From: Candidatus Harrisonbacteria bacterium
GTDB lineage: Bacteria > Patescibacteriota > Minisyncoccia > UBA6257 > 1-14-0-10-40-38
Length of the DNA stretch: 35,003 nucleotides
Reading direction: 5' to 3'
Assembly (NCBI GenBank): GCA_023245035.1
Contig: JAHFLD010000003.1
Coordinates: forward strand, 119,736 to 154,738
Part shown: positions 1 to 35,003 of the stretch, one piece after another
Numbering within the stretch: position 1 is the first letter of the stretch
Layout of the letters: every line of letters begins with the position of its first letter
Translations under genes and position numbers: made by a program
The notes under the pieces: generated by a model
The model's database searches: none
What the model saw: only the letters and a program-made list of their open reading frames with translations
What the model was told of the DNA's origin: nothing

Positions 1-285
1 TTGATTAAATCGGGCGCGGCTCTGATTACCGAGGCGCGGGACGTGCTTTTGGGACTGGGTTTTGAGGAGCCGGCCACAACCTTTAACCGAGCTTTGGCGG
101 ATGTCGTGCTTGACGAGAAGGAGAAACTGGTTATTAATGTCTTACAGTCTTTAGTCGCCGGATGCACTTTGGATTATCTTACCGAACGTACTGGATTTGA
201 TGTCGCCGAAATGAGTCGCCGAATGACGGGACTTTTGCTTAAGGGAATTGTTCGGGAAGACGGCGGGCGGTTTCATGCGGTATAA
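1..285 (+). CDS. dprA: DNA processing protein DprA, C-terminal part (gene runs off left edge)
   Basis: LIKSGAALITEARDVL motif typical of the DprA Rossmann-fold end, followed by a winged-helix-like tail; ORF open at window start. Confidence 0.75.
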   Translation: MIKSGAALITEARDVLLGLGFEEPATTFNRALADVVLDEKEKLVINVLQSLVAGCTLDYLTERTGFDVAEMSRRMTGLLLKGIVREDGGRFHAV

Positions 286-297
286 TTCTTTTTTAAT

Positions 298-2346
298 ATG
301 CGCCTGGTAATTGTTGAATCACCCACGAAGGCAAAAACCATAGCTAAATTTTTGGGACCCGAATATCGGGTGGAATCTTCCTATGGTCATATCCGCGACT
401 TACCCAAGAGCAAGCTGGGGGTTGATGTTGACCATGATTTTTTGCCGGGTTATGTGATTCCGACTAAGGCGCGCAAGGTGGTGGCTTTACTCAAGAAGCT
501 CACGGCGAAAAGCGACGGGGTGGTGCTGGCGTCGGATGAAGACCGCGAAGGAGAGGCTATTGCTTGGCATTTGGCGTCTGCCTTGGGGCTTGAGAAGCCG
601 CAAAGAATTGTTTTTCACGAAATTACCAAGTCCGCGATTGACAATGCCATGGCCAATCCGCGGGATTTGAATCTGGCTTTGGTTGATGCTCAACAGGCTC
701 GGCGGGTGTTGGATCGTTTGGTGGGCTACAAGCTTTCGCCGTTTTTATGGAAAAAGGTGGCCAAGGGACTTTCCGCTGGTAGGGTACAATCGGTGGCGTT
801 GCGCTTGGTGGTTGATCGGGAGCACGAGATCCGCAGTTTTATTCCCCAAGAGTATTGGTCGCTGACCGCGCATTTTGTCGCGGACGGCAAAGAATTTGAG
901 GCGGCATTGGCCAAGATTAACGGTGAAGCGCTCGACAAGTTCGCGATTCACAACGAGGCCGAAGCCGCTAAAATTGTTAAGGCCCTCGAGGGCGGAAAAT
1001 TTGTCGTTGCCAACTTAGTTCAAAAAGAGAGTAGAAAGAATCCACTCCCGCCGTTTATCACGAGCACCTTACAGCAGGAGGGGGCGAAACGTTTGGGATT
1101 TTCGGCGAAGAAGACGATGATGTTGGCCCAGCGTCTTTACGAGAGCGGGCATATAACCTACATGCGCACCGATTCGGTGAATCTTTCGCGTGAGTCGGTG
1201 GCCGCGGCGCGCGACTGGCTGGCGGATAATTTTGGCGCGACTTATGCTTTGCCCGCGCCGCGACTTTTTAAAAATTCTTCAAAACTCGCGCAGGAGGCGC
1301 ACGAGGCGGTCCGTCCGACTAATATTGGCGCGACGACTGATAGCATCGCGCTTGCCGAACCAGCCGAGCGGAAGCTTTATGATTTGATTTGGCGCCGGTT
1401 TGTGGCCTCACAGATGCCACAGGCGGTGTTTGATACGGTGTCGGTGGACATCACCTCGGGGCAATACTTGTTTCGGGCGAATGGCGCCACGATGAAGTTT
1501 GATGGTTTTTTGAAGGTTTGGTTGCAAAAATTTGAGGAGCATTCCATTCCCGAGCTTGCGGTGAATCAGATCTTGCCGCTTAAGGCTTTGGTGCCGTTGC
1601 AACACATGACTGAACCGCCGCCGCGTTATTCGGAGGCCAGTTTGATCAAAACTTTGGAGGAGTATGGCGTGGGGCGTCCTTCGACTTACGCCCCGATTAT
1701 TTCGGTTATCTTGGCGCGCAATTATGTGCGTCGGGAGCAACGCCGTTTTTTTGCCACCGAAATCGGTGAGCTGGTGACCAAGGTTTTATTGGAGAACTTC
1801 CCCAAAATTGTTGATGTGGCGTTTACCGCCGAGATGGAGAAAAAATTGGATACCATTGCCGACGGGGAGACTCCATGGGTTGGAGTTATTCGCGATTTTT
1901 ATGATCCATTCGCGGTACTCTTGGCGGAAAAATATGCCGCGGTGGAGAAGGTCCATCCCGAAGAAGCGACTAATGAAATTTGCGAGAAATGCGGCAAGCC
2001 GATGGTGATTAAATTTGGCCGGTTTGGAAAGTTTTTGGCTTGTTCCGGTTTTCCCGAATGTAAAAACACCAAGTCTTTGACGGCCAGCGGAGAGAGGGAG
2101 AAGTTGGAAAATCCGGGAGTAAAATGTCCCAAATGCAAAGAGGGGGAGGCGGTGACCAAGCGAGTAAATCGGGGCCGGGCGAGGGGCAAGTTTTTTTGGG
2201 GATGCAGTCGATATCCGGATTGTGATTTTGCCACCTGGGAAAATCCGGCGGGAAAGTCGGCCGAGCAATTGGAAAAAGAACTGGCGGAGGCTTTGGCTAA
2301 ACCGCCCAAGGTGCGGGCTTCACGGCAAAAAAAATCCCAGAAGTAG
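298..2346 (+). CDS. topA: DNA topoisomerase I (type IA)
   Basis: N-terminal TOPRIM MRLVIVESPTKAKTIAKFLG, active site YMRTDS, C-terminal zinc ribbons CEKCGKPM...CSGFPECKNT and CPKCKEG...CSRYPDC. Confidence 0.97.
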   Translation: MRLVIVESPTKAKTIAKFLGPEYRVESSYGHIRDLPKSKLGVDVDHDFLPGYVIPTKARKVVALLKKLTAKSDGVVLASDEDREGEAIAWHLASALGLEKPQRIVFHEITKSAIDNAMANPRDLNLALVDAQQARRVLDRLVGYKLSPFLWKKVAKGLSAGRVQSVALRLVVDREHEIRSFIPQEYWSLTAHFVADGKEFEAALAKINGEALDKFAIHNEAEAAKIVKALEGGKFVVANLVQKESRKNPLPPFITSTLQQEGAKRLGFSAKKTMMLAQRLYESGHITYMRTDSVNLSRESVAAARDWLADNFGATYALPAPRLFKNSSKLAQEAHEAVRPTNIGATTDSIALAEPAERKLYDLIWRRFVASQMPQAVFDTVSVDITSGQYLFRANGATMKFDGFLKVWLQKFEEHSIPELAVNQILPLKALVPLQHMTEPPPRYSEASLIKTLEEYGVGRPSTYAPIISVILARNYVRREQRRFFATEIGELVTKVLLENFPKIVDVAFTAEMEKKLDTIADGETPWVGVIRDFYDPFAVLLAEKYAAVEKVHPEEATNEICEKCGKPMVIKFGRFGKFLACSGFPECKNTKSLTASGEREKLENPGVKCPKCKEGEAVTKRVNRGRARGKFFWGCSRYPDCDFATWENPAGKSAEQLEKELAEALAKPPKVRASRQKKSQK

Positions 2347-2356
2347 CTTCTGGGAT
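2327..2356 (-). terminator. Rho-independent terminator of the minus-strand gene 2364..2909
   Basis: Stem ATCCCAGAAG (2334-2343), loop TAG (2344-2346), CTTCTGGGAT (2347-2356); A8 tract 2327-2334 is a U-run on the minus strand. Confidence 0.85.
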
Positions 2357-2363
2357 GAGAGAT

Positions 2364-2909
2364 CTAGCTATCGCGGGAGCGAGTGGCTTCAAAGGCCGCT
2401 CGGATGTTTTGATACACTTCCGAACTAACGGCGGGGACGTTGGGATTGCTTTCTTGTCTATGCGATTCGGATTCGGCATTTTGAGGAAGGTTCAAGAGTT
2501 CTGATGGGGAATAGATCAAGCGAAGACCGCCGCTTGATGCCTTGAGGCGAAAATGAGACAGGCGAGCGAACGCTACCTTGAGGACGTAGGCATTGTAGAT
2601 GATATCTTCGGTTTCCTTGACTCTGATTGGACCATTCTCAAACAGCTCTCGCCACGCTTCGGGATAAAGCCACCAGTGGCCGATTTCGGCGAGAACACTG
2701 CGCTGAATTGCTTGCTCTACGGTTTCAAACGGCGGCTCGACTTCGCCAACCACCGTTTCTTCGTACCATTCGGGGTATTCTTGAAATTCCGTAAAGTTGG
2801 TATTCCACTCGCCTCGTTTTTGGAGAATAGCAAAGAGACTGGATTTGCCGTTTACATCTGTCCTGGCGGTCATAATGACCACCGAAACTCTGGTCTTTTT
2901 GTGAACCAT
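2364..2909 (-). CDS. Nudix-like protein with degenerate Nudix box
   Basis: GEVEPPFETVEQAIQRSVLAEIGH resembles Gx5Ex7REUxEExGU; strong minus-strand terminator immediately downstream. Confidence 0.5.
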   Translation of the reverse strand: MVHKKTRVSVVIMTARTDVNGKSSLFAILQKRGEWNTNFTEFQEYPEWYEETVVGEVEPPFETVEQAIQRSVLAEIGHWWLYPEAWRELFENGPIRVKETEDIIYNAYVLKVAFARLSHFRLKASSGGLRLIYSPSELLNLPQNAESESHRQESNPNVPAVSSEVYQNIRAAFEATRSRDS

Positions 2910-3026
2910 CTGAATCCTTTGGTTGTTGTTAAAGAACGGAAACTTGGAAGGATAATAGGCCTATTTATGGGGTTGGTCAATTTTGATTACTTTACACCGC
3001 CTTTCGGTTGTTCTATATAGAAAGCG

Positions 3027-4481
3027 ATGCTTTCCAAACAACTCATCGATCATCTGGCTGAAGGGATGGCGTCCAAGCGCGCCTATGATTTTGCGCGCGA
3101 GCAGTATCAGGGGCATGTGTTGCCCAACGGAGATTCTATGTTGGAGCGCGCGCTCGCGAATGCCGAGATGATGCTTAACTGGAGAGCGGGTGATGAGGCC
3201 TTGATAGCTGCCATGTTGCGTGATTTGCCCATGGCGAGTTCTTACGAGGCGAGAATTAAGACGGAATTTGGCGAGGATGTTTTGTGGCTGATACAAAAAT
3301 CTTTGGCTATCCATCGGATTAATTTTCGCGAGACGGAGGCAACAATGGTTGCCGTTCGGAAATTTATCCTGCAACTTTGCCCCGATGTGAGGATTTTGTT
3401 GTTAGTTTTGGCGCGCCGTTTGCATGATGCCAGATTTTTGTATGTTTTGCCGCCAGCGGAACGCCAGCGCGTAGCCATTCAAAATATGAAGGTTTACGCT
3501 GTGTTGGCTTATCAGATCGGACTTAATGAAGTCAGCGGGGAGTTGGCCGATCTTTCATTCCCTCACGCCTATCCGCAGGAGCACCAGTGGCTGATTAATA
3601 ATCTTCAGGATCGTTATGAAGAATGGGAAAAATATACCGAGTCTCTGGTGCCGATTTTGGAGTTGGCGTTGCGCGAGCGAGGGATCCGTGATTTTAGAAT
3701 TGAGCATCGTGCCAAAAGATACGCGAGTCTACATCATAAGTTGACTTATCGTTATGAAATGGCTTTGGGTCGAGTTGGAGATCTTGTTGCTTTGCGAGTA
3801 ATTGTCCCTACGGTTAACGATTGTTACGCGGTACTTGGCGTGGCTCATCAACTATGGGCGCCGGTTCCAGATAGAATTAAAGATTATATTGCCTATCCAA
3901 AGCCGAATGGTTATCGAAGTTTGCACACGACTCTTTTTACCAACGAGGACCAAAAAAAATTAATTGAGATTCAAATCAGAACTGAGGGTATGCATTATCA
4001 CGCAGAGTATGGTCCGGCGGCGGATTATGCCTATCATTTTAGAACTTCTCCAGCCATGGCTGGAGTTGGAGTTGGATTGGATATTGATGGCGCCACACTA
4101 ATGATGCTTCGCCGTTGGCGGGAAGTGACTTCTTCCGGATTCCCGGCCAAAGGCGCCTATGTATTGAATCTTTTTGCCGATCGGGTGTTTTTATTCACCC
4201 CGAAAGGCGATGTGTTTGATTTGCCGCAAGGAGCTACGCCGCTTGATCTGGCTTATAGAATTCATACGGATATCGGGCATCGCGCCGATCGAGCCGTGAT
4301 TAATGGCGTTCCGGCCACTTTGGCTGGGAAACTTTGTTCCGGAGATGTGGTAGAAATCTTGCTTCGCGCCGACCGAGTTCCTTTGTCTTCTTCGCTTGCG
4401 CGAGTCAAAACCCGAGGCGCGCGCGAAAAAATACGGGCGGCATTGCGCAGTGCCGCCGAATATTTTCATCATTCCGGTTAG
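3027..4481 (+). CDS. RelA/SpoT-family (p)ppGpp synthetase with HD-like, synthetase and TGS domains; hydrolase site apparently degenerate, no C-terminal ACT domain
   Basis: Synthetase signatures GDLVALRVIV, DYIAYPKPNGYRSLHT, IEIQIRT, MHYHAEYGPAADYAYH; TGS VFLFTPKGDVFDLPQGATPLDLAYRIH. Confidence 0.9.
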   Translation: MLSKQLIDHLAEGMASKRAYDFAREQYQGHVLPNGDSMLERALANAEMMLNWRAGDEALIAAMLRDLPMASSYEARIKTEFGEDVLWLIQKSLAIHRINFRETEATMVAVRKFILQLCPDVRILLLVLARRLHDARFLYVLPPAERQRVAIQNMKVYAVLAYQIGLNEVSGELADLSFPHAYPQEHQWLINNLQDRYEEWEKYTESLVPILELALRERGIRDFRIEHRAKRYASLHHKLTYRYEMALGRVGDLVALRVIVPTVNDCYAVLGVAHQLWAPVPDRIKDYIAYPKPNGYRSLHTTLFTNEDQKKLIEIQIRTEGMHYHAEYGPAADYAYHFRTSPAMAGVGVGLDIDGATLMMLRRWREVTSSGFPAKGAYVLNLFADRVFLFTPKGDVFDLPQGATPLDLAYRIHTDIGHRADRAVINGVPATLAGKLCSGDVVEILLRADRVPLSSSLARVKTRGAREKIRAALRSAAEYFHHSG

Positions 4482-4508
4482 GGATTCTATTTGGAACTAA
4501 ATTTGGCT

Positions 4509-5408
4509 TTAGAGAAAAATGGTCGGTTGTTCGCCGGTTGTTGTCTCTGGTGTCTTTATCTCCTGAATTTCTTTTTTGCTTTCCAGGAGTTTGGCAATGA
4601 TGCCTTTTAACTCTTCCGGCGAATAAAAGTCAATCACGATTTTTCCGGTGCCGCCGGATTTTTCTAAATTTACTCTGGCGCCTAAAAATTCTTCCAGTGA
4701 TTTGGTGAGGCTGGCCAGTTCCGGATCCGGAACTGTCGGGAAGAGGTGATTCTCTTTTTTTAGTGCTTCCGCTTTTTTCTTTTCTATTTTGATTTTGAGT
4801 TCGCGGACGCTCAAATTATTTTTAATGATGTCTTCAAAAAGCATCTCTTGTTCGGCGATTTCCGGAATGGCGAGCAAGAGGCGCGCCTGACTTTCGCTTA
4901 ATTGCCCAACGGCGACGGCGTCTTGGATGTTAGTTGGCAAGTTCAAGAGGCGAACGGTGTTGGCTATGGTTTCCCGGCTCTTGCCGATTCGGCTGGCGAT
5001 CTCGCGCTGGGTCAAGTTGAATTGGTCCTGGAGTTTGGCGTAGGCGCGCGCCGATTCGATGGGGTTGAGGTTGGCTCGCTGGACGTTTTCAATAACGGCC
5101 AGCTCCAGACGCTCACGATCCAGTTTAATGCTTCGGATGATGGCCGGGACGCGTTCTAGCCCTAATAGTTTTGAGGCCAGCCAGCGGCGTTCACCGGCAA
5201 TGAGTTCATACTGAATGGTGGTGCCATGCTCGGCTAGTTCTTCGATTTTGGTAACAACCAACGGTTGGAGGATGCCGAATTCGCGGATAGAGCTGGCAAG
5301 TTCGCGCAAGCTTTCTTCGTCAAAAAATTTTCGCGGTTGGTGCGGGTTCGGGCGGATTTTTTCAACCTCAATCAAAAACACCGGGCCTTGAGTTTGTAGT
5401 TCTTCCAT
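4509..5408 (-). CDS. parB: ParB/Spo0J-family chromosome partitioning protein
   Basis: IRPNPHQPRKFFDEESLRELASSI, GERRWLASK, ENVQRANLNPIESARAY, HTH LTQREIASRIGKSRETIANTVRLLNLP. Confidence 0.93.
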   Translation of the reverse strand: MEELQTQGPVFLIEVEKIRPNPHQPRKFFDEESLRELASSIREFGILQPLVVTKIEELAEHGTTIQYELIAGERRWLASKLLGLERVPAIIRSIKLDRERLELAVIENVQRANLNPIESARAYAKLQDQFNLTQREIASRIGKSRETIANTVRLLNLPTNIQDAVAVGQLSESQARLLLAIPEIAEQEMLFEDIIKNNLSVRELKIKIEKKKAEALKKENHLFPTVPDPELASLTKSLEEFLGARVNLEKSGGTGKIVIDFYSPEELKGIIAKLLESKKEIQEIKTPETTTGEQPTIFL

Positions 5409-5557
5409 AACAAATTAGGGTTGAGGGTAAAGGGTCTAAGGCGGAGAAAAATAATAGCCAGACGTTCCGAAGACCACCTGTAATTTACTTTAGAAGAAAG
5501 CGTTGATATAATCAACCGGATGTTTTTAGTCTAGTTCTTTTAATGGTTTTGTATTAT

Positions 5558-5640
5558 GCCGAGGTGGCGGAATGGCAGACGCAGTAGACTCAAAATCTAC
5601 CGATCGCAAGGTCATGAGGGTTCAAGTCCCTCCCTCGGCA
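5558..5640 (+). tRNA. tRNA-Leu(CAA)
   Basis: GCCGAGG...CCTCGGC-A acceptor; anticodon stem GTAGA-CTCAAAA-TCTAC; T-arm GAGGGTTCAAGTCCCTC; long variable arm; CCA not encoded (followed by CAA). Confidence 0.93.
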
Positions 5641-5666
5641 CAAGCTCTTTTTTAATTTAATTTTCT

Positions 5667-5738
5667 GCGCCCTTAGCTCAGTGGTAGAGCGTTTCATTGA
5701 CATTGAAAAGGTCGGAGGTTCGATCCCTCCAGGGCGCA
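5667..5738 (+). tRNA. tRNA-Val(GAC)
   Basis: GCGCCCT...AGGGCGC-A acceptor; anticodon stem TTTCA-TTGACAT-TGAAA; T-arm GGAGGTTCGATCCCTCC; full CCA not encoded (CCT). Confidence 0.93.
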
Positions 5739-5749
5739 CCTAGATTATA

Positions 5750-5770
5750 AAATACCTTTAAGGTATTTTT
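5750..5770 (+). terminator. Rho-independent terminator after tRNA-Leu/tRNA-Val
   Basis: AAATACCT-TTA-AGGTATTT followed by TT. Confidence 0.6.
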
Positions 5771-5779
5771 AGTCTTATA

Positions 5780-5866
5780 CTGGAGGGATCGAACAGTGGA
5801 GGGGGTCGAGGACCGCGTTTGGTCTCCCGTGTTGGAGATTATCCAGAACCATCGGTTCTGAAAAGA
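5780..5866 (+). other. tRNA-associated structured element, copy A
   Basis: CTGGAGGGATCGAAC (5780-5794) is the exact reverse complement of tRNA-Val 5718-5732; then AGTGGAGGGGGTCG, imperfect hairpin GGACC..GGTCTCC and perfect hairpin CAGAACC-ATC-GGTTCTG; aligns with copy B. Confidence 0.65.
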
Positions 5867-5967
5867 GAATTGCCACGTTTCGCTTCGGTTGGCGACTAAT
5901 TGGTATTTAATTTTTGGACTAAAAACGAATTGGCGATTTGGTATTTTTTGGGAAGTTTTTTAATCGT

Positions 5968-6642
5968 ATGAGATTTAAATACATAATTTTAGTTTCCGCA
6001 GTATTGATCTTAAGTCTTATTTATTTTTTAATTTCCCATCAAACAAAGAAAAATTATATGAGTAACAACCGATCATTGCAGGAATTAGTAAATAAAACAG
6101 TTGTTTTAGAGGGAAAAGCAGCGTATGCCAAAGCGGGAGCCGCCTTGTTTGTGAATGATAATCCAGTGTACATAGAAGGCTTAGATTATTGGCCACAGGA
6201 TTTTATTGATAAGCAAGTTATTTTATCAGGCAAATTGGTTTTCAAAAGCTACATACCAAAAGTCGAAACCGACGAAAGCGGTTTGATGCGTCAGGGTAGT
6301 GGCCGTGGTAATGATTATGTTTTGGAGCAGGCGGCCATAGAGATGGACAAAGGAGATTTTGGATATAAACGACTTACAGACGCAAAAGATTTTCCTCAAG
6401 GTCAGTACCAAGAGGCTATAAAGGAAATAATTACTGAACTTGAAAATAAAAAAGAGAATCCAAAAGAATTTTTTGCAAAACTTGAACCAAATTCTACGGC
6501 TTCCAAACTTTCTTTTATATTGGTGCACCAAAATTCTTTTAAAGTTGAGAACTTGAGTTTTATTGGAAATCCGAGTGGCAAGGACAGAAAAGCTACTTAT
6601 GACTTTATTCAGAAGAAAGTCACTTTTTTATTTTATCAGTAA
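5968..6642 (+). CDS. Hypothetical membrane-anchored protein (single N-terminal TM), AT-rich gene
   Basis: MRFKYIILVSAVLILSLIYFLI hydrophobic N-terminus; ORF open from 5938, ATG at 5968 favoured. Confidence 0.6.
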   Translation: MRFKYIILVSAVLILSLIYFLISHQTKKNYMSNNRSLQELVNKTVVLEGKAAYAKAGAALFVNDNPVYIEGLDYWPQDFIDKQVILSGKLVFKSYIPKVETDESGLMRQGSGRGNDYVLEQAAIEMDKGDFGYKRLTDAKDFPQGQYQEAIKEIITELENKKENPKEFFAKLEPNSTASKLSFILVHQNSFKVENLSFIGNPSGKDRKATYDFIQKKVTFLFYQ

Positions 6643-6703
6643 AATCATGGTTTTTAATTTTTAAAAAAATTGAGGCCAAATAAAAACTTGAAATTGTCAG
6701 CGT

Positions 6704-6743
6704 GCGCCTGCCCGCCTGCGCCGAGGCTTCGGCGGGCAGGCGC
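6704..6743. repeat. REP-like GC-rich palindrome
   Basis: GCGCCTGCCCGCC (6704-6716) / GGCGGGCAGGCGC (6731-6743), perfect 13-bp stem with a near-palindromic GCCGAGGCTTCGGC centre, in AT-rich surroundings. Confidence 0.75.
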
Positions 6744-6840
6744 CACCTTTCTTAATTTTCACGGTGGACTTCCTCGCCGCCGTAGGCGGTGAAAGCGGTT
6801 CGGACTAATTCAAGTAGTCTGTACAAAAAAAGGAAAACTT

Positions 6841-7410
6841 ATGAAATTTTCTTTTTGGAATTTTGTTGCCGGTTTTTATGATCGCCTTTTTTCGCCGATG
6901 CTTAATAGCGATATTCCGGCGATTTGTGAATTAGCCAGTTTTGAAAAGGCAGATTTAGTTTTGGACTATGGCGGAGGAACCGGGCGGGTGGCGCTCGCGA
7001 TTCGCGGTAAAGTTGCTCGGGTAATAGTTTTAGATGCCGCTTCGAAGATGATCGCGGAAGCTTGTTTAAAGGAGTTGGAGGGAGAGGTGGTTTCTGGTCT
7101 GCCGACTCATTTTGAAGCGGCTTCCTGCGACAAGATTATAGTGATTGAGTCCTTTCATCACTTGCCCAACCAGGATGATCACCTAAAAGAGTTTTGGCGC
7201 CTTTTGAAGCCCGATGGCGTTTTGTTGATTGAAGAGCCAAATCTTGATTCGGCGATTAAATATTTTCTTTGGCTGGAGCATGGGTTTAGGCATTTTCCAT
7301 ATTGGACGGCTGATACTTGGCGGGCGAAACTTTTGACCGCTGGTTTTTTGGTGCAGACCGAAAAAATCGCCGGCTCACGATATTTTGTGAAGGCCAAGAA
7401 AATTGGTTGA
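6841..7410 (+). CDS. Class I SAM-dependent methyltransferase
   Basis: LVLDYGGGTGRVALAI SAM-binding motif I, later IIVIESFHHLPN and LLKPDGVLLIEEP. Confidence 0.85.
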   Translation: MKFSFWNFVAGFYDRLFSPMLNSDIPAICELASFEKADLVLDYGGGTGRVALAIRGKVARVIVLDAASKMIAEACLKELEGEVVSGLPTHFEAASCDKIIVIESFHHLPNQDDHLKEFWRLLKPDGVLLIEEPNLDSAIKYFLWLEHGFRHFPYWTADTWRAKLLTAGFLVQTEKIAGSRYFVKAKKIG

Positions 7411-7484
7411 TGCCCTGGTGTGTTTTTTGTTTTTGTGGTATTCTTCTTATGGGTTCATTGTTCTTTGATAATTGGAGGTAATTA

Positions 7485-8054
7485 ATGAGAATCGGTCTTG
7501 ATTTCGACGGAGTCATTGCTAATTGCGGCAAGTTGAAGGCCGATGGAGCGCGGGAACTTTACGGCCTTGATATCCAGCCAACAAACTTCTCTAAGGAATT
7601 TGTTGTTGGTGCGGGTTATCTGACGATCGAGGAGTATCGCAATCTTCAGCGAAAGGTTTATGAGACACCGGAGTTTATCTCTCTAATGGAGCCGGTTGGC
7701 GGGGCTTTTGAGTATGTTTCTCGACTTGTCGCGGATGGGCACATTGTTCAGGTTATAACTTCGAGAAGCGGCCTGGTTCTTGAAGTCGCGAAGGCATGGC
7801 TTTTGCGACAAGGATTAAAGCTTTCGGTTGTCGGTGTCGGCTATGGCAGGAGCAAGGCGGAAGCGGCTCTTGGTTTAGACGTTTACATCGATGATGATTT
7901 TCAGAAGCTAGAACAGCTTGTTGGTGTTGTCCCTCATAGATTCTTGTTTAGCTGGGGTTATAACGCGGGACTTGATGTTGGAACTCTGGCTCGAAGAGTT
8001 GCTTCTTGGCGGGAGTTTTACGAGGCGATCAGCTTGCTCAAAAACGCTCTGTGA
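7485..8054 (+). CDS. HAD-superfamily hydrolase / 5'(3')-deoxyribonucleotidase-like
   Basis: MRIGLDFDGVIANC motif I, VITSRSG motif II, YIDDD motif IV. Confidence 0.75.
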   Translation: MRIGLDFDGVIANCGKLKADGARELYGLDIQPTNFSKEFVVGAGYLTIEEYRNLQRKVYETPEFISLMEPVGGAFEYVSRLVADGHIVQVITSRSGLVLEVAKAWLLRQGLKLSVVGVGYGRSKAEAALGLDVYIDDDFQKLEQLVGVVPHRFLFSWGYNAGLDVGTLARRVASWREFYEAISLLKNAL

Positions 8055-8072
8055 ATAAGGGGCGTTTTTTTA
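8041..8072 (+). terminator. Rho-independent terminator
   Basis: AAAACGC (8041-8047) / GCGTTTT (8062-8068) followed by T-run; overlaps end of the upstream CDS. Confidence 0.6.
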
Positions 8073-8139
8073 TTTCTTTGCTATACTATTGGTAGTACTT
8101 TCGCGGGCGGTTTCCTAGCATAAAAACAGGAGGACGATC

Positions 8140-8340
8140 GTGCCACCACGAAGGCTTCGAGATTACCTGTTTCGTTTGGCCGATGCCCGTTGCAAGGTTA
8201 GGCATTGTTCGGACTTGCCATGCGATGAATGTTTTTGCGTGGTTGAACACGAATATGTCGCGCGCTTGAGGAGGCGTCGGGAGAGAGAGGCTAGGAAGAT
8301 TGCTTCGAATGCTGTTGGTTTAGAGAGAAAGACCGCTTAG
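8140..8340 (+). CDS. Small Cys-rich basic protein, GTG start
   Basis: AGGAGG Shine-Dalgarno just upstream of GTG; CKVRHCSDLPCDECFC cysteine cluster; terminator directly downstream. Confidence 0.6.
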   Translation: MPPRRLRDYLFRLADARCKVRHCSDLPCDECFCVVEHEYVARLRRRREREARKIASNAVGLERKTA

Positions 8341-8365
8341 CTTCCGGGATTGCGGTATCGGATTC

Positions 8366-8396
8366 GGGGTTTCGGCGCAACGCGAAGCCCCTTTTT
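8366..8396 (+). terminator. Rho-independent terminator
   Basis: GGGGTTTCG / CGAAGCCCC + TTTTT. Confidence 0.75.
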
Positions 8397-8434
8397 ATTT
8401 GGTTAGCGATGCTTCTTTTGCTACACTCCATGGA

Positions 8435-9301
8435 ATGACGGAGCCGGTTATTGTTTTTGAAAATGCCGATCTGCTGGTGATTAACAAGCCGGCGGGGATG
8501 CTGGTGCATGGGATGGCGCGGGGCGTGGGGGATAGGGCAAAGGGCGCGGGGTATAAAAAACAGAGAGTTCAAGATGCGAATTTGGACGTAAAAACAGAAT
8601 TAAATCCAAACATCTCCCCCCAACCATCAACCCCAAAACCTCATCAAGAATCTACTTTTGTTGATTGGCTTCTTGAAAAATATCCGGAGATAAAAAATGT
8701 GGGCGATCATAGCCATTTGGCGGGAGAGTTTGAGCAAAAAACTTTTGATCGGCCGGGAATTGTGCATCGTTTGGATCGGGAGACTTCGGGCGTGATGGTC
8801 GTCGCCAAAAATCAGCCGACTTTTAATTTTTTAAAAAAACTTTTTCAGGGGCGGGAGATTCATAAAACCTATCTGGCGCTGGTATGGGGATTGGTAAAAG
8901 CGGATCGCGGGGTGATTGATAAGGTCATTAGCATTAAAGACGGCTCGGTTAAGCGAACCGTCGGGCGCGGCAAGATGCCGCGCGAAGCGATCACGGAATA
9001 CGAGGTGGTGAGGCGTTGTCGGAGCGGAGAGCAAGCCATGACCTTGCTTAGGGTTTCGCCCAAGACCGGGCGAACTCACCAGATTCGAGTGCATCTTAAT
9101 TCAATCGGACATCCGGTGGTTGGCGATAAGCTTTATGGTAAAAAAAAGGAAACACTGGGACTTATGAGGCATTTTTTGCACGCCGAGTCGCTGGAATTGC
9201 CGTTGCCGACCGGTGAGAGAATTACGGTTGCCGCTGACCTGCCGGCGGAGCTGACTGCAGCTTTAGAAAGAGTTCAAGCCGACCCGGGGGATTCTGATTG
9301 A
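8435..9301 (+). CDS. RluA-family 23S rRNA/tRNA pseudouridine synthase with an insertion after NKPAGMLVHG
   Basis: NKPAGMLVHG, GIVHRLDRETSGVMVVAKN, KTGRTHQIRVHLNSIGHPVVGDKLYG. Confidence 0.92.
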   Translation: MTEPVIVFENADLLVINKPAGMLVHGMARGVGDRAKGAGYKKQRVQDANLDVKTELNPNISPQPSTPKPHQESTFVDWLLEKYPEIKNVGDHSHLAGEFEQKTFDRPGIVHRLDRETSGVMVVAKNQPTFNFLKKLFQGREIHKTYLALVWGLVKADRGVIDKVISIKDGSVKRTVGRGKMPREAITEYEVVRRCRSGEQAMTLLRVSPKTGRTHQIRVHLNSIGHPVVGDKLYGKKKETLGLMRHFLHAESLELPLPTGERITVAADLPAELTAALERVQADPGDSD

Positions 9302-11288
9302 CATAGCGGTAGATTGTTTCTTGATTTTCCGACCAAATAAATCCAAGCGGCGCCTCGAGGGTGATGTCGAGAGCGGCCTTGCTGCCGGATTGTTTTTCAA
9401 AAATAAAATTATAGACGGCGTTGTCGCTGATGGCCGGGCCGACTCGGATGTATTGCAATTCGGTTTTTTTATTTTGGCCTTTTTCGAGCGCGGTCCAGCC
9501 GGCAAAGCCGGTTTTGCCGAACTCGGTGAGTTGGGCAATAGCAAGAAGCGGAATTTTTTCTTCACTTGATTCAATGTTTTCGATGTCAGGGTCACTGGCC
9601 CAGCCCTTGGTCGCGTATATTTTTTTGACAGAGGGCGCTTTTTTATCGGTAAATCCCGCGGCATATTCCGCGACTGCGCCTTCGGGTACCAGCACGGTTA
9701 GATAGTTGTGGTTTATGGCGCGATACCAAGGATCTTTTTCTTTATTGCCCTCGTGGGTTCGATCAATGGTCAGGTAATTGTCTATTTTTCCACTGGCATT
9801 GAGTTTGCTGGAGAGAATGATTTTTTCTTTGATGACGGCGTCGGTCTTGCCGCCGCCGATGTTAGCGTTGATCGCGGCAAGGTAATCGCCCAAGAAGACC
9901 CCGGGAGTTTCTTTGATGTTGCCGGCAATTCCGTTTTGCAAGACGTATTTCTGCAGGCGCTCATCCTTGAGATAGATCATGATATCTTTGGAGCCGACGA
10001 GTTCCGCCAGAATCTGCCGGAACTCTTTTTTGGAGGCGTGACCGGCGAGTCCCGCTAGCAGTTTTGGGGCAAGTGTTTTGAGAATTCGCTTTGGTTCGCC
10101 GGCGCGCTTGTCCTTGCCGGCTTCAACTTCTTTTTGTACCTCGCGTAAAAAATTGTCTTGGCTTATGGTCAGGTCATATTCTGGAAGTTTAATGGGACCG
10201 GTCAGGGTTAATAGTTTTTCGATTACGCCGGTATTCATCGCGATAAGGCCGTCGAAAGTCGTTAGTCTTTCGCGATATATTTTTGACTGTTCAAGAAAGC
10301 CCAGAATTTTTTTGGCAGAGGTTGGAAAGTCAAAAAACCAATTCGCGTCGCGGGCGGCCCAGTTGGTTACGATCCCTTGGAGGGGTTTTGGCGGAATGAT
10401 TTTGGCGTCTAACTGGCCGTCGGGGTCGTAGATATCGGTAACGGTTACGTTGTCTAGACTGCCTTTTTTTGTAATCAGGTCGGCGTAACTGCCGATAAAG
10501 CCGCCGCCCGGACGCATTTCCGAGGGGTTTTGAAAGACGATGGCAAAGTGTCGTTCGAGGTTGGTGTCGAGAACGCTCAAAATCGTGGCGAGCAGATCGG
10601 CTTTTTCCCGCAGATTATCTTGGGCGTTGGCCAGAGTGGCAAGTCCACCGTCTGGCATGAGGCGGGCGATTGAGGTGGAATGCTGAAGGTTGCTTGTGGT
10701 GACGGCGATTGTGGTCAGGCTATTTTTGATGGATTGAATTTTGGCGATTAATTTTTCTCCTTCGCGGTTCAGTATCCAGCTTAGACTGTTTTCCGAGAGG
10801 GAGTTTAATTCCGAAGCGGCAGAGACGGCGGAGGCGCTCGCGGTGCCGATATTTTTGATGGTTTGGGGAATGGCTTTGAGCGCCGGAATGATTTTTCCCC
10901 AGAGCGAAGAAAATTGCGGAATGGCGATCTGATTGGCGCGAGTGCTGATGGTCTGTATTTGATTATCAATAGCGCTCAAAGCCCGTTCTGCTTTTGCCGG
11001 CTCAAAAGTTCGCATGGCCGTTACGGCATTTTTAATCTCCCGCTCCAAGCCGTTTTTGGCCTGCAGTGAAATGGTTTGGAGATGCCAGAGGCCGACGGCG
11101 TAGAGCGCGGCGCTCAAAAGCAAGAGGCCGGCAAAAACCAGGCCTGATATTTTAAGATAACGGCGCAGTCTTGGATGCTCTGTTTTTTCCGCGTCATCAT
11201 CGGTGCTTGCTTCTTTGCTCCACGCCAGGTGGCGGAGCGGGCGCTCCAAGTTTTTTTTGCGGCGAAGGTCAGCGGTGGTGCGGCGCAT
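9222..11288 (-). CDS. DUF4012 domain-containing membrane protein
   Basis: FAIVFQNPSEMRPGGGFIGSYADLITKKG and DANWFFDFPTSA motifs; N-terminal TM helix. Confidence 0.85.
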   Translation of the reverse strand: MRRTTADLRRKKNLERPLRHLAWSKEASTDDDAEKTEHPRLRRYLKISGLVFAGLLLLSAALYAVGLWHLQTISLQAKNGLEREIKNAVTAMRTFEPAKAERALSAIDNQIQTISTRANQIAIPQFSSLWGKIIPALKAIPQTIKNIGTASASAVSAASELNSLSENSLSWILNREGEKLIAKIQSIKNSLTTIAVTTSNLQHSTSIARLMPDGGLATLANAQDNLREKADLLATILSVLDTNLERHFAIVFQNPSEMRPGGGFIGSYADLITKKGSLDNVTVTDIYDPDGQLDAKIIPPKPLQGIVTNWAARDANWFFDFPTSAKKILGFLEQSKIYRERLTTFDGLIAMNTGVIEKLLTLTGPIKLPEYDLTISQDNFLREVQKEVEAGKDKRAGEPKRILKTLAPKLLAGLAGHASKKEFRQILAELVGSKDIMIYLKDERLQKYVLQNGIAGNIKETPGVFLGDYLAAINANIGGGKTDAVIKEKIILSSKLNASGKIDNYLTIDRTHEGNKEKDPWYRAINHNYLTVLVPEGAVAEYAAGFTDKKAPSVKKIYATKGWASDPDIENIESSEEKIPLLAIAQLTEFGKTGFAGWTALEKGQNKKTELQYIRVGPAISDNAVYNFIFEKQSGSKAALDITLEAPLGFIWSENQETIYRYVNQNPPGRLELFLKLQSAPPAGQRQP

Positions 11289-12408
11289 ATTGCTCGATTA
11301 TTTCCAGGGTTTTTTTGGCGGTTATCTGCCAGCGAAAGAGGGCGCTGTTTTTGAGTCCTCCGGCAATTTGTCGCGAGCGAAGATTTTGATTGGTGTTTAG
11401 TTCGTCGATAGCCGAAGCGAGCGCTACCGGATCCCAAGGGTTCACGTAGCTCGCGCTCCGCTTGAGGATTTCCGGGAGGGAGGTGCGATCACTAACCACG
11501 ACCGGAGTGCCGCAGATCTGGGCTTCAAGCGGGGGAAAGCCAAATCCCTCAAAGAATGACGGATACACAAAGACCCTGGCTCCAGTATACAGGATTTTTT
11601 TATCAACCTCCGCGACCTCTCCCCAGAAGATGATGTCTTTCAGGTGGGGTGAAAGTTTGGCTTCGGCGATTATGTTTTTATAAAGCCAACCTTTTTTTCC
11701 GGCCAGGATAAGACGGTATTTTTTGTAAGCGGGCTGTTTTTTGAGAAGGTTAAAGGCTCGGATGATCGCCGGAATATTTTTTCTGGGCTCAAGCGTGCCG
11801 AGGTAGAGAATGTAGGGATTATTCAAGTCGGGCGACTTATTTTTTTCACGAGTTAAATCGGTTGCGGGTCGGAGATCTGGATTGACGCCCGAGTGGACGA
11901 CGCTGATTTTTTCCGGCGGCAGGCCCAGGTGTTCGATTAAGTCTTGGCGAGTGTATTCGGACACGGCGATAATGTGCGAGGCCGCGCGTGCTTGGTTTTC
12001 CCATCTTTGGAAGCGATGCCAGATTTTTTGGCGAAAAGAAAAAAAATCCGGGTGGCGGACAAAAGAAATATCGTGAAAGGTGATGACGCGCGGGGTTTTG
12101 TCGGCGACGATAAAATTAAAGTGCGGGCTAAAAATTACGTCAGCCGATGTTTGCCGCCCCAAATCCGGTTGGCTAAAAAGCCCCATGCTTAAATTGAGCG
12201 CTCGATTGGGAATCCGCCAGTTGATGATCTTGTCTTCGTGGCCCGATAAGGTTTTTGGCAGGGGTTTTTTACGGCCACTATTATAGAATAAGAGATAGTC
12301 GTTTTTGCGATCCAATTCCAGTAGATTCAAGGTAAGCGCTTGCACATATTCGCCGATACCGGAATTAACCGCGGGGTTAAGAGAGCGGATATCAATCAGA
12401 ATCCTCAT
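11269..12408 (-). CDS. GT4-family glycosyltransferase
   Basis: MRILIDIRSLNPAVNSGIGEYVQAL, YLGTLEPRKNIPAIIRAF, VYPSFFEGFGFPPLEAQICGTPVVVSDRTSLPEI. Confidence 0.93.
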   Translation of the reverse strand: MRILIDIRSLNPAVNSGIGEYVQALTLNLLELDRKNDYLLFYNSGRKKPLPKTLSGHEDKIINWRIPNRALNLSMGLFSQPDLGRQTSADVIFSPHFNFIVADKTPRVITFHDISFVRHPDFFSFRQKIWHRFQRWENQARAASHIIAVSEYTRQDLIEHLGLPPEKISVVHSGVNPDLRPATDLTREKNKSPDLNNPYILYLGTLEPRKNIPAIIRAFNLLKKQPAYKKYRLILAGKKGWLYKNIIAEAKLSPHLKDIIFWGEVAEVDKKILYTGARVFVYPSFFEGFGFPPLEAQICGTPVVVSDRTSLPEILKRSASYVNPWDPVALASAIDELNTNQNLRSRQIAGGLKNSALFRWQITAKKTLEIIEQYAPHHR

Positions 12409-12474
12409 GTCTTCACGCTATCATTCCTTGATTTTCTTGCAAATTTTATCAATCGGGTGTAGGATCATTTTCTT

Positions 12475-12795
12475 ATGATTGATGTCCAAATTTTGCCCAA
12501 GATCAAGCCCGGCGCCATGGTGCGCGTTTTTGAGAAGGTTAAAGAGGGCGATAAAGAGCGAATAGCTCGGTTTGAGGGCGTGGTGCTTGCGCGAAAACAC
12601 GGTTCGGAAGCCGGGGCGACTTTTACCGTGCGCGGTACGGTAGCGGAAATTGGCGTCGAAAAATTGTATCCGATTCATTCCCCGGTGATTGATAGTGTCC
12701 AAGTGACGAGCTCGCCAAAAAAGGTGCATCGCGCCAAGCTTTATTACATTCGCGATATTTCGCGGAAGCGTCTCCGCCAGAAGTTAGGATTGTAA
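12475..12795 (+). CDS. rplS: 50S ribosomal protein L19
   Basis: GAMVRVFEKVKEGDKERIARFEGVVLARK, GVEKLYPIHSPVIDSVQV, KLYYIRD. Confidence 0.96.
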   Translation: MIDVQILPKIKPGAMVRVFEKVKEGDKERIARFEGVVLARKHGSEAGATFTVRGTVAEIGVEKLYPIHSPVIDSVQVTSSPKKVHRAKLYYIRDISRKRLRQKLGL

Positions 12796-12868
12796 TTTGC
12801 GAAGTTATAAATTTTGATTCTTTCGCCGATTTGTTAGGCGACGTTTCGTGGGTTAAAATCTTAAACAA

Positions 12869-12952
12869 GCCCGGGTGGCGAAACGGCAGACGCACTACCT
12901 TGAGGTGGTAGCGCCGAAAGGCGTGCAGGTTCAACTCCTGTCCCGGGCACCA
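12869..12952 (+). tRNA. tRNA-Leu(GAG), CCA encoded
   Basis: GCCCGGG...CCCGGGC-A-CCA; anticodon stem CTACC-TTGAGGT-GGTAG; long variable arm; T-arm GCAGGTTCAACTCCTGT. Confidence 0.93.
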
Positions 12953-13000
12953 GAACAGAACTTAACGACTTTGAAATTTTTTTGCGTTAGGCGTTTTTTC

Positions 13001-13031
13001 AAAAAAAACCGCCCAGCTTTGCGGCTGGGCG
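13001..13031 (-). terminator. Rho-independent terminator of minus-strand gene 13040..13642
   Basis: CGCCCAGC-CGCAAA-GCTGGGCG then T8 on the minus strand. Confidence 0.8.
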
Positions 13032-13039
13032 TTGACGAG

Positions 13040-13642
13040 CTAGGCGGCCAAGAGGAGCCAACCGTTCCTGTTTTTTAGGAGCGGCATATATTCCATGGCG
13101 AGATCGGCGAGCGGAGAGAGATGTTGCGTTTGGTCGTGGCGTTCCAGCAGGTAGAAGGCGAAGAGATAGAAGAGAATGCCGTGCAAATTGACGTGAGCGG
13201 TGGAGCGAATGAGCGTATTCCAATCGGTGGCGATTTTGCCGGCGATTCCCTTGGTGCAGTCGGTTCCGATGATTCCGTGGAGTTTTCCGGTCAACATCAG
13301 ACGCGTCGCGGTATTGAGAACTTTAATCTCGGCGAAGTGCTTGCGGGCCAAAGCATCCACGAGCGGTACGGCTTCCATGTCAACAATCGTTTTCGGTTTG
13401 GCGTGCTGGCGCGAGATGAGGACGACTTCGGTGGTCTCACATCCGACTGCTTGGCAAATGATTCGGGCCGTCGCTCCCTTGTTGCAATCTCCGGCATCCC
13501 GCAGCGGATACATCGTGTGTTCCGGCTGGCTGAGTCTCTCGAGTCGGTTCAAAATCGGCACGATCTCGTTCCGGAAGGTTATCGGTGTTATCCGACCCTC
13601 CAGAAACTCTCGCAGTTGCAGGACAGCCGATCGTTCACTCAT
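13040..13642 (-). CDS. Hypothetical protein, no family recognised
   Basis: 200-aa ORF with a matching terminator directly downstream. Confidence 0.6.
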   Translation of the reverse strand: MSERSAVLQLREFLEGRITPITFRNEIVPILNRLERLSQPEHTMYPLRDAGDCNKGATARIICQAVGCETTEVVLISRQHAKPKTIVDMEAVPLVDALARKHFAEIKVLNTATRLMLTGKLHGIIGTDCTKGIAGKIATDWNTLIRSTAHVNLHGILFYLFAFYLLERHDQTQHLSPLADLAMEYMPLLKNRNGWLLLAA

Positions 13643-13798
13643 GAGATTCTGATCTCCTGTAGAAGCGGGTCAAGTTGTCAAAGAGCCGTATTGAACGAAA
13701 ATGAGCCTTTCGCAAAGCTCATTGGACTATGATAATCATTTTGCCCCGGAAGTCAATATTTACTAAATTTACTAAAAAACTCGCCACATAACTATTGG

Positions 13799-14008
13799 TT
13801 ATTTGGTTTTTTCGATGGCCAGATTGATAATTTCCGCGAGTAGCTGGTTTTCCGGTTTAGAGAAGTTTTCCGGTGTGAATAAGCTGCCGGTTTTGGTTTT
13901 TTGCGGCAGTGCTTCGGGCGAAGCTTTAAGCGAATTGTGGCCGACTACCAATCCCAGGAGCGCAGTGATGGAGATGGTGACGATGGCGGATTTTTTGGTA
14001 ATTTTCAT
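13799..14008 (-). CDS. Small secreted/membrane-anchored protein
   Basis: MKITKKSAIVTISITALLGLVVG signal-like N-terminus; 69 aa. Confidence 0.5.
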   Translation of the reverse strand: MKITKKSAIVTISITALLGLVVGHNSLKASPEALPQKTKTGSLFTPENFSKPENQLLAEIINLAIEKTK

Positions 14009-14023
14009 AACGACAATTTCCGA

Positions 14024-14632
14024 TTAGTGTTTTTGCGTTGGTAGCCAGACAATATTTTCCGCCGTTTTTTCGAGGTGCTTCATTTTGAGGAGTGTTCCGT
14101 CGGCAAAAATGATTTCCGCGTTTTGGACGAGGCCGTTCATGTCGCTTTCAAGCGCGTAGGAGATTGCTTGGCTTTCATCAGCACTTTCATCTTTGACGTT
14201 GACGGCCGTTCCCTCCTCGCGAGTGTGGCATTTTTTTATTTCCCGGGTTTCGCGCGCCGTTTTTTGGGTATCAGATTGAATCCGCGGAGCAGGCAGACAT
14301 CGATCGGCAATTTCCACGGTTGAAAAGCCGGTTGAGCGGTAGATTTCGCCGTTTATGGCGATGATGGTTAAGGTTATCCCGTTTAGATTATTGAAACCGA
14401 TAGGGTAGAGGCGGATATTGCCGAAGACGGCCAGTACGTCGTGATCAAGTTCGCGGCAGGCTTTGGTTGACGGGTCGGTGGAACAGAAGCTGGCGCGAAT
14501 GGCTTTTTCGATAACCGCCGTGCGCACGGTTTCTTTGGTTATGGTAACGCCGGAGGCTTGGCGAATGAGAAGGACTGGCACTAAAGCGAGCAGAATGGCG
14601 ATTCCTGCCGTGAGGAGAAGTTTTTTACTCAT
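14024..14632 (-). CDS. Hypothetical membrane-anchored protein
   Basis: MSKKLLLTAGIAILLALVPVLLIRQ hydrophobic N-terminus; internal ATG favoured over the track start at 14680. Confidence 0.5.
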   Translation of the reverse strand: MSKKLLLTAGIAILLALVPVLLIRQASGVTITKETVRTAVIEKAIRASFCSTDPSTKACRELDHDVLAVFGNIRLYPIGFNNLNGITLTIIAINGEIYRSTGFSTVEIADRCLPAPRIQSDTQKTARETREIKKCHTREEGTAVNVKDESADESQAISYALESDMNGLVQNAEIIFADGTLLKMKHLEKTAENIVWLPTQKH

Positions 14633-14684
14633 AGGCAGGCATTGTATGCCTAACCGGCGGGCTGTCAAATACGAACTCAAACGT

Positions 14685-15368
14685 TTAGGATTTTATCTCG
14701 TAGTCCTTGAACAGCTTGGGGAGCATCATTTCCGGGCGCCATTCTTTTTGGAGGCGAACAATATTGGCGTGAGTTTGGTACTTGCCCTCATGGTGATAGT
14801 CGTGATCAAGGACCGGTTCCACTTCAAAGAAGGCGATTTGGGCGATGCGACGGCCGACGACGAGCGGGATTTGGTAGTAGCGGCTGTTGTTGGTAATTTC
14901 CATAGTCCAGCGATTTATATAGCCAACATCACCCCAGCCGGCGCACTTACAAACTTCCAAAAAATTGCGTCCCCAGCTGGAGCGAGCCTTCATCATGGTG
15001 GTGACGATACCGTTGCCGCCGCCGATAAACTCTCGGGTATGTCCAAGGATCGTTTCGCCGGGCGCGATCCAAATAACTTTGTCCGCGGGTGAGATTCCCG
15101 ATTGAAGTTCCGGGTGTTCGCCATGACGAGTGAGCCACTCTTTCATCGGCCGAGCGGTTTCGAACTTGGCGCCCCAAACGCGTTTTACCTCTTGTTCCGA
15201 ATAGGGATTGTAAATAGTGTAGCCTTCTTGCGGGCGGGTTTCCCGGTAGTAGTTTTCTCCAAGCGTAACGTCGTAGCTTACTGTTCCCAGATTTTTTTGG
15301 TTGAACGGAGTGATGACGATATTTCCTTTTTTTTGATGGCGCAGAATGGCGGTGTTGGAAAGTAGCAT
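14685..15368 (-). CDS. dCTP deaminase / dUTPase-like protein
   Basis: MLLSNTAILRH, YDVTLGENYY, APGETILGHTREFI, KARSSWGRNFLEV, GDVGYINRWTMEITNN. Confidence 0.8.
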   Translation of the reverse strand: MLLSNTAILRHQKKGNIVITPFNQKNLGTVSYDVTLGENYYRETRPQEGYTIYNPYSEQEVKRVWGAKFETARPMKEWLTRHGEHPELQSGISPADKVIWIAPGETILGHTREFIGGGNGIVTTMMKARSSWGRNFLEVCKCAGWGDVGYINRWTMEITNNSRYYQIPLVVGRRIAQIAFFEVEPVLDHDYHHEGKYQTHANIVRLQKEWRPEMMLPKLFKDYEIKS

Positions 15369-15427
15369 ATTTTTTCTTTTACTTTATCACGATTTCGCGG
15401 TGGCTCATATTTTGTTAGACTGACGCG

Positions 15428-15958
15428 GTGCAGGAATATACTTTGACTGGCATAGTGCTCGATAAGTTGCCGTTTAAGGAGCAGGACGTTACTTGCGTCT
15501 TGTATACCGAGGAGTTGGGACGAATTCGCGCCACGGCCCATGGCGGCCGCAAGATTACCTCCAAACTTTCGGCTCACCTGGAGCCACTCAACGTTTCGCA
15601 GATACGTTTGGTGGGCGGGGTTTTGACCGAGGGCGGCGGTTTGCGTTTTTCGATTGCCGACGCGCTGACTCTTTATCGGCTTGATGCCGGATTTTTTCCA
15701 CTTATAAATATGGTGGCGCGAATGACTCCTTGGCAGGAGCCGGATCCGGATTTGTGGCAGTTGTTGATTGCGGGCGGGCCACTTCCTTCCGGACGGCAAT
15801 TGCTTTCGGTTTTGGGATTTGATCCGCAGAACGCGCGTTGCGAGCTCTGTGGCCAAAGCGGAGTCACTTATTTTATATTTGATGGTTTTTTCTATACTTG
15901 CGCCGCTTGTCCGCCGCCCATAGCTTCGCCGGCTGATTATTTTGAATTTACCGCTTAA
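15428..15958 (+). CDS. recO: DNA repair protein RecO (short form, GTG start)
   Basis: YTLTGIVLDKLPFKEQDVTCVLYTEELGRIRATAHGGRKITSKLSAHLEPL; CELCG...CAAC zinc motif. Confidence 0.85.
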   Translation: MQEYTLTGIVLDKLPFKEQDVTCVLYTEELGRIRATAHGGRKITSKLSAHLEPLNVSQIRLVGGVLTEGGGLRFSIADALTLYRLDAGFFPLINMVARMTPWQEPDPDLWQLLIAGGPLPSGRQLLSVLGFDPQNARCELCGQSGVTYFIFDGFFYTCAACPPPIASPADYFEFTA

Positions 15959-15976
15959 CGGTTTATACTGGTAGAG

Positions 15977-17698
15977 ATGTTTCGCCGACCGCTCGTAATA
16001 GGGGTCTTTGCTTTTTTTCTGTTGCTTTCGGGGGTGCTGGTTTTTTTGTGGTACCAGTCGCACACCGCCCAAGGTTTGACACTGGGGCTTATCGTTCCGG
16101 AGAGGGTTTTAATCGGCGTGCCGTTTGATTTGAAGGTGACTTTGAGCAACGATTCAAGCAATGTTTTAAATGATGCCAGGCTGAAGCTTTTTTTGCCGGA
16201 TGGCGTGATTTTCGCGGGTGAGTCGGAGGATAAGCGCCTGCGAGCAAAACCGCTGGGTAATTTAGGGGCGGGAAGCTCCAGCGAGGAGACGATTAGCTTG
16301 CTCGCGCTCGATGGGGAAAACACTTTACAGGCGGTGCGGGCGACGGTGGATTATCTGCCGACATCGCTGGGCGGACGCTTTGAGCGTACCGAGAAGGCCG
16401 CTTTTACCATTTTTGGACAAAGCGTGGCGGTGGATATGACGCCGCCCAAGAAAATTTTTAGCGGGGAGGATTTTGAGTTTGAGGTGGTTTATAAAAATAT
16501 TTCCACCGAAGATATTCCGACCTTGGCGTTGACCTTGGATTATCCAAACGCTTTCAAGTTGGTTAGTTCTTCAATCGCGCCCGAGCCGGGAAGTTCAACT
16601 TGGAAGATTTTTGACCTCAAGCCGGGTGTTGAGGGGCGGTTTAAACTCAAGGGACGGCTTATCGGTCCCGAGAACGCTTTTTATGATTTAGTAATCCGCG
16701 CCGAGCGTGATTTTTCGGGACGAGTATATTTGGTGCGCTCGACGCAGGCGGCGATTGCCATCGCGCCGTCGCCACTCGCGTTTTCCATAGATTTGAACAG
16801 TGATCCGAATTATATCGTTCAACCCGGGGACGATTTAAACTACGTCTTGCGTTATCGGAATGGAACGGATGTGGCGCTTAAGGATGTGATTATTCGCGCC
16901 CGACTTCTTGGCGAGATGTTTGATCTGACCCAGTTAATCTCTGATGCTTCGTTGCGGGCGTCGGATAACACGCTAATTTGGACGGCGGGAGTCGCTCCGG
17001 AGCTGGCCTTGCTTCAGCCGGGAGCTTCCGGATCGGTGACCTTTCGCTTGCGGGCGCTGCAACAATATCCAATTAAGAGGTTTAGCGACCGTAATTTTAC
17101 TTTGCGGATTTCGGCCGAGATTGAGTCGCCAACGGTGCCCAGATTTGTGGGTTCCAGCAAGACGACGACTTTGGTGAAATTGGAATCTAAAGTCGCGGGG
17201 AGGGTGGCGATTTCGGCGCAGGCGTTTTTCCGCGATGCCGCTTCGGGGATTCTAAACAAGGGGTCGTTGCCGCTTGCGGTTGGCAACGCGACGCAGTTTA
17301 CTTTGCATTGGAAGGTGACTAATTTTAGTACGGATGTCCGTGATTTGACCTTGCGAGCCTCTTTGGGCGGAAACGTTCGAGCGACCGGCGTAATCAAGAG
17401 CAATGGAGCAACGACTCCGACCTACAACGAGCGGACGCAGGAGCTGGCGTGGAACATTCCTAAAATCGGAGCGACCAAGGGCGTGCTCGACGAACCGCTG
17501 GAGGCGATTATTCAAGTGGAGGCGATTCCGGGATTGAATCAAGTCGGGCAGTATCTTAAACTGCTTCAGCTGACCAGCGGATCGGCAACCGATGATTTTA
17601 CCGGTCAAAAAATTGAGTTTCAGGCGCCGGAGGTGACAACGCTTTTGGCCTCTGATCCGACGGTGCAATCCAACCAAGGTGTAGTCAAAGCTCAATAG
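15977..17698 (+). CDS. Membrane-anchored protein with repeated Ig-like/DUF11-type domains
   Basis: N-terminal TM followed by repeated beta-rich modules (GEDFEFEVVYKNIS, GDDLNYVLRYRNGTDVALKDVIIRARL, TQFTLHWKVTNFSTDVRDLTLRASL). Confidence 0.65.
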   Translation: MFRRPLVIGVFAFFLLLSGVLVFLWYQSHTAQGLTLGLIVPERVLIGVPFDLKVTLSNDSSNVLNDARLKLFLPDGVIFAGESEDKRLRAKPLGNLGAGSSSEETISLLALDGENTLQAVRATVDYLPTSLGGRFERTEKAAFTIFGQSVAVDMTPPKKIFSGEDFEFEVVYKNISTEDIPTLALTLDYPNAFKLVSSSIAPEPGSSTWKIFDLKPGVEGRFKLKGRLIGPENAFYDLVIRAERDFSGRVYLVRSTQAAIAIAPSPLAFSIDLNSDPNYIVQPGDDLNYVLRYRNGTDVALKDVIIRARLLGEMFDLTQLISDASLRASDNTLIWTAGVAPELALLQPGASGSVTFRLRALQQYPIKRFSDRNFTLRISAEIESPTVPRFVGSSKTTTLVKLESKVAGRVAISAQAFFRDAASGILNKGSLPLAVGNATQFTLHWKVTNFSTDVRDLTLRASLGGNVRATGVIKSNGATTPTYNERTQELAWNIPKIGATKGVLDEPLEAIIQVEAIPGLNQVGQYLKLLQLTSGSATDDFTGQKIEFQAPEVTTLLASDPTVQSNQGVVKAQ

Positions 17699-17739
17699 AT
17701 ATGATTTCCAAAAAAACCGAAGAACAGGGAGAAAATAAA

Positions 17740-19164
17740 ATGGAAAAAATAATTTCGCTTTGCAAGCGGCGGGGTTTTGTTTTTCCGGGTTCGGAGATCT
17801 ATGGCGGTTTGGCGAATTCCTGGGATTTTGGGCCCTTGGGCGTGGAGCTAAAGAATAATATTAAGACCGAATGGTGGAACCGGTTTGTGCGCCGACGCGC
17901 TGATATGGTTGGCATCGAGACGGCCTTGATTATGAGCCCGAAGGTTTGGGAGGCTTCCGGACACTTGAAGGAGTTTTCGGATCCTTTGGTGGAGTGCAAA
18001 AAATGCCACAGCCGTTTTCGCGCCGATCAAGACAATGGAAGCTTGAAAGCGGAGCTGGTGTTTTTGAAAGAAGCTGAAGCAGACGGGGAAAATCCGATGA
18101 AGGTTTCCGGAAAAGTTGTTCGATATCGATTGAGCGGCAAGTGCCCGGTTTGTGATTCACCGGCAGACGCGGATAGCTTTACCTCTCCAGCGAGCTTTAA
18201 TCTGATGCTCAAGACGTTTTTGGGTCCGGCGCAAGAGAAGGCCAACGAGGTTTATTTTCGGCCAGAAACCGCGCAGGGGATGTTTGTTAATTTTAAAAAT
18301 GTTTTAAATACCACGCGGCGCAAATTGCCGTTTGGCATCGCTCAAATCGGCAAGGCTTTTCGCAACGAGATTACTCCGGGAAATTTTATTTTTCGGACGC
18401 GCGAGTTTGAACAAATGGAGATTGAATACTTTATTCCGGAGCCGAAGGCCGATCATGACTGGCAGAAGTATTTTGAGCACTGGAAGAATGAGATGAAGTC
18501 GTGGTTGCGAGACTTGGGCGTAAGCGAGAGCCGCCTGCATTTTGAGGATATTCCCGAGGGCGAGCGAGCTCATTATTCCAAGCGGACGATGGATGTTGAG
18601 TATGATTTTCCTTTCGGCCGCAAAGAACTTTATGGCTTGGCCTATCGCGGTAATTTTGATTTGTCGGCGCACGCGCAAGGAAGCGGGGAAGACCTGCAAT
18701 ACACCGATCCGGAGACCGGAGCGAAATTTATTCCGCATGTAATTGAGCCGACTTGGGGTGTGGAGCGGACGGCGCTGGTCGCGTTGCTTGAGGCCTATTC
18801 CGAGGAAAAAACCCCCTCAACTGACGGCGAGGGCGAGGCGCGAACGGTTTTAAAATTTCCATTTTGGCTGGCGCCGGTCAAGATCGCGGTTTTGCCCTTG
18901 TCCAAAAAGGAGGAGCTGTCCGCTTTCGCCAAGCCATTGTTTGAAACTTTGATTCAGCACTTTGCTTGCGAGTATGACGAGACGCAATCTATCGGCAAGC
19001 GATATCGCAGGCAGGACGAAATTGGCACGCCGTTTTGCGTGACGGTGGATTTTGATTCGCTTAAGGATCGAGCGGTAACAGTGCGGCATCGCGATACGAT
19101 GGAACAAGAGCGGGTGCCGATTGAGAATTTGGTTGCGCATTTTTCCGAAAAATTCGCCCGTTAA
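17740..19164 (+). CDS. glyQS: Glycyl-tRNA synthetase, single-chain (GlyQS) type
   Basis: MEKIISLCKRRGFVFPGSEIYGGLANSWDFGPLGVELKNN; FRPETAQGMFVNF; GVERTALVALLEAY; RBS-like GGGAG upstream of 17740. Confidence 0.95.
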   Translation: MEKIISLCKRRGFVFPGSEIYGGLANSWDFGPLGVELKNNIKTEWWNRFVRRRADMVGIETALIMSPKVWEASGHLKEFSDPLVECKKCHSRFRADQDNGSLKAELVFLKEAEADGENPMKVSGKVVRYRLSGKCPVCDSPADADSFTSPASFNLMLKTFLGPAQEKANEVYFRPETAQGMFVNFKNVLNTTRRKLPFGIAQIGKAFRNEITPGNFIFRTREFEQMEIEYFIPEPKADHDWQKYFEHWKNEMKSWLRDLGVSESRLHFEDIPEGERAHYSKRTMDVEYDFPFGRKELYGLAYRGNFDLSAHAQGSGEDLQYTDPETGAKFIPHVIEPTWGVERTALVALLEAYSEEKTPSTDGEGEARTVLKFPFWLAPVKIAVLPLSKKEELSAFAKPLFETLIQHFACEYDETQSIGKRYRRQDEIGTPFCVTVDFDSLKDRAVTVRHRDTMEQERVPIENLVAHFSEKFAR

Positions 19165-19168
19165 GATT

Positions 19169-20452
19169 ATGCCTATCAACAAAAAACAATTTGAGATTTT
19201 GACGCTGAAGAATGGTTTGCGAATTATGCTGATTCCTCGCGCGGAGCAGGTGGCGACGACGGTTTTGGTTTTGGTCGCGGCCGGTTCCAAGTACGAGAAA
19301 AAACCGATTAACGGCATTTCTCACTTTTTGGAGCACTTGTGTTTTAAGGGCACGACGCGCCGGCCAAAGTCAATTGATATTTCGATTGAACTGGATCGCA
19401 TCGGCGCGCGACATAATGCTTTTACCAGTCATGAATATACCGGCTATTGGGCCAAGGCGCAGGCGCATCAGACGGAAAAAATTTTGGATATTGTGAGTGA
19501 TTTATATTTGAATCCGACTTTTCCAGCAGCGGAGATAGAAAAAGAAAAGGGAGTGATTATTGAAGAGCTGAATATGTACGAGGATTTGCCGAATCGGAAG
19601 GTGCACGATGTTTTTAATGAATTGCTCTATGGCGATCAGCCGGCGGGTTGGGATGTTGGCGGAACCAAAGAGGTGATTCGCCGACTGACTAGGCAAGAGA
19701 TTGTGGATTATCGCGCGGCGCATTACGTGGCCTCGTCAACTTTGGTGGTGGTGGCCGGCGGTTTTTCCAAAGCCAAACTTTTGCCATTTATTAAAAAGAG
19801 TTTTGAGGTGATTCCGGTTGGCACGGCGCAGGGCAAGGTATCGGTGCGCGAGGCGCAAGCGCGGCCGATGGTTAAGGTGCAATATAAAAAATCCGATCAG
19901 ACTCACATTGCGCTCGGAGTGCGGGCGTTTAACATGTATGACGAACGGCAATACGCCTTGGAGTTGCTGGGCGATATTTTGGGCGGCTCTATGGCTTCGC
20001 GCTTGTTCCAGAGATTGCGCGAAGAATTAGGTTCGGCGTATTACGTCCGCGCGGGAAGCGATTTAATGACCGATCATGGTTATTTCGCAGTAGCGGCCGG
20101 CATTGGACACGAAAAGCTTACGGAGTCGCTTCAGGCGATTTTGGCGGAGATGCGCGACTTGGCCAATGGCGGCGTTACAGAAGACGAGATTTCGCGCGCC
20201 AAAGAGCATTTGGCCGGATCAACTTTGATCAGTTTGGAAACTTCCGATGATTTGGCTAATTTTTATGGAGCGCAGGAGATTCTAAAACAGCCGGTTATGA
20301 CGCCCGAGCAGATTATCGCCAAAATAAACGCCATCTCGCGCGACGAGGTAACGGCGGTGGCCCGAGCGATTTTCAAAAACGACGGTTTGAACCTGGCGGC
20401 GGTTGGACCCTATCGCGACGGTTTGGCTTTTGAGAAGTTGCTTAAACTTTAA
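19169..20452 (+). CDS. M16-family zinc metallopeptidase
   Basis: ISHFLEHLCFKGT (HxxEH) with downstream E; ATG at 19169 just after the glyQS stop. Confidence 0.93.
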   Translation: MPINKKQFEILTLKNGLRIMLIPRAEQVATTVLVLVAAGSKYEKKPINGISHFLEHLCFKGTTRRPKSIDISIELDRIGARHNAFTSHEYTGYWAKAQAHQTEKILDIVSDLYLNPTFPAAEIEKEKGVIIEELNMYEDLPNRKVHDVFNELLYGDQPAGWDVGGTKEVIRRLTRQEIVDYRAAHYVASSTLVVVAGGFSKAKLLPFIKKSFEVIPVGTAQGKVSVREAQARPMVKVQYKKSDQTHIALGVRAFNMYDERQYALELLGDILGGSMASRLFQRLREELGSAYYVRAGSDLMTDHGYFAVAAGIGHEKLTESLQAILAEMRDLANGGVTEDEISRAKEHLAGSTLISLETSDDLANFYGAQEILKQPVMTPEQIIAKINAISRDEVTAVARAIFKNDGLNLAAVGPYRDGLAFEKLLKL

Positions 20453-20464
20453 GGGCTATTTTTT

Positions 20465-21931
20465 ATGAATAAAAAGGTCTACATTACGACGGGGATTCCC
20501 TACGTAAATGCCGCGCCGCATGTCGGTTTTGCTTTGGAGCTGGCGCAGGCTGACGCGCTGGCGCGTTATTATCGCTCGCTTCACGAGGAGGTTCGTTTGG
20601 TCGCGGGAACCGATGATAACGCTTTAAAAAATGTTTTGGCGGCTGAGGCGGCCGGATTGCCGACCGAACAATTTGTGGCGAAGCACCGCGAGAGTTTTCG
20701 CGCACTTAAAGCAACACTCAATCTTGCGACGGATGATTTTATCTCCACTCGCGAGGAGCGCCACATTCGCGGAGCGCAGAAGTTTTGGCTGTCTTGCGCC
20801 AAGGACATTTACAAAAAAAGTTATCGCGGACTTTATTGCGTTGGTTGCGAGGAGTTTAAACGAGAGACTGATTTGGTTGATGGAAGATGTCCGGAACATC
20901 CGAAGTTGACGCCAGAGACCGTGGAGGAGGAAAATTATTTTTTTCGGCTTTCCAACTATGCCCGCGAACTTAAAAATCTTTTGGTTTCCGACGAGTTGCA
21001 GATTATTCCCGAGAGTCGCAGGGGCGAGATGTTGAAATTTATTGAGGCGGGTTTGGAGGATTTTAGCGTTTCGCGGCCGGTCGCGCGGGCCAAGGGCTGG
21101 GGTATACCAGTTCCTGGAGATCCAAATCAGGTGATGTATGTTTGGTTTGACGCGCTGACCAATTATCTAAATATTTTGGGATACGCCGATGACGCGCCGC
21201 TGTTTAATGATTATTGGACTGATTCGCGTTTGATTTTGCACTGCTTAGGCAAGGGCATTTTGCGGTTTCACGCCTTGTACTGGCCGGCGATGCTAATTTC
21301 GGCCGGACTGCGATTGCCCAACCAAATTTTGGTGCATGGATACGTTACCTTGAACGGACAAAAAATTTCCAAGTCTTTGGGTAATACGATTCATCCCGAT
21401 TCGGTTGTGGAACGCTATGGAGTTGATGCTCTGCGTTATTATTTGTTGCGCGAAATTGCGCCGCACGAGGACGGCGATTATTCGGAGGAGAAGATGAGGG
21501 ATCGCTATAACGGCGATTTGGCCAACGGTTTGGGAAATTTCGCCTCGCGGGTAACGACACTTGCCGCTAAATTGCCCGAGCTGTCCGGAGTCGTGTCTTT
21601 AGAGATTGTGGCGGCGATTGACGAGGCTCGCGCGGCCACGGCCACAGCGATGCGTGTTTTTAGATTTCACGAGGCTTTGGCGGCTATCTGGAAGTTGATA
21701 ACTTTTGGCGATACTTATGTAAATGATCGCAAGCCGTGGGAGGGGTCGCCGGAGCGCAATGCCCAAGTTCTTTTTGATTTGATGATTTTGCTTCAGGCGG
21801 TGGCCGAACTGCTTTGGCCATTTTTACCCCAAACGGCGGAAAAAATTCGGGAGACCTTGCGCTGGAGCGCGGACAAGAAGAGCGTTCGGGTTTCGAGAAT
21901 TCAAAATCTTTTTCCGCGGATTTTGGCTTAG
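20465..21931 (+). CDS. metG: Methionyl-tRNA synthetase
   Basis: TTGIPYVNAAPHVGFALELAQADALARY, zinc knuckle CVGCEEF..CPEH, KISKSLGN. Confidence 0.96.
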   Translation: MNKKVYITTGIPYVNAAPHVGFALELAQADALARYYRSLHEEVRLVAGTDDNALKNVLAAEAAGLPTEQFVAKHRESFRALKATLNLATDDFISTREERHIRGAQKFWLSCAKDIYKKSYRGLYCVGCEEFKRETDLVDGRCPEHPKLTPETVEEENYFFRLSNYARELKNLLVSDELQIIPESRRGEMLKFIEAGLEDFSVSRPVARAKGWGIPVPGDPNQVMYVWFDALTNYLNILGYADDAPLFNDYWTDSRLILHCLGKGILRFHALYWPAMLISAGLRLPNQILVHGYVTLNGQKISKSLGNTIHPDSVVERYGVDALRYYLLREIAPHEDGDYSEEKMRDRYNGDLANGLGNFASRVTTLAAKLPELSGVVSLEIVAAIDEARAATATAMRVFRFHEALAAIWKLITFGDTYVNDRKPWEGSPERNAQVLFDLMILLQAVAELLWPFLPQTAEKIRETLRWSADKKSVRVSRIQNLFPRILA

Positions 21932-21946
21932 TGTCATGCCGGTTTT

Positions 21947-22777
21947 ATGATTGACGTTCACACTCACATTCAATTTCCGGCCTATGACGCTGACCGGCAA
22001 TCGGTCATTGACCGGGCTGTGGCGGCTGGTGTTTTGAAAATGATCGCTGTTGGCACACAGGCGGCGACTTCGCGCGTGGCGATTGATTTGAGCGTCGCCA
22101 ATCCAGGATCAATCTGGGCGACTGTTGGCTTTCATCCCAATCATCTTGACTCGGCGTGGTATCACGATAAGAAGGAGATCAAAGACCCGTTGCAGGAAAA
22201 GTTTGACATTGGGATTTTGGCGGAGCTGGCAAGACATCCCCGAGTGGTGGCGATCGGGGAGTGCGGTTTGGATTATTATAGATTGTCGCCGAATAGCGAC
22301 TCTGATCCGAATTTACGGATGAGACAAAAAGAAGTTTTTCAAGGCCAAATCCAACTTGCTTTGGAGCTAAAAAAGCCGCTGATGATTCATTGCCGACCGA
22401 CCAAGGGCACGGATGATGCTTATGAGGACTTGTTTGGAATGCTGGCTCAAGTTACGGCCATTCCTCGGGTGATTCATTTTTACGTGGGTTCACCGCGGAT
22501 GACGCGCCGATTTTTAGAGGCCGGTTTTTACTTTACCTTTGGCGGAGTGGTTACCTTTAGCCGTGATTATGATGAACAGATAAGCTTAATTCCGATGGAG
22601 CGAATTTTGTCGGAAACTGACGCGCCGTACGTGGCGCCGCTTGCCCAGCGCGGGAAGCGCAACGAGCCGGCGTTTATTTTGGAGACCGTTGCCCGCCTGG
22701 CGGAGATTAAGGGAGTTTCTGTCTCCGAGATGGAGCGGGCGATTGCGGAGAATGTAAGGCGGGTTTTTGCGATTTGA
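21947..22777 (+). CDS. tatD: TatD-family metal-dependent hydrolase
   Basis: IDVHTHI, GFHPNH, AIGECGLDYY, PLMIHCRP, LSETDAPYVAP. Confidence 0.93.
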   Translation: MIDVHTHIQFPAYDADRQSVIDRAVAAGVLKMIAVGTQAATSRVAIDLSVANPGSIWATVGFHPNHLDSAWYHDKKEIKDPLQEKFDIGILAELARHPRVVAIGECGLDYYRLSPNSDSDPNLRMRQKEVFQGQIQLALELKKPLMIHCRPTKGTDDAYEDLFGMLAQVTAIPRVIHFYVGSPRMTRRFLEAGFYFTFGGVVTFSRDYDEQISLIPMERILSETDAPYVAPLAQRGKRNEPAFILETVARLAEIKGVSVSEMERAIAENVRRVFAI

Positions 22778-22882
22778 TAAAGGAGCGTGATTTGCTTGTC
22801 TGGTTGGTATTACCCGATGAGTTAAGAGCTTTTTAACCAGTCTTTTCTGTGTTAGAGTTTTTGCGTTGTTCTTATGTTTTTT

Positions 22883-25309
22883 ATGAATTACGATTTCAAG
22901 AAAATAGAGAAAAAGTGGCAGGAGCAGTGGGCGGAGGCCGGAATCTATGCCGCCAATGATAATTCAGCCAAGCCCAAATATTACGCGTTGATTGAATTTC
23001 CTTATCCATCCGGCGATGGCTTGCATGTGGGGCATATTCGCAGTACGACGGCGATGGATATTATCTCTCGCAAGCGGCGAATGGAGGGGTATAACGTGCT
23101 ATTTCCGATTGGCTGGGATGCTTTTGGATTGCCTACGGAAAACTACGCCATTAAGACCGGCATTCAACCGGCGATTGTCACCCGACAAAACACCGATGTT
23201 TTTCGCAAGCAACTTAAGGCGCTGGGATTTTCTTTTGACTGGAAGCGAGAGATAAATACCACCGATCCGAATTATTACAAGTGGACACAGTGGATGTTTT
23301 TAAGGTTTTTTGAAAAAGGATTGGCTTATAAGGCGCGGATGCCGATTAACTGGTGTCCAAAAGACAAGATTGGTTTGGCCAACGAAGAAGTTGTGGGCGG
23401 CAAGTGCGAAAGGTGCGGGACGCCGGTAGAACAGCGGGAGCGGGAGCAGTGGATGTTAAAAATTACCGCTTATGCCGACAAGTTGCTTGAAGGTTTGAAG
23501 CACGTTGATTTTTTGCCGGAGATCAAGCGCCAGCAAGAGCATTGGATTGGGCGGAGCGAGGGTTTTAAAATAGGGTTTAAGTTAGATGGTTTGGGGGTGC
23601 TTGGTACGGCGGTTGAGATTTTTACCACGCGGTTGGATACGATTTTTGGCGCGACTTTTGTGGCAGTTTCCGCGGAGACGGCAAAAAAATGGCTGGAAGC
23701 AGGTTGGGAGTCGCCAGATGAAATCAAAAAGTATATTGAACAAGTTTTGGCGGAGCGGAAAAATGCCGGTTTTGAAGCCACCGAAAAAAGCGGAATTTTT
23801 TCCGGGGTTCAGGCGGTTAATCCGGTAAACGGCGAGACAGTGCCAGTTTGGATTACGAATTATGTTTTGGGCGGAGTCGGAACCGGAGCGGTGATGGGTG
23901 TACCGGCGCACGACGAGCGCGATTTTGAGTTTGCCAAAAAATATAATTTGCCGATCAGGGCGGTAGTCGGCCCCTCGTCTGGACTGGTTTTTGCGGATAG
24001 GCCTTTTGTGCAGGATGGATTCCTGCACCATTCGGGGACTTTTACCGGAATGAGTTCGGCGGAGGCGATACCGGCAATCAGCAAGGCCTTGGAAGCTCGG
24101 CGCGAGGTTCGTTATCGGCTTCGCGATTGGGTTTTTTCGCGGCAGAGATATTGGGGAGAGCCGATTCCTCTTATTTATTGTGAAAAGTGCGGTTGGATTC
24201 CGGTTCCGGAAAAAGATTTGCCGATTACTTTGCCGGAGGTTAAAGATTATAAGCCGAGGGATGACGGGCAGTCTCCTTTGGCTTCGGTAGAGGAGTGGGT
24301 AGAGGTGAAGTGTCCGAAATGCGGAGGTCTGGCTCGGAGAGAGACCGATACGATGCCCAATTGGGCCGGATCAAGTTGGTATTTTATTGGCTATTTGATG
24401 ACCGAAAACTTGAAATCAAGAGAGCCGATTTCCGAGCAAATTAAGAGCGAGGAAGTTCAGAATAAGTTAAAACGCTGGTTACCCGTTGATTGGTACAATG
24501 GCGGAATGGAGCACGTTACTTTGCATTTGCTCTATTCTCGTTTTTGGAATCAGTTCTTGCACGATGAGGGATTGGTGCCGGTTTCGGAGCCATATCGCAA
24601 GCGCACGGCGCACGGCCTTATTTTGGCCGCGGGCGGAGTGAAGATGTCTAAATCCAAGGGAAACGTGGTGCGCCCCGATGATTTGATTGCCGAGTTTGGA
24701 GCCGACGCGATGCGGGTTTACGAGATGTTTATGGGGCCTTTTAACCAGGCGATTGCTTGGGACGAGCACGGAATTTTGGGAACCTACCGTTTTTTGGAGC
24801 GGGTTTTCAGGTTGGCGACACAGGAGAAGAACCCGACTACTTTACAGACGGAGTTGGCGCGTTTGTTGGAACTCACGGTCAAAAAAGTTGGTGAGGACAT
24901 TGAGTCTTTATCTTTCAACACGGCGGTGAGCGCCATGATGATTTTGATAAATAAAATACAAGCGGCGGGAGGCATGCCGCGCGATTCGTGGAAGACTTTC
25001 TTGCTGATTTTGGCGCCGTTCGCGCCTCATTTAACCGAAGAGCTATGGGAGAAGTTTTCCGGAGAGGGTTCGGTTCACTTGCATCCGTGGCCGGCGTTTG
25101 ACGAGCAGGCTTTGGCTGCCGCCTTGGTTAAGATTGTGGTGCAAATTAACGGAAAGATAAAAACCCGCCTTAGCGTGCCGGCTGGTTTGGTTGAGGCCGA
25201 GATAACTCAATTGGCGCTCGCGGATCCGGTGATTGTCGTTCAACTTAAAGAGGCGACTGTTCGGCGAATTGTTTTTGTGCCCGACCGATTAATTAATATC
25301 GTCGTCTAA
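22883..25309 (+). CDS. leuS: Leucyl-tRNA synthetase
   Basis: EFPYPSGDGLHVGHIRS, editing domain GVPAHDERDFEFA, KMSKSKGNVV, MPNWAGSSWYF. Confidence 0.97.
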   Translation: MNYDFKKIEKKWQEQWAEAGIYAANDNSAKPKYYALIEFPYPSGDGLHVGHIRSTTAMDIISRKRRMEGYNVLFPIGWDAFGLPTENYAIKTGIQPAIVTRQNTDVFRKQLKALGFSFDWKREINTTDPNYYKWTQWMFLRFFEKGLAYKARMPINWCPKDKIGLANEEVVGGKCERCGTPVEQREREQWMLKITAYADKLLEGLKHVDFLPEIKRQQEHWIGRSEGFKIGFKLDGLGVLGTAVEIFTTRLDTIFGATFVAVSAETAKKWLEAGWESPDEIKKYIEQVLAERKNAGFEATEKSGIFSGVQAVNPVNGETVPVWITNYVLGGVGTGAVMGVPAHDERDFEFAKKYNLPIRAVVGPSSGLVFADRPFVQDGFLHHSGTFTGMSSAEAIPAISKALEARREVRYRLRDWVFSRQRYWGEPIPLIYCEKCGWIPVPEKDLPITLPEVKDYKPRDDGQSPLASVEEWVEVKCPKCGGLARRETDTMPNWAGSSWYFIGYLMTENLKSREPISEQIKSEEVQNKLKRWLPVDWYNGGMEHVTLHLLYSRFWNQFLHDEGLVPVSEPYRKRTAHGLILAAGGVKMSKSKGNVVRPDDLIAEFGADAMRVYEMFMGPFNQAIAWDEHGILGTYRFLERVFRLATQEKNPTTLQTELARLLELTVKKVGEDIESLSFNTAVSAMMILINKIQAAGGMPRDSWKTFLLILAPFAPHLTEELWEKFSGEGSVHLHPWPAFDEQALAAALVKIVVQINGKIKTRLSVPAGLVEAEITQLALADPVIVVQLKEATVRRIVFVPDRLINIVV

Positions 25310-25338
25310 TTTTTAGGTTTTTATTTTCCATCACGCCC

Positions 25339-25512
25339 ATGAAAGAGCGGTTTATTCAGATGCTGTTGATTTCACTTTTTATCTTTGGTTTTTTCTTTGT
25401 GAGTTTTCGTTTGCCAGCGATGGCTCGCTCGGGAAGGCTGGGGCGAAGCGCTTTCATAGCGCAGTTTTTGCGTCTTCTGCCGAAGCCAGAGCCGAGTTTG
25501 TATCGGAGATAG
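25339..25512 (+). CDS. Possible small single-TM protein (57 aa, below ORF-track cutoff)
   Basis: MKERFIQMLLISLFIFGFFFVSFRLPAMARSGRLGRSAFIAQFLRLLPKPEPSLYRR, intact ATG-to-TAG frame filling the leuS/htrA gap. Confidence 0.35.
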   Translation: MKERFIQMLLISLFIFGFFFVSFRLPAMARSGRLGRSAFIAQFLRLLPKPEPSLYRR

Positions 25513-25536
25513 ATTTTGTTTAGCAGTCTCGAACTA

Positions 25537-26592
25537 CTATTTTCTTTCCGCTAAAGTTACCTTAATGTCCAACTCTTGGCCGTTGCGGTCCACGCGCAGG
25601 TTTAGAATATCGCCGGCACTTAGTTCCTCCAAAAAGTCTTGAATTGTTTTTTCACCGCTTAGGAGTGTTCCGTTGCAGGCGAGAATAATATCTTTTTCTT
25701 TGATGCCGGCCTTGTCGGCGGGACTCCCGGGAGTGACGGCGGGGAAGTGAGGCATCTGGCCGACCACGATGGCGCCGCATTCAACCGACAATTTCATTTT
25801 GGCTTTAAGATTTTCGTCAATCATCAAGTAGCGCAGACCGAGGAGGGGCCGGCGGATACGGCCGGTTTTCTTGAGATCTTCCAAGTCGCGGCGGACGGCG
25901 TTGATGGGGATCGCGAAGCCCAAGTTTTGCGCGCCGGAGACGATGGCGGCGTTGATGCCGATGGCTTCGCCGTCAAGATTTACCAAGGGACCGCCGGAGT
26001 TGCCCGGGTTGATGGCGGCGTCGGTTTGAATTAAGCCCCGAAGCTCCTGAACCGGATTGCCTTGCTTGCCCTCGGCGCTCGCGCGGATAGAGCGGGAGAG
26101 TCCGGAGATAATTCCGCGAGAAACCGTGTTTTTGAAAATTCCTAGCGCGTTGCCGAAGGCGAGAACGGTTTCGCCCAGGTCTAGCTTGGCCGATTCACCC
26201 AAGGCCACCACCGGAAAGTTTTTTTTCTGGCCGGTAATTTGCAGAATGGCCACATCATCAATCGGATCGCGGGCCAGAATTTCCGCCTTATATTTTTCGC
26301 CCTCGTTCATGATGATCGTGTATTCGGCCTCGGTATCGGAGACGACGTGCTGATTGGTAACTATGATGCCGGTTTTTTCTACGATAAAGCCCGAACCGCC
26401 GCCGATTGTAATCATGCCGTGGGCGTCGATCATCTCGTCCGGAATCCGCGGCTTGCCGTGCTGAAAGGGGATAATCGGCAAAAGTTCCGGCGGAACATTT
26501 TTTTCGATTGATTCGTAACTGCGGGCGATGGCAATAGAGACGACGGCTGGCATCACTTTTTTGACAGTGCGGACAACGTTGGAGTATTCCAT
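25537..26592 (-). CDS. HtrA/DegP-like S1C serine protease with C-terminal PDZ domain
   Basis: TNQHVVSD, DPIDDVAILQ, NPGNSGGPLVNLDGEAIGINAA, PDZ GSPADKAGIKEKDIILACNG. Confidence 0.94.
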   Translation of the reverse strand: MEYSNVVRTVKKVMPAVVSIAIARSYESIEKNVPPELLPIIPFQHGKPRIPDEMIDAHGMITIGGGSGFIVEKTGIIVTNQHVVSDTEAEYTIIMNEGEKYKAEILARDPIDDVAILQITGQKKNFPVVALGESAKLDLGETVLAFGNALGIFKNTVSRGIISGLSRSIRASAEGKQGNPVQELRGLIQTDAAINPGNSGGPLVNLDGEAIGINAAIVSGAQNLGFAIPINAVRRDLEDLKKTGRIRRPLLGLRYLMIDENLKAKMKLSVECGAIVVGQMPHFPAVTPGSPADKAGIKEKDIILACNGTLLSGEKTIQDFLEELSAGDILNLRVDRNGQELDIKVTLAERK

Positions 26593-26712
26593 TGGGTTTA
26601 ATTGTATATCAGATTTAGTTTTTTCTTTTGTGGAAACTTGCGGTTGGCGTTCTTTTGATTTATATTCTGTTCGGTTCTTTGGCGGTTTTTGCGGTCACAA
26701 ATGGAGACCTTC

Positions 26713-26979
26713 ATGTCCGGTCAAGAAATCACCGCGGCGGTGCCGGCTTCGTCCGCTCTTAACGGGCGTACGATTCTTGGCGTTTTTAAGAAGACGGTTC
26801 GCGAGGGCGGTTCGTCTTGCGACACCCTTCACTTTTTGCTTGATAGCAATGTTGAGCTGGTGATTGGTTCGCAGTTTGTTTTGGGCGCCGATCATGGCGG
26901 TTACACCGTGGCGACGGTTTGGATGAAGACCGGCGAGCATGGCCCCAATGATCGAGGAGAAGTTCTGTTTCGAGAGTAG
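26713..26979 (+). CDS. Small hypothetical protein
   Basis: MSGQEITAAVPASSALNGRTILGVFKKTVREGG...; followed by a terminator; start may be 26689. Confidence 0.5.
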   Translation: MSGQEITAAVPASSALNGRTILGVFKKTVREGGSSCDTLHFLLDSNVELVIGSQFVLGADHGGYTVATVWMKTGEHGPNDRGEVLFRE

Positions 26980-26987
26980 GTGTTTCT

Positions 26988-27013
26988 AGCCTCGTACTTT
27001 ACGGGGCTTTTTT
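26988..27013 (+). terminator. Rho-independent terminator
   Basis: AGCCTCGT / ACGGGGCT + T-run. Confidence 0.65.
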
Positions 27014-27046
27014 ATATGCTGATCAACTTCTTCGGCAAATTAAATT

Positions 27047-27087
27047 TGGTGGACCTAGCCAGAATTGAACTGGCGACTCCTCGTTGC
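27047..27087 (-). pseudogene. Orphan tRNA 3' half (T-arm, acceptor 3' strand, encoded CCA), Ala-like
   Basis: Minus strand GCAACGAGGAGTC-GCCAGTTCAATTCTGGC-TAGGTCC-A-CCA; no matching 5' half found. Confidence 0.7.
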
Positions 27088-27121
27088 CCCGATGGACTTT
27101 GGTGGGCTAACACTGTTTATG

Positions 27122-27193
27122 TGGACCAAGGGAGGATTGAACTCCCGACCTCCTCATTGCAAATGAGGCGCTCTACCACTGAGCTATTGGCCC
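27122..27193 (-). tRNA. tRNA-Ala(TGC)
   Basis: GGGCCAA-TA-GCTCAGTGGTAGAGC, anticodon stem CCTCA-TTTGCAA-TGAGG, T-arm GGGAGTTCAATCCTCCC, TTGGTCC-A; G3:U70; CCA not fully encoded. Confidence 0.94.
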
Positions 27194-27330
27194 ACCAAAG
27201 TCATACGGGATTGTGTTTTGTGACTTCGCTGCGCTTCAGATAAAACGGGAACAAACGAGGCGTAATCGATTTTTACAGTATCAAAATTCGCGCACAGGCG
27301 CAATTTTTTGGTTTGTGATAGAATCGGCTT

Positions 27331-27741
27331 ATGGAAAAATTTCAACCGGAGAGTGACAATGAATCCATCAGAGAAAATCAGTGGGGTTTGGGGCGGGTTG
27401 ATGTTTCGTCGCGCGGTCAAGATGTTGTTGATGCTAACGAAGAGACCGCCAGTTATCTTGAAGATCTTCATGACGCCATGAAGTCGGCTGGCGCCGATGA
27501 AGCCGCTAAAGAAGCTTTAGAACTTTTTATTCATCTTTCATCAGAAAGTTCCGCTGGCGATGTAACTGCGGCGGTTGATGATTTGCTTTCTCGTCGGCAA
27601 AGCGCTTTGGCTTCGATGATGAACGAGGATCCGACTGCTTCGGTGGAAGCTAATTATTTAAATGGTCTTAGAAAGCGGCGCGCGAGGGAAAAAATAGAAG
27701 CAGGTAAGTCGCTTGATGACCGAACTAATTTTGTTGGGTAA
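27331..27741 (+). CDS. Hypothetical acidic helical protein
   Basis: 136-aa ORF starting MEKFQPESDNESIRENQWGLGRVD; no family recognised. Confidence 0.5.
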   Translation: MEKFQPESDNESIRENQWGLGRVDVSSRGQDVVDANEETASYLEDLHDAMKSAGADEAAKEALELFIHLSSESSAGDVTAAVDDLLSRRQSALASMMNEDPTASVEANYLNGLRKRRAREKIEAGKSLDDRTNFVG

Positions 27742-27778
27742 GCGTGTTTTTTTGCTAAATTTTCCGAAAGTCAGATTG

Positions 27779-27798
27779 TGGTGTCCCCGCGAGGAATC
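27779..27798 (-). pseudogene. Displaced tRNA-Arg 3' end with encoded CCA
   Basis: Minus strand GATTCCTCGCGGGGACACCA; 17/18 match to the 3' end of tRNA-Arg(CCT) (27913-27930). Confidence 0.7.
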
Positions 27799-27896
27799 TC
27801 ACGCGCTTTGCTTTTAGAAACCGACGGTTTCTAATCTCTTCCTGAACGGGAAACCGCAGGCGGTTTCCCGACCCCTTCCACTGTTCGATTCCTCGC
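27789..27896 (-). other. tRNA-associated structured element, copy B
   Basis: Minus strand GCGAGGAATCGAACAGTGGAAGGGGTC-GGGAAACCGCCTGCGGTTTCCC-...-TTAGAAACC-GTC-GGTTTCTAA-...-GATTCCTCGC; ends are a 10-bp inverted repeat; first 14 nt are the exact reverse complement of the tRNA-Arg T-arm. Confidence 0.7.
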
Positions 27897-27913
27897 AAGA
27901 AATTTACTATTTG

Positions 27914-27985
27914 TGCCCCCGCGAGGAATCGAACCTCGATTTTTTCCTTAGGACGGAATTGCTCTATCCATTGAGCTACAGGGGC
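27914..27985 (-). tRNA. tRNA-Arg(CCT)
   Basis: GCCCCTG-TA-GCTCAATGGATAGAGC, anticodon loop GTCCTAA, T-arm CGAGGTTCGATTCCTCG, CGGGGGC-A; CCA not encoded. Confidence 0.93.
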
Positions 27986-28035
27986 GTTTTGCGTTAGTAT
28001 CAGATTGCCACATTTTGTTAGACTTAGGAAGTTTT

Positions 28036-28125
28036 GGAGGGTTGGCAGAGTGGTCTAACGCGCCGCACTCGAAATGCGGTTGGGGAGAAATCCCCTCGGA
28101 GGTTCGAATCCTCCACCCTCCGCCA
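28036..28125 (+). tRNA. tRNA-Ser(CGA), CCA encoded
   Basis: GGAGGGT...ACCCTCC-G-CCA; anticodon loop CTCGAAA; long variable arm GGGGAGAAATCCCC; T-arm GGAGGTTCGAATCCTCC. Confidence 0.95.
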
Positions 28126-28238
28126 GGACAATTTTTTATCGGCATGATACGAGTAACTACGAGCGAGCGGTGGCTAGAGGGCTTTGCGCCTAAGATTTGT
28201 TAGAGTAATGTTTGTTAATCAATTAGGAAAAATAAACT

Positions 28239-28679
28239 ATGGCAACAATCAATCCTCACATTAATTTCAACGGCAATGCCGAAGAGGCGTTTACATTTTA
28301 CAAGTCAGTTTTTGGCGGAGAATTCGCAAAAGTTATGCGCTTCAAAGACCTTTCAAGTCCTGAATTTCCCGTAGCGGAGAAAGAGGCGAATAAAATCATG
28401 CACATTGCTTTGCCTATTGGCAAAAATAATGTATTGATGGCCAATGATGTTCCGGAGAGTATGGGACGAACAAATGAAAACGAAAACAGAAGCAAAATTG
28501 CTATCAGCGCGGAAAGCAAAGAAGAGGCGGATAGATTATTTAACGGGCTTTCAGTAAATGGCAAAATCGAAATGCCCATCGGCGACAGTCCTTGGGGTTC
28601 ATATTTTGGCATGTTTAGAGACAAGTATGGCATTGAATGGATGGTGGATTTTGATCCAAAATATAGCGGGCAGAGGTAA
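28239..28679 (+). CDS. VOC superfamily PhnB-like protein
   Basis: INPHINFNGNAEEAFTFYKSVFGGEFAKVMRFKD; WGSYFGMFRDKYGIEWMVDF. Confidence 0.88.
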   Translation: MATINPHINFNGNAEEAFTFYKSVFGGEFAKVMRFKDLSSPEFPVAEKEANKIMHIALPIGKNNVLMANDVPESMGRTNENENRSKIAISAESKEEADRLFNGLSVNGKIEMPIGDSPWGSYFGMFRDKYGIEWMVDFDPKYSGQR

Positions 28680-28737
28680 CTAAACAAAGTATGAACGAAA
28701 AGAATGCCCAGAACGAAAAACGTGAAGAAATAAATTC

Positions 28738-29184
28738 ATGCAAAAAATAACAACATTCCTTTGGTTTGATGATCAGGCGGAAGAGGCAATGAATTTTTAC
28801 GCTTCAATTTTCAAAAATTCAAAGGTCACGCATGTCACTCGCGGCCCGAATGGCGCGGTATTTTGGGTGTCGGCAGATATCGCGGGACAAACATTTTACG
28901 CGCTAAACGGCGGACCGAAATTCAAATTTACCGAAGCCATTTCACTCTTTGTTACCTGCGAAGATCAGACAGAGGTAGATGACTTGTGGAGTAAGCTTGC
29001 GGCAGACGGCGGAAGCGAGAGCATGTGCGGCTGGCTCAAAGATAAGTATGGTCTCTCGTGGCAGATTATACCCAAAGCACTAAGTGAGTATTTGGCAAAA
29101 GATTCATCGGGAAAAGTAATGCAGGCGATGCTTGGCATGAAAAAAATTGACATTTCCGGACTCAAAAAAGCTTTGGAATCTTAG
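28738..29184 (+). CDS. VOC superfamily PhnB-like / 3-demethylubiquinone-9 3-methyltransferase-type protein
   Basis: MQKITTFLWFDDQAEEAMNFYASIFKNSKV; CGWLKDKYGLSWQIIPKAL. Confidence 0.88.
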   Translation: MQKITTFLWFDDQAEEAMNFYASIFKNSKVTHVTRGPNGAVFWVSADIAGQTFYALNGGPKFKFTEAISLFVTCEDQTEVDDLWSKLAADGGSESMCGWLKDKYGLSWQIIPKALSEYLAKDSSGKVMQAMLGMKKIDISGLKKALES

Positions 29185-29214
29185 GATGGAATTTTTCTAG
29201 TTTGCATTTTTCTT

Positions 29215-29607
29215 ATGAAAACTTTATTGATAGACGCGGTTGATGGGTTGGTCATCCCTTGTGAGGGCGGTTTTAAAATTTTTGCCGAAATGCATGACTT
29301 GCTGGAATCTTTTCCGAACCGAAAGATCGTGGTGACCAATGCCCGAAGTGATTCGTTTGCGAAATTCGGTCTGGACAAGATGCCTTATGAGGTTTTTACG
29401 CTACAGCAGAATCCGGCAAAAACTGAGGCGAAATATTTTGAAACATTACTTCAACACTTTAGGTTGAATTCGCGGGAGGCGGTCTATTTTGAGCATAATC
29501 CGGAGGCGGTACGAGCCGCTGAATCCGTTGGTATAAAATCGTATTATTATGATTCAAAAAAGAGGGATTTTGATTCGCTGAAGAGCTTTCTGGTCGAGAA
29601 TCTCTGA
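29215..29607 (+). CDS. HAD-like protein, motif I atypical
   Basis: MKTLLIDAVDGLVIP, KIVVTNARSD, EAVYFEHNPEAVRAAESVGIKSYYY. Confidence 0.55.
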   Translation: MKTLLIDAVDGLVIPCEGGFKIFAEMHDLLESFPNRKIVVTNARSDSFAKFGLDKMPYEVFTLQQNPAKTEAKYFETLLQHFRLNSREAVYFEHNPEAVRAAESVGIKSYYYDSKKRDFDSLKSFLVENL

Positions 29608-29683
29608 TGCTCGTTTTTTCTGAGTAAAGATCTATTAATCTTGAAATCTTTGGCTTGTTGGGTGTTTGGTCGGTGGATTTTTT

Positions 29684-30091
29684 ATGAAAATTTATTCTTA
29701 CTGGGGCAAAAAAACACTTTTTTGGTTTTTGGTGGCGACATTGATATTGCTAGTCGTCTACTTCTTTTTTGGGCCGATTGGTTTTGATGGGGGTTATGCA
29801 AGATCTTTTGATTCAGAGCTTTGGAAAAGCGCGGAGGGGATTCACGATACGGATAATCCAATCCGACTTCAGATGATTGATGATTTTCTTGGTCACTACC
29901 AGCTTGTTGGTATGTCGCGTAGTGAGATTGATGCCCTCCTGGGCGTTCCTCAACCTACCGGCTATTTTAAAAATTATGATTATGTTTACTGGCTTGGTCC
30001 GGAGAGGAGCGCTTTTGGGATTGATTCTGAATGGTTGGGAATAATGTTCAGTAATAATGCCGTTGCTCAAGTTCAGATTTTAAAGGATTGA
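29684..30091 (+). CDS. Membrane-anchored protein with SmpA/OmlA (BamE)-like segment
   Basis: N-terminal TM; RLQMIDDFLGHYQLVGMSRSEIDALLGVP...YWLGPERSAFGIDSEWLGIMFSNN. Confidence 0.5.
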   Translation: MKIYSYWGKKTLFWFLVATLILLVVYFFFGPIGFDGGYARSFDSELWKSAEGIHDTDNPIRLQMIDDFLGHYQLVGMSRSEIDALLGVPQPTGYFKNYDYVYWLGPERSAFGIDSEWLGIMFSNNAVAQVQILKD

Positions 30092-30244
30092 TTTTGGTTT
30101 GCTTTAAATCTGGCGTAGCTCTTTTTGGATTGAAAAAATTATTACTTGGCGTTATAGTGGTCTTTGTTTTCTGAATATGTCTTTGATGTGTGCGCCTAGC
30201 TCGGACGAAATTAAAATTTGAGTTTTAATTTCACTTCTCGCTTC

Positions 30245-30315
30245 GGGCCTATAGTAAAATGGTATTACGCTTCCATGGCATGGAAGAGGTAGGAGTTCGA
30301 TTCTCCTTAGGTCCA
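30245..30315 (+). tRNA. tRNA-Ala(GGC)
   Basis: GGGCCTA...TAGGTCC-A with G3:U70; anticodon stem CTTCC-ATGGCAT-GGAAG; T-arm AGGAGTTCGATTCTCCT. Confidence 0.85.
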
Positions 30316-30432
30316 CCCCGATTTGACTTTGTTTTTACTTTCTGTTAGATTGTTTTCGGTTCTTTGAAGAGAGTTTTGATTTCCGCAGGGTGCGGAGATT
30401 GCCGATTTTCTCGCTAATCAAGGAGTTTTCCA

Positions 30433-30921
30433 ATGTTGAACGGTTTTGCTGAGCCGGATTTGAAGCCGGAGATCATTCCGGTCGGCGCGGTAAGAGTTCC
30501 CTTGACCGCGACTCTTGAATTGATGGCGGCTGGAAAGTATGACTTTGTGAGTGGGGGATTTGAACGCAGTGTCGGCATGTTGCCTCGGGTGGCGCTTGGA
30601 GGCGAGGGCGATCTTGAGGTTAAGGCGATTGGTTTTGGAAGCATCGCGTCAACCAGTCAGGCACTTCAAGCTCTGTCCACGATGAAGCTTCGCCCGTTGA
30701 ACATTCGCGAATTGCTCGCGGTCGGGGTTCATTTTCCGGATCTCCAAAAAATGTTTTTGATGGTTGCCTTGGGGACCAGGTTCTCTACGTCGATTTGCGA
30801 ACGGTTTGCGTTTTTGTGGGGCAGCTCTTCGTCGGGTTCGTCTTCGCGGTATCTGTGCCTCAACGCCACCGAGTTTAAGTGGCCGTCCTACGCGCGATTT
30901 CTTGTTGCCCCCGCAGCCTAG
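30433..30921 (+). CDS. Hypothetical protein
   Basis: AAGGAG RBS upstream; strong terminator downstream; MLNGFAEPDLKPEIIPVGAVRVPL... Confidence 0.6.
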   Translation: MLNGFAEPDLKPEIIPVGAVRVPLTATLELMAAGKYDFVSGGFERSVGMLPRVALGGEGDLEVKAIGFGSIASTSQALQALSTMKLRPLNIRELLAVGVHFPDLQKMFLMVALGTRFSTSICERFAFLWGSSSSGSSSRYLCLNATEFKWPSYARFLVAPAA

Positions 30922-30939
30922 AGTTTTTTGACCCTCTTT

Positions 30940-30980
30940 CCCTTTTGGTAAGCTTTCAAGCTTACTAAAAGGGATTTTTT
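30940..30980 (+). terminator. Strong rho-independent terminator
   Basis: CCCTTTTGGTAAGCTT / AAGCTTACTAAAAGGG (16-bp arms, one mismatch) + A-T6. Confidence 0.9.
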
Positions 30981-31069
30981 ATAGGTTGAGTTGCTAATTT
31001 GCTTTACTTTTAGTCCCTGTTGTGTTAGATTTATCTGGAACCAAAAGAGACGATATTATTGTTTTTCAT

Positions 31070-31636
31070 ATGAAATCCCCGAAAAATTGGCAGGAAGAAA
31101 AAGACGAGGCGGTCCTCAAGGCGTCTGTTAACGAGCCCTCCCTTTTTAAGATTTTAGTCGATCGCTATCGCGAGGCGTTTTTGCGCAAAGCAAAGACGGT
31201 AGTGCGTAATGAGGATGCCGCCGAGGATGTGGTGCAGGAGGCGTTTGTAAAAATTTATCGGAACGCGCCGCGTTTTAAGAAACGAGAGGGGATCGAGTTT
31301 AAAAGCTGGGCTTATAAGGTGCTGATGAATACTTCTTTTACTCATTACGCCAAGTTGCAGAAAACTCGCAATGATGTGAGCTATGCCGATTTTTTGCAGT
31401 ATGGCGAGCGGGATATTGATGACGGGGAAAATTATTTGTCGCGCCAGGAAATGCGTAATTCCATAGAGACGGTCTTGGTAAAGATGCCACTGCCCTTGGC
31501 GTCGGCTTTGCGGGCCTATTATTTTGACGATAAGTCTTATAAGGATATTGCGGCCCAGCATAACATCACGCTTTCCGCCTTAAAGTTGCGTATTTTTCGG
31601 GGCAAGCGGCTTTTTAGGAAACTTTTTGAGGCTTAG
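31070..31636 (+). CDS. RNA polymerase sigma factor, ECF-like
   Basis: LFKILVDRYREAFLRKAKTVVRNEDAAEDVVQEAFVKIYRNAPRF (region 2) and LPLASALRAYYFDDKSYKDIAAQHNITLSALKLRIFRGKRLFRK (region 4). Confidence 0.88.
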   Translation: MKSPKNWQEEKDEAVLKASVNEPSLFKILVDRYREAFLRKAKTVVRNEDAAEDVVQEAFVKIYRNAPRFKKREGIEFKSWAYKVLMNTSFTHYAKLQKTRNDVSYADFLQYGERDIDDGENYLSRQEMRNSIETVLVKMPLPLASALRAYYFDDKSYKDIAAQHNITLSALKLRIFRGKRLFRKLFEA

Positions 31637-31671
31637 TTCGGTTCACTATCTTGTATAAACCCTATAAAACC

Positions 31672-32019
31672 ATGAAAATATCTAACACGGATCAAGGAAC
31701 TGGTCGGATTATGAAGAGAGTTTATGGCGTGTGGTTTTTGCGTCGCCTTTATCGAAATGCCGCCAAACTTGGGGTGATGTTTGTGGTGGCGCTCACGGCC
31801 GGTTTTAATGTTTCTTACGCCAGCGTCTTTGAGAATGTCGGCCGGATGCAGATTACCTTCCGTGGTATGTCTCGTTTTGCTTTAACTGCTTTCGCGCAGA
31901 CTGACGCCTTGGTACAGGTCTCGGTTTTATTGAGTGTGGTTTTAGCTTTGGCTTTTGTGTTTGACTTGGGAAATTTGGCGCGCAGATTTATCGTGGCGCG
32001 AGGCGGAACGGCTAAGTAG
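31672..32019 (+). CDS. Small membrane protein (two predicted TM segments)
   Basis: AAKLGVMFVVALTAGFNVSYA and LVQVSVLLSVVLALAFVFDLG; start uncertain (31651, 31672 or 31711). Confidence 0.55.
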   Translation: MKISNTDQGTGRIMKRVYGVWFLRRLYRNAAKLGVMFVVALTAGFNVSYASVFENVGRMQITFRGMSRFALTAFAQTDALVQVSVLLSVVLALAFVFDLGNLARRFIVARGGTAK

Positions 32020-32053
32020 AGGATCTGTTTTTTTGTAGATTGAATGATGGAGA

Positions 32054-32084
32054 AAATATAAGCCAAAGAGGCTTATATTTTTTT
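32054..32084 (+). terminator. Rho-independent terminator
   Basis: AAATATAAGCC-AAAGA-GGCTTATATTT + T-run. Confidence 0.85.
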
Positions 32085-32113
32085 GCGCGCATAAATTATA
32101 ATTCATATAGCAT

Positions 32114-33406
32114 ATGAGAGTTCACCTTATCGGCATCGGTGGCATAGGTGTTTCCGCCTTGGCTCGTTATTTTCTTGCTTTGGGGGCGACGGTGAGCGGT
32201 TCGGATGGGCAAAAATCAGAACTTACCAAGGATCTAGAAAATGAGGGAGTTATTTTTAAGCTTGGACACACCGCCCGAGCGGTGAAGAAAAATTTTGATT
32301 TAGTGGTTTATTCGGCGGCTATTTCTGCCACTAATCCTGAGCTTGTGGCTGCTAGGCGGATGGGTTTGCGCTGTTTGAGTTATGCCGAGGCGATTGGCGA
32401 GCTGACTAAGTCTTTTTTTACGATTGCGGTTTCGGGGTCGCACGGCAAGAGCACCACAACCGCGATGCTGGCTTTGATTTTAGTCGCGGCAGGGATGGAC
32501 CCGACAGTGATCATGGGAACGAAGCTTAAGGAGTTTAATGGCAAGAATTTCAGGTTTGGCCGGAGTAAGTATCTGGTTTTAGAGGCCGACGAATATAATC
32601 GGTCTTTTCATAATTATAAGCCGCGGATCGCGGTGGTCACCAATATTGATCTTGAACATTTAGATGCCTATAAGACCCTTCGGGGTGTGGTTCGCGGATT
32701 TGCTGATTATCTTAAATTATTGCCTAAAAATGGAATTTTTATCGGGAATTACGCGGATTCTAATGTTAGAGGCGCGGCGCTTGAAGTTCCGGTCAAAAAG
32801 ATTTGGTTTAATCGGGGAAAATTAAAGCCGAGAAAACTTTTGATTCCGGGTTCGCATAACCAGTGGAATGCCGAAGCGGCGGCGGTGGCGGCTCGGGCAG
32901 TTGGAGTTCCTTTGGTGGTGATTGAAAAAACTTTAAGGGCTTTTCGGGGAAGTTGGCGGCGGATGGAAAAGATTTTAGTGACTTTGCCCGGGGTTAGAGC
33001 GGAAATTTTTTCCGATTATGCTCATCATCCGACGGAGATCAGGGCGACGCTTGAGGCTTTGCGCGAAATTAATCCTCGCCGGAAGTTGATTTGCGTTTTT
33101 CAGCCTCATCAGCAGGATCGTTTGAATCGACTTTTCCAATTTTTTGTTGACGCTTTTAGCCGGGCCGACTTGACGGTTGTTTTGCCGGTCTATGCCGTTT
33201 CGGGTCGGGAAAAATCAGCCGTAAAAACTTCACGCGATCTGGTGCTCGCTATTCGGAAAAATAATGTTTTGTACGCCGATGGTTTTGCGAAAGCGGTTGA
33301 GATGGTCGCTCCTTATTTTTCTCAAAAAAGTCGAATTGTTTTTATGGGAGCGGGGGATATTGACGCTCGGATGAGGGAGTTATTAACACCCGCCACAAAA
33401 GTATAG
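32114..33406 (+). CDS. murC: UDP-N-acetylmuramate--L-alanine ligase
   Basis: MRVHLIGIGGIGVSALARYF, AVSGSHGKSTTTAMLALIL, EADEYNRSF, DYAHHPTEI. Confidence 0.96.
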   Translation: MRVHLIGIGGIGVSALARYFLALGATVSGSDGQKSELTKDLENEGVIFKLGHTARAVKKNFDLVVYSAAISATNPELVAARRMGLRCLSYAEAIGELTKSFFTIAVSGSHGKSTTTAMLALILVAAGMDPTVIMGTKLKEFNGKNFRFGRSKYLVLEADEYNRSFHNYKPRIAVVTNIDLEHLDAYKTLRGVVRGFADYLKLLPKNGIFIGNYADSNVRGAALEVPVKKIWFNRGKLKPRKLLIPGSHNQWNAEAAAVAARAVGVPLVVIEKTLRAFRGSWRRMEKILVTLPGVRAEIFSDYAHHPTEIRATLEALREINPRRKLICVFQPHQQDRLNRLFQFFVDAFSRADLTVVLPVYAVSGREKSAVKTSRDLVLAIRKNNVLYADGFAKAVEMVAPYFSQKSRIVFMGAGDIDARMRELLTPATKV

Positions 33407-33539
33407 ATGCCATAAGGTCTTTTTGTGGTTGTTGTTTGCTAAAATCCTCTTTGTTCCGGCTTCGGCGTAGTGTAAAATTATAGAAGCGCTTGCGAGGGGA
33501 GCTAATTTCATTTTTTCCGCGGGCGCTTTTTTCTCCTAC

Positions 33540-35003
33540 GTGCGGAGTATATCCCGTTTTTTGAAACGAATTTTTTTCGTATTGTTTGCGGCCAATTTTT
33601 TGTGGTTTTCTTTTGGTTTTTCTAATCTTCCCTTGGTCGCTTTGGCTTCCGGTCCACCTCAAATTTTGAGTTATCAGGGGCGGCTCACGGATTCTTCGGG
33701 GAGCTTGCTTGGCGGTTCAAGCGGTACGACTTATTATTTCAAGTTTTCGATTTGGGATAGTCCCACCGTGGGAGCCGGTAATCGCCTATGGCCATCTTCT
33801 TCGCCCAGTTCTTTTGGTTCAACCGTAACCAGCGGCGTCTTTAACGTAAACATCGGAGATACGGCTAACGGTTTCCCTCATGTCCTTGATTATAATTTTG
33901 CCAGTAACGCAAATGTCTATCTTCAGGTAGAGGCTTCTTCGGATAACAGCAGTTTTGAAACCTTGTCGCCACGTCAGCGAGTAGCCGCGGCTTCCTTTGC
34001 TGAATTGGCCGGAGCGGTGAGTGGCAGTACGACGCCGTCATCGTTTGGCACCACTTCGCCGATCGGTTTGTCGCAAGTTACTATTGAAGCGACCAGCACC
34101 AACTCAATTGGTCTTTCAATTCGCGGGGCGACGAGCCAGGCGGCTAATCTGTTCCAGATTCAGAACGCGGCGGGAACCAATCTCTTATTCGCGGATTCTG
34201 GAGGCGGCTTGTTTGCTTCTTCGACGCTACAAGTTGGCGGGGCGACCACTTTGTATGGGAGTTTGTATGTTGGAACGACCACTTCCTCGCGCGTTTTCGG
34301 TGTGCAGGGCAATGGTATTTTTTCTGGGACCTTGACCGTGGCTAATTTTATCGCGACAGGTACTACGCAGCTCAACGGTTTGGCTTACACCTGGCCTTCT
34401 TCACAATCAGCATCGACTTGTTTAACCAATGACGGTTCGGGTGGTTTGACTTGGGGCGCTTGTGGCGGATCAGGATCGCAGACCCCTTGGTTGTCCAATA
34501 TCAGCGCGGCCGGCTTCAGCCTTTCCAATGTAACCAACATTACCGCGACTGGAAGCTTGTTAGTTGCGAACGCGACTTCCACCATCACTAATCTGACGAC
34601 GGTCAACGCCACTTCAACTTCAGCCACCACAACCGCTCTATACGTCTCCGGAAGCATCTTGTCCGGCGGCGCCAGCAACACGATCTTGGGCACGCTCTAC
34701 GGCTCAACCTTCAATCCGCAGACCTTGACCTCGACTGGGAGTGTCAACGCCTCGGGCACCTTGGCCGTCTCGGGACTGGCCTCGCTCTACTCGGGCTTTA
34801 TATCCTCGGCCTCCTCGAGCGTCTCCTCGAACCTGAACGTCTCGGGGGCGCTCAATGCCTCCTCAACTCTGGCCGTAGGCGGACTTGCGACCTTGACCGG
34901 TCTGCAGTCAACCGCCTCGAGCACGCTGCTCAATGTCAGCAACTTTACCGCGACCAACGGCACCACGACCTCGGCCACCTCGACCTCCTTGTATGTTTCG
35001 GGC
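33540..35003 (+). CDS. Large secreted Ser/Thr/Gly-rich repeat surface protein (truncated by window edge, absent from ORF track)
   Basis: GTG start then MRSISRFLKRIFFVLFAANFLWFSFGFSNLPLVALASGPPQILSYQGRLTDSSGSLLGG..., frame open to 35003 (488 codons), repeats such as SATTTALYVSG / SATSTSLYVSG. Confidence 0.8.
   Translation, partial: MRSISRFLKRIFFVLFAANFLWFSFGFSNLPLVALASGPPQILSYQGRLTDSSGSLLGGSSGTTYYFKFSIWDSPTVGAGNRLWPSSSPSSFGSTVTSGVFNVNIGDTANGFPHVLDYNFASNANVYLQVEASSDNSSFETLSPRQRVAAASFAELAGAVSGSTTPSSFGTTSPIGLSQVTIEATSTNSIGLSIRGATSQAANLFQIQNAAGTNLLFADSGGGLFASSTLQVGGATTLYGSLYVGTTTSSRVFGVQGNGIFSGTLTVANFIATGTTQLNGLAYTWPSSQSASTCLTNDGSGGLTWGACGGSGSQTPWLSNISAAGFSLSNVTNITATGSLLVANATSTITNLTTVNATSTSATTTALYVSGSILSGGASNTILGTLYGSTFNPQTLTSTGSVNASGTLAVSGLASLYSGFISSASSSVSSNLNVSGALNASSTLAVGGLATLTGLQSTASSTLLNVSNFTATNGTTTSATSTSLYVSG

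What the first reader, a model, noticed from the sequence alone, without database searches (positions are those of the whole stretch)
5718..5866. Copy A: tRNA-Val(GAC) followed by a structured element that opens with a perfect antisense copy of that tRNA's T-arm
CTGGAGGGATCGAAC (5780-5794) is the exact 15-nt reverse complement of tRNA-Val 5718-5732. It is followed by AGTGGAGGGGGTCG, an imperfect hairpin and a perfect 7-bp hairpin CAGAACC-ATC-GGTTCTG. The same arrangement occurs at tRNA-Arg (copy B). A terminator-like hairpin (5750-5770) separates tRNA and element, so either it has its own promoter or it is a DNA-level (mobile) element. It fits no RNA or mobile-element family I can name.
Basis: partly seen in the sequence, partly recalled or inferred. 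Interest (0 to 1): 0.85.

Follow-up and report, generated by a model that had tools for sequence, protein, structure and literature searches.

The report
Mobile hairpin elements behind bacterial tRNAs
Ultra-small Patescibacteria carry a widespread, apparently undescribed family of short non-coding elements that insert right behind almost any tRNA gene, duplicate the tRNA's end, and contain a stretch that is the mirror (antisense) of whichever tRNA they sit next to.

Summary
A covariance model from 11 copies finds 12 copies in the window's own 0.72 Mb genome and hits in 83 of 200 genomes of the order; none of Rfam's 4,227 families matches the element. Of 105 copies, 85 lie within 150 bp 3' of a tRNA, covering nearly all isotypes. 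Anatomy: tRNA, terminator hairpin, 11-18 nt antisense to that tRNA's T-loop and T-stem, GGGGTCG core with two strongly covarying hairpins, variable hairpin, GTGAGATT, then a direct repeat of the tRNA 3' end (about 14-18 bp). Empty and filled sites within one genus show gain and loss exactly at the tRNA 3' end, so it is mobile DNA. The antisense arm tracks its own tRNA (permutation z = 20). In the window's genome three copies behind different tRNAs share terminator and core, and only the arm between them differs, each arm matching its own tRNA. No recombinase, transposase or reverse-transcriptase family tested is required, so the elements look non-autonomous and the enzyme is unknown. How the arm is re-matched (hairpin template switching is my guess) is inferred, not shown. 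Transcription was not tested.

The parts
5667..5738 (+). tRNA-Val(GAC), target gene of copy A (ARAGORN end 5740)
5718..5732 (+). X: target segment inside tRNA-Val (T-loop, T-stem 3' strand, 2 acceptor bases)
5741..5779 (+). insert-borne A/T-rich terminator-like hairpin segment (stem 5751-5771)
   Evidence: position between tRNA 3' end and antisense arm; same segment is part of the insert at empty/filled sites
5780..5794 (+). antiX: exact 15-nt reverse complement of 5718-5732
5795..5808 (+). conserved core motif AGTGGAGGGGGTCG
   Evidence: alignment A2
5807..5829 (+). hairpin 1 (imperfect in copy A, covarying in the family)
5830..5843 (+). conserved linker TGTTGGAGATTATC
5844..5860 (+). hairpin 2 CAGAACC-ATC-GGTTCTG (covarying)
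5782..5867 (+). covariance-model match, copy A (84.2 bits; one of the 11 training sequences)
27913..27985 (-). tRNA-Arg(CCT), target gene of copy B
27883..27896 (-). antiX of copy B, 14 nt antisense to tRNA-Arg 27921-27934
27809..27895 (-). covariance-model match, copy B (89.9 bits; one of the 11 training sequences)
27781..27798 (-). X': right-hand direct repeat of the tRNA-Arg 3' end (GATTCCTCGCGGGGACAC)

Best explanation
Copies A and B are members of a family of short (roughly 110-250 bp) non-autonomous mobile DNA elements of Patescibacteria. They insert at the 3' end of tRNA genes, occasionally at T-loop-like sequences elsewhere, and duplicate about 14-18 bp (tRNA position about 58-61 to C74), so the tRNA stays intact. 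The insert brings its own terminator hairpin, an antisense arm, a conserved two-hairpin core and the end GTGAGATT. The core hairpins are under strong structural constraint and are probably the substrate recognised by an enzyme supplied in trans. The antisense arm is carried along from the donor copy and then becomes re-matched to the new tRNA, most likely because arm and T-arm form a quasi-palindrome that replication template switching corrects (only the arm can change, since the tRNA is under selection). Shown: family, targets, direct repeats, gain/loss, covariation, arm specificity, arm replacement between homologous flanks. Inferred: trans enzyme, template switching, any function of the structure.
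For: 12 own-genome hits, 11 of them behind different tRNAs; 83/200 genomes of the order; 85/105 copies within 150 bp 3' of a tRNA. Right-hand direct repeat in nearly all copies, ending at the tRNA 3' end. Empty vs filled tRNA-Arg(tct) in G008/G137 vs G164, and filled/decayed/empty tRNA-Arg(cct). 94.3% of cells paired and 333 double-changed cells, 0/500 shuffles as high, sliding controls far lower (the alignment was fitted to the model, which favours pairing). Arm-to-own-tRNA permutation z = 20; arm agrees with the tRNA over the right-hand repeat at 91 of 99 informative positions. Three own-genome copies (Met, Arg, Pro) share terminator and core while only the arm differs. Core similarity does not follow tRNA isotype. 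Template switching can create and mend stems (PMC8794818).
Against: No mobilising enzyme found. Element-rich genomes lack Y1 transposases, serine recombinases, RVT_1, and some lack GIY-YIG or phage-integrase domains. No terminal inverted repeats independent of the target. Arm match does not correlate with the intervening hairpin's stability, repeat identity or model score, so template switching is unsupported by that weak test.
Confidence: 0.6

Rival explanations
1. Folded single-stranded attachment sites, like integron attC or CTX-phage attP. The arm pairs with the T-arm copy so that the hairpin rebuilds a double-stranded T-arm site, which a Xer- or integrase-type enzyme recombines with tRNA T-loops; cassettes can then stack.
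For: GTTCRA and TYGAAC at the element ends echo attC core sites GTTRRRY/RYYYAAC. Tandem copies occur (L136, L149; L120), with cargo between in a few (GIY-YIG ORFs in L149 and L016; serine recombinase fragment in L148). Explains why the arm matches the tRNA.
Against: Moving such a cassette to another tRNA would make a chimeric tRNA. No recombinase family is present in all element-rich genomes.
Confidence: 0.15
2. RNA-guided homing: arm plus core is a guide RNA (11-16 nt guide, two-hairpin scaffold) that directs an integrase or nuclease made elsewhere to tRNA genes.
For: Guide-like arm adjacent to a conserved, covarying scaffold; arm specific to the flanking tRNA and swapped between otherwise homologous copies.
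Against: No transcription evidence, no candidate effector, no Rfam similarity to known guide scaffolds. Many copies have poor arms, and a locus filled in one genome and empty in two relatives has an arm that does not fit its tRNA.
Confidence: 0.12
3. Domesticated cis-acting RNA that insulates or controls tRNA transcription or maturation.
For: Terminator-like hairpin and strong RNA-type covariation.
Against: Absent from most tRNAs and from many genomes, turns over within a genus, decays in orthologous copies.
Confidence: 0.07
4. Retroelement primed by tRNA, with the arm as a primer-binding site.
For: Antisense to a tRNA 3' region plus a copied tRNA 3' end.
Against: The arm does not reach the tRNA 3' terminus (match fades after position 68). 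Genomes with 9-15 elements lack RVT_1.
Confidence: 0.04

Closest known systems
MITE-like and REP/BIME palindromic elements
   Same: short, non-coding, structured, many copies, no own gene
   Different: insertion at tRNA 3' ends with a tRNA-end repeat; target-matched antisense arm; no Y1 (RAYT) transposase in the window's genome or in other copy-rich genomes
Casposons (Cas1-type transposons)
   Same: some target tRNA 3' ends, and the A. boonei casposase makes a 14-bp duplication (PMC6614799)
   Different: no terminal inverted repeats or casposase found; no antisense arm in casposons; a Cas1 search was not run
Integron attC cassettes
   Same: imperfect palindrome with GTT/AAC core boxes, tandem stacking
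   Different: sits at tRNA genes, multi-hairpin conserved core, arm complementary to the host gene
tRNA-integrated genomic islands (tyrosine or large serine integrases)
   Same: direct repeat of the tRNA 3' end preserves the gene
   Different: no integrase in cis in most copies, about 100-250 bp, all tRNA types, arm changes with target
HEARO/omega RNAs and bridge RNAs of IS elements
   Same: a guide-like segment next to a structured scaffold at a mobile-element end (from memory)
   Different: no Rfam match; no effector; RNA not shown

Membership tests
Any Rfam RNA family | covariance-model score at gathering cut-off | tested here: not met
   only tRNA above cut-off
REP/RAYT elements | dependence on a Y1 (PF01797) transposase | tested here: not met
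   absent from own genome, G019 and G072; no correlation (p = 0.87)
tRNA-integrated islands | integrase gene between the direct repeats | tested here: not met
   most copies have no gene between the repeats; a serine recombinase fragment only in L148
tRNA-integrated islands | direct repeat of the tRNA 3' end | tested here: met
Integron attC | GTTRRRY/RYYYAAC boxes and a single imperfect palindrome | tested here: not met
   boxes are GTTCRA/TYGAAC and vary with the target; core holds two separate hairpins
Casposons | terminal inverted repeats | tested here: inconclusive
   none evident on inspection of copies; no formal search
Casposons | cas1-like gene | not tested
   no Cas1 search was run
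Casposons | about 14-bp target duplication | tested here: inconclusive
   about 14-18 bp; right end partly element-encoded
MITE-like non-autonomous element | short non-coding insert with target duplication, multiple copies, presence/absence polymorphism | tested here: met
MITE-like non-autonomous element | shared ends with an autonomous transposon | tested here: inconclusive
   no autonomous relative identified
Guide RNA of an RNA-guided system | transcribed RNA bound by an effector | not testable with these tools
   needs RNA-seq and pull-down

The most novel reading that the evidence does not exclude
The antisense arm plus core is a programmable guide RNA of a tRNA-homing mobile system whose guide is rewritten at each new target, driven by an unidentified trans-acting effector of Patescibacteria.
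Probability: 0.12. Interest if true: 0.95.

Novelty: new variant of a known kind. Interest (0 to 1): 0.78.

Why it matters
It would be a phylum-scale, apparently undescribed mobile element family in streamlined genomes of about 0.7 Mb, using nearly every tRNA gene as a landing site while preserving the tRNA. Its short antisense segment is replaced at each site between conserved flanks. That makes a concrete question testable: are target-matched arms made by guide-like targeting or by replication errors in hairpins? The elements also give many natural cases for measuring template switching and may mislead tRNA-end and gene annotation in these genomes.

Tried and rejected
Y1/RAYT mobilisation: no correlation and absent from copy-rich genomes. 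Large serine recombinase in cis: found near several elements but absent from G019, G021, G160, G172 and G194. Tyrosine recombinase: usually one copy per genome whether or not elements are present, and missing in G195 and G070, which have elements. Reverse transcriptase: missing in G072, G105, G160, G194, G195. GIY-YIG endonuclease: near-universal, weak correlation (rho 0.25), ORFs often near tRNAs and inside two elements, but G145 has 8 elements and none. P1 pairing of arm with the right-hand repeat as the maintained helix: rejected, the arm follows the tRNA (91 vs 8). tRNA-specific lineages spreading horizontally: not supported, core similarity ignores isotype. Donor tRNA for the mismatched arm in G164: none found. 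Phage carriage: no hit in 2.9 million viral contigs for one strict pattern. Paper searches found no description, though only open-licence papers were searched.

Full report
Observation. Only 2 of 4,972 sampled window positions reach a 15-nt inverted repeat of that geometry. Copy B behind tRNA-Arg has the same parts and additionally ends in a second copy of the tRNA 3' end. No Rfam family matches the element, even at permissive cut-offs apart from low-scoring chance hits.

Family. BLAST found further copies behind tRNA-Ser and tRNA-Met in the same genome and behind Lys, Gly, Arg, Pro and Trp tRNAs in distant relatives. A covariance model from 11 copies finds 12 copies in the own genome (one is weak, E = 0.06). 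Eleven of the 12 lie behind tRNA genes and one (L054) is at the 3' end of rplK. It finds hits in 83 of 200 genomes of the order, up to 15 per genome. An exact pattern also hits Parcubacteria lineages such as Yonath-, Jorgensen-, Lipton-, Taylor-, Nomura-, Kaiser-, Staskawicz- and Portnoybacteria, plus Kazan, WS2 and Berkelbacteria, and one contig labelled Acidobacteria. There were no hits in viral contigs.

Anatomy. Of 105 copies, 85 lie within 150 bp 3' of a tRNA of almost every isotype. Others lie at tmRNA, rplK (L054, L064) and lepA (L086), each again with an antisense copy and a direct repeat of that target. The order is tRNA, terminator-like hairpin, antisense arm, GGGGTCG core, hairpin 1, GTGnnGGA linker, hairpin 2, variable hairpin, GTGAGATT or GTTCGATT, direct repeat of the tRNA 3' end. 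The repeat usually ends at discriminator plus C74, and many right-hand flanks carry a further terminator-like hairpin (37% vs 3% in control). The left hairpin is therefore part of the insert. Hairpins 1 and 2 are real: 94.3% of cells pair, 333 cells show double changes, and none of 500 shuffles comes near (the alignment was fitted to the model, which favours pairing).

Mobility. In four genomes of one genus the tRNA-Arg(tct) locus carries an element in G164 but is empty in G008 (flanks up to 97% identical) and in G137. The tRNA-Arg(cct) element is intact in G164, deleted internally in G008 and absent in G137 and G170, with the insertion exactly at the tRNA 3' end. Tandem copies exist.

The antisense arm. 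Arms match their own tRNA far better than others (mean run 11.1 vs 6.2 nt). At the variable positions the match is 555 of 696 against 337 +/- 11 in permutations. The match is near-perfect from G53 to position 62 and fades by 68. Where tRNA and right-hand repeat differ, the arm agrees with the tRNA 91 times and with the repeat 8 times. tRNAs without an element lack such an arm, except some followed by a different core. In the own genome the Met, Arg and Pro copies share terminator and core, but the arm between them is exchanged, each fitting its own tRNA with at most one mismatch over the T-arm part. Their terminator stems show compensatory changes. In G164 the tRNA-Arg(tct) arm does not fit its tRNA and resembles, together with its terminator, the arm of the neighbouring tRNA-Arg(cct) element. 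I read this as carry-over from a donor followed, in other copies, by re-matching. Replication template switching is a documented way to create and mend hairpin arms (PMC8794818). A weak test of it here was inconclusive.

Machinery. No tested protein family explains the distribution: Y1 transposase, GIY-YIG, serine recombinase, phage integrase, reverse transcriptase, with counts compared for Y1 and GIY-YIG. Serine recombinases and GIY-YIG ORFs do occur near some elements, mostly in tRNA clusters, and may be separate tRNA-targeting elements. I therefore regard the elements as non-autonomous with an unidentified trans enzyme.

Comparison. They resemble MITE-like elements in being short, non-coding and multicopy; integrase islands in preserving the tRNA through a 3'-end repeat; and casposons in duplicating about 14 bp at tRNA 3' ends (PMC6614799). 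No defining enzyme or full end structure of any of these was found, so I do not file them in those families. Searches of open-licence papers found no description.

Limits. Transcription was not tested. Genomes are mostly draft MAGs. Only one genome per species was available, so the age of insertions is approximate. E-values from the model are rough, and the model was trained on some of the copies counted.

Noticed in passing
L120 rc ~6970-7120; L194 790-920; L231 5400-5510; L168 rc ~4590-4700: A second core type (CCGGAG...GAGGCGGGGTCG...GTGACCGATTCC) sits behind tRNAs with the same terminator, antisense arm and 3'-end repeat; in L120 it is stacked with the first type. Probably a sister family.
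   Followed up: partly
L149 96-485 (-); L016 1177-1413 (+); L031, L071, L110, L180: Small GIY-YIG ORFs recur next to tRNAs and, in L149 and L016, lie between element parts.
   Followed up: partly
L148 1627-3054 (-); L178 2535-4175; L179 4359-6056; L202 4297-5903: Large serine recombinase genes run head-on into tRNA 3' ends, their C-termini reading through the tRNA antisense; in L148 an element follows.
   Followed up: partly
L010 1700-1830 (-): tRNA-Lys flanked by split half copies broken in the anticodon loop, with inverted repeats around a full tRNA copy: looks like a different element inserted in the anticodon loop.
   Followed up: no
window 27070-27050 (-): A partial tRNA-Ala 3' end (GTTCAATTCTGGCTAGGTCC) lies about 50 nt behind tRNA-Ala(TGC) 27121-27193 without an element core.
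   Followed up: no
L013 1490-700 (-): A degenerate element behind a tRNA runs directly into an open frame that looks sortase-like by eye.
   Followed up: no
L179 rc 1540-1660: An element copy upstream of tRNA-Arg(TCT), its right end joined to the tRNA 5' end instead of a 3' end.
   Followed up: no
L152 2018-3736 and 5112-5142: Contig labelled Acidobacteria (Angelobacter) with an element pattern match and a serine recombinase: transfer or a misbinned Patescibacteria contig.
   Followed up: no
L018, L020, L046, L088, L148 left flanks: Elements without an adjacent intact tRNA share a flank resembling CGTTCGGACTAATTC, a T-loop-like sequence, of unknown identity.
   Followed up: partly

Follow-up and report, generated by a model that had tools for sequence, protein, structure and literature searches.

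In the window, the 35,003-nucleotide stretch of Candidatus Harrisonbacteria DNA analysed here, a complete tRNA-Ala(TGC) gene lies between the two halves of an older, broken tRNA-Ala(TGC) gene. The older gene was probably cut in its anticodon loop, at 35^36, by a double-hairpin homing-type element which carried a full replacement of the same isoacceptor. The same arrangement recurs in other Patescibacteria, in several copies together with a small GIY-YIG nuclease ORF. For these double-hairpin GIY-YIG elements as a whole we lean towards the view that they are natural home-and-rescue parasites, whose re-invasions would build Russian dolls of tRNA genes and swap host tRNA genes for foreign ones.

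Anatomy of the tRNA-Ala(TGC) locus

The source genome (G000, 716 kb, 99% complete) contains a single tRNA-Ala(TGC) as far as could be found, and both ARAGORN and Rfam place it at 27193-27121 on the minus strand. Beyond it lies a tRNA 3' half, CAACGAGGAGTCGCCAGTTCAATTCTGGCTAGGTCCACCA, at 27086-27047 (minus strand), which an earlier note on this DNA had described as an orphan situated 72 bp past the complete gene. The half itself is real. Its T-stem is intact (GCCAG/CTGGC, compared to GGGAG/CTCCC in the complete gene), it retains T70 and an encoded CCA, and the GGGCCTA strand required for its acceptor stem is gone from the locus, all as claimed. It is also, as claimed, not a decayed copy of the neighbouring tRNA-Ala. 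A match to tRNA-Ala(CGC) of the same genome, including flank (82% over 45 bp, E 1.3e-6), shows that the resemblance is not due to chance. The spacing was misjudged: the spacer is 34 nt (27120-27087), and it is the far end of the half that lies about 72-74 away. Nor is the half an orphan: an outer tRNA-Ala(TGC) was split at 35^36, the half is its 3' exon, and the 5' relic lies upstream at 27282-27252. At the half, ARAGORN and Rfam called no second tRNA gene, and a split or permuted tRNA finds no support at a locus with a complete tRNA-Ala(TGC) between the halves.

The 5' relic reads ...AAATCGATTACGCCTCGTTTG on the minus strand. By sequence score alone it is within the background for a 35-kb window, and it was identified because of its position, its pairing and the pattern seen across the order. 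The two strands of the outer anticodon stem, CCTCG in the relic and CGAGG in the 3' half, pair with each other, and the outer anticodon is TGC, the same as that of the inner gene. The order along the locus is CCTCGTTTG (27260-27252), TTCCCG..., the complete tRNA-Ala, ...CGGGG, CAACGAGG and the rest of the 3' half; the 5' exon is directly against the insert, as in the other nested loci. A 12-mer of the 5' exon, ACGCCTCGTTTG, is found exactly in the tRNA-Ala(TGC) of another genome (G001).

The double-hairpin layout of the insert is partly decayed in this copy (Table 1). The left strand of hairpin B is homologous to GATAACTTTGGT in L185 and G059. At hairpin A, the site of the GIY-YIG ORF in other copies, no ORF was found; the window copy has lost it. 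The RNA of exons plus insert folds better than 200 shuffled sequences (z = -4.1), and in the predicted fold hairpin B competes with the acceptor stem of the inner tRNA. On the question of whether the inner tRNA is foreign, inner and outer tRNA-Ala differ, with identities to relatives that do not separate cleanly. An ORF on the plus strand (26980-27243), with 'DLARIELATP' and 'RIELPTSS' in its translation, is the antisense of tRNA-Ala pieces and very likely spurious.

Table 1. Features of the tRNA-Ala and T-arm-associated loci of the window and of the other nested loci of the same genome (TAE = T-arm-associated element)
Feature	Position	Strand	Basis or remark
Decayed 5' exon, outer tRNA-Ala(TGC)	27252..27282	-	D-arm remnant, CCTCG, TTTG; ends at position 35
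Insert, 165 nt, in anticodon loop of outer tRNA-Ala (35^36)	27087..27251	-	ends TTCCCG...CGGGG
Hairpin A remnant (GTTTT...AAAAC)	27215..27246	-	comparison with L184, L193, L198, L262
Hairpin B left strand GACTTTGGTGGGC	27190..27202	-	overlaps first bases of inner tRNA
Complete inner ('rescue') tRNA-Ala(TGC)	27121..27193	-	ARAGORN, Rfam
Hairpin B right strand GCCCACCAAAGTC	27095..27107	-	inverted repeat with GACTTTGGTGGGC around complete tRNA
Insert end CATCGGGG	27087-27094	-	directly after hairpin B right strand
3' exon, outer tRNA-Ala(TGC)	27047..27086	-	CAACGAGG, T-arm, TAGGTCC, A, CCA; orphan half of the earlier note
tRNA-Arg(CCT), TAE host	27913..27985	-	ARAGORN
TAE core behind tRNA-Arg(CCT)	27811..27892	-	model match 80.2 bits; antisense T-arm, two conserved hairpins
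Second copy of tRNA-Arg 3' end with CCA, closing Arg TAE	27779..27799	-	
Whole Arg TAE region	27779-27898	-	
TAE core behind tRNA-Val(GAC) (5667-5740)	5785..5865	+	model match 79.0 bits; element region 5779-5865
tRNA-Gln(CTG) and GIY-YIG ORF in D-loop of outer tRNA-Gln	L053 780-1245	-	contig C4
tRNA-Thr(GGT) inside broken tRNA-Thr	L058 4155-4645	+	contig C5
tRNA-Lys(CTT), two-level Russian doll	L039 590-1015	-	contig C3

Nested tRNA genes and a separate Arg/Val family

A DNA search of 61 genomes showed that segments matching the half belong to tRNA-Ala genes elsewhere, and in G017 an outer tRNA-Ala is split at TTTG|CAA around a complete tRNA-Ala. The junction pattern CCTCRTTTGTYCC was then scanned in 244 genomes of the order, giving 17 matches compared to about 7 for the reversed control pattern. 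In six of the 17, the window's own included, a complete tRNA-Ala(TGC) of matching orientation comes next, the others being in G017, G176, G048, G228 and G243. With a stricter pattern and 84,980 species there were 19 matches; at nine of them, all from Parcubacteria, a nested tRNA-Ala(TGC) follows. The metagenome-assembled genomes concerned are named Kaiserbacteria (two), Staskawiczbacteria, Portnoybacteria, Wildermuthbacteria, Taylorbacteria and GW2011_GWB1_42_6, and the Wolfebacteria and Harrisonbacteria matches are the same sequences as G048 and G243. As these two belong to the order of the source genome, the latter falls in the Parcubacteria group of Patescibacteria. A tenth match (L197), filed as a Nanoarchaeota archaeon, repeats the G176 nest as far as the contig end and is probably mis-binned.

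Insertion at 35^36 of tRNA-Ala was found in at least 13 loci, and in most relatives tRNA-Ala(TGC) is uninterrupted. The nested layout with ends TCCC...GGGA and no target duplication is present at at least 12 Patescibacteria loci besides the window; the ends are strictly TCCC/GGGA in 14 of the 20 loci where both were determined. Most copies have the architecture TCCC-GAT..ATC-GAGGATCCTC-GAT..ATC-GGGA, ie two adjacent hairpins, the sequences being nearly all metagenome assemblies and the element classes delimited by eye and with small alignments. When the insert was removed in silico, a tRNA with the inner anticodon was restored in 8 of 13 outer genes, no target duplication being left. The joined exons fail in the window, L174, L184 and L192, where the outer gene has decayed, and in G228, where the anticodon has a point change. 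Wherever the outer anticodon can be read the inner tRNA carries the same one, with G228 as the exception.

A degenerate linker-motif scan of the order gave two matches, the motif being too strict, and the Ala junction was absent from the viral contigs searched. Orthology around htrA, followed in 30 loci, revealed no clear-cut empty site, and only in the source genome and G243 did a nested tRNA-Ala lie upstream of htrA. The flank after the CCA that is common to G007 and G005 was discarded as a nest-specific mark, as it runs into a shared downstream region in both. The tRNA-Ala loci L185 (Staskawiczbacteria) and L193 (Wildermuthbacteria) look doubly nested; in L185 the middle tRNA copy also has a double hairpin without cargo in its D-loop. 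A short palindrome near CCTGCCTGCCGGCAGGCAGG was seen in D-loops and T-loops of dead outer tRNAs (L175, L177, L216, L226 and others), and in G243 a tRNA-Arg(CCT) is nested in the D-loop of another tRNA-Arg(CCT) with no ORF (L232 767-997).

Within the source genome four nested loci (Ala, Gln, Thr and Lys) were found among about 48 tRNA genes. Both GIY-YIG ORFs found in that genome adjoin tRNAs, Gln(CTG) and Thr(GGT). At the Thr locus the ORF is between the outer 5' piece and the complete tRNA, and a hairpin is inserted in the T-loop of the outer 3' piece. The Lys locus has the order 5' half, L, 5' half, L, complete tRNA, R, 3' half, R, 3' half. Re-invasion of the rescue gene by the element would give this layout, and nested insertion explains it directly; a copy artefact is disfavoured because the two R copies, and the outermost 3' half, carry substitutions. 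The Lys doll shows that a rescue copy can itself be hit again.

The earlier note had linked the Ala half to features at tRNA-Arg and tRNA-Val and proposed recurrent 3'-end exchange. Recurrent exchange at tRNA genes of this genome is borne out. Exchange of 3' ends suits the Arg/Val elements, in which a structured element lies between two copies of a tRNA 3' end. It does not apply to the Ala locus, where the whole gene gave way to a complete tRNA inserted into the old anticodon loop and the half is the displaced 3' exon. The link itself was dropped, as the antisense T-arm, the two-hairpin core and the duplicated 3' end are all absent at the Ala locus. The Arg/Val T-arm-associated elements are a different and widespread family. 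Behind a tRNA they consist of the antisense of that tRNA's T-loop and T-stem, a two-hairpin core and, mostly, a repeat of the tRNA 3' end, which is clear at the Arg element and was not seen at the Val element. Model matches number 11 in the source genome and occur in 23 of 61 genomes of the order, with up to 12 copies per genome; with a stricter cut-off they were found in 12 of 287 genomes across the phylum. A same-strand tRNA ends within 260 nt upstream in 67 of 81 matches. Within this set of 67, 57% can pair with their own tRNA over at least 11 nt (2% with other tRNAs) and 70% repeat its 3' end over at least 13 nt (0.3% with other tRNAs). Rfam holds no such family, and the core was absent from the viral contigs searched.

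GIY-YIG ORFs and their linkage to tRNA genes

The inserts of L184, L186 and L193 encode a GIY-YIG protein of 81-86 aa with a homing-type nuclease domain (Pfam PF01541, E about 1e-16). In all three the ORF is at the tip of the first hairpin and the tRNA at the tip of the second, with a linker resembling GAGGATCCTC between them. The same layout recurs at the tRNA-Ala(CGC) loci of G145 and G059, with a GIY-YIG ORF and an inner tRNA-Ala(CGC), and their dead outer genes have acquired cargo-free double hairpins in the D-loop or T-loop.

Homologues of the GIY-YIG protein were found in 63 of 81 genomes. Among the 30 best loci, 17 by our own count adjoin a tRNA or tRNA piece (Ala, Cys, Glu, Gln, Lys, Asn, Val and Ser); other relatives are away from tRNAs. 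Where a GIY-YIG ORF lies 100-420 nt upstream of a tRNA, a 5' fragment of the same tRNA is found upstream in 12 of 25 cases, compared to 7 of 149 for other tRNAs. In a tree of 35 of the proteins there is a clade of the Cys-linked ones (100/99) and a second of the main Ala-linked ones (84/89), each drawn from several host families, and the tRNA label changes 4 times on the tree compared to 8.9 times when shuffled.

Whole-gene rescue is not universal, since Cys and some Glu, Ser and Lys loci have a 5' fragment and no 3' exon was found in them. L206, L215, L209, L213 and L219 consist of a 5' tRNA fragment, a GIY-YIG ORF and a complete tRNA, no 3' exon having been found, and are possibly a variant which brings only a new 5' part. 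In L202, L216 and L226 the first 10-15 nt of the tRNA also belong to the ORF, and the 5' end of the tRNA thus encodes the last residues of the protein. At L201 and L203 the GIY-YIG ORFs are in double hairpins away from any tRNA, near protein genes or between them. GIY-YIG ORFs were also seen just downstream of two Arg/Val-type elements (L103 and L109), outside the element itself, and these were left out of the counts.

Proposed mechanism, alternatives and known systems

Complete elements have the ends TCCC...GGGA; the tip of hairpin A holds a GIY-YIG ORF and that of hairpin B a complete tRNA of the same isoacceptor as the broken gene. From these arrangements we infer the following cycle. The nuclease would cut an uninterrupted tRNA gene in a loop, and repair would copy the element into the cut gene, ie homing. 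The interrupted gene would be dead, and the cell would live because the element supplies the tRNA, which may be transcribed from the outer gene's promoter and freed by normal tRNA processing. Later the outer halves would decay and gather more hairpin insertions, and the ORF would often be lost. What is left in the window would then be an inner tRNA, remnants of the hairpins, a 3' exon and a decayed 5' exon.

The palindromes might instead have been placed in loops by transposition, with a different enzyme at work and the tRNA and GIY-YIG ORF as captured passengers. We regard this as unlikely, though it has points in its favour: dead outer tRNAs have cargo-free double hairpins with the same ends in a D-loop or T-loop (L184, L185, L198 and G059), similar elements flank the GIY-YIG ORFs outside tRNAs at L201 and L203, and insertions in CPR rRNA genes cluster at the tops or bases of stem-loops (PMC11270868). 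Against it, the anticodon of the inner tRNA is that of the broken gene wherever this is readable, the point change in G228 apart, and the nuclease clades track the target tRNA. Splicing of a functional outer tRNA, with the inner tRNA as an intronic passenger, is very improbable. Insertion in the anticodon loop is shared with many tRNA introns and the joined exons form canonical tRNAs in 8 of 13 loci, yet the joined exons fail in the window, L174, L184 and L192 and the anticodon is changed in G228. Insertions are also found in D-loops and T-loops, the inner tRNA is always intact, and Rfam scans detected no group I or group II intron in the window or the nested loci, tRNA being the sole family matched in the window.

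Duplicated tRNA 3' ends downstream of a tRNA are typical attR remnants, and the half could on that ground be read as a scar that an integrase-type element left, in the manner of classical tRNA att sites. A scar of that kind is hard to reconcile with a break at the anticodon and both halves around a complete tRNA, or with a 165-nt insert that holds no integrase or ORF and a crossover without a repeat, and we give it scant credence. Least credible is tandem duplication and decay of neighbouring tRNA-Ala genes; the half does resemble another tRNA-Ala of its own genome, but duplication cannot yield the order 5' exon, complete gene, 3' exon, and it leaves the shared breakpoints, the insert ends and the nuclease ORF of other species unexplained.

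If the home-and-rescue reading is true, a selfish nuclease can persist in a single-copy RNA gene that is essential, and do so with no splicing, since it brings with it a copy of the gene that it destroys; the logic of engineered home-and-rescue drives then occurs naturally. Puzzling tRNA fragments in Patescibacteria would be explained, a route for horizontal replacement of tRNA genes would exist, and a likely role could be given to part of the large set of small GIY-YIG proteins in CPR bacteria. It would also follow that tRNA annotation in Patescibacteria genomes overlooks broken outer genes, and that the nuclease of each element should cut its own host tRNA gene.

Group I introns in bacterial tRNA genes also interrupt anticodon loops and are often linked to homing nucleases. 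Self-splicing restores the gene in their case, whereas no intron core was found here and a spare tRNA would take the place of splicing. A search of freely accessible journal articles returned no report of complete tRNAs nested in tRNAs. Among the closest known systems are mobile ORFs of fungal mitochondria that bring a gene end with them (Allomyces atp6; Glomus atp6, atp9, cox2 and nad3; PMC3630166). There, as here, an endonuclease ORF (GIY-YIG in Glomus atp9) enters an essential gene together with a foreign replacement part, and the native part is displaced downstream. The fungal ORFs bring only a C-terminal coding end, whereas the elements described here place a complete tRNA inside a broken one, are bacterial, lie between two hairpins and can nest repeatedly. 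Fungal mtDNA also has double-hairpin elements (Paquin et al. 2000), in which two adjacent hairpins lie within genes with no target duplication. As described in PMC2800124 these are hairpins only, whereas a nuclease ORF and a tRNA occupy the hairpin tips here. Insertions in CPR rRNA genes that encode GIY-YIG proteins share the nuclease superfamily and the host radiation; they are reported to be neither group I nor group II introns and to lie mostly at stem-loop tops or bases. They differ in being in rRNA, with no rescue copy, and the paper makes no mention of tRNA or of a hairpin architecture (PMC11270868). The engineered home-and-rescue drive HomeR also puts a nuclease element, with a working copy of the gene, into an essential gene (PMC7968924). 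HomeR is synthetic, whereas the elements here are natural, and at the Lys locus the rescue copy has itself been re-invaded.

What the first reader, a model, noticed from the sequence alone, without database searches (positions are those of the whole stretch)
27789..27934. Copy B: homologous element at tRNA-Arg(CCT), with compensatory base changes and its own matched T-arm antisense
Minus strand: GCGAGGAATCGAAC (27883-27896) is the exact reverse complement of tRNA-Arg 27921-27934. The core aligns with copy A: ATCGAACAGTGGA(A/G)GGGGTCG, then a CCG..GGT(T/C)TCCCGT hairpin, AGATTA, and a second hairpin. The second hairpin is TTAGAAACC-GTC-GGTTTCTAA in B and CAGAACC-ATC-GGTTCTG in A, so stem length and a closing pair change together. 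Where the leading segments differ, each differs to match its own tRNA. That implies copying or selection against the local tRNA rather than a fixed repeat.
Basis: seen in the sequence. Interest (0 to 1): 0.9.

Follow-up and report, generated by a model that had tools for sequence, protein, structure and literature searches.

The report
Mobile tRNA-end elements carrying target antisense
Copy B is one of about a dozen copies in this small bacterial genome (and of hundreds across its class) of an undescribed mobile, non-coding DNA element that sits just behind tRNA genes and, each time it settles at a new gene, carries a short antisense copy of that very gene, which hints at an unknown way of choosing or gripping its target.

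Summary
It belongs to a large family absent from Rfam: 10 clear copies plus 2 decayed ones among 48 tRNA/tmRNA genes of this genome, and matches in 127 of 383 genomes of the class. Covariation supports the hairpins (17 of 19 pairs, 101 copies). The antisense tracks the local target: the own tRNA is the best match for 10 of 10 copies in the genome (p=5e-6). Identical cores sit behind different tRNAs in one genome with different antisense segments, so the element moves and the antisense is renewed. It also sits at protein genes (rpsI, lepA, nusG) with antisense to them; the nusG site is empty in three congeners. Some copies end larger islands with cargo genes. Where tRNA and right-hand target copy differ, the antisense agrees with the tRNA (97:8). 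Best reading: the structured end of an integrating cassette family with a guide-like, target-complementary arm. The enzyme is unknown; reverse transcriptase, Y1 transposase and large serine recombinase are not required. RNA guidance is possible but unproven.

The parts
27913..27985 (-). tRNA-Arg(CCT), target gene of copy B
   Evidence: ARAGORN and Rfam RF00005
27921..27934 (-). T-arm stretch S of tRNA-Arg that is matched by the antisense segment
   Evidence: sequence
27883..27896 (-). S', 14-nt exact antisense of the tRNA-Arg T-loop and T-stem 3' half
   Evidence: sequence; own tRNA best for 10 of 10 copies
27869..27882 (-). conserved single-stranded core AGTGGAAGGGGTCG
   Evidence: alignment A1, covariance model R1, 95.2 bits
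27847..27870 (-). hairpin 1 (CGGGAAACCGCCTGCGGTTTCCCG)
   Evidence: covariation over 101 copies
27814..27834 (-). hairpin 2 (TTAGAAACC GTC GGTTTCTAA)
   Evidence: covariation over 101 copies
27799..27806 (-). right-end motif GCGCGTGA before the repeated tRNA 3' end
   Evidence: recurs at many copies
27781..27798 (-). direct repeat of the tRNA-Arg 3' end (17 of 18 identical)
   Evidence: sequence
5667..5740 (+). tRNA-Val(GAC), target gene of copy A
   Evidence: ARAGORN and Rfam
5742..5775 (+). terminator-like hairpin X between tRNA-Val and copy A
   Evidence: fold; the 50 nt behind element-bearing tRNAs fold more stably than behind others, p=0.008
5780..5794 (+). S' of copy A, 15-nt exact antisense of tRNA-Val 5718-5732
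   Evidence: sequence
5795..5865 (+). copy A core, hairpins 1 and 2; the right-end direct repeat is not recognisable
   Evidence: model R1, 81.4 bits; no repeat

Best explanation
Copies A and B are two members of a family of small mobile, non-coding elements. Each is the structured end module of cassettes that integrate at the 3' ends of tRNA and tmRNA genes and, less often, at the ends of conserved protein genes. Shown: a fixed core (single-stranded GGARGGGGTCG, hairpins 1 and 2, a third hairpin of variable sequence, a right-end motif) is preceded by a 10-21 nt antisense copy of its own target and followed by a direct copy of the target's 3' end; a terminator-like hairpin usually lies between target and antisense; near-identical cores are found at different targets within a genome, and antisense and direct repeat change with each target; cargo genes or islands can lie between target and module. 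Inferred: a site-specific recombinase or nuclease acting in trans (host-encoded, or from another element) recognises the folded core, and the antisense segment pairs with the target strand, as folded single-stranded DNA or as RNA, to align element and target during integration or excision; the altered T-loop in the right-hand copy keeps that copy from being taken for the target. The antisense is made anew from the target at each move.
For: 103 of 138 copies have a same-strand tRNA or tmRNA ending within 150 nt upstream, of 36 kinds. S' matches its own T-arm at 12.1 of 14 positions against 9.7 for permuted pairings, z=21. Antisense of >=11/14 occurs at 78 of 108 tRNAs with a core, but at only 14 of 121 others, about 10 of which carry a divergent core. 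100 of 138 copies have a direct repeat of the target. The nearest core lies in the same genome 28 times against 2.8 expected and at the same tRNA kind 2 against 1.6; identical cores have different S', X and S. The nusG-rplK insertion is absent in three congeners, and its 59-nt repeat is identical inside the genome although the two nearest congeners differ by about 15% over the aligned nusG region. Gln locus: native flank S|TTTGGACGG beside an occupied copy. Islands with LSR, methyltransferase, helicase-like or GIY-YIG genes carry the module. Where tRNA and right copy differ, S' agrees with the tRNA 97 to 8.
Against: No enzyme was tied to the family: LSR presence is independent of it (79 of 127 vs 148 of 256, p=0.44); Y1 transposase (6/20 vs 5/20) and reverse transcriptase (4/20 vs 6/20) are not needed; GIY-YIG is absent beyond one UvrC-sized protein in some high-copy genomes. 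No circular or excised form was seen. A standard integrase does not renew an antisense copy of the target, so part of the mechanism is without a precedent known to me. In the apparently youngest copies the direct repeat includes the terminator hairpin and the antisense itself (L200, L177, L193, L137), which a simple att-site duplication does not predict.
Confidence: 0.55

Rival explanations
1. Ordinary attachment-site remnants of integrase-driven islands at tRNA 3' ends. The core is the recombinase arm region and the antisense is only the inverted core-site arm that any T-arm attachment site contains.
For: Direct repeats run from the T-loop to the tRNA 3' end in most copies, the usual pattern for tRNA-targeting integrases. 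LSR genes end inside tRNA 3' ends in several loci and an LSR island carries the module. The genome has one XerD-like recombinase, next to an element-bearing tRNA.
Against: The antisense follows the target even when the core is identical and at protein genes, which a fixed attP arm would not do. No link between LSR and core at genome level.
Confidence: 0.25
2. RNA-guided mobile element: a 5' guide (S') plus scaffold (core, hairpins 1 and 2) RNA directs a trans-acting transposase or nuclease to the target gene, comparable in logic to bridge RNA, CAST or OMEGA guides.
For: Guide-then-scaffold layout; the guide matches the target whatever the gene. The tRNA-sense strand appears to be the folding strand (G.T 21 vs A.C 7). 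The right-hand copy is usually altered at the T-loop, and the antisense matches the tRNA and not that copy (97:8).
Against: No effector found; no transcript data; the intact target remains in the occupied locus; no wobble excess in guide mismatches.
Confidence: 0.2
3. Cis-regulatory or trailer RNA of tRNA genes: S' sequesters the T-arm of read-through precursors and so tunes tRNA maturation or termination.
For: The tRNA-Arg T-arm and S' form a long stem in the predicted fold of the joint transcript; 103 of 138 copies are just behind tRNA genes.
Against: Same architecture at protein genes and up to about 7.8 kb from the tRNA behind islands; patchy presence, 12 of 48 tRNA/tmRNA genes here; intragenomic copying; no G.U bias.
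Confidence: 0.08
4. REP/RAYT-type or retro-element (retron, DGR, group II intron) derived repeat.
For: Short, palindromic, dispersed, non-coding; the inverted end segments in B resemble retron a1/a2 (resemblance from memory).
Against: High-copy genomes such as G053, G133, G107 and G091 lack both Y1 transposase and RT; no Rfam match.
Confidence: 0.03

Closest known systems
tRNA-targeting integrative elements and genomic islands (tyrosine or large serine recombinases)
   Same: 3' end of tRNA genes as site, intact tRNA on the left, direct repeat of the tRNA 3' end on the right, cargo genes in some loci
   Different: Many copies without any gene, a conserved covarying two-hairpin core, and an antisense copy of each target that changes from site to site within a genome
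Integron cassettes and attC sites
   Same: Small cassettes in tandem behind one anchor site (L134: ncRNA module then a GIY-YIG cassette), folded recombination-site-like ends with variable palindromes
   Different: Only one XerD-like recombinase found in the window genome (E 2.4e-40); ends follow the target instead of the fixed GTTRRRY/RYYYAAC boxes (for example AAACATTGAAAC at nusG)
IS110 bridge RNA, CAST homing guides, OMEGA RNAs
   Same: A short target-matching segment beside a structured scaffold at the element's end
   Different: No effector gene found in the minimal element; the matching segment is an inverted copy of the adjacent target, and most targets are tRNA genes
REP sequences mobilised by RAYT
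   Same: Short palindromic dispersed intergenic elements
   Different: Y1 transposase not required; fixed relation to a target gene; target-derived antisense and direct repeats

Membership tests
tRNA-targeting integrative element | direct repeat of tRNA 3' end flanking the insert | tested here: met
   repeat score >=14 in 100 of 138 copies, mostly ending at or near the tRNA 3' end
tRNA-targeting integrative element | integrase gene in the element | tested here: not met
   minimal copies have no gene; LSR only in some islands and not associated genome-wide
tRNA-targeting integrative element | empty site in relatives | tested here: met
   nusG-rplK site empty in three congeners; paralogous empty Gln repeat. 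No tRNA site was compared across species
Integron | IntI-type integrase | tested here: not met
   one XerD-like protein only in the window genome by phmmer; other genomes not tested
Integron | conserved GTTRRRY/RYYYAAC core boxes | tested here: not met
   segment ends follow the target; boxes absent at nusG and rpsI sites
REP/RAYT | Y1 (RAYT) transposase in genome | tested here: not met
   6 of 20 high-copy vs 5 of 20 zero-copy genomes; none in G000
Retron, DGR or group II intron | reverse transcriptase | tested here: not met
   4 of 20 high-copy vs 6 of 20 zero-copy genomes; no Rfam intron in the window
RNA-guided transposon or OMEGA/bridge RNA | target-matching segment that changes with the insertion site | tested here: met
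RNA-guided transposon or OMEGA/bridge RNA | effector protein encoded by or linked to the element | tested here: inconclusive
   LSR, Y1, RT and GIY-YIG excluded as required partners; IS110, TnpB and IscB not searched
RNA-guided transposon or OMEGA/bridge RNA | transcribed guide RNA | not testable with these tools
   no expression data; G.T 21 vs A.C 7 only hints which strand folds
Any Rfam family | covariance model match | tested here: not met
   only tRNA matched in the window at gathering scores; over the element itself the best chance-level hit has E=0.7, far below its gathering score

The most novel reading that the evidence does not exclude
A previously undescribed class of programmable mobile element in Patescibacteria: a gene-less, structured nucleic acid whose 5' segment is rewritten at each new site to match the host gene it sits behind, and which directs an unknown recombinase to gene 3' ends.
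Probability: 0.25. Interest if true: 0.95.

Novelty: new variant of a known kind. Interest (0 to 1): 0.82.

Why it matters
The family occurs in about a third of sampled genomes of its class, sits behind a quarter of the tRNA/tmRNA genes of this genome (decayed copies included), and is in neither Rfam nor the papers found here. If the antisense segment truly selects or aligns the target, it is a natural retargetable insertion system in bacteria for which few genetic tools exist, and a route by which their tiny genomes take up islands with restriction-modification and other genes. Even on the conservative reading it marks attachment sites and island ends in genomes where mobile DNA is poorly mapped, and it sets a sharp problem: how a 14-nt inverted copy of the target is made at each insertion.

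Tried and rejected
Chance: rejected by shuffles, covariation and the control that unrelated loci holding the exact 17-mer score at most 19.9 bits. Exact 17-mer scan of 84,980 genomes: one true hit, Parcubacteria LiPW_15. Viral contigs: four exact patterns, only chance hits such as a phage tRNA T-arm. LSR, Y1 transposase and RT as required partners: rejected. GIY-YIG: enriched beside tRNAs but not required. RNA pairing with the tRNA by a wobble test: no support. S' as a pre-existing feature of tRNA 3' flanks: rejected. S' as partner of the right-hand copy: disfavoured 8 to 97. A recurring ORF-like stretch (VDDVRTYF) near cargo junctions was judged spurious. Literature searches gave nothing on the element; a library of open papers only.

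Full report
Observation. The finding is right in every detail that I could check. Copy B lies on the minus strand behind tRNA-Arg(CCT) (27913-27985). Its leading segment GCGAGGAATCGAAC (27883-27896) is the exact antisense of the T-arm, and copy A carries CTGGAGGGATCGAAC, the exact antisense of tRNA-Val. The common core occurs twice in the window against 0.01 expected. B folds with z about -5.

A family. The window lies in a 716-kb genome that is 99% complete. A third copy behind tRNA-Ser(GCT) led to a pattern search of 244 genomes of the order, an 18-copy alignment and a covariance model R1. R1 finds 127 of 383 genomes of the class (117 of 338 of high quality), often with many copies, and 10 to 11 copies in the window's own genome. 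A census of the whole genome, read in pieces, gives 48 tRNA/tmRNA genes, of which 10 carry a clear element and two more a decayed one (Phe, Ser-GGA). Nothing in Rfam matches. Twenty unrelated loci that hold the exact 17-mer score at most 19.9 bits, against 48 bits or more for the 101 copies aligned. The exact-pattern scan of named genomes hit Parcubacteria group bacterium LiPW_15.

Structure. On 101 copies, 95% of cells pair; 17 of 19 pairs show changes on both sides; the covariation score is 0.42 against 0.15 in shuffles, with 304 compensatory cells against 79. That alignment was fitted to the model and leans towards it, but the MAFFT alignment of 18 copies agrees. G.T pairs exceed A.C mismatches 21 to 7, suggesting that the strand with the sense of the tRNA is the one that folds; the model was built on that strand, so this is a hint only. 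A third hairpin of variable sequence follows hairpin 2, and a terminator-like hairpin X usually lies between tRNA and S'.

The antisense tracks the target. Over 94 copies S' agrees with its own T-arm at 12.1 of 14 positions, against 9.7 when tRNAs are permuted (2000 permutations, maximum 10.1, z=21); the gain is at the variable positions 57, 59 and 62-65. In the window's genome the own tRNA is the best or joint best match for 10 of 10 copies (p=5e-6). The match fades past nt 14-16, though S' reaches 21 nt in L053. Mismatches show no excess of G.U (38) over A.C (30), so there is no sign of selection for RNA pairing with the tRNA. tRNAs without a core rarely have an S', so S' comes with the element. 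Where tRNA and right-hand copy differ, S' agrees with the tRNA 97 times and with the copy 8 times; the copy is usually altered in the T-loop (GTGAGA, GTTCGC).

It moves. 138 copies sit behind 36 kinds of tRNA or tmRNA, or elsewhere. The nearest core is in the same genome 28 times (2.8 expected) but at the same tRNA kind only twice (1.6 expected). Identical or nearly identical cores lie behind Ser(GCT) and Leu(GAG) in G107, and behind Pro(GGG) and tmRNA in G053, with different X, S' and S. Several copies lie at protein genes with the same layout: 3' end of rpsI (L193, L183), 5' end of lepA (L137), 3' end of nusG (L189), the 5' end of a metal-ATPase-like gene (L203) and an unidentified gene end (L144, L202) (gene names are my reading of the translations). 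For nusG-rplK, three congeners have the empty site, and the 59-nt repeat is perfect inside G331 although the two nearest congeners differ by about 15% over the aligned nusG region. At the Gln locus of the window's genome, a neighbouring repeat keeps the native flank TTTGGACGG directly behind S, while the occupied copy has X-S'-core-S in between.

Cargo. In L214 about 7.8 kb separates tRNA-Gln from the module; the island holds a large serine recombinase, a C5 methyltransferase and an AAA-type protein, S' matches the tRNA over 16 nt, and the tRNA 3' end is repeated behind the module. Smaller cargo: metallo-beta-lactamase-fold protein (L216), UvrD-like (L215), S1-like protease (L217), pilin-like (L037, L232), GIY-YIG (L030, L134). 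These names are my reading of the translations, not database matches, except GIY-YIG (Pfam). L134 is an array: tRNA, ncRNA module, tRNA 3' copy, GIY-YIG cassette, tRNA 3' copy.

Partner enzyme. Not found. LSR presence does not follow the core. Y1 transposase and RT are missing from many high-copy genomes. GIY-YIG genes cluster at tRNAs but are not required. The window's genome has one XerD-like recombinase, just upstream of an element-bearing tRNA-Leu; that is a lead only. IS110, TnpB and IscB were not searched.

Mechanism. Shown: mobility on an evolutionary scale, target duplication, renewal of the antisense at each target. Inferred: recognition of the folded core by an enzyme acting in trans, and pairing of S' with the target strand in integration or excision. 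In the apparently youngest copies the direct repeat spans S, X and S' up to the core (L200, L177, L193, L137), so replication slippage or snap-back copying across the X hairpin may be how S' arises; this is a guess. A guide RNA reading fits the layout but lacks a protein and a transcript.

Known or new. It works like a tRNA-targeting integrative cassette end and meets two defining features of that kind (repeat of the tRNA end, empty sites), but it lacks an integrase gene and has a feature that kind does not have. It fails tests for integron, REP/RAYT and retroelement membership. Paper searches of an open library found nothing; absence there is weak evidence of novelty.

Noticed in passing
L111, L112, L113, L116: Small GIY-YIG nuclease genes (80-100 aa) often end inside the 5' end of a tRNA gene on the same strand; 12 of the 20 GIY-YIG loci first fetched have a tRNA within 1.5 kb.
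   Followed up: partly
L229, L232, L233: Large serine recombinase genes run convergently into tRNA genes, their C-terminal codons overlapping the tRNA 3' end.
   Followed up: no
window 27050-27209: tRNA-Ala(TGC) is flanked by a 23-nt inverted repeat (27088-27110 / 27187-27209) and a stray tRNA 3' fragment lies beside it on the minus strand; it looks like an old inverted duplication.
   Followed up: no
G000:C4 around 174273-174738 (L126): tRNA-Gln(CTG) is followed by partial tandem copies of itself and its 3' flank, one of them carrying the element; a GIY-YIG gene lies just upstream.
   Followed up: partly
G000:C5:26577-27518: The only XerD-like recombinase found in the genome lies just upstream of tRNA-Leu(TAG), which bears an element.
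   Followed up: partly
L032, L036, L037, L075, L078, L085, L184, L204, L206: A recurring T-arm-like junction (AGGTTCGAAC.TCGTCC) marks the right end of cargo before the terminator; three of these contigs end within about 500 nt upstream, which suggests a multi-copy element there.
   Followed up: partly
L240 (G245:C9:23-304): Two cores in tandem with a 193-bp period behind tRNA-Glu.
   Followed up: no

What the first reader, a model, noticed from the sequence alone, without database searches (positions are those of the whole stretch)
27779..27985. Displaced tRNA-Arg 3' end with encoded CCA, 132 bp beyond the current 3' end
Minus strand GATTCCTCGCGGGGACACCA (27779-27798) duplicates the T-stem/acceptor of tRNA-Arg (17/18 identical) and carries a CCA that the current tRNA gene lacks. 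The C2:G71 pair is broken in the displaced copy, as expected for a relic. This matches a 132-bp insertion into the tRNA that restored the gene with its own CCA-less 3' end, as tRNA-targeting integrative elements do, but with no integrase and a core of only ~110 bp.
Basis: partly seen in the sequence, partly recalled or inferred. Interest (0 to 1): 0.82.

Follow-up and report, generated by a model that had tools for sequence, protein, structure and literature searches.

The report
Tiny mobile hairpin rebuilding tRNA ends
The duplicated tRNA end marks the insertion of a ~100-base, protein-less mobile hairpin element that is widespread in Patescibacteria, lands in the ends of tRNA and other conserved genes, and at each landing leaves the gene whole while carrying a direct and an inverted copy of that gene's own end.

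Summary
It is not a one-off. The same hairpin core, found with a covariance model, occurs 11 times in this genome, in 114 of 246 genomes of its order, and in 18 of 196 sampled across the phylum.

Every complete copy has the same plan: gene body, X1 (working gene end), short flank (often a terminator hairpin), X-inverse (inverted copy of the first 10-17 nt of X), core of two or three hairpins, X2 (displaced gene end), old flank. In 78 of 91 copies the gene is a tRNA (at least 36 isoacceptors). Others sit at the ends of EF-G, LepA, S9, L33, L7/L12, L11, S10, MnmA and RNase H genes.

X-inverse and X2 match the local gene, although cores at different genes can be identical. Empty sites exist for the window copy (three same-family genomes), tRNA-Leu and fusA. 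A recent fusA copy shows a perfect 66-nt target duplication.

No tyrosine recombinase, IS110, Cas1 or Y1 transposase is consistently present; reverse transcriptase occurs in about half of the copy-rich genomes. It fits no tested family. Mobility is well supported; the enzyme and the way the inverted arm is copied are unknown.

The parts
27913..27985 (-). tRNA-Arg(cct), intact; its last ~21 nt (27934-27914) are X1, the restored 3' end without CCA
   Evidence: ARAGORN and Rfam tRNA model, 62.2 bits
27897..27912 (-). short A/T-rich flank AAATAGTAAATTTCTT, new relative to the empty site
   Evidence: absent after the tRNA in L026, L280, L281
27883..27896 (-). X-inverse: GCGAGGAATCGAAC, perfect reverse complement of this tRNA's positions 53-66
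   Evidence: pairs with X1 or with X2 in folds
27803..27882 (-). conserved core of the element (80 nt)
   Evidence: covariance model R2, 64.1 bits, E 1.5e-14
27847..27870 (-). hairpin P2, CGGGAAACCGCCTGCGGTTTCCCG, between conserved GGGGTC and GTNNNGGAA
   Evidence: covariation in 91 copies
27814..27834 (-). hairpin P3, TTAGAAACCGTCGGTTTCTAA
   Evidence: covariation in 91 copies
27779..27802 (-). X2: element end GTGA plus displaced original tRNA end GATTCCTCGCGGGGACACCA with encoded CCA; following CAATCTGACTTT is the old flank
5667..5740 (+). tRNA-Val(gac), host gene of a second copy
5780..5794 (+). X-inverse of tRNA-Val: CTGGAGGGATCGAAC, perfect reverse complement of its own T arm
5795..5888 (+). 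decayed core behind tRNA-Val; its X2 is lost
   Evidence: R2 20.9 bits, E 0.0099

Best explanation
This is one copy of a family of very small, non-coding mobile elements of Patescibacteria. Shown: a core of about 80-100 nt folds into conserved hairpins and sits inside the end of a conserved gene, in tRNAs almost always in the T loop. The gene end is present twice (X1 restored, X2 displaced), and 10-17 nt of it a third time in inverted orientation next to the core. Cores move between genes without the arms, and each copy's arms match its own gene. Supported by few cases: a new insertion duplicates 60-80 bp of target. Inferred: the core travels as a folded single strand (RNA or DNA). One end is joined to, or primed from, the target at the start of X. 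At the other end the polymerase switches template and copies back over the target, leaving the inverted arm. Because the target duplication restores the gene, insertions in essential genes survive. Copies then spread between species by ordinary recombination in the conserved gene, which would explain why the two flanks usually differ. The enzyme acts in trans and is unidentified.
For: Abundance: 114 of 246 genomes of the order, 11 credible copies in this genome, 18 of 196 across the phylum; no hit in viral contigs. Target-matched arms (78 copies): the inverted arm matches its own tRNA at position 57 in 92% (54% for other isotypes), position 59 in 92% (34%), position 63 in 83% (30%); where X1 and X2 differ it follows X1 almost always. 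Mobility: identical cores at tRNA-Met and tRNA-Val in G243, 98% at tRNA-Tyr and tRNA-Leu in G149, while cores at the same isotype in different genomes are no more alike than random pairs. Empty sites: window tRNA-Arg, tRNA-Leu in G169 against G170, fusA in G159, G017, G056 against G153 and G160. Recent insertion: in G153 fusA, X1 and X2 are identical over 66 nt and the inverted arm GCGTCTATGTGC matches that genome's own codons. Protein-gene targets. Structure: 95.4% of cells paired, 20 of 25 pairs with two-sided changes, no shuffle as good. Transfer between species: in L143 the EF-G end reads EGKRR* with different synonymous codons in X1 and X2 after 63 identical nt.
Against: No enzyme is tied to it: tyrosine recombinases are absent in G149 (7 copies) and G160 (12 copies); IS110 and Cas1 in 0 of 20 copy-rich genomes, Y1 in 6 of 20, reverse transcriptase in 11 of 20. 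Most copies have different flanks after X1 and X2, so the simple target duplication is seen directly only in a few (L082, L087, L060, L077, L275), and the recombination explanation is inferred. Identical cores with different flanks in one genome (G243) could also reflect gene conversion of the core between older copies. Some same-flank cases could be truncated tandem copies (L014, L025, L040, L102).
Confidence: 0.72

Rival explanations
1. Host regulatory RNA: the trailer X-inverse either pairs with X1, which unfolds the tRNA, or with X2 across the core, which frees the tRNA; the core would sense something.
For: X1 plus flank plus X-inverse folds into long hairpins (-40 to -50 kcal/mol in many copies); X-inverse to X2 pairing encloses the core; the inverted arm stays complementary to the working tRNA.
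Against: Copies are scattered, differ between close relatives and hit at least 36 isoacceptors plus protein genes at 5' and 3' ends; many copies lie after an apparent terminator; copies decay by deletion (L132 against L112).
Confidence: 0.1
2. Conventional integrative element using a tyrosine recombinase and an att site in the T loop, reduced to its ends.
For: T-loop target, restored 3' end, displaced old end, tandem arrays.
Against: G149 and G160 have no PF00589 hit, and most genomes have only one, presumably Xer; targets share no sequence motif (tRNA T loop, tRNA-Leu D arm, EF-G, S9); identical cores at different targets; the inverted arm is unexplained.
Confidence: 0.07
3. Integron-like cassette: the folded core is an attC-type single-strand site, and the cassette is gene end plus terminator.
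For: Hairpin whose base is AATCGAAC...GTTCGATT, resembling RYYYAAC...GTTRRRY (attC consensus recalled, not looked up); tandem units (L014, L019, L025).
Against: No consistent tyrosine recombinase; arms are target-specific rather than constant; several non-tRNA copies lack the GTT motif.
Confidence: 0.06
4. Local tandem duplication or template switching at tRNA genes without a mobile element.
For: Some copies have repeated flanks.
Against: The shared core in unrelated genes and genomes and its covarying structure.
Confidence: 0.02

Closest known systems
tRNA-targeting integrative elements (genomic islands, phages with tyrosine integrase)
   Same: insert in a conserved gene end, supply a replacement end, displace the old end, form tandem arrays
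   Different: here ~100-200 bp, no integrase, dozens of different targets with one core, and an inverted copy of the target
MITEs and REP/RAYT elements
   Same: small, non-coding, hairpin-rich, multi-copy, presumably mobilised in trans
   Different: no constant terminal inverted repeats; gene-end targets; 60-80 bp duplication; terminal arm copied from the target; no consistent Y1 transposase
Integron attC cassettes
   Same: folded hairpin with inverted base motifs, tandem units
   Different: no integrase found; target-specific arms; no cargo gene
IS110/IS1111 bridge-RNA systems
   Same: a structured sequence beside a stretch complementary to the target
   Different: no IS110 recombinase in 20 copy-rich genomes; the complementary stretch differs at every site
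Target-primed retroelements (LINEs, group II introns)
   Same: variable long target duplication and odd junction sequence at one end
   Different: no linked reverse transcriptase; reverse transcriptase absent from 9 of 20 copy-rich genomes

Membership tests
Tyrosine-recombinase integrative element | integrase gene in the element or genome | tested here: not met
   no ORF in the element; G149 and G160 lack PF00589 hits despite 7 and 12 copies
Tyrosine-recombinase integrative element | restores target gene end and displaces the old one; empty sites | tested here: met
MITE | constant terminal inverted repeats and short fixed target duplication | tested here: not met
   arms follow the target; duplication is about 60-80 bp
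REP/RAYT or IS200/IS605 | Y1 transposase in the genome | tested here: not met
   6 of 20 copy-rich genomes, none in the window's genome
IS110 bridge RNA | DEDD IS110 recombinase | tested here: not met
   0 of 20
Casposon or CRISPR-type integration | Cas1 | tested here: not met
   0 of 20
Integron cassette | integron integrase | tested here: inconclusive
   PF00589 mostly single-copy and absent in two copy-rich genomes; the IntI-specific model was not run
Integron cassette | constant R-box (G/TT) crossover | tested here: not met
   several non-tRNA copies lack GTT at the junction
Retroelement | reverse transcriptase available | tested here: inconclusive
   11 of 20 copy-rich genomes, including the window's, have RVT_1
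Known structured RNA (Rfam) | match to a family model | tested here: not met
   only tRNAs at gathering threshold in the window; nothing near threshold on a strong copy

The most novel reading that the evidence does not exclude
A new class of mobile element without its own protein: a folded ~100-nt nucleic acid that inserts into the ends of conserved genes, copies the target in both orientations at each insertion so that the gene survives, and so carries a fresh target-complementary arm wherever it lands.
Probability: 0.45. Interest if true: 0.94.

Novelty: categorically new. Interest (0 to 1): 0.87.

Why it matters
It would be one of the smallest mobile elements known and explains why tRNA and ribosomal genes of many Patescibacteria carry extra ends. 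Its arms are rewritten to match each target, which none of the mobile element families tested here does, so it points to an unknown insertion enzyme. It also matters for annotation: displaced ends can be mistaken for tRNA fragments, and in the window it changed a tRNA 3' end from CCA-encoded to CCA-less.

Tried and rejected
An RNAalifold-based model (R1) had only 12 pairs and was replaced by R2. An idea that each tRNA has its own element lineage failed: same-isotype cores are not more alike. An idea that the inverted arm merely pairs with X2 failed: it follows X1. An idea that anti-T arms are native to tRNA trailers failed: most tRNAs thought core-free but with the arm turned out to carry a core missed by the regex or a different core. 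Enzyme candidates rejected or not supported: PF00589, PF01548, PF01867, PF01797. A long form of the element with an ORF was looked for through distant copies of the tRNA end; only two distant matches turned up and were not pursued. Literature searches in the open-access library found nothing that describes it; subscription papers and preprints were not searched.

Full report
1. The observation. The minus strand of the window reads tRNA-Arg(cct) at 27985-27913, then AAATAGTAAATTTCTT, GCGAGGAATCGAAC, an 80-nt stretch with two hairpins, GTGA, and GATTCCTCGCGGGGACACCA ending at 27779. The displaced copy is 132 bp from the original, 17 of 18 bases match, it carries CCA and the gene does not.

2. 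It is an insertion. Three genomes of the same family (G003, G002, G001; loci L026, L280, L281) keep the same divergent tRNA-Ser(cga)/tRNA-Arg(cct) pair with a single Arg end. In L026 the tRNA ends GGGCACCA and continues CAATCTGACTTT; in the window that sequence follows the displaced end. So the displaced end is the original one. (The body of the L026 tRNA differs at many positions from the window's, so the flank and the synteny carry this argument.)

3. It is a family. A search with the locus returned further hits to the inserted part in the same genome and in relatives. Fetching them showed the same unit behind tRNA-Val in this window (5741-5888), tRNA-Met (L009), tRNA-Arg(gcg) (L010) and many other tRNAs in other genomes. 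A covariance model, R2, built from seven copies with three helices finds it in 114 of 246 genomes of the order, up to 15 copies each, about 11 in this genome and in 18 of 196 genomes sampled across the phylum. No viral contig matched.

4. The common plan. Gene body, X1, flank, X-inverse, core, X2, old flank. Of 91 copies, 78 lie just downstream of a tRNA on the same strand, with at least 36 isoacceptors represented. X-inverse is the reverse complement of positions 53 to about 61-67 of that tRNA: at the variable T-loop positions 57 and 59 it fits its own tRNA in 92% of copies against 54% and 34% for other isotypes, and the fit fades at positions 67-68. X2 fits its own tRNA at 91-99% from position 61 on. 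When X1 and X2 differ, X-inverse follows X1 nearly always. The core ends in GTGA or GTTC just before X2. In many copies the flank contains a near-perfect hairpin, and X1, flank and X-inverse fold into one long hairpin. Part of the anti-acceptor stretch is usually missing or altered there.

5. It is mobile. Cores at tRNA-Met and tRNA-Val in G243 are identical, and at tRNA-Tyr and tRNA-Leu in G149 98% identical, although their arms and flanks differ. Cores at the same isotype in different genomes are no more alike than random pairs. Besides tRNA T loops, cores sit in the 5' half of a tRNA-Leu (L088) and at the ends of protein genes: EF-G 3' (L143, L152) and 5' (L093, L275), LepA 5' (L205, L241), a GTPase 5' end (L089), S9 3' (L177, L229, L246), L33 3' (L172), L7/L12 3' (L253), L11 3' (L062), S10 3' (L190), MnmA 3' (L079), RNase H 5' (L108) and an ABC-2 transporter 3' end (L225). 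In those examined the gene stays complete and the displaced end lies beyond the core.

6. How an insertion looks when fresh. In G153 the start of fusA is present twice, identical over 66 nt, with the inverted arm GCGTCTATGTGC exactly matching this genome's codons, while G159, G017 and G056 have an uninterrupted rpsG-fusA junction. Copies L082, L087, L060 and L077 have the tRNA end plus 43-61 nt of flank duplicated. In most copies, however, the flank after X1 differs from that after X2, and where an empty site could be compared the flank after X2 is the native one. In L143, X1 and X2 of EF-G are identical for 63 nt and then encode the same last residues EGKRR* with different synonymous codons, so X1's last part comes from another lineage. 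I infer that copies pass between species by homologous recombination in the conserved gene, bringing the donor's gene end and flank. L132 (G008) is a deletion derivative of the copy in G129.

7. Structure. On 91 distinct copies 95.4% of pair cells are standard, 20 of 25 pairs show changes on both sides, 258 such cells against 65 in shuffles, and slid structures collapse. The alignment was fitted to the model, which inflates this, and the outer helix P1 pairs target-derived arms, but P2 and P3 alone show many two-sided changes. G:T mispairs slightly outnumber A:C in P2 and P3 (12 to 4), weakly favouring an RNA of the tRNA-sense strand; wobble pairs are rare, which would also suit single-stranded DNA. 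L019 holds a copy whose core looks circularly permuted.

8. Search for the enzyme. Tyrosine recombinases are present in 222 of 246 genomes, mostly once, but not in G149 (98% complete, 7 copies) or G160 (93%, 12 copies). In 20 mostly copy-rich genomes reverse transcriptase is found in 11, Y1 transposase in 6, IS110 and Cas1 in none. These tests do not exclude an enzyme supplied by another organism or an untested family.

9. Mechanism and limits. Shown: structured core, target-matched direct and inverted arms, the same core at different genes, empty sites. Inferred: folded single-strand intermediate, template switching that makes the inverted arm, spread by recombination. Unknown: the enzyme, the strand, and why translation genes dominate; strong conservation and high expression are both possible reasons. 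No publication describing this was found in the open-access library, and Rfam has no matching family.

Noticed in passing
L026 814-902 (minus) and downstream; L005 tRNA-Ser(cga) at 1052-1139; L008 tRNA-Ala(ggc) at 1647-1718: A second core type (CGGAGC...GGTGCC.AGACC) with the same plan of X1, flank, inverted arm, core and X2; the window's orthologous tRNA-Ser lacks it.
   Followed up: partly
L074 tRNA-Arg(tct) at 857; L036 tRNA-Leu(cag) at 711: Two further, unrelated core sequences in the same arrangement, suggesting the mechanism is not tied to one core.
   Followed up: no
L019/L114 tRNA-Pro(cgg) in G026: Two elements in tandem with different terminators; the first core looks circularly permuted relative to the family.
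   Followed up: partly
L246 2144-2383 (minus): Two tandem copies behind rpsI (S9), each with its own duplicated gene end.
   Followed up: no
L099 601-715: A copy without an upstream tRNA whose arms form a roughly 20-bp palindrome of a tRNA-Met-like end; possibly a travelling form or a relic.
   Followed up: no
L045 upstream flank (query 2610-2744): A separate ~135-bp dispersed repeat (GCCCCTATAGCTCCCTCCTTCGCTC...) present in many copies in several genomes of the same order.
   Followed up: no
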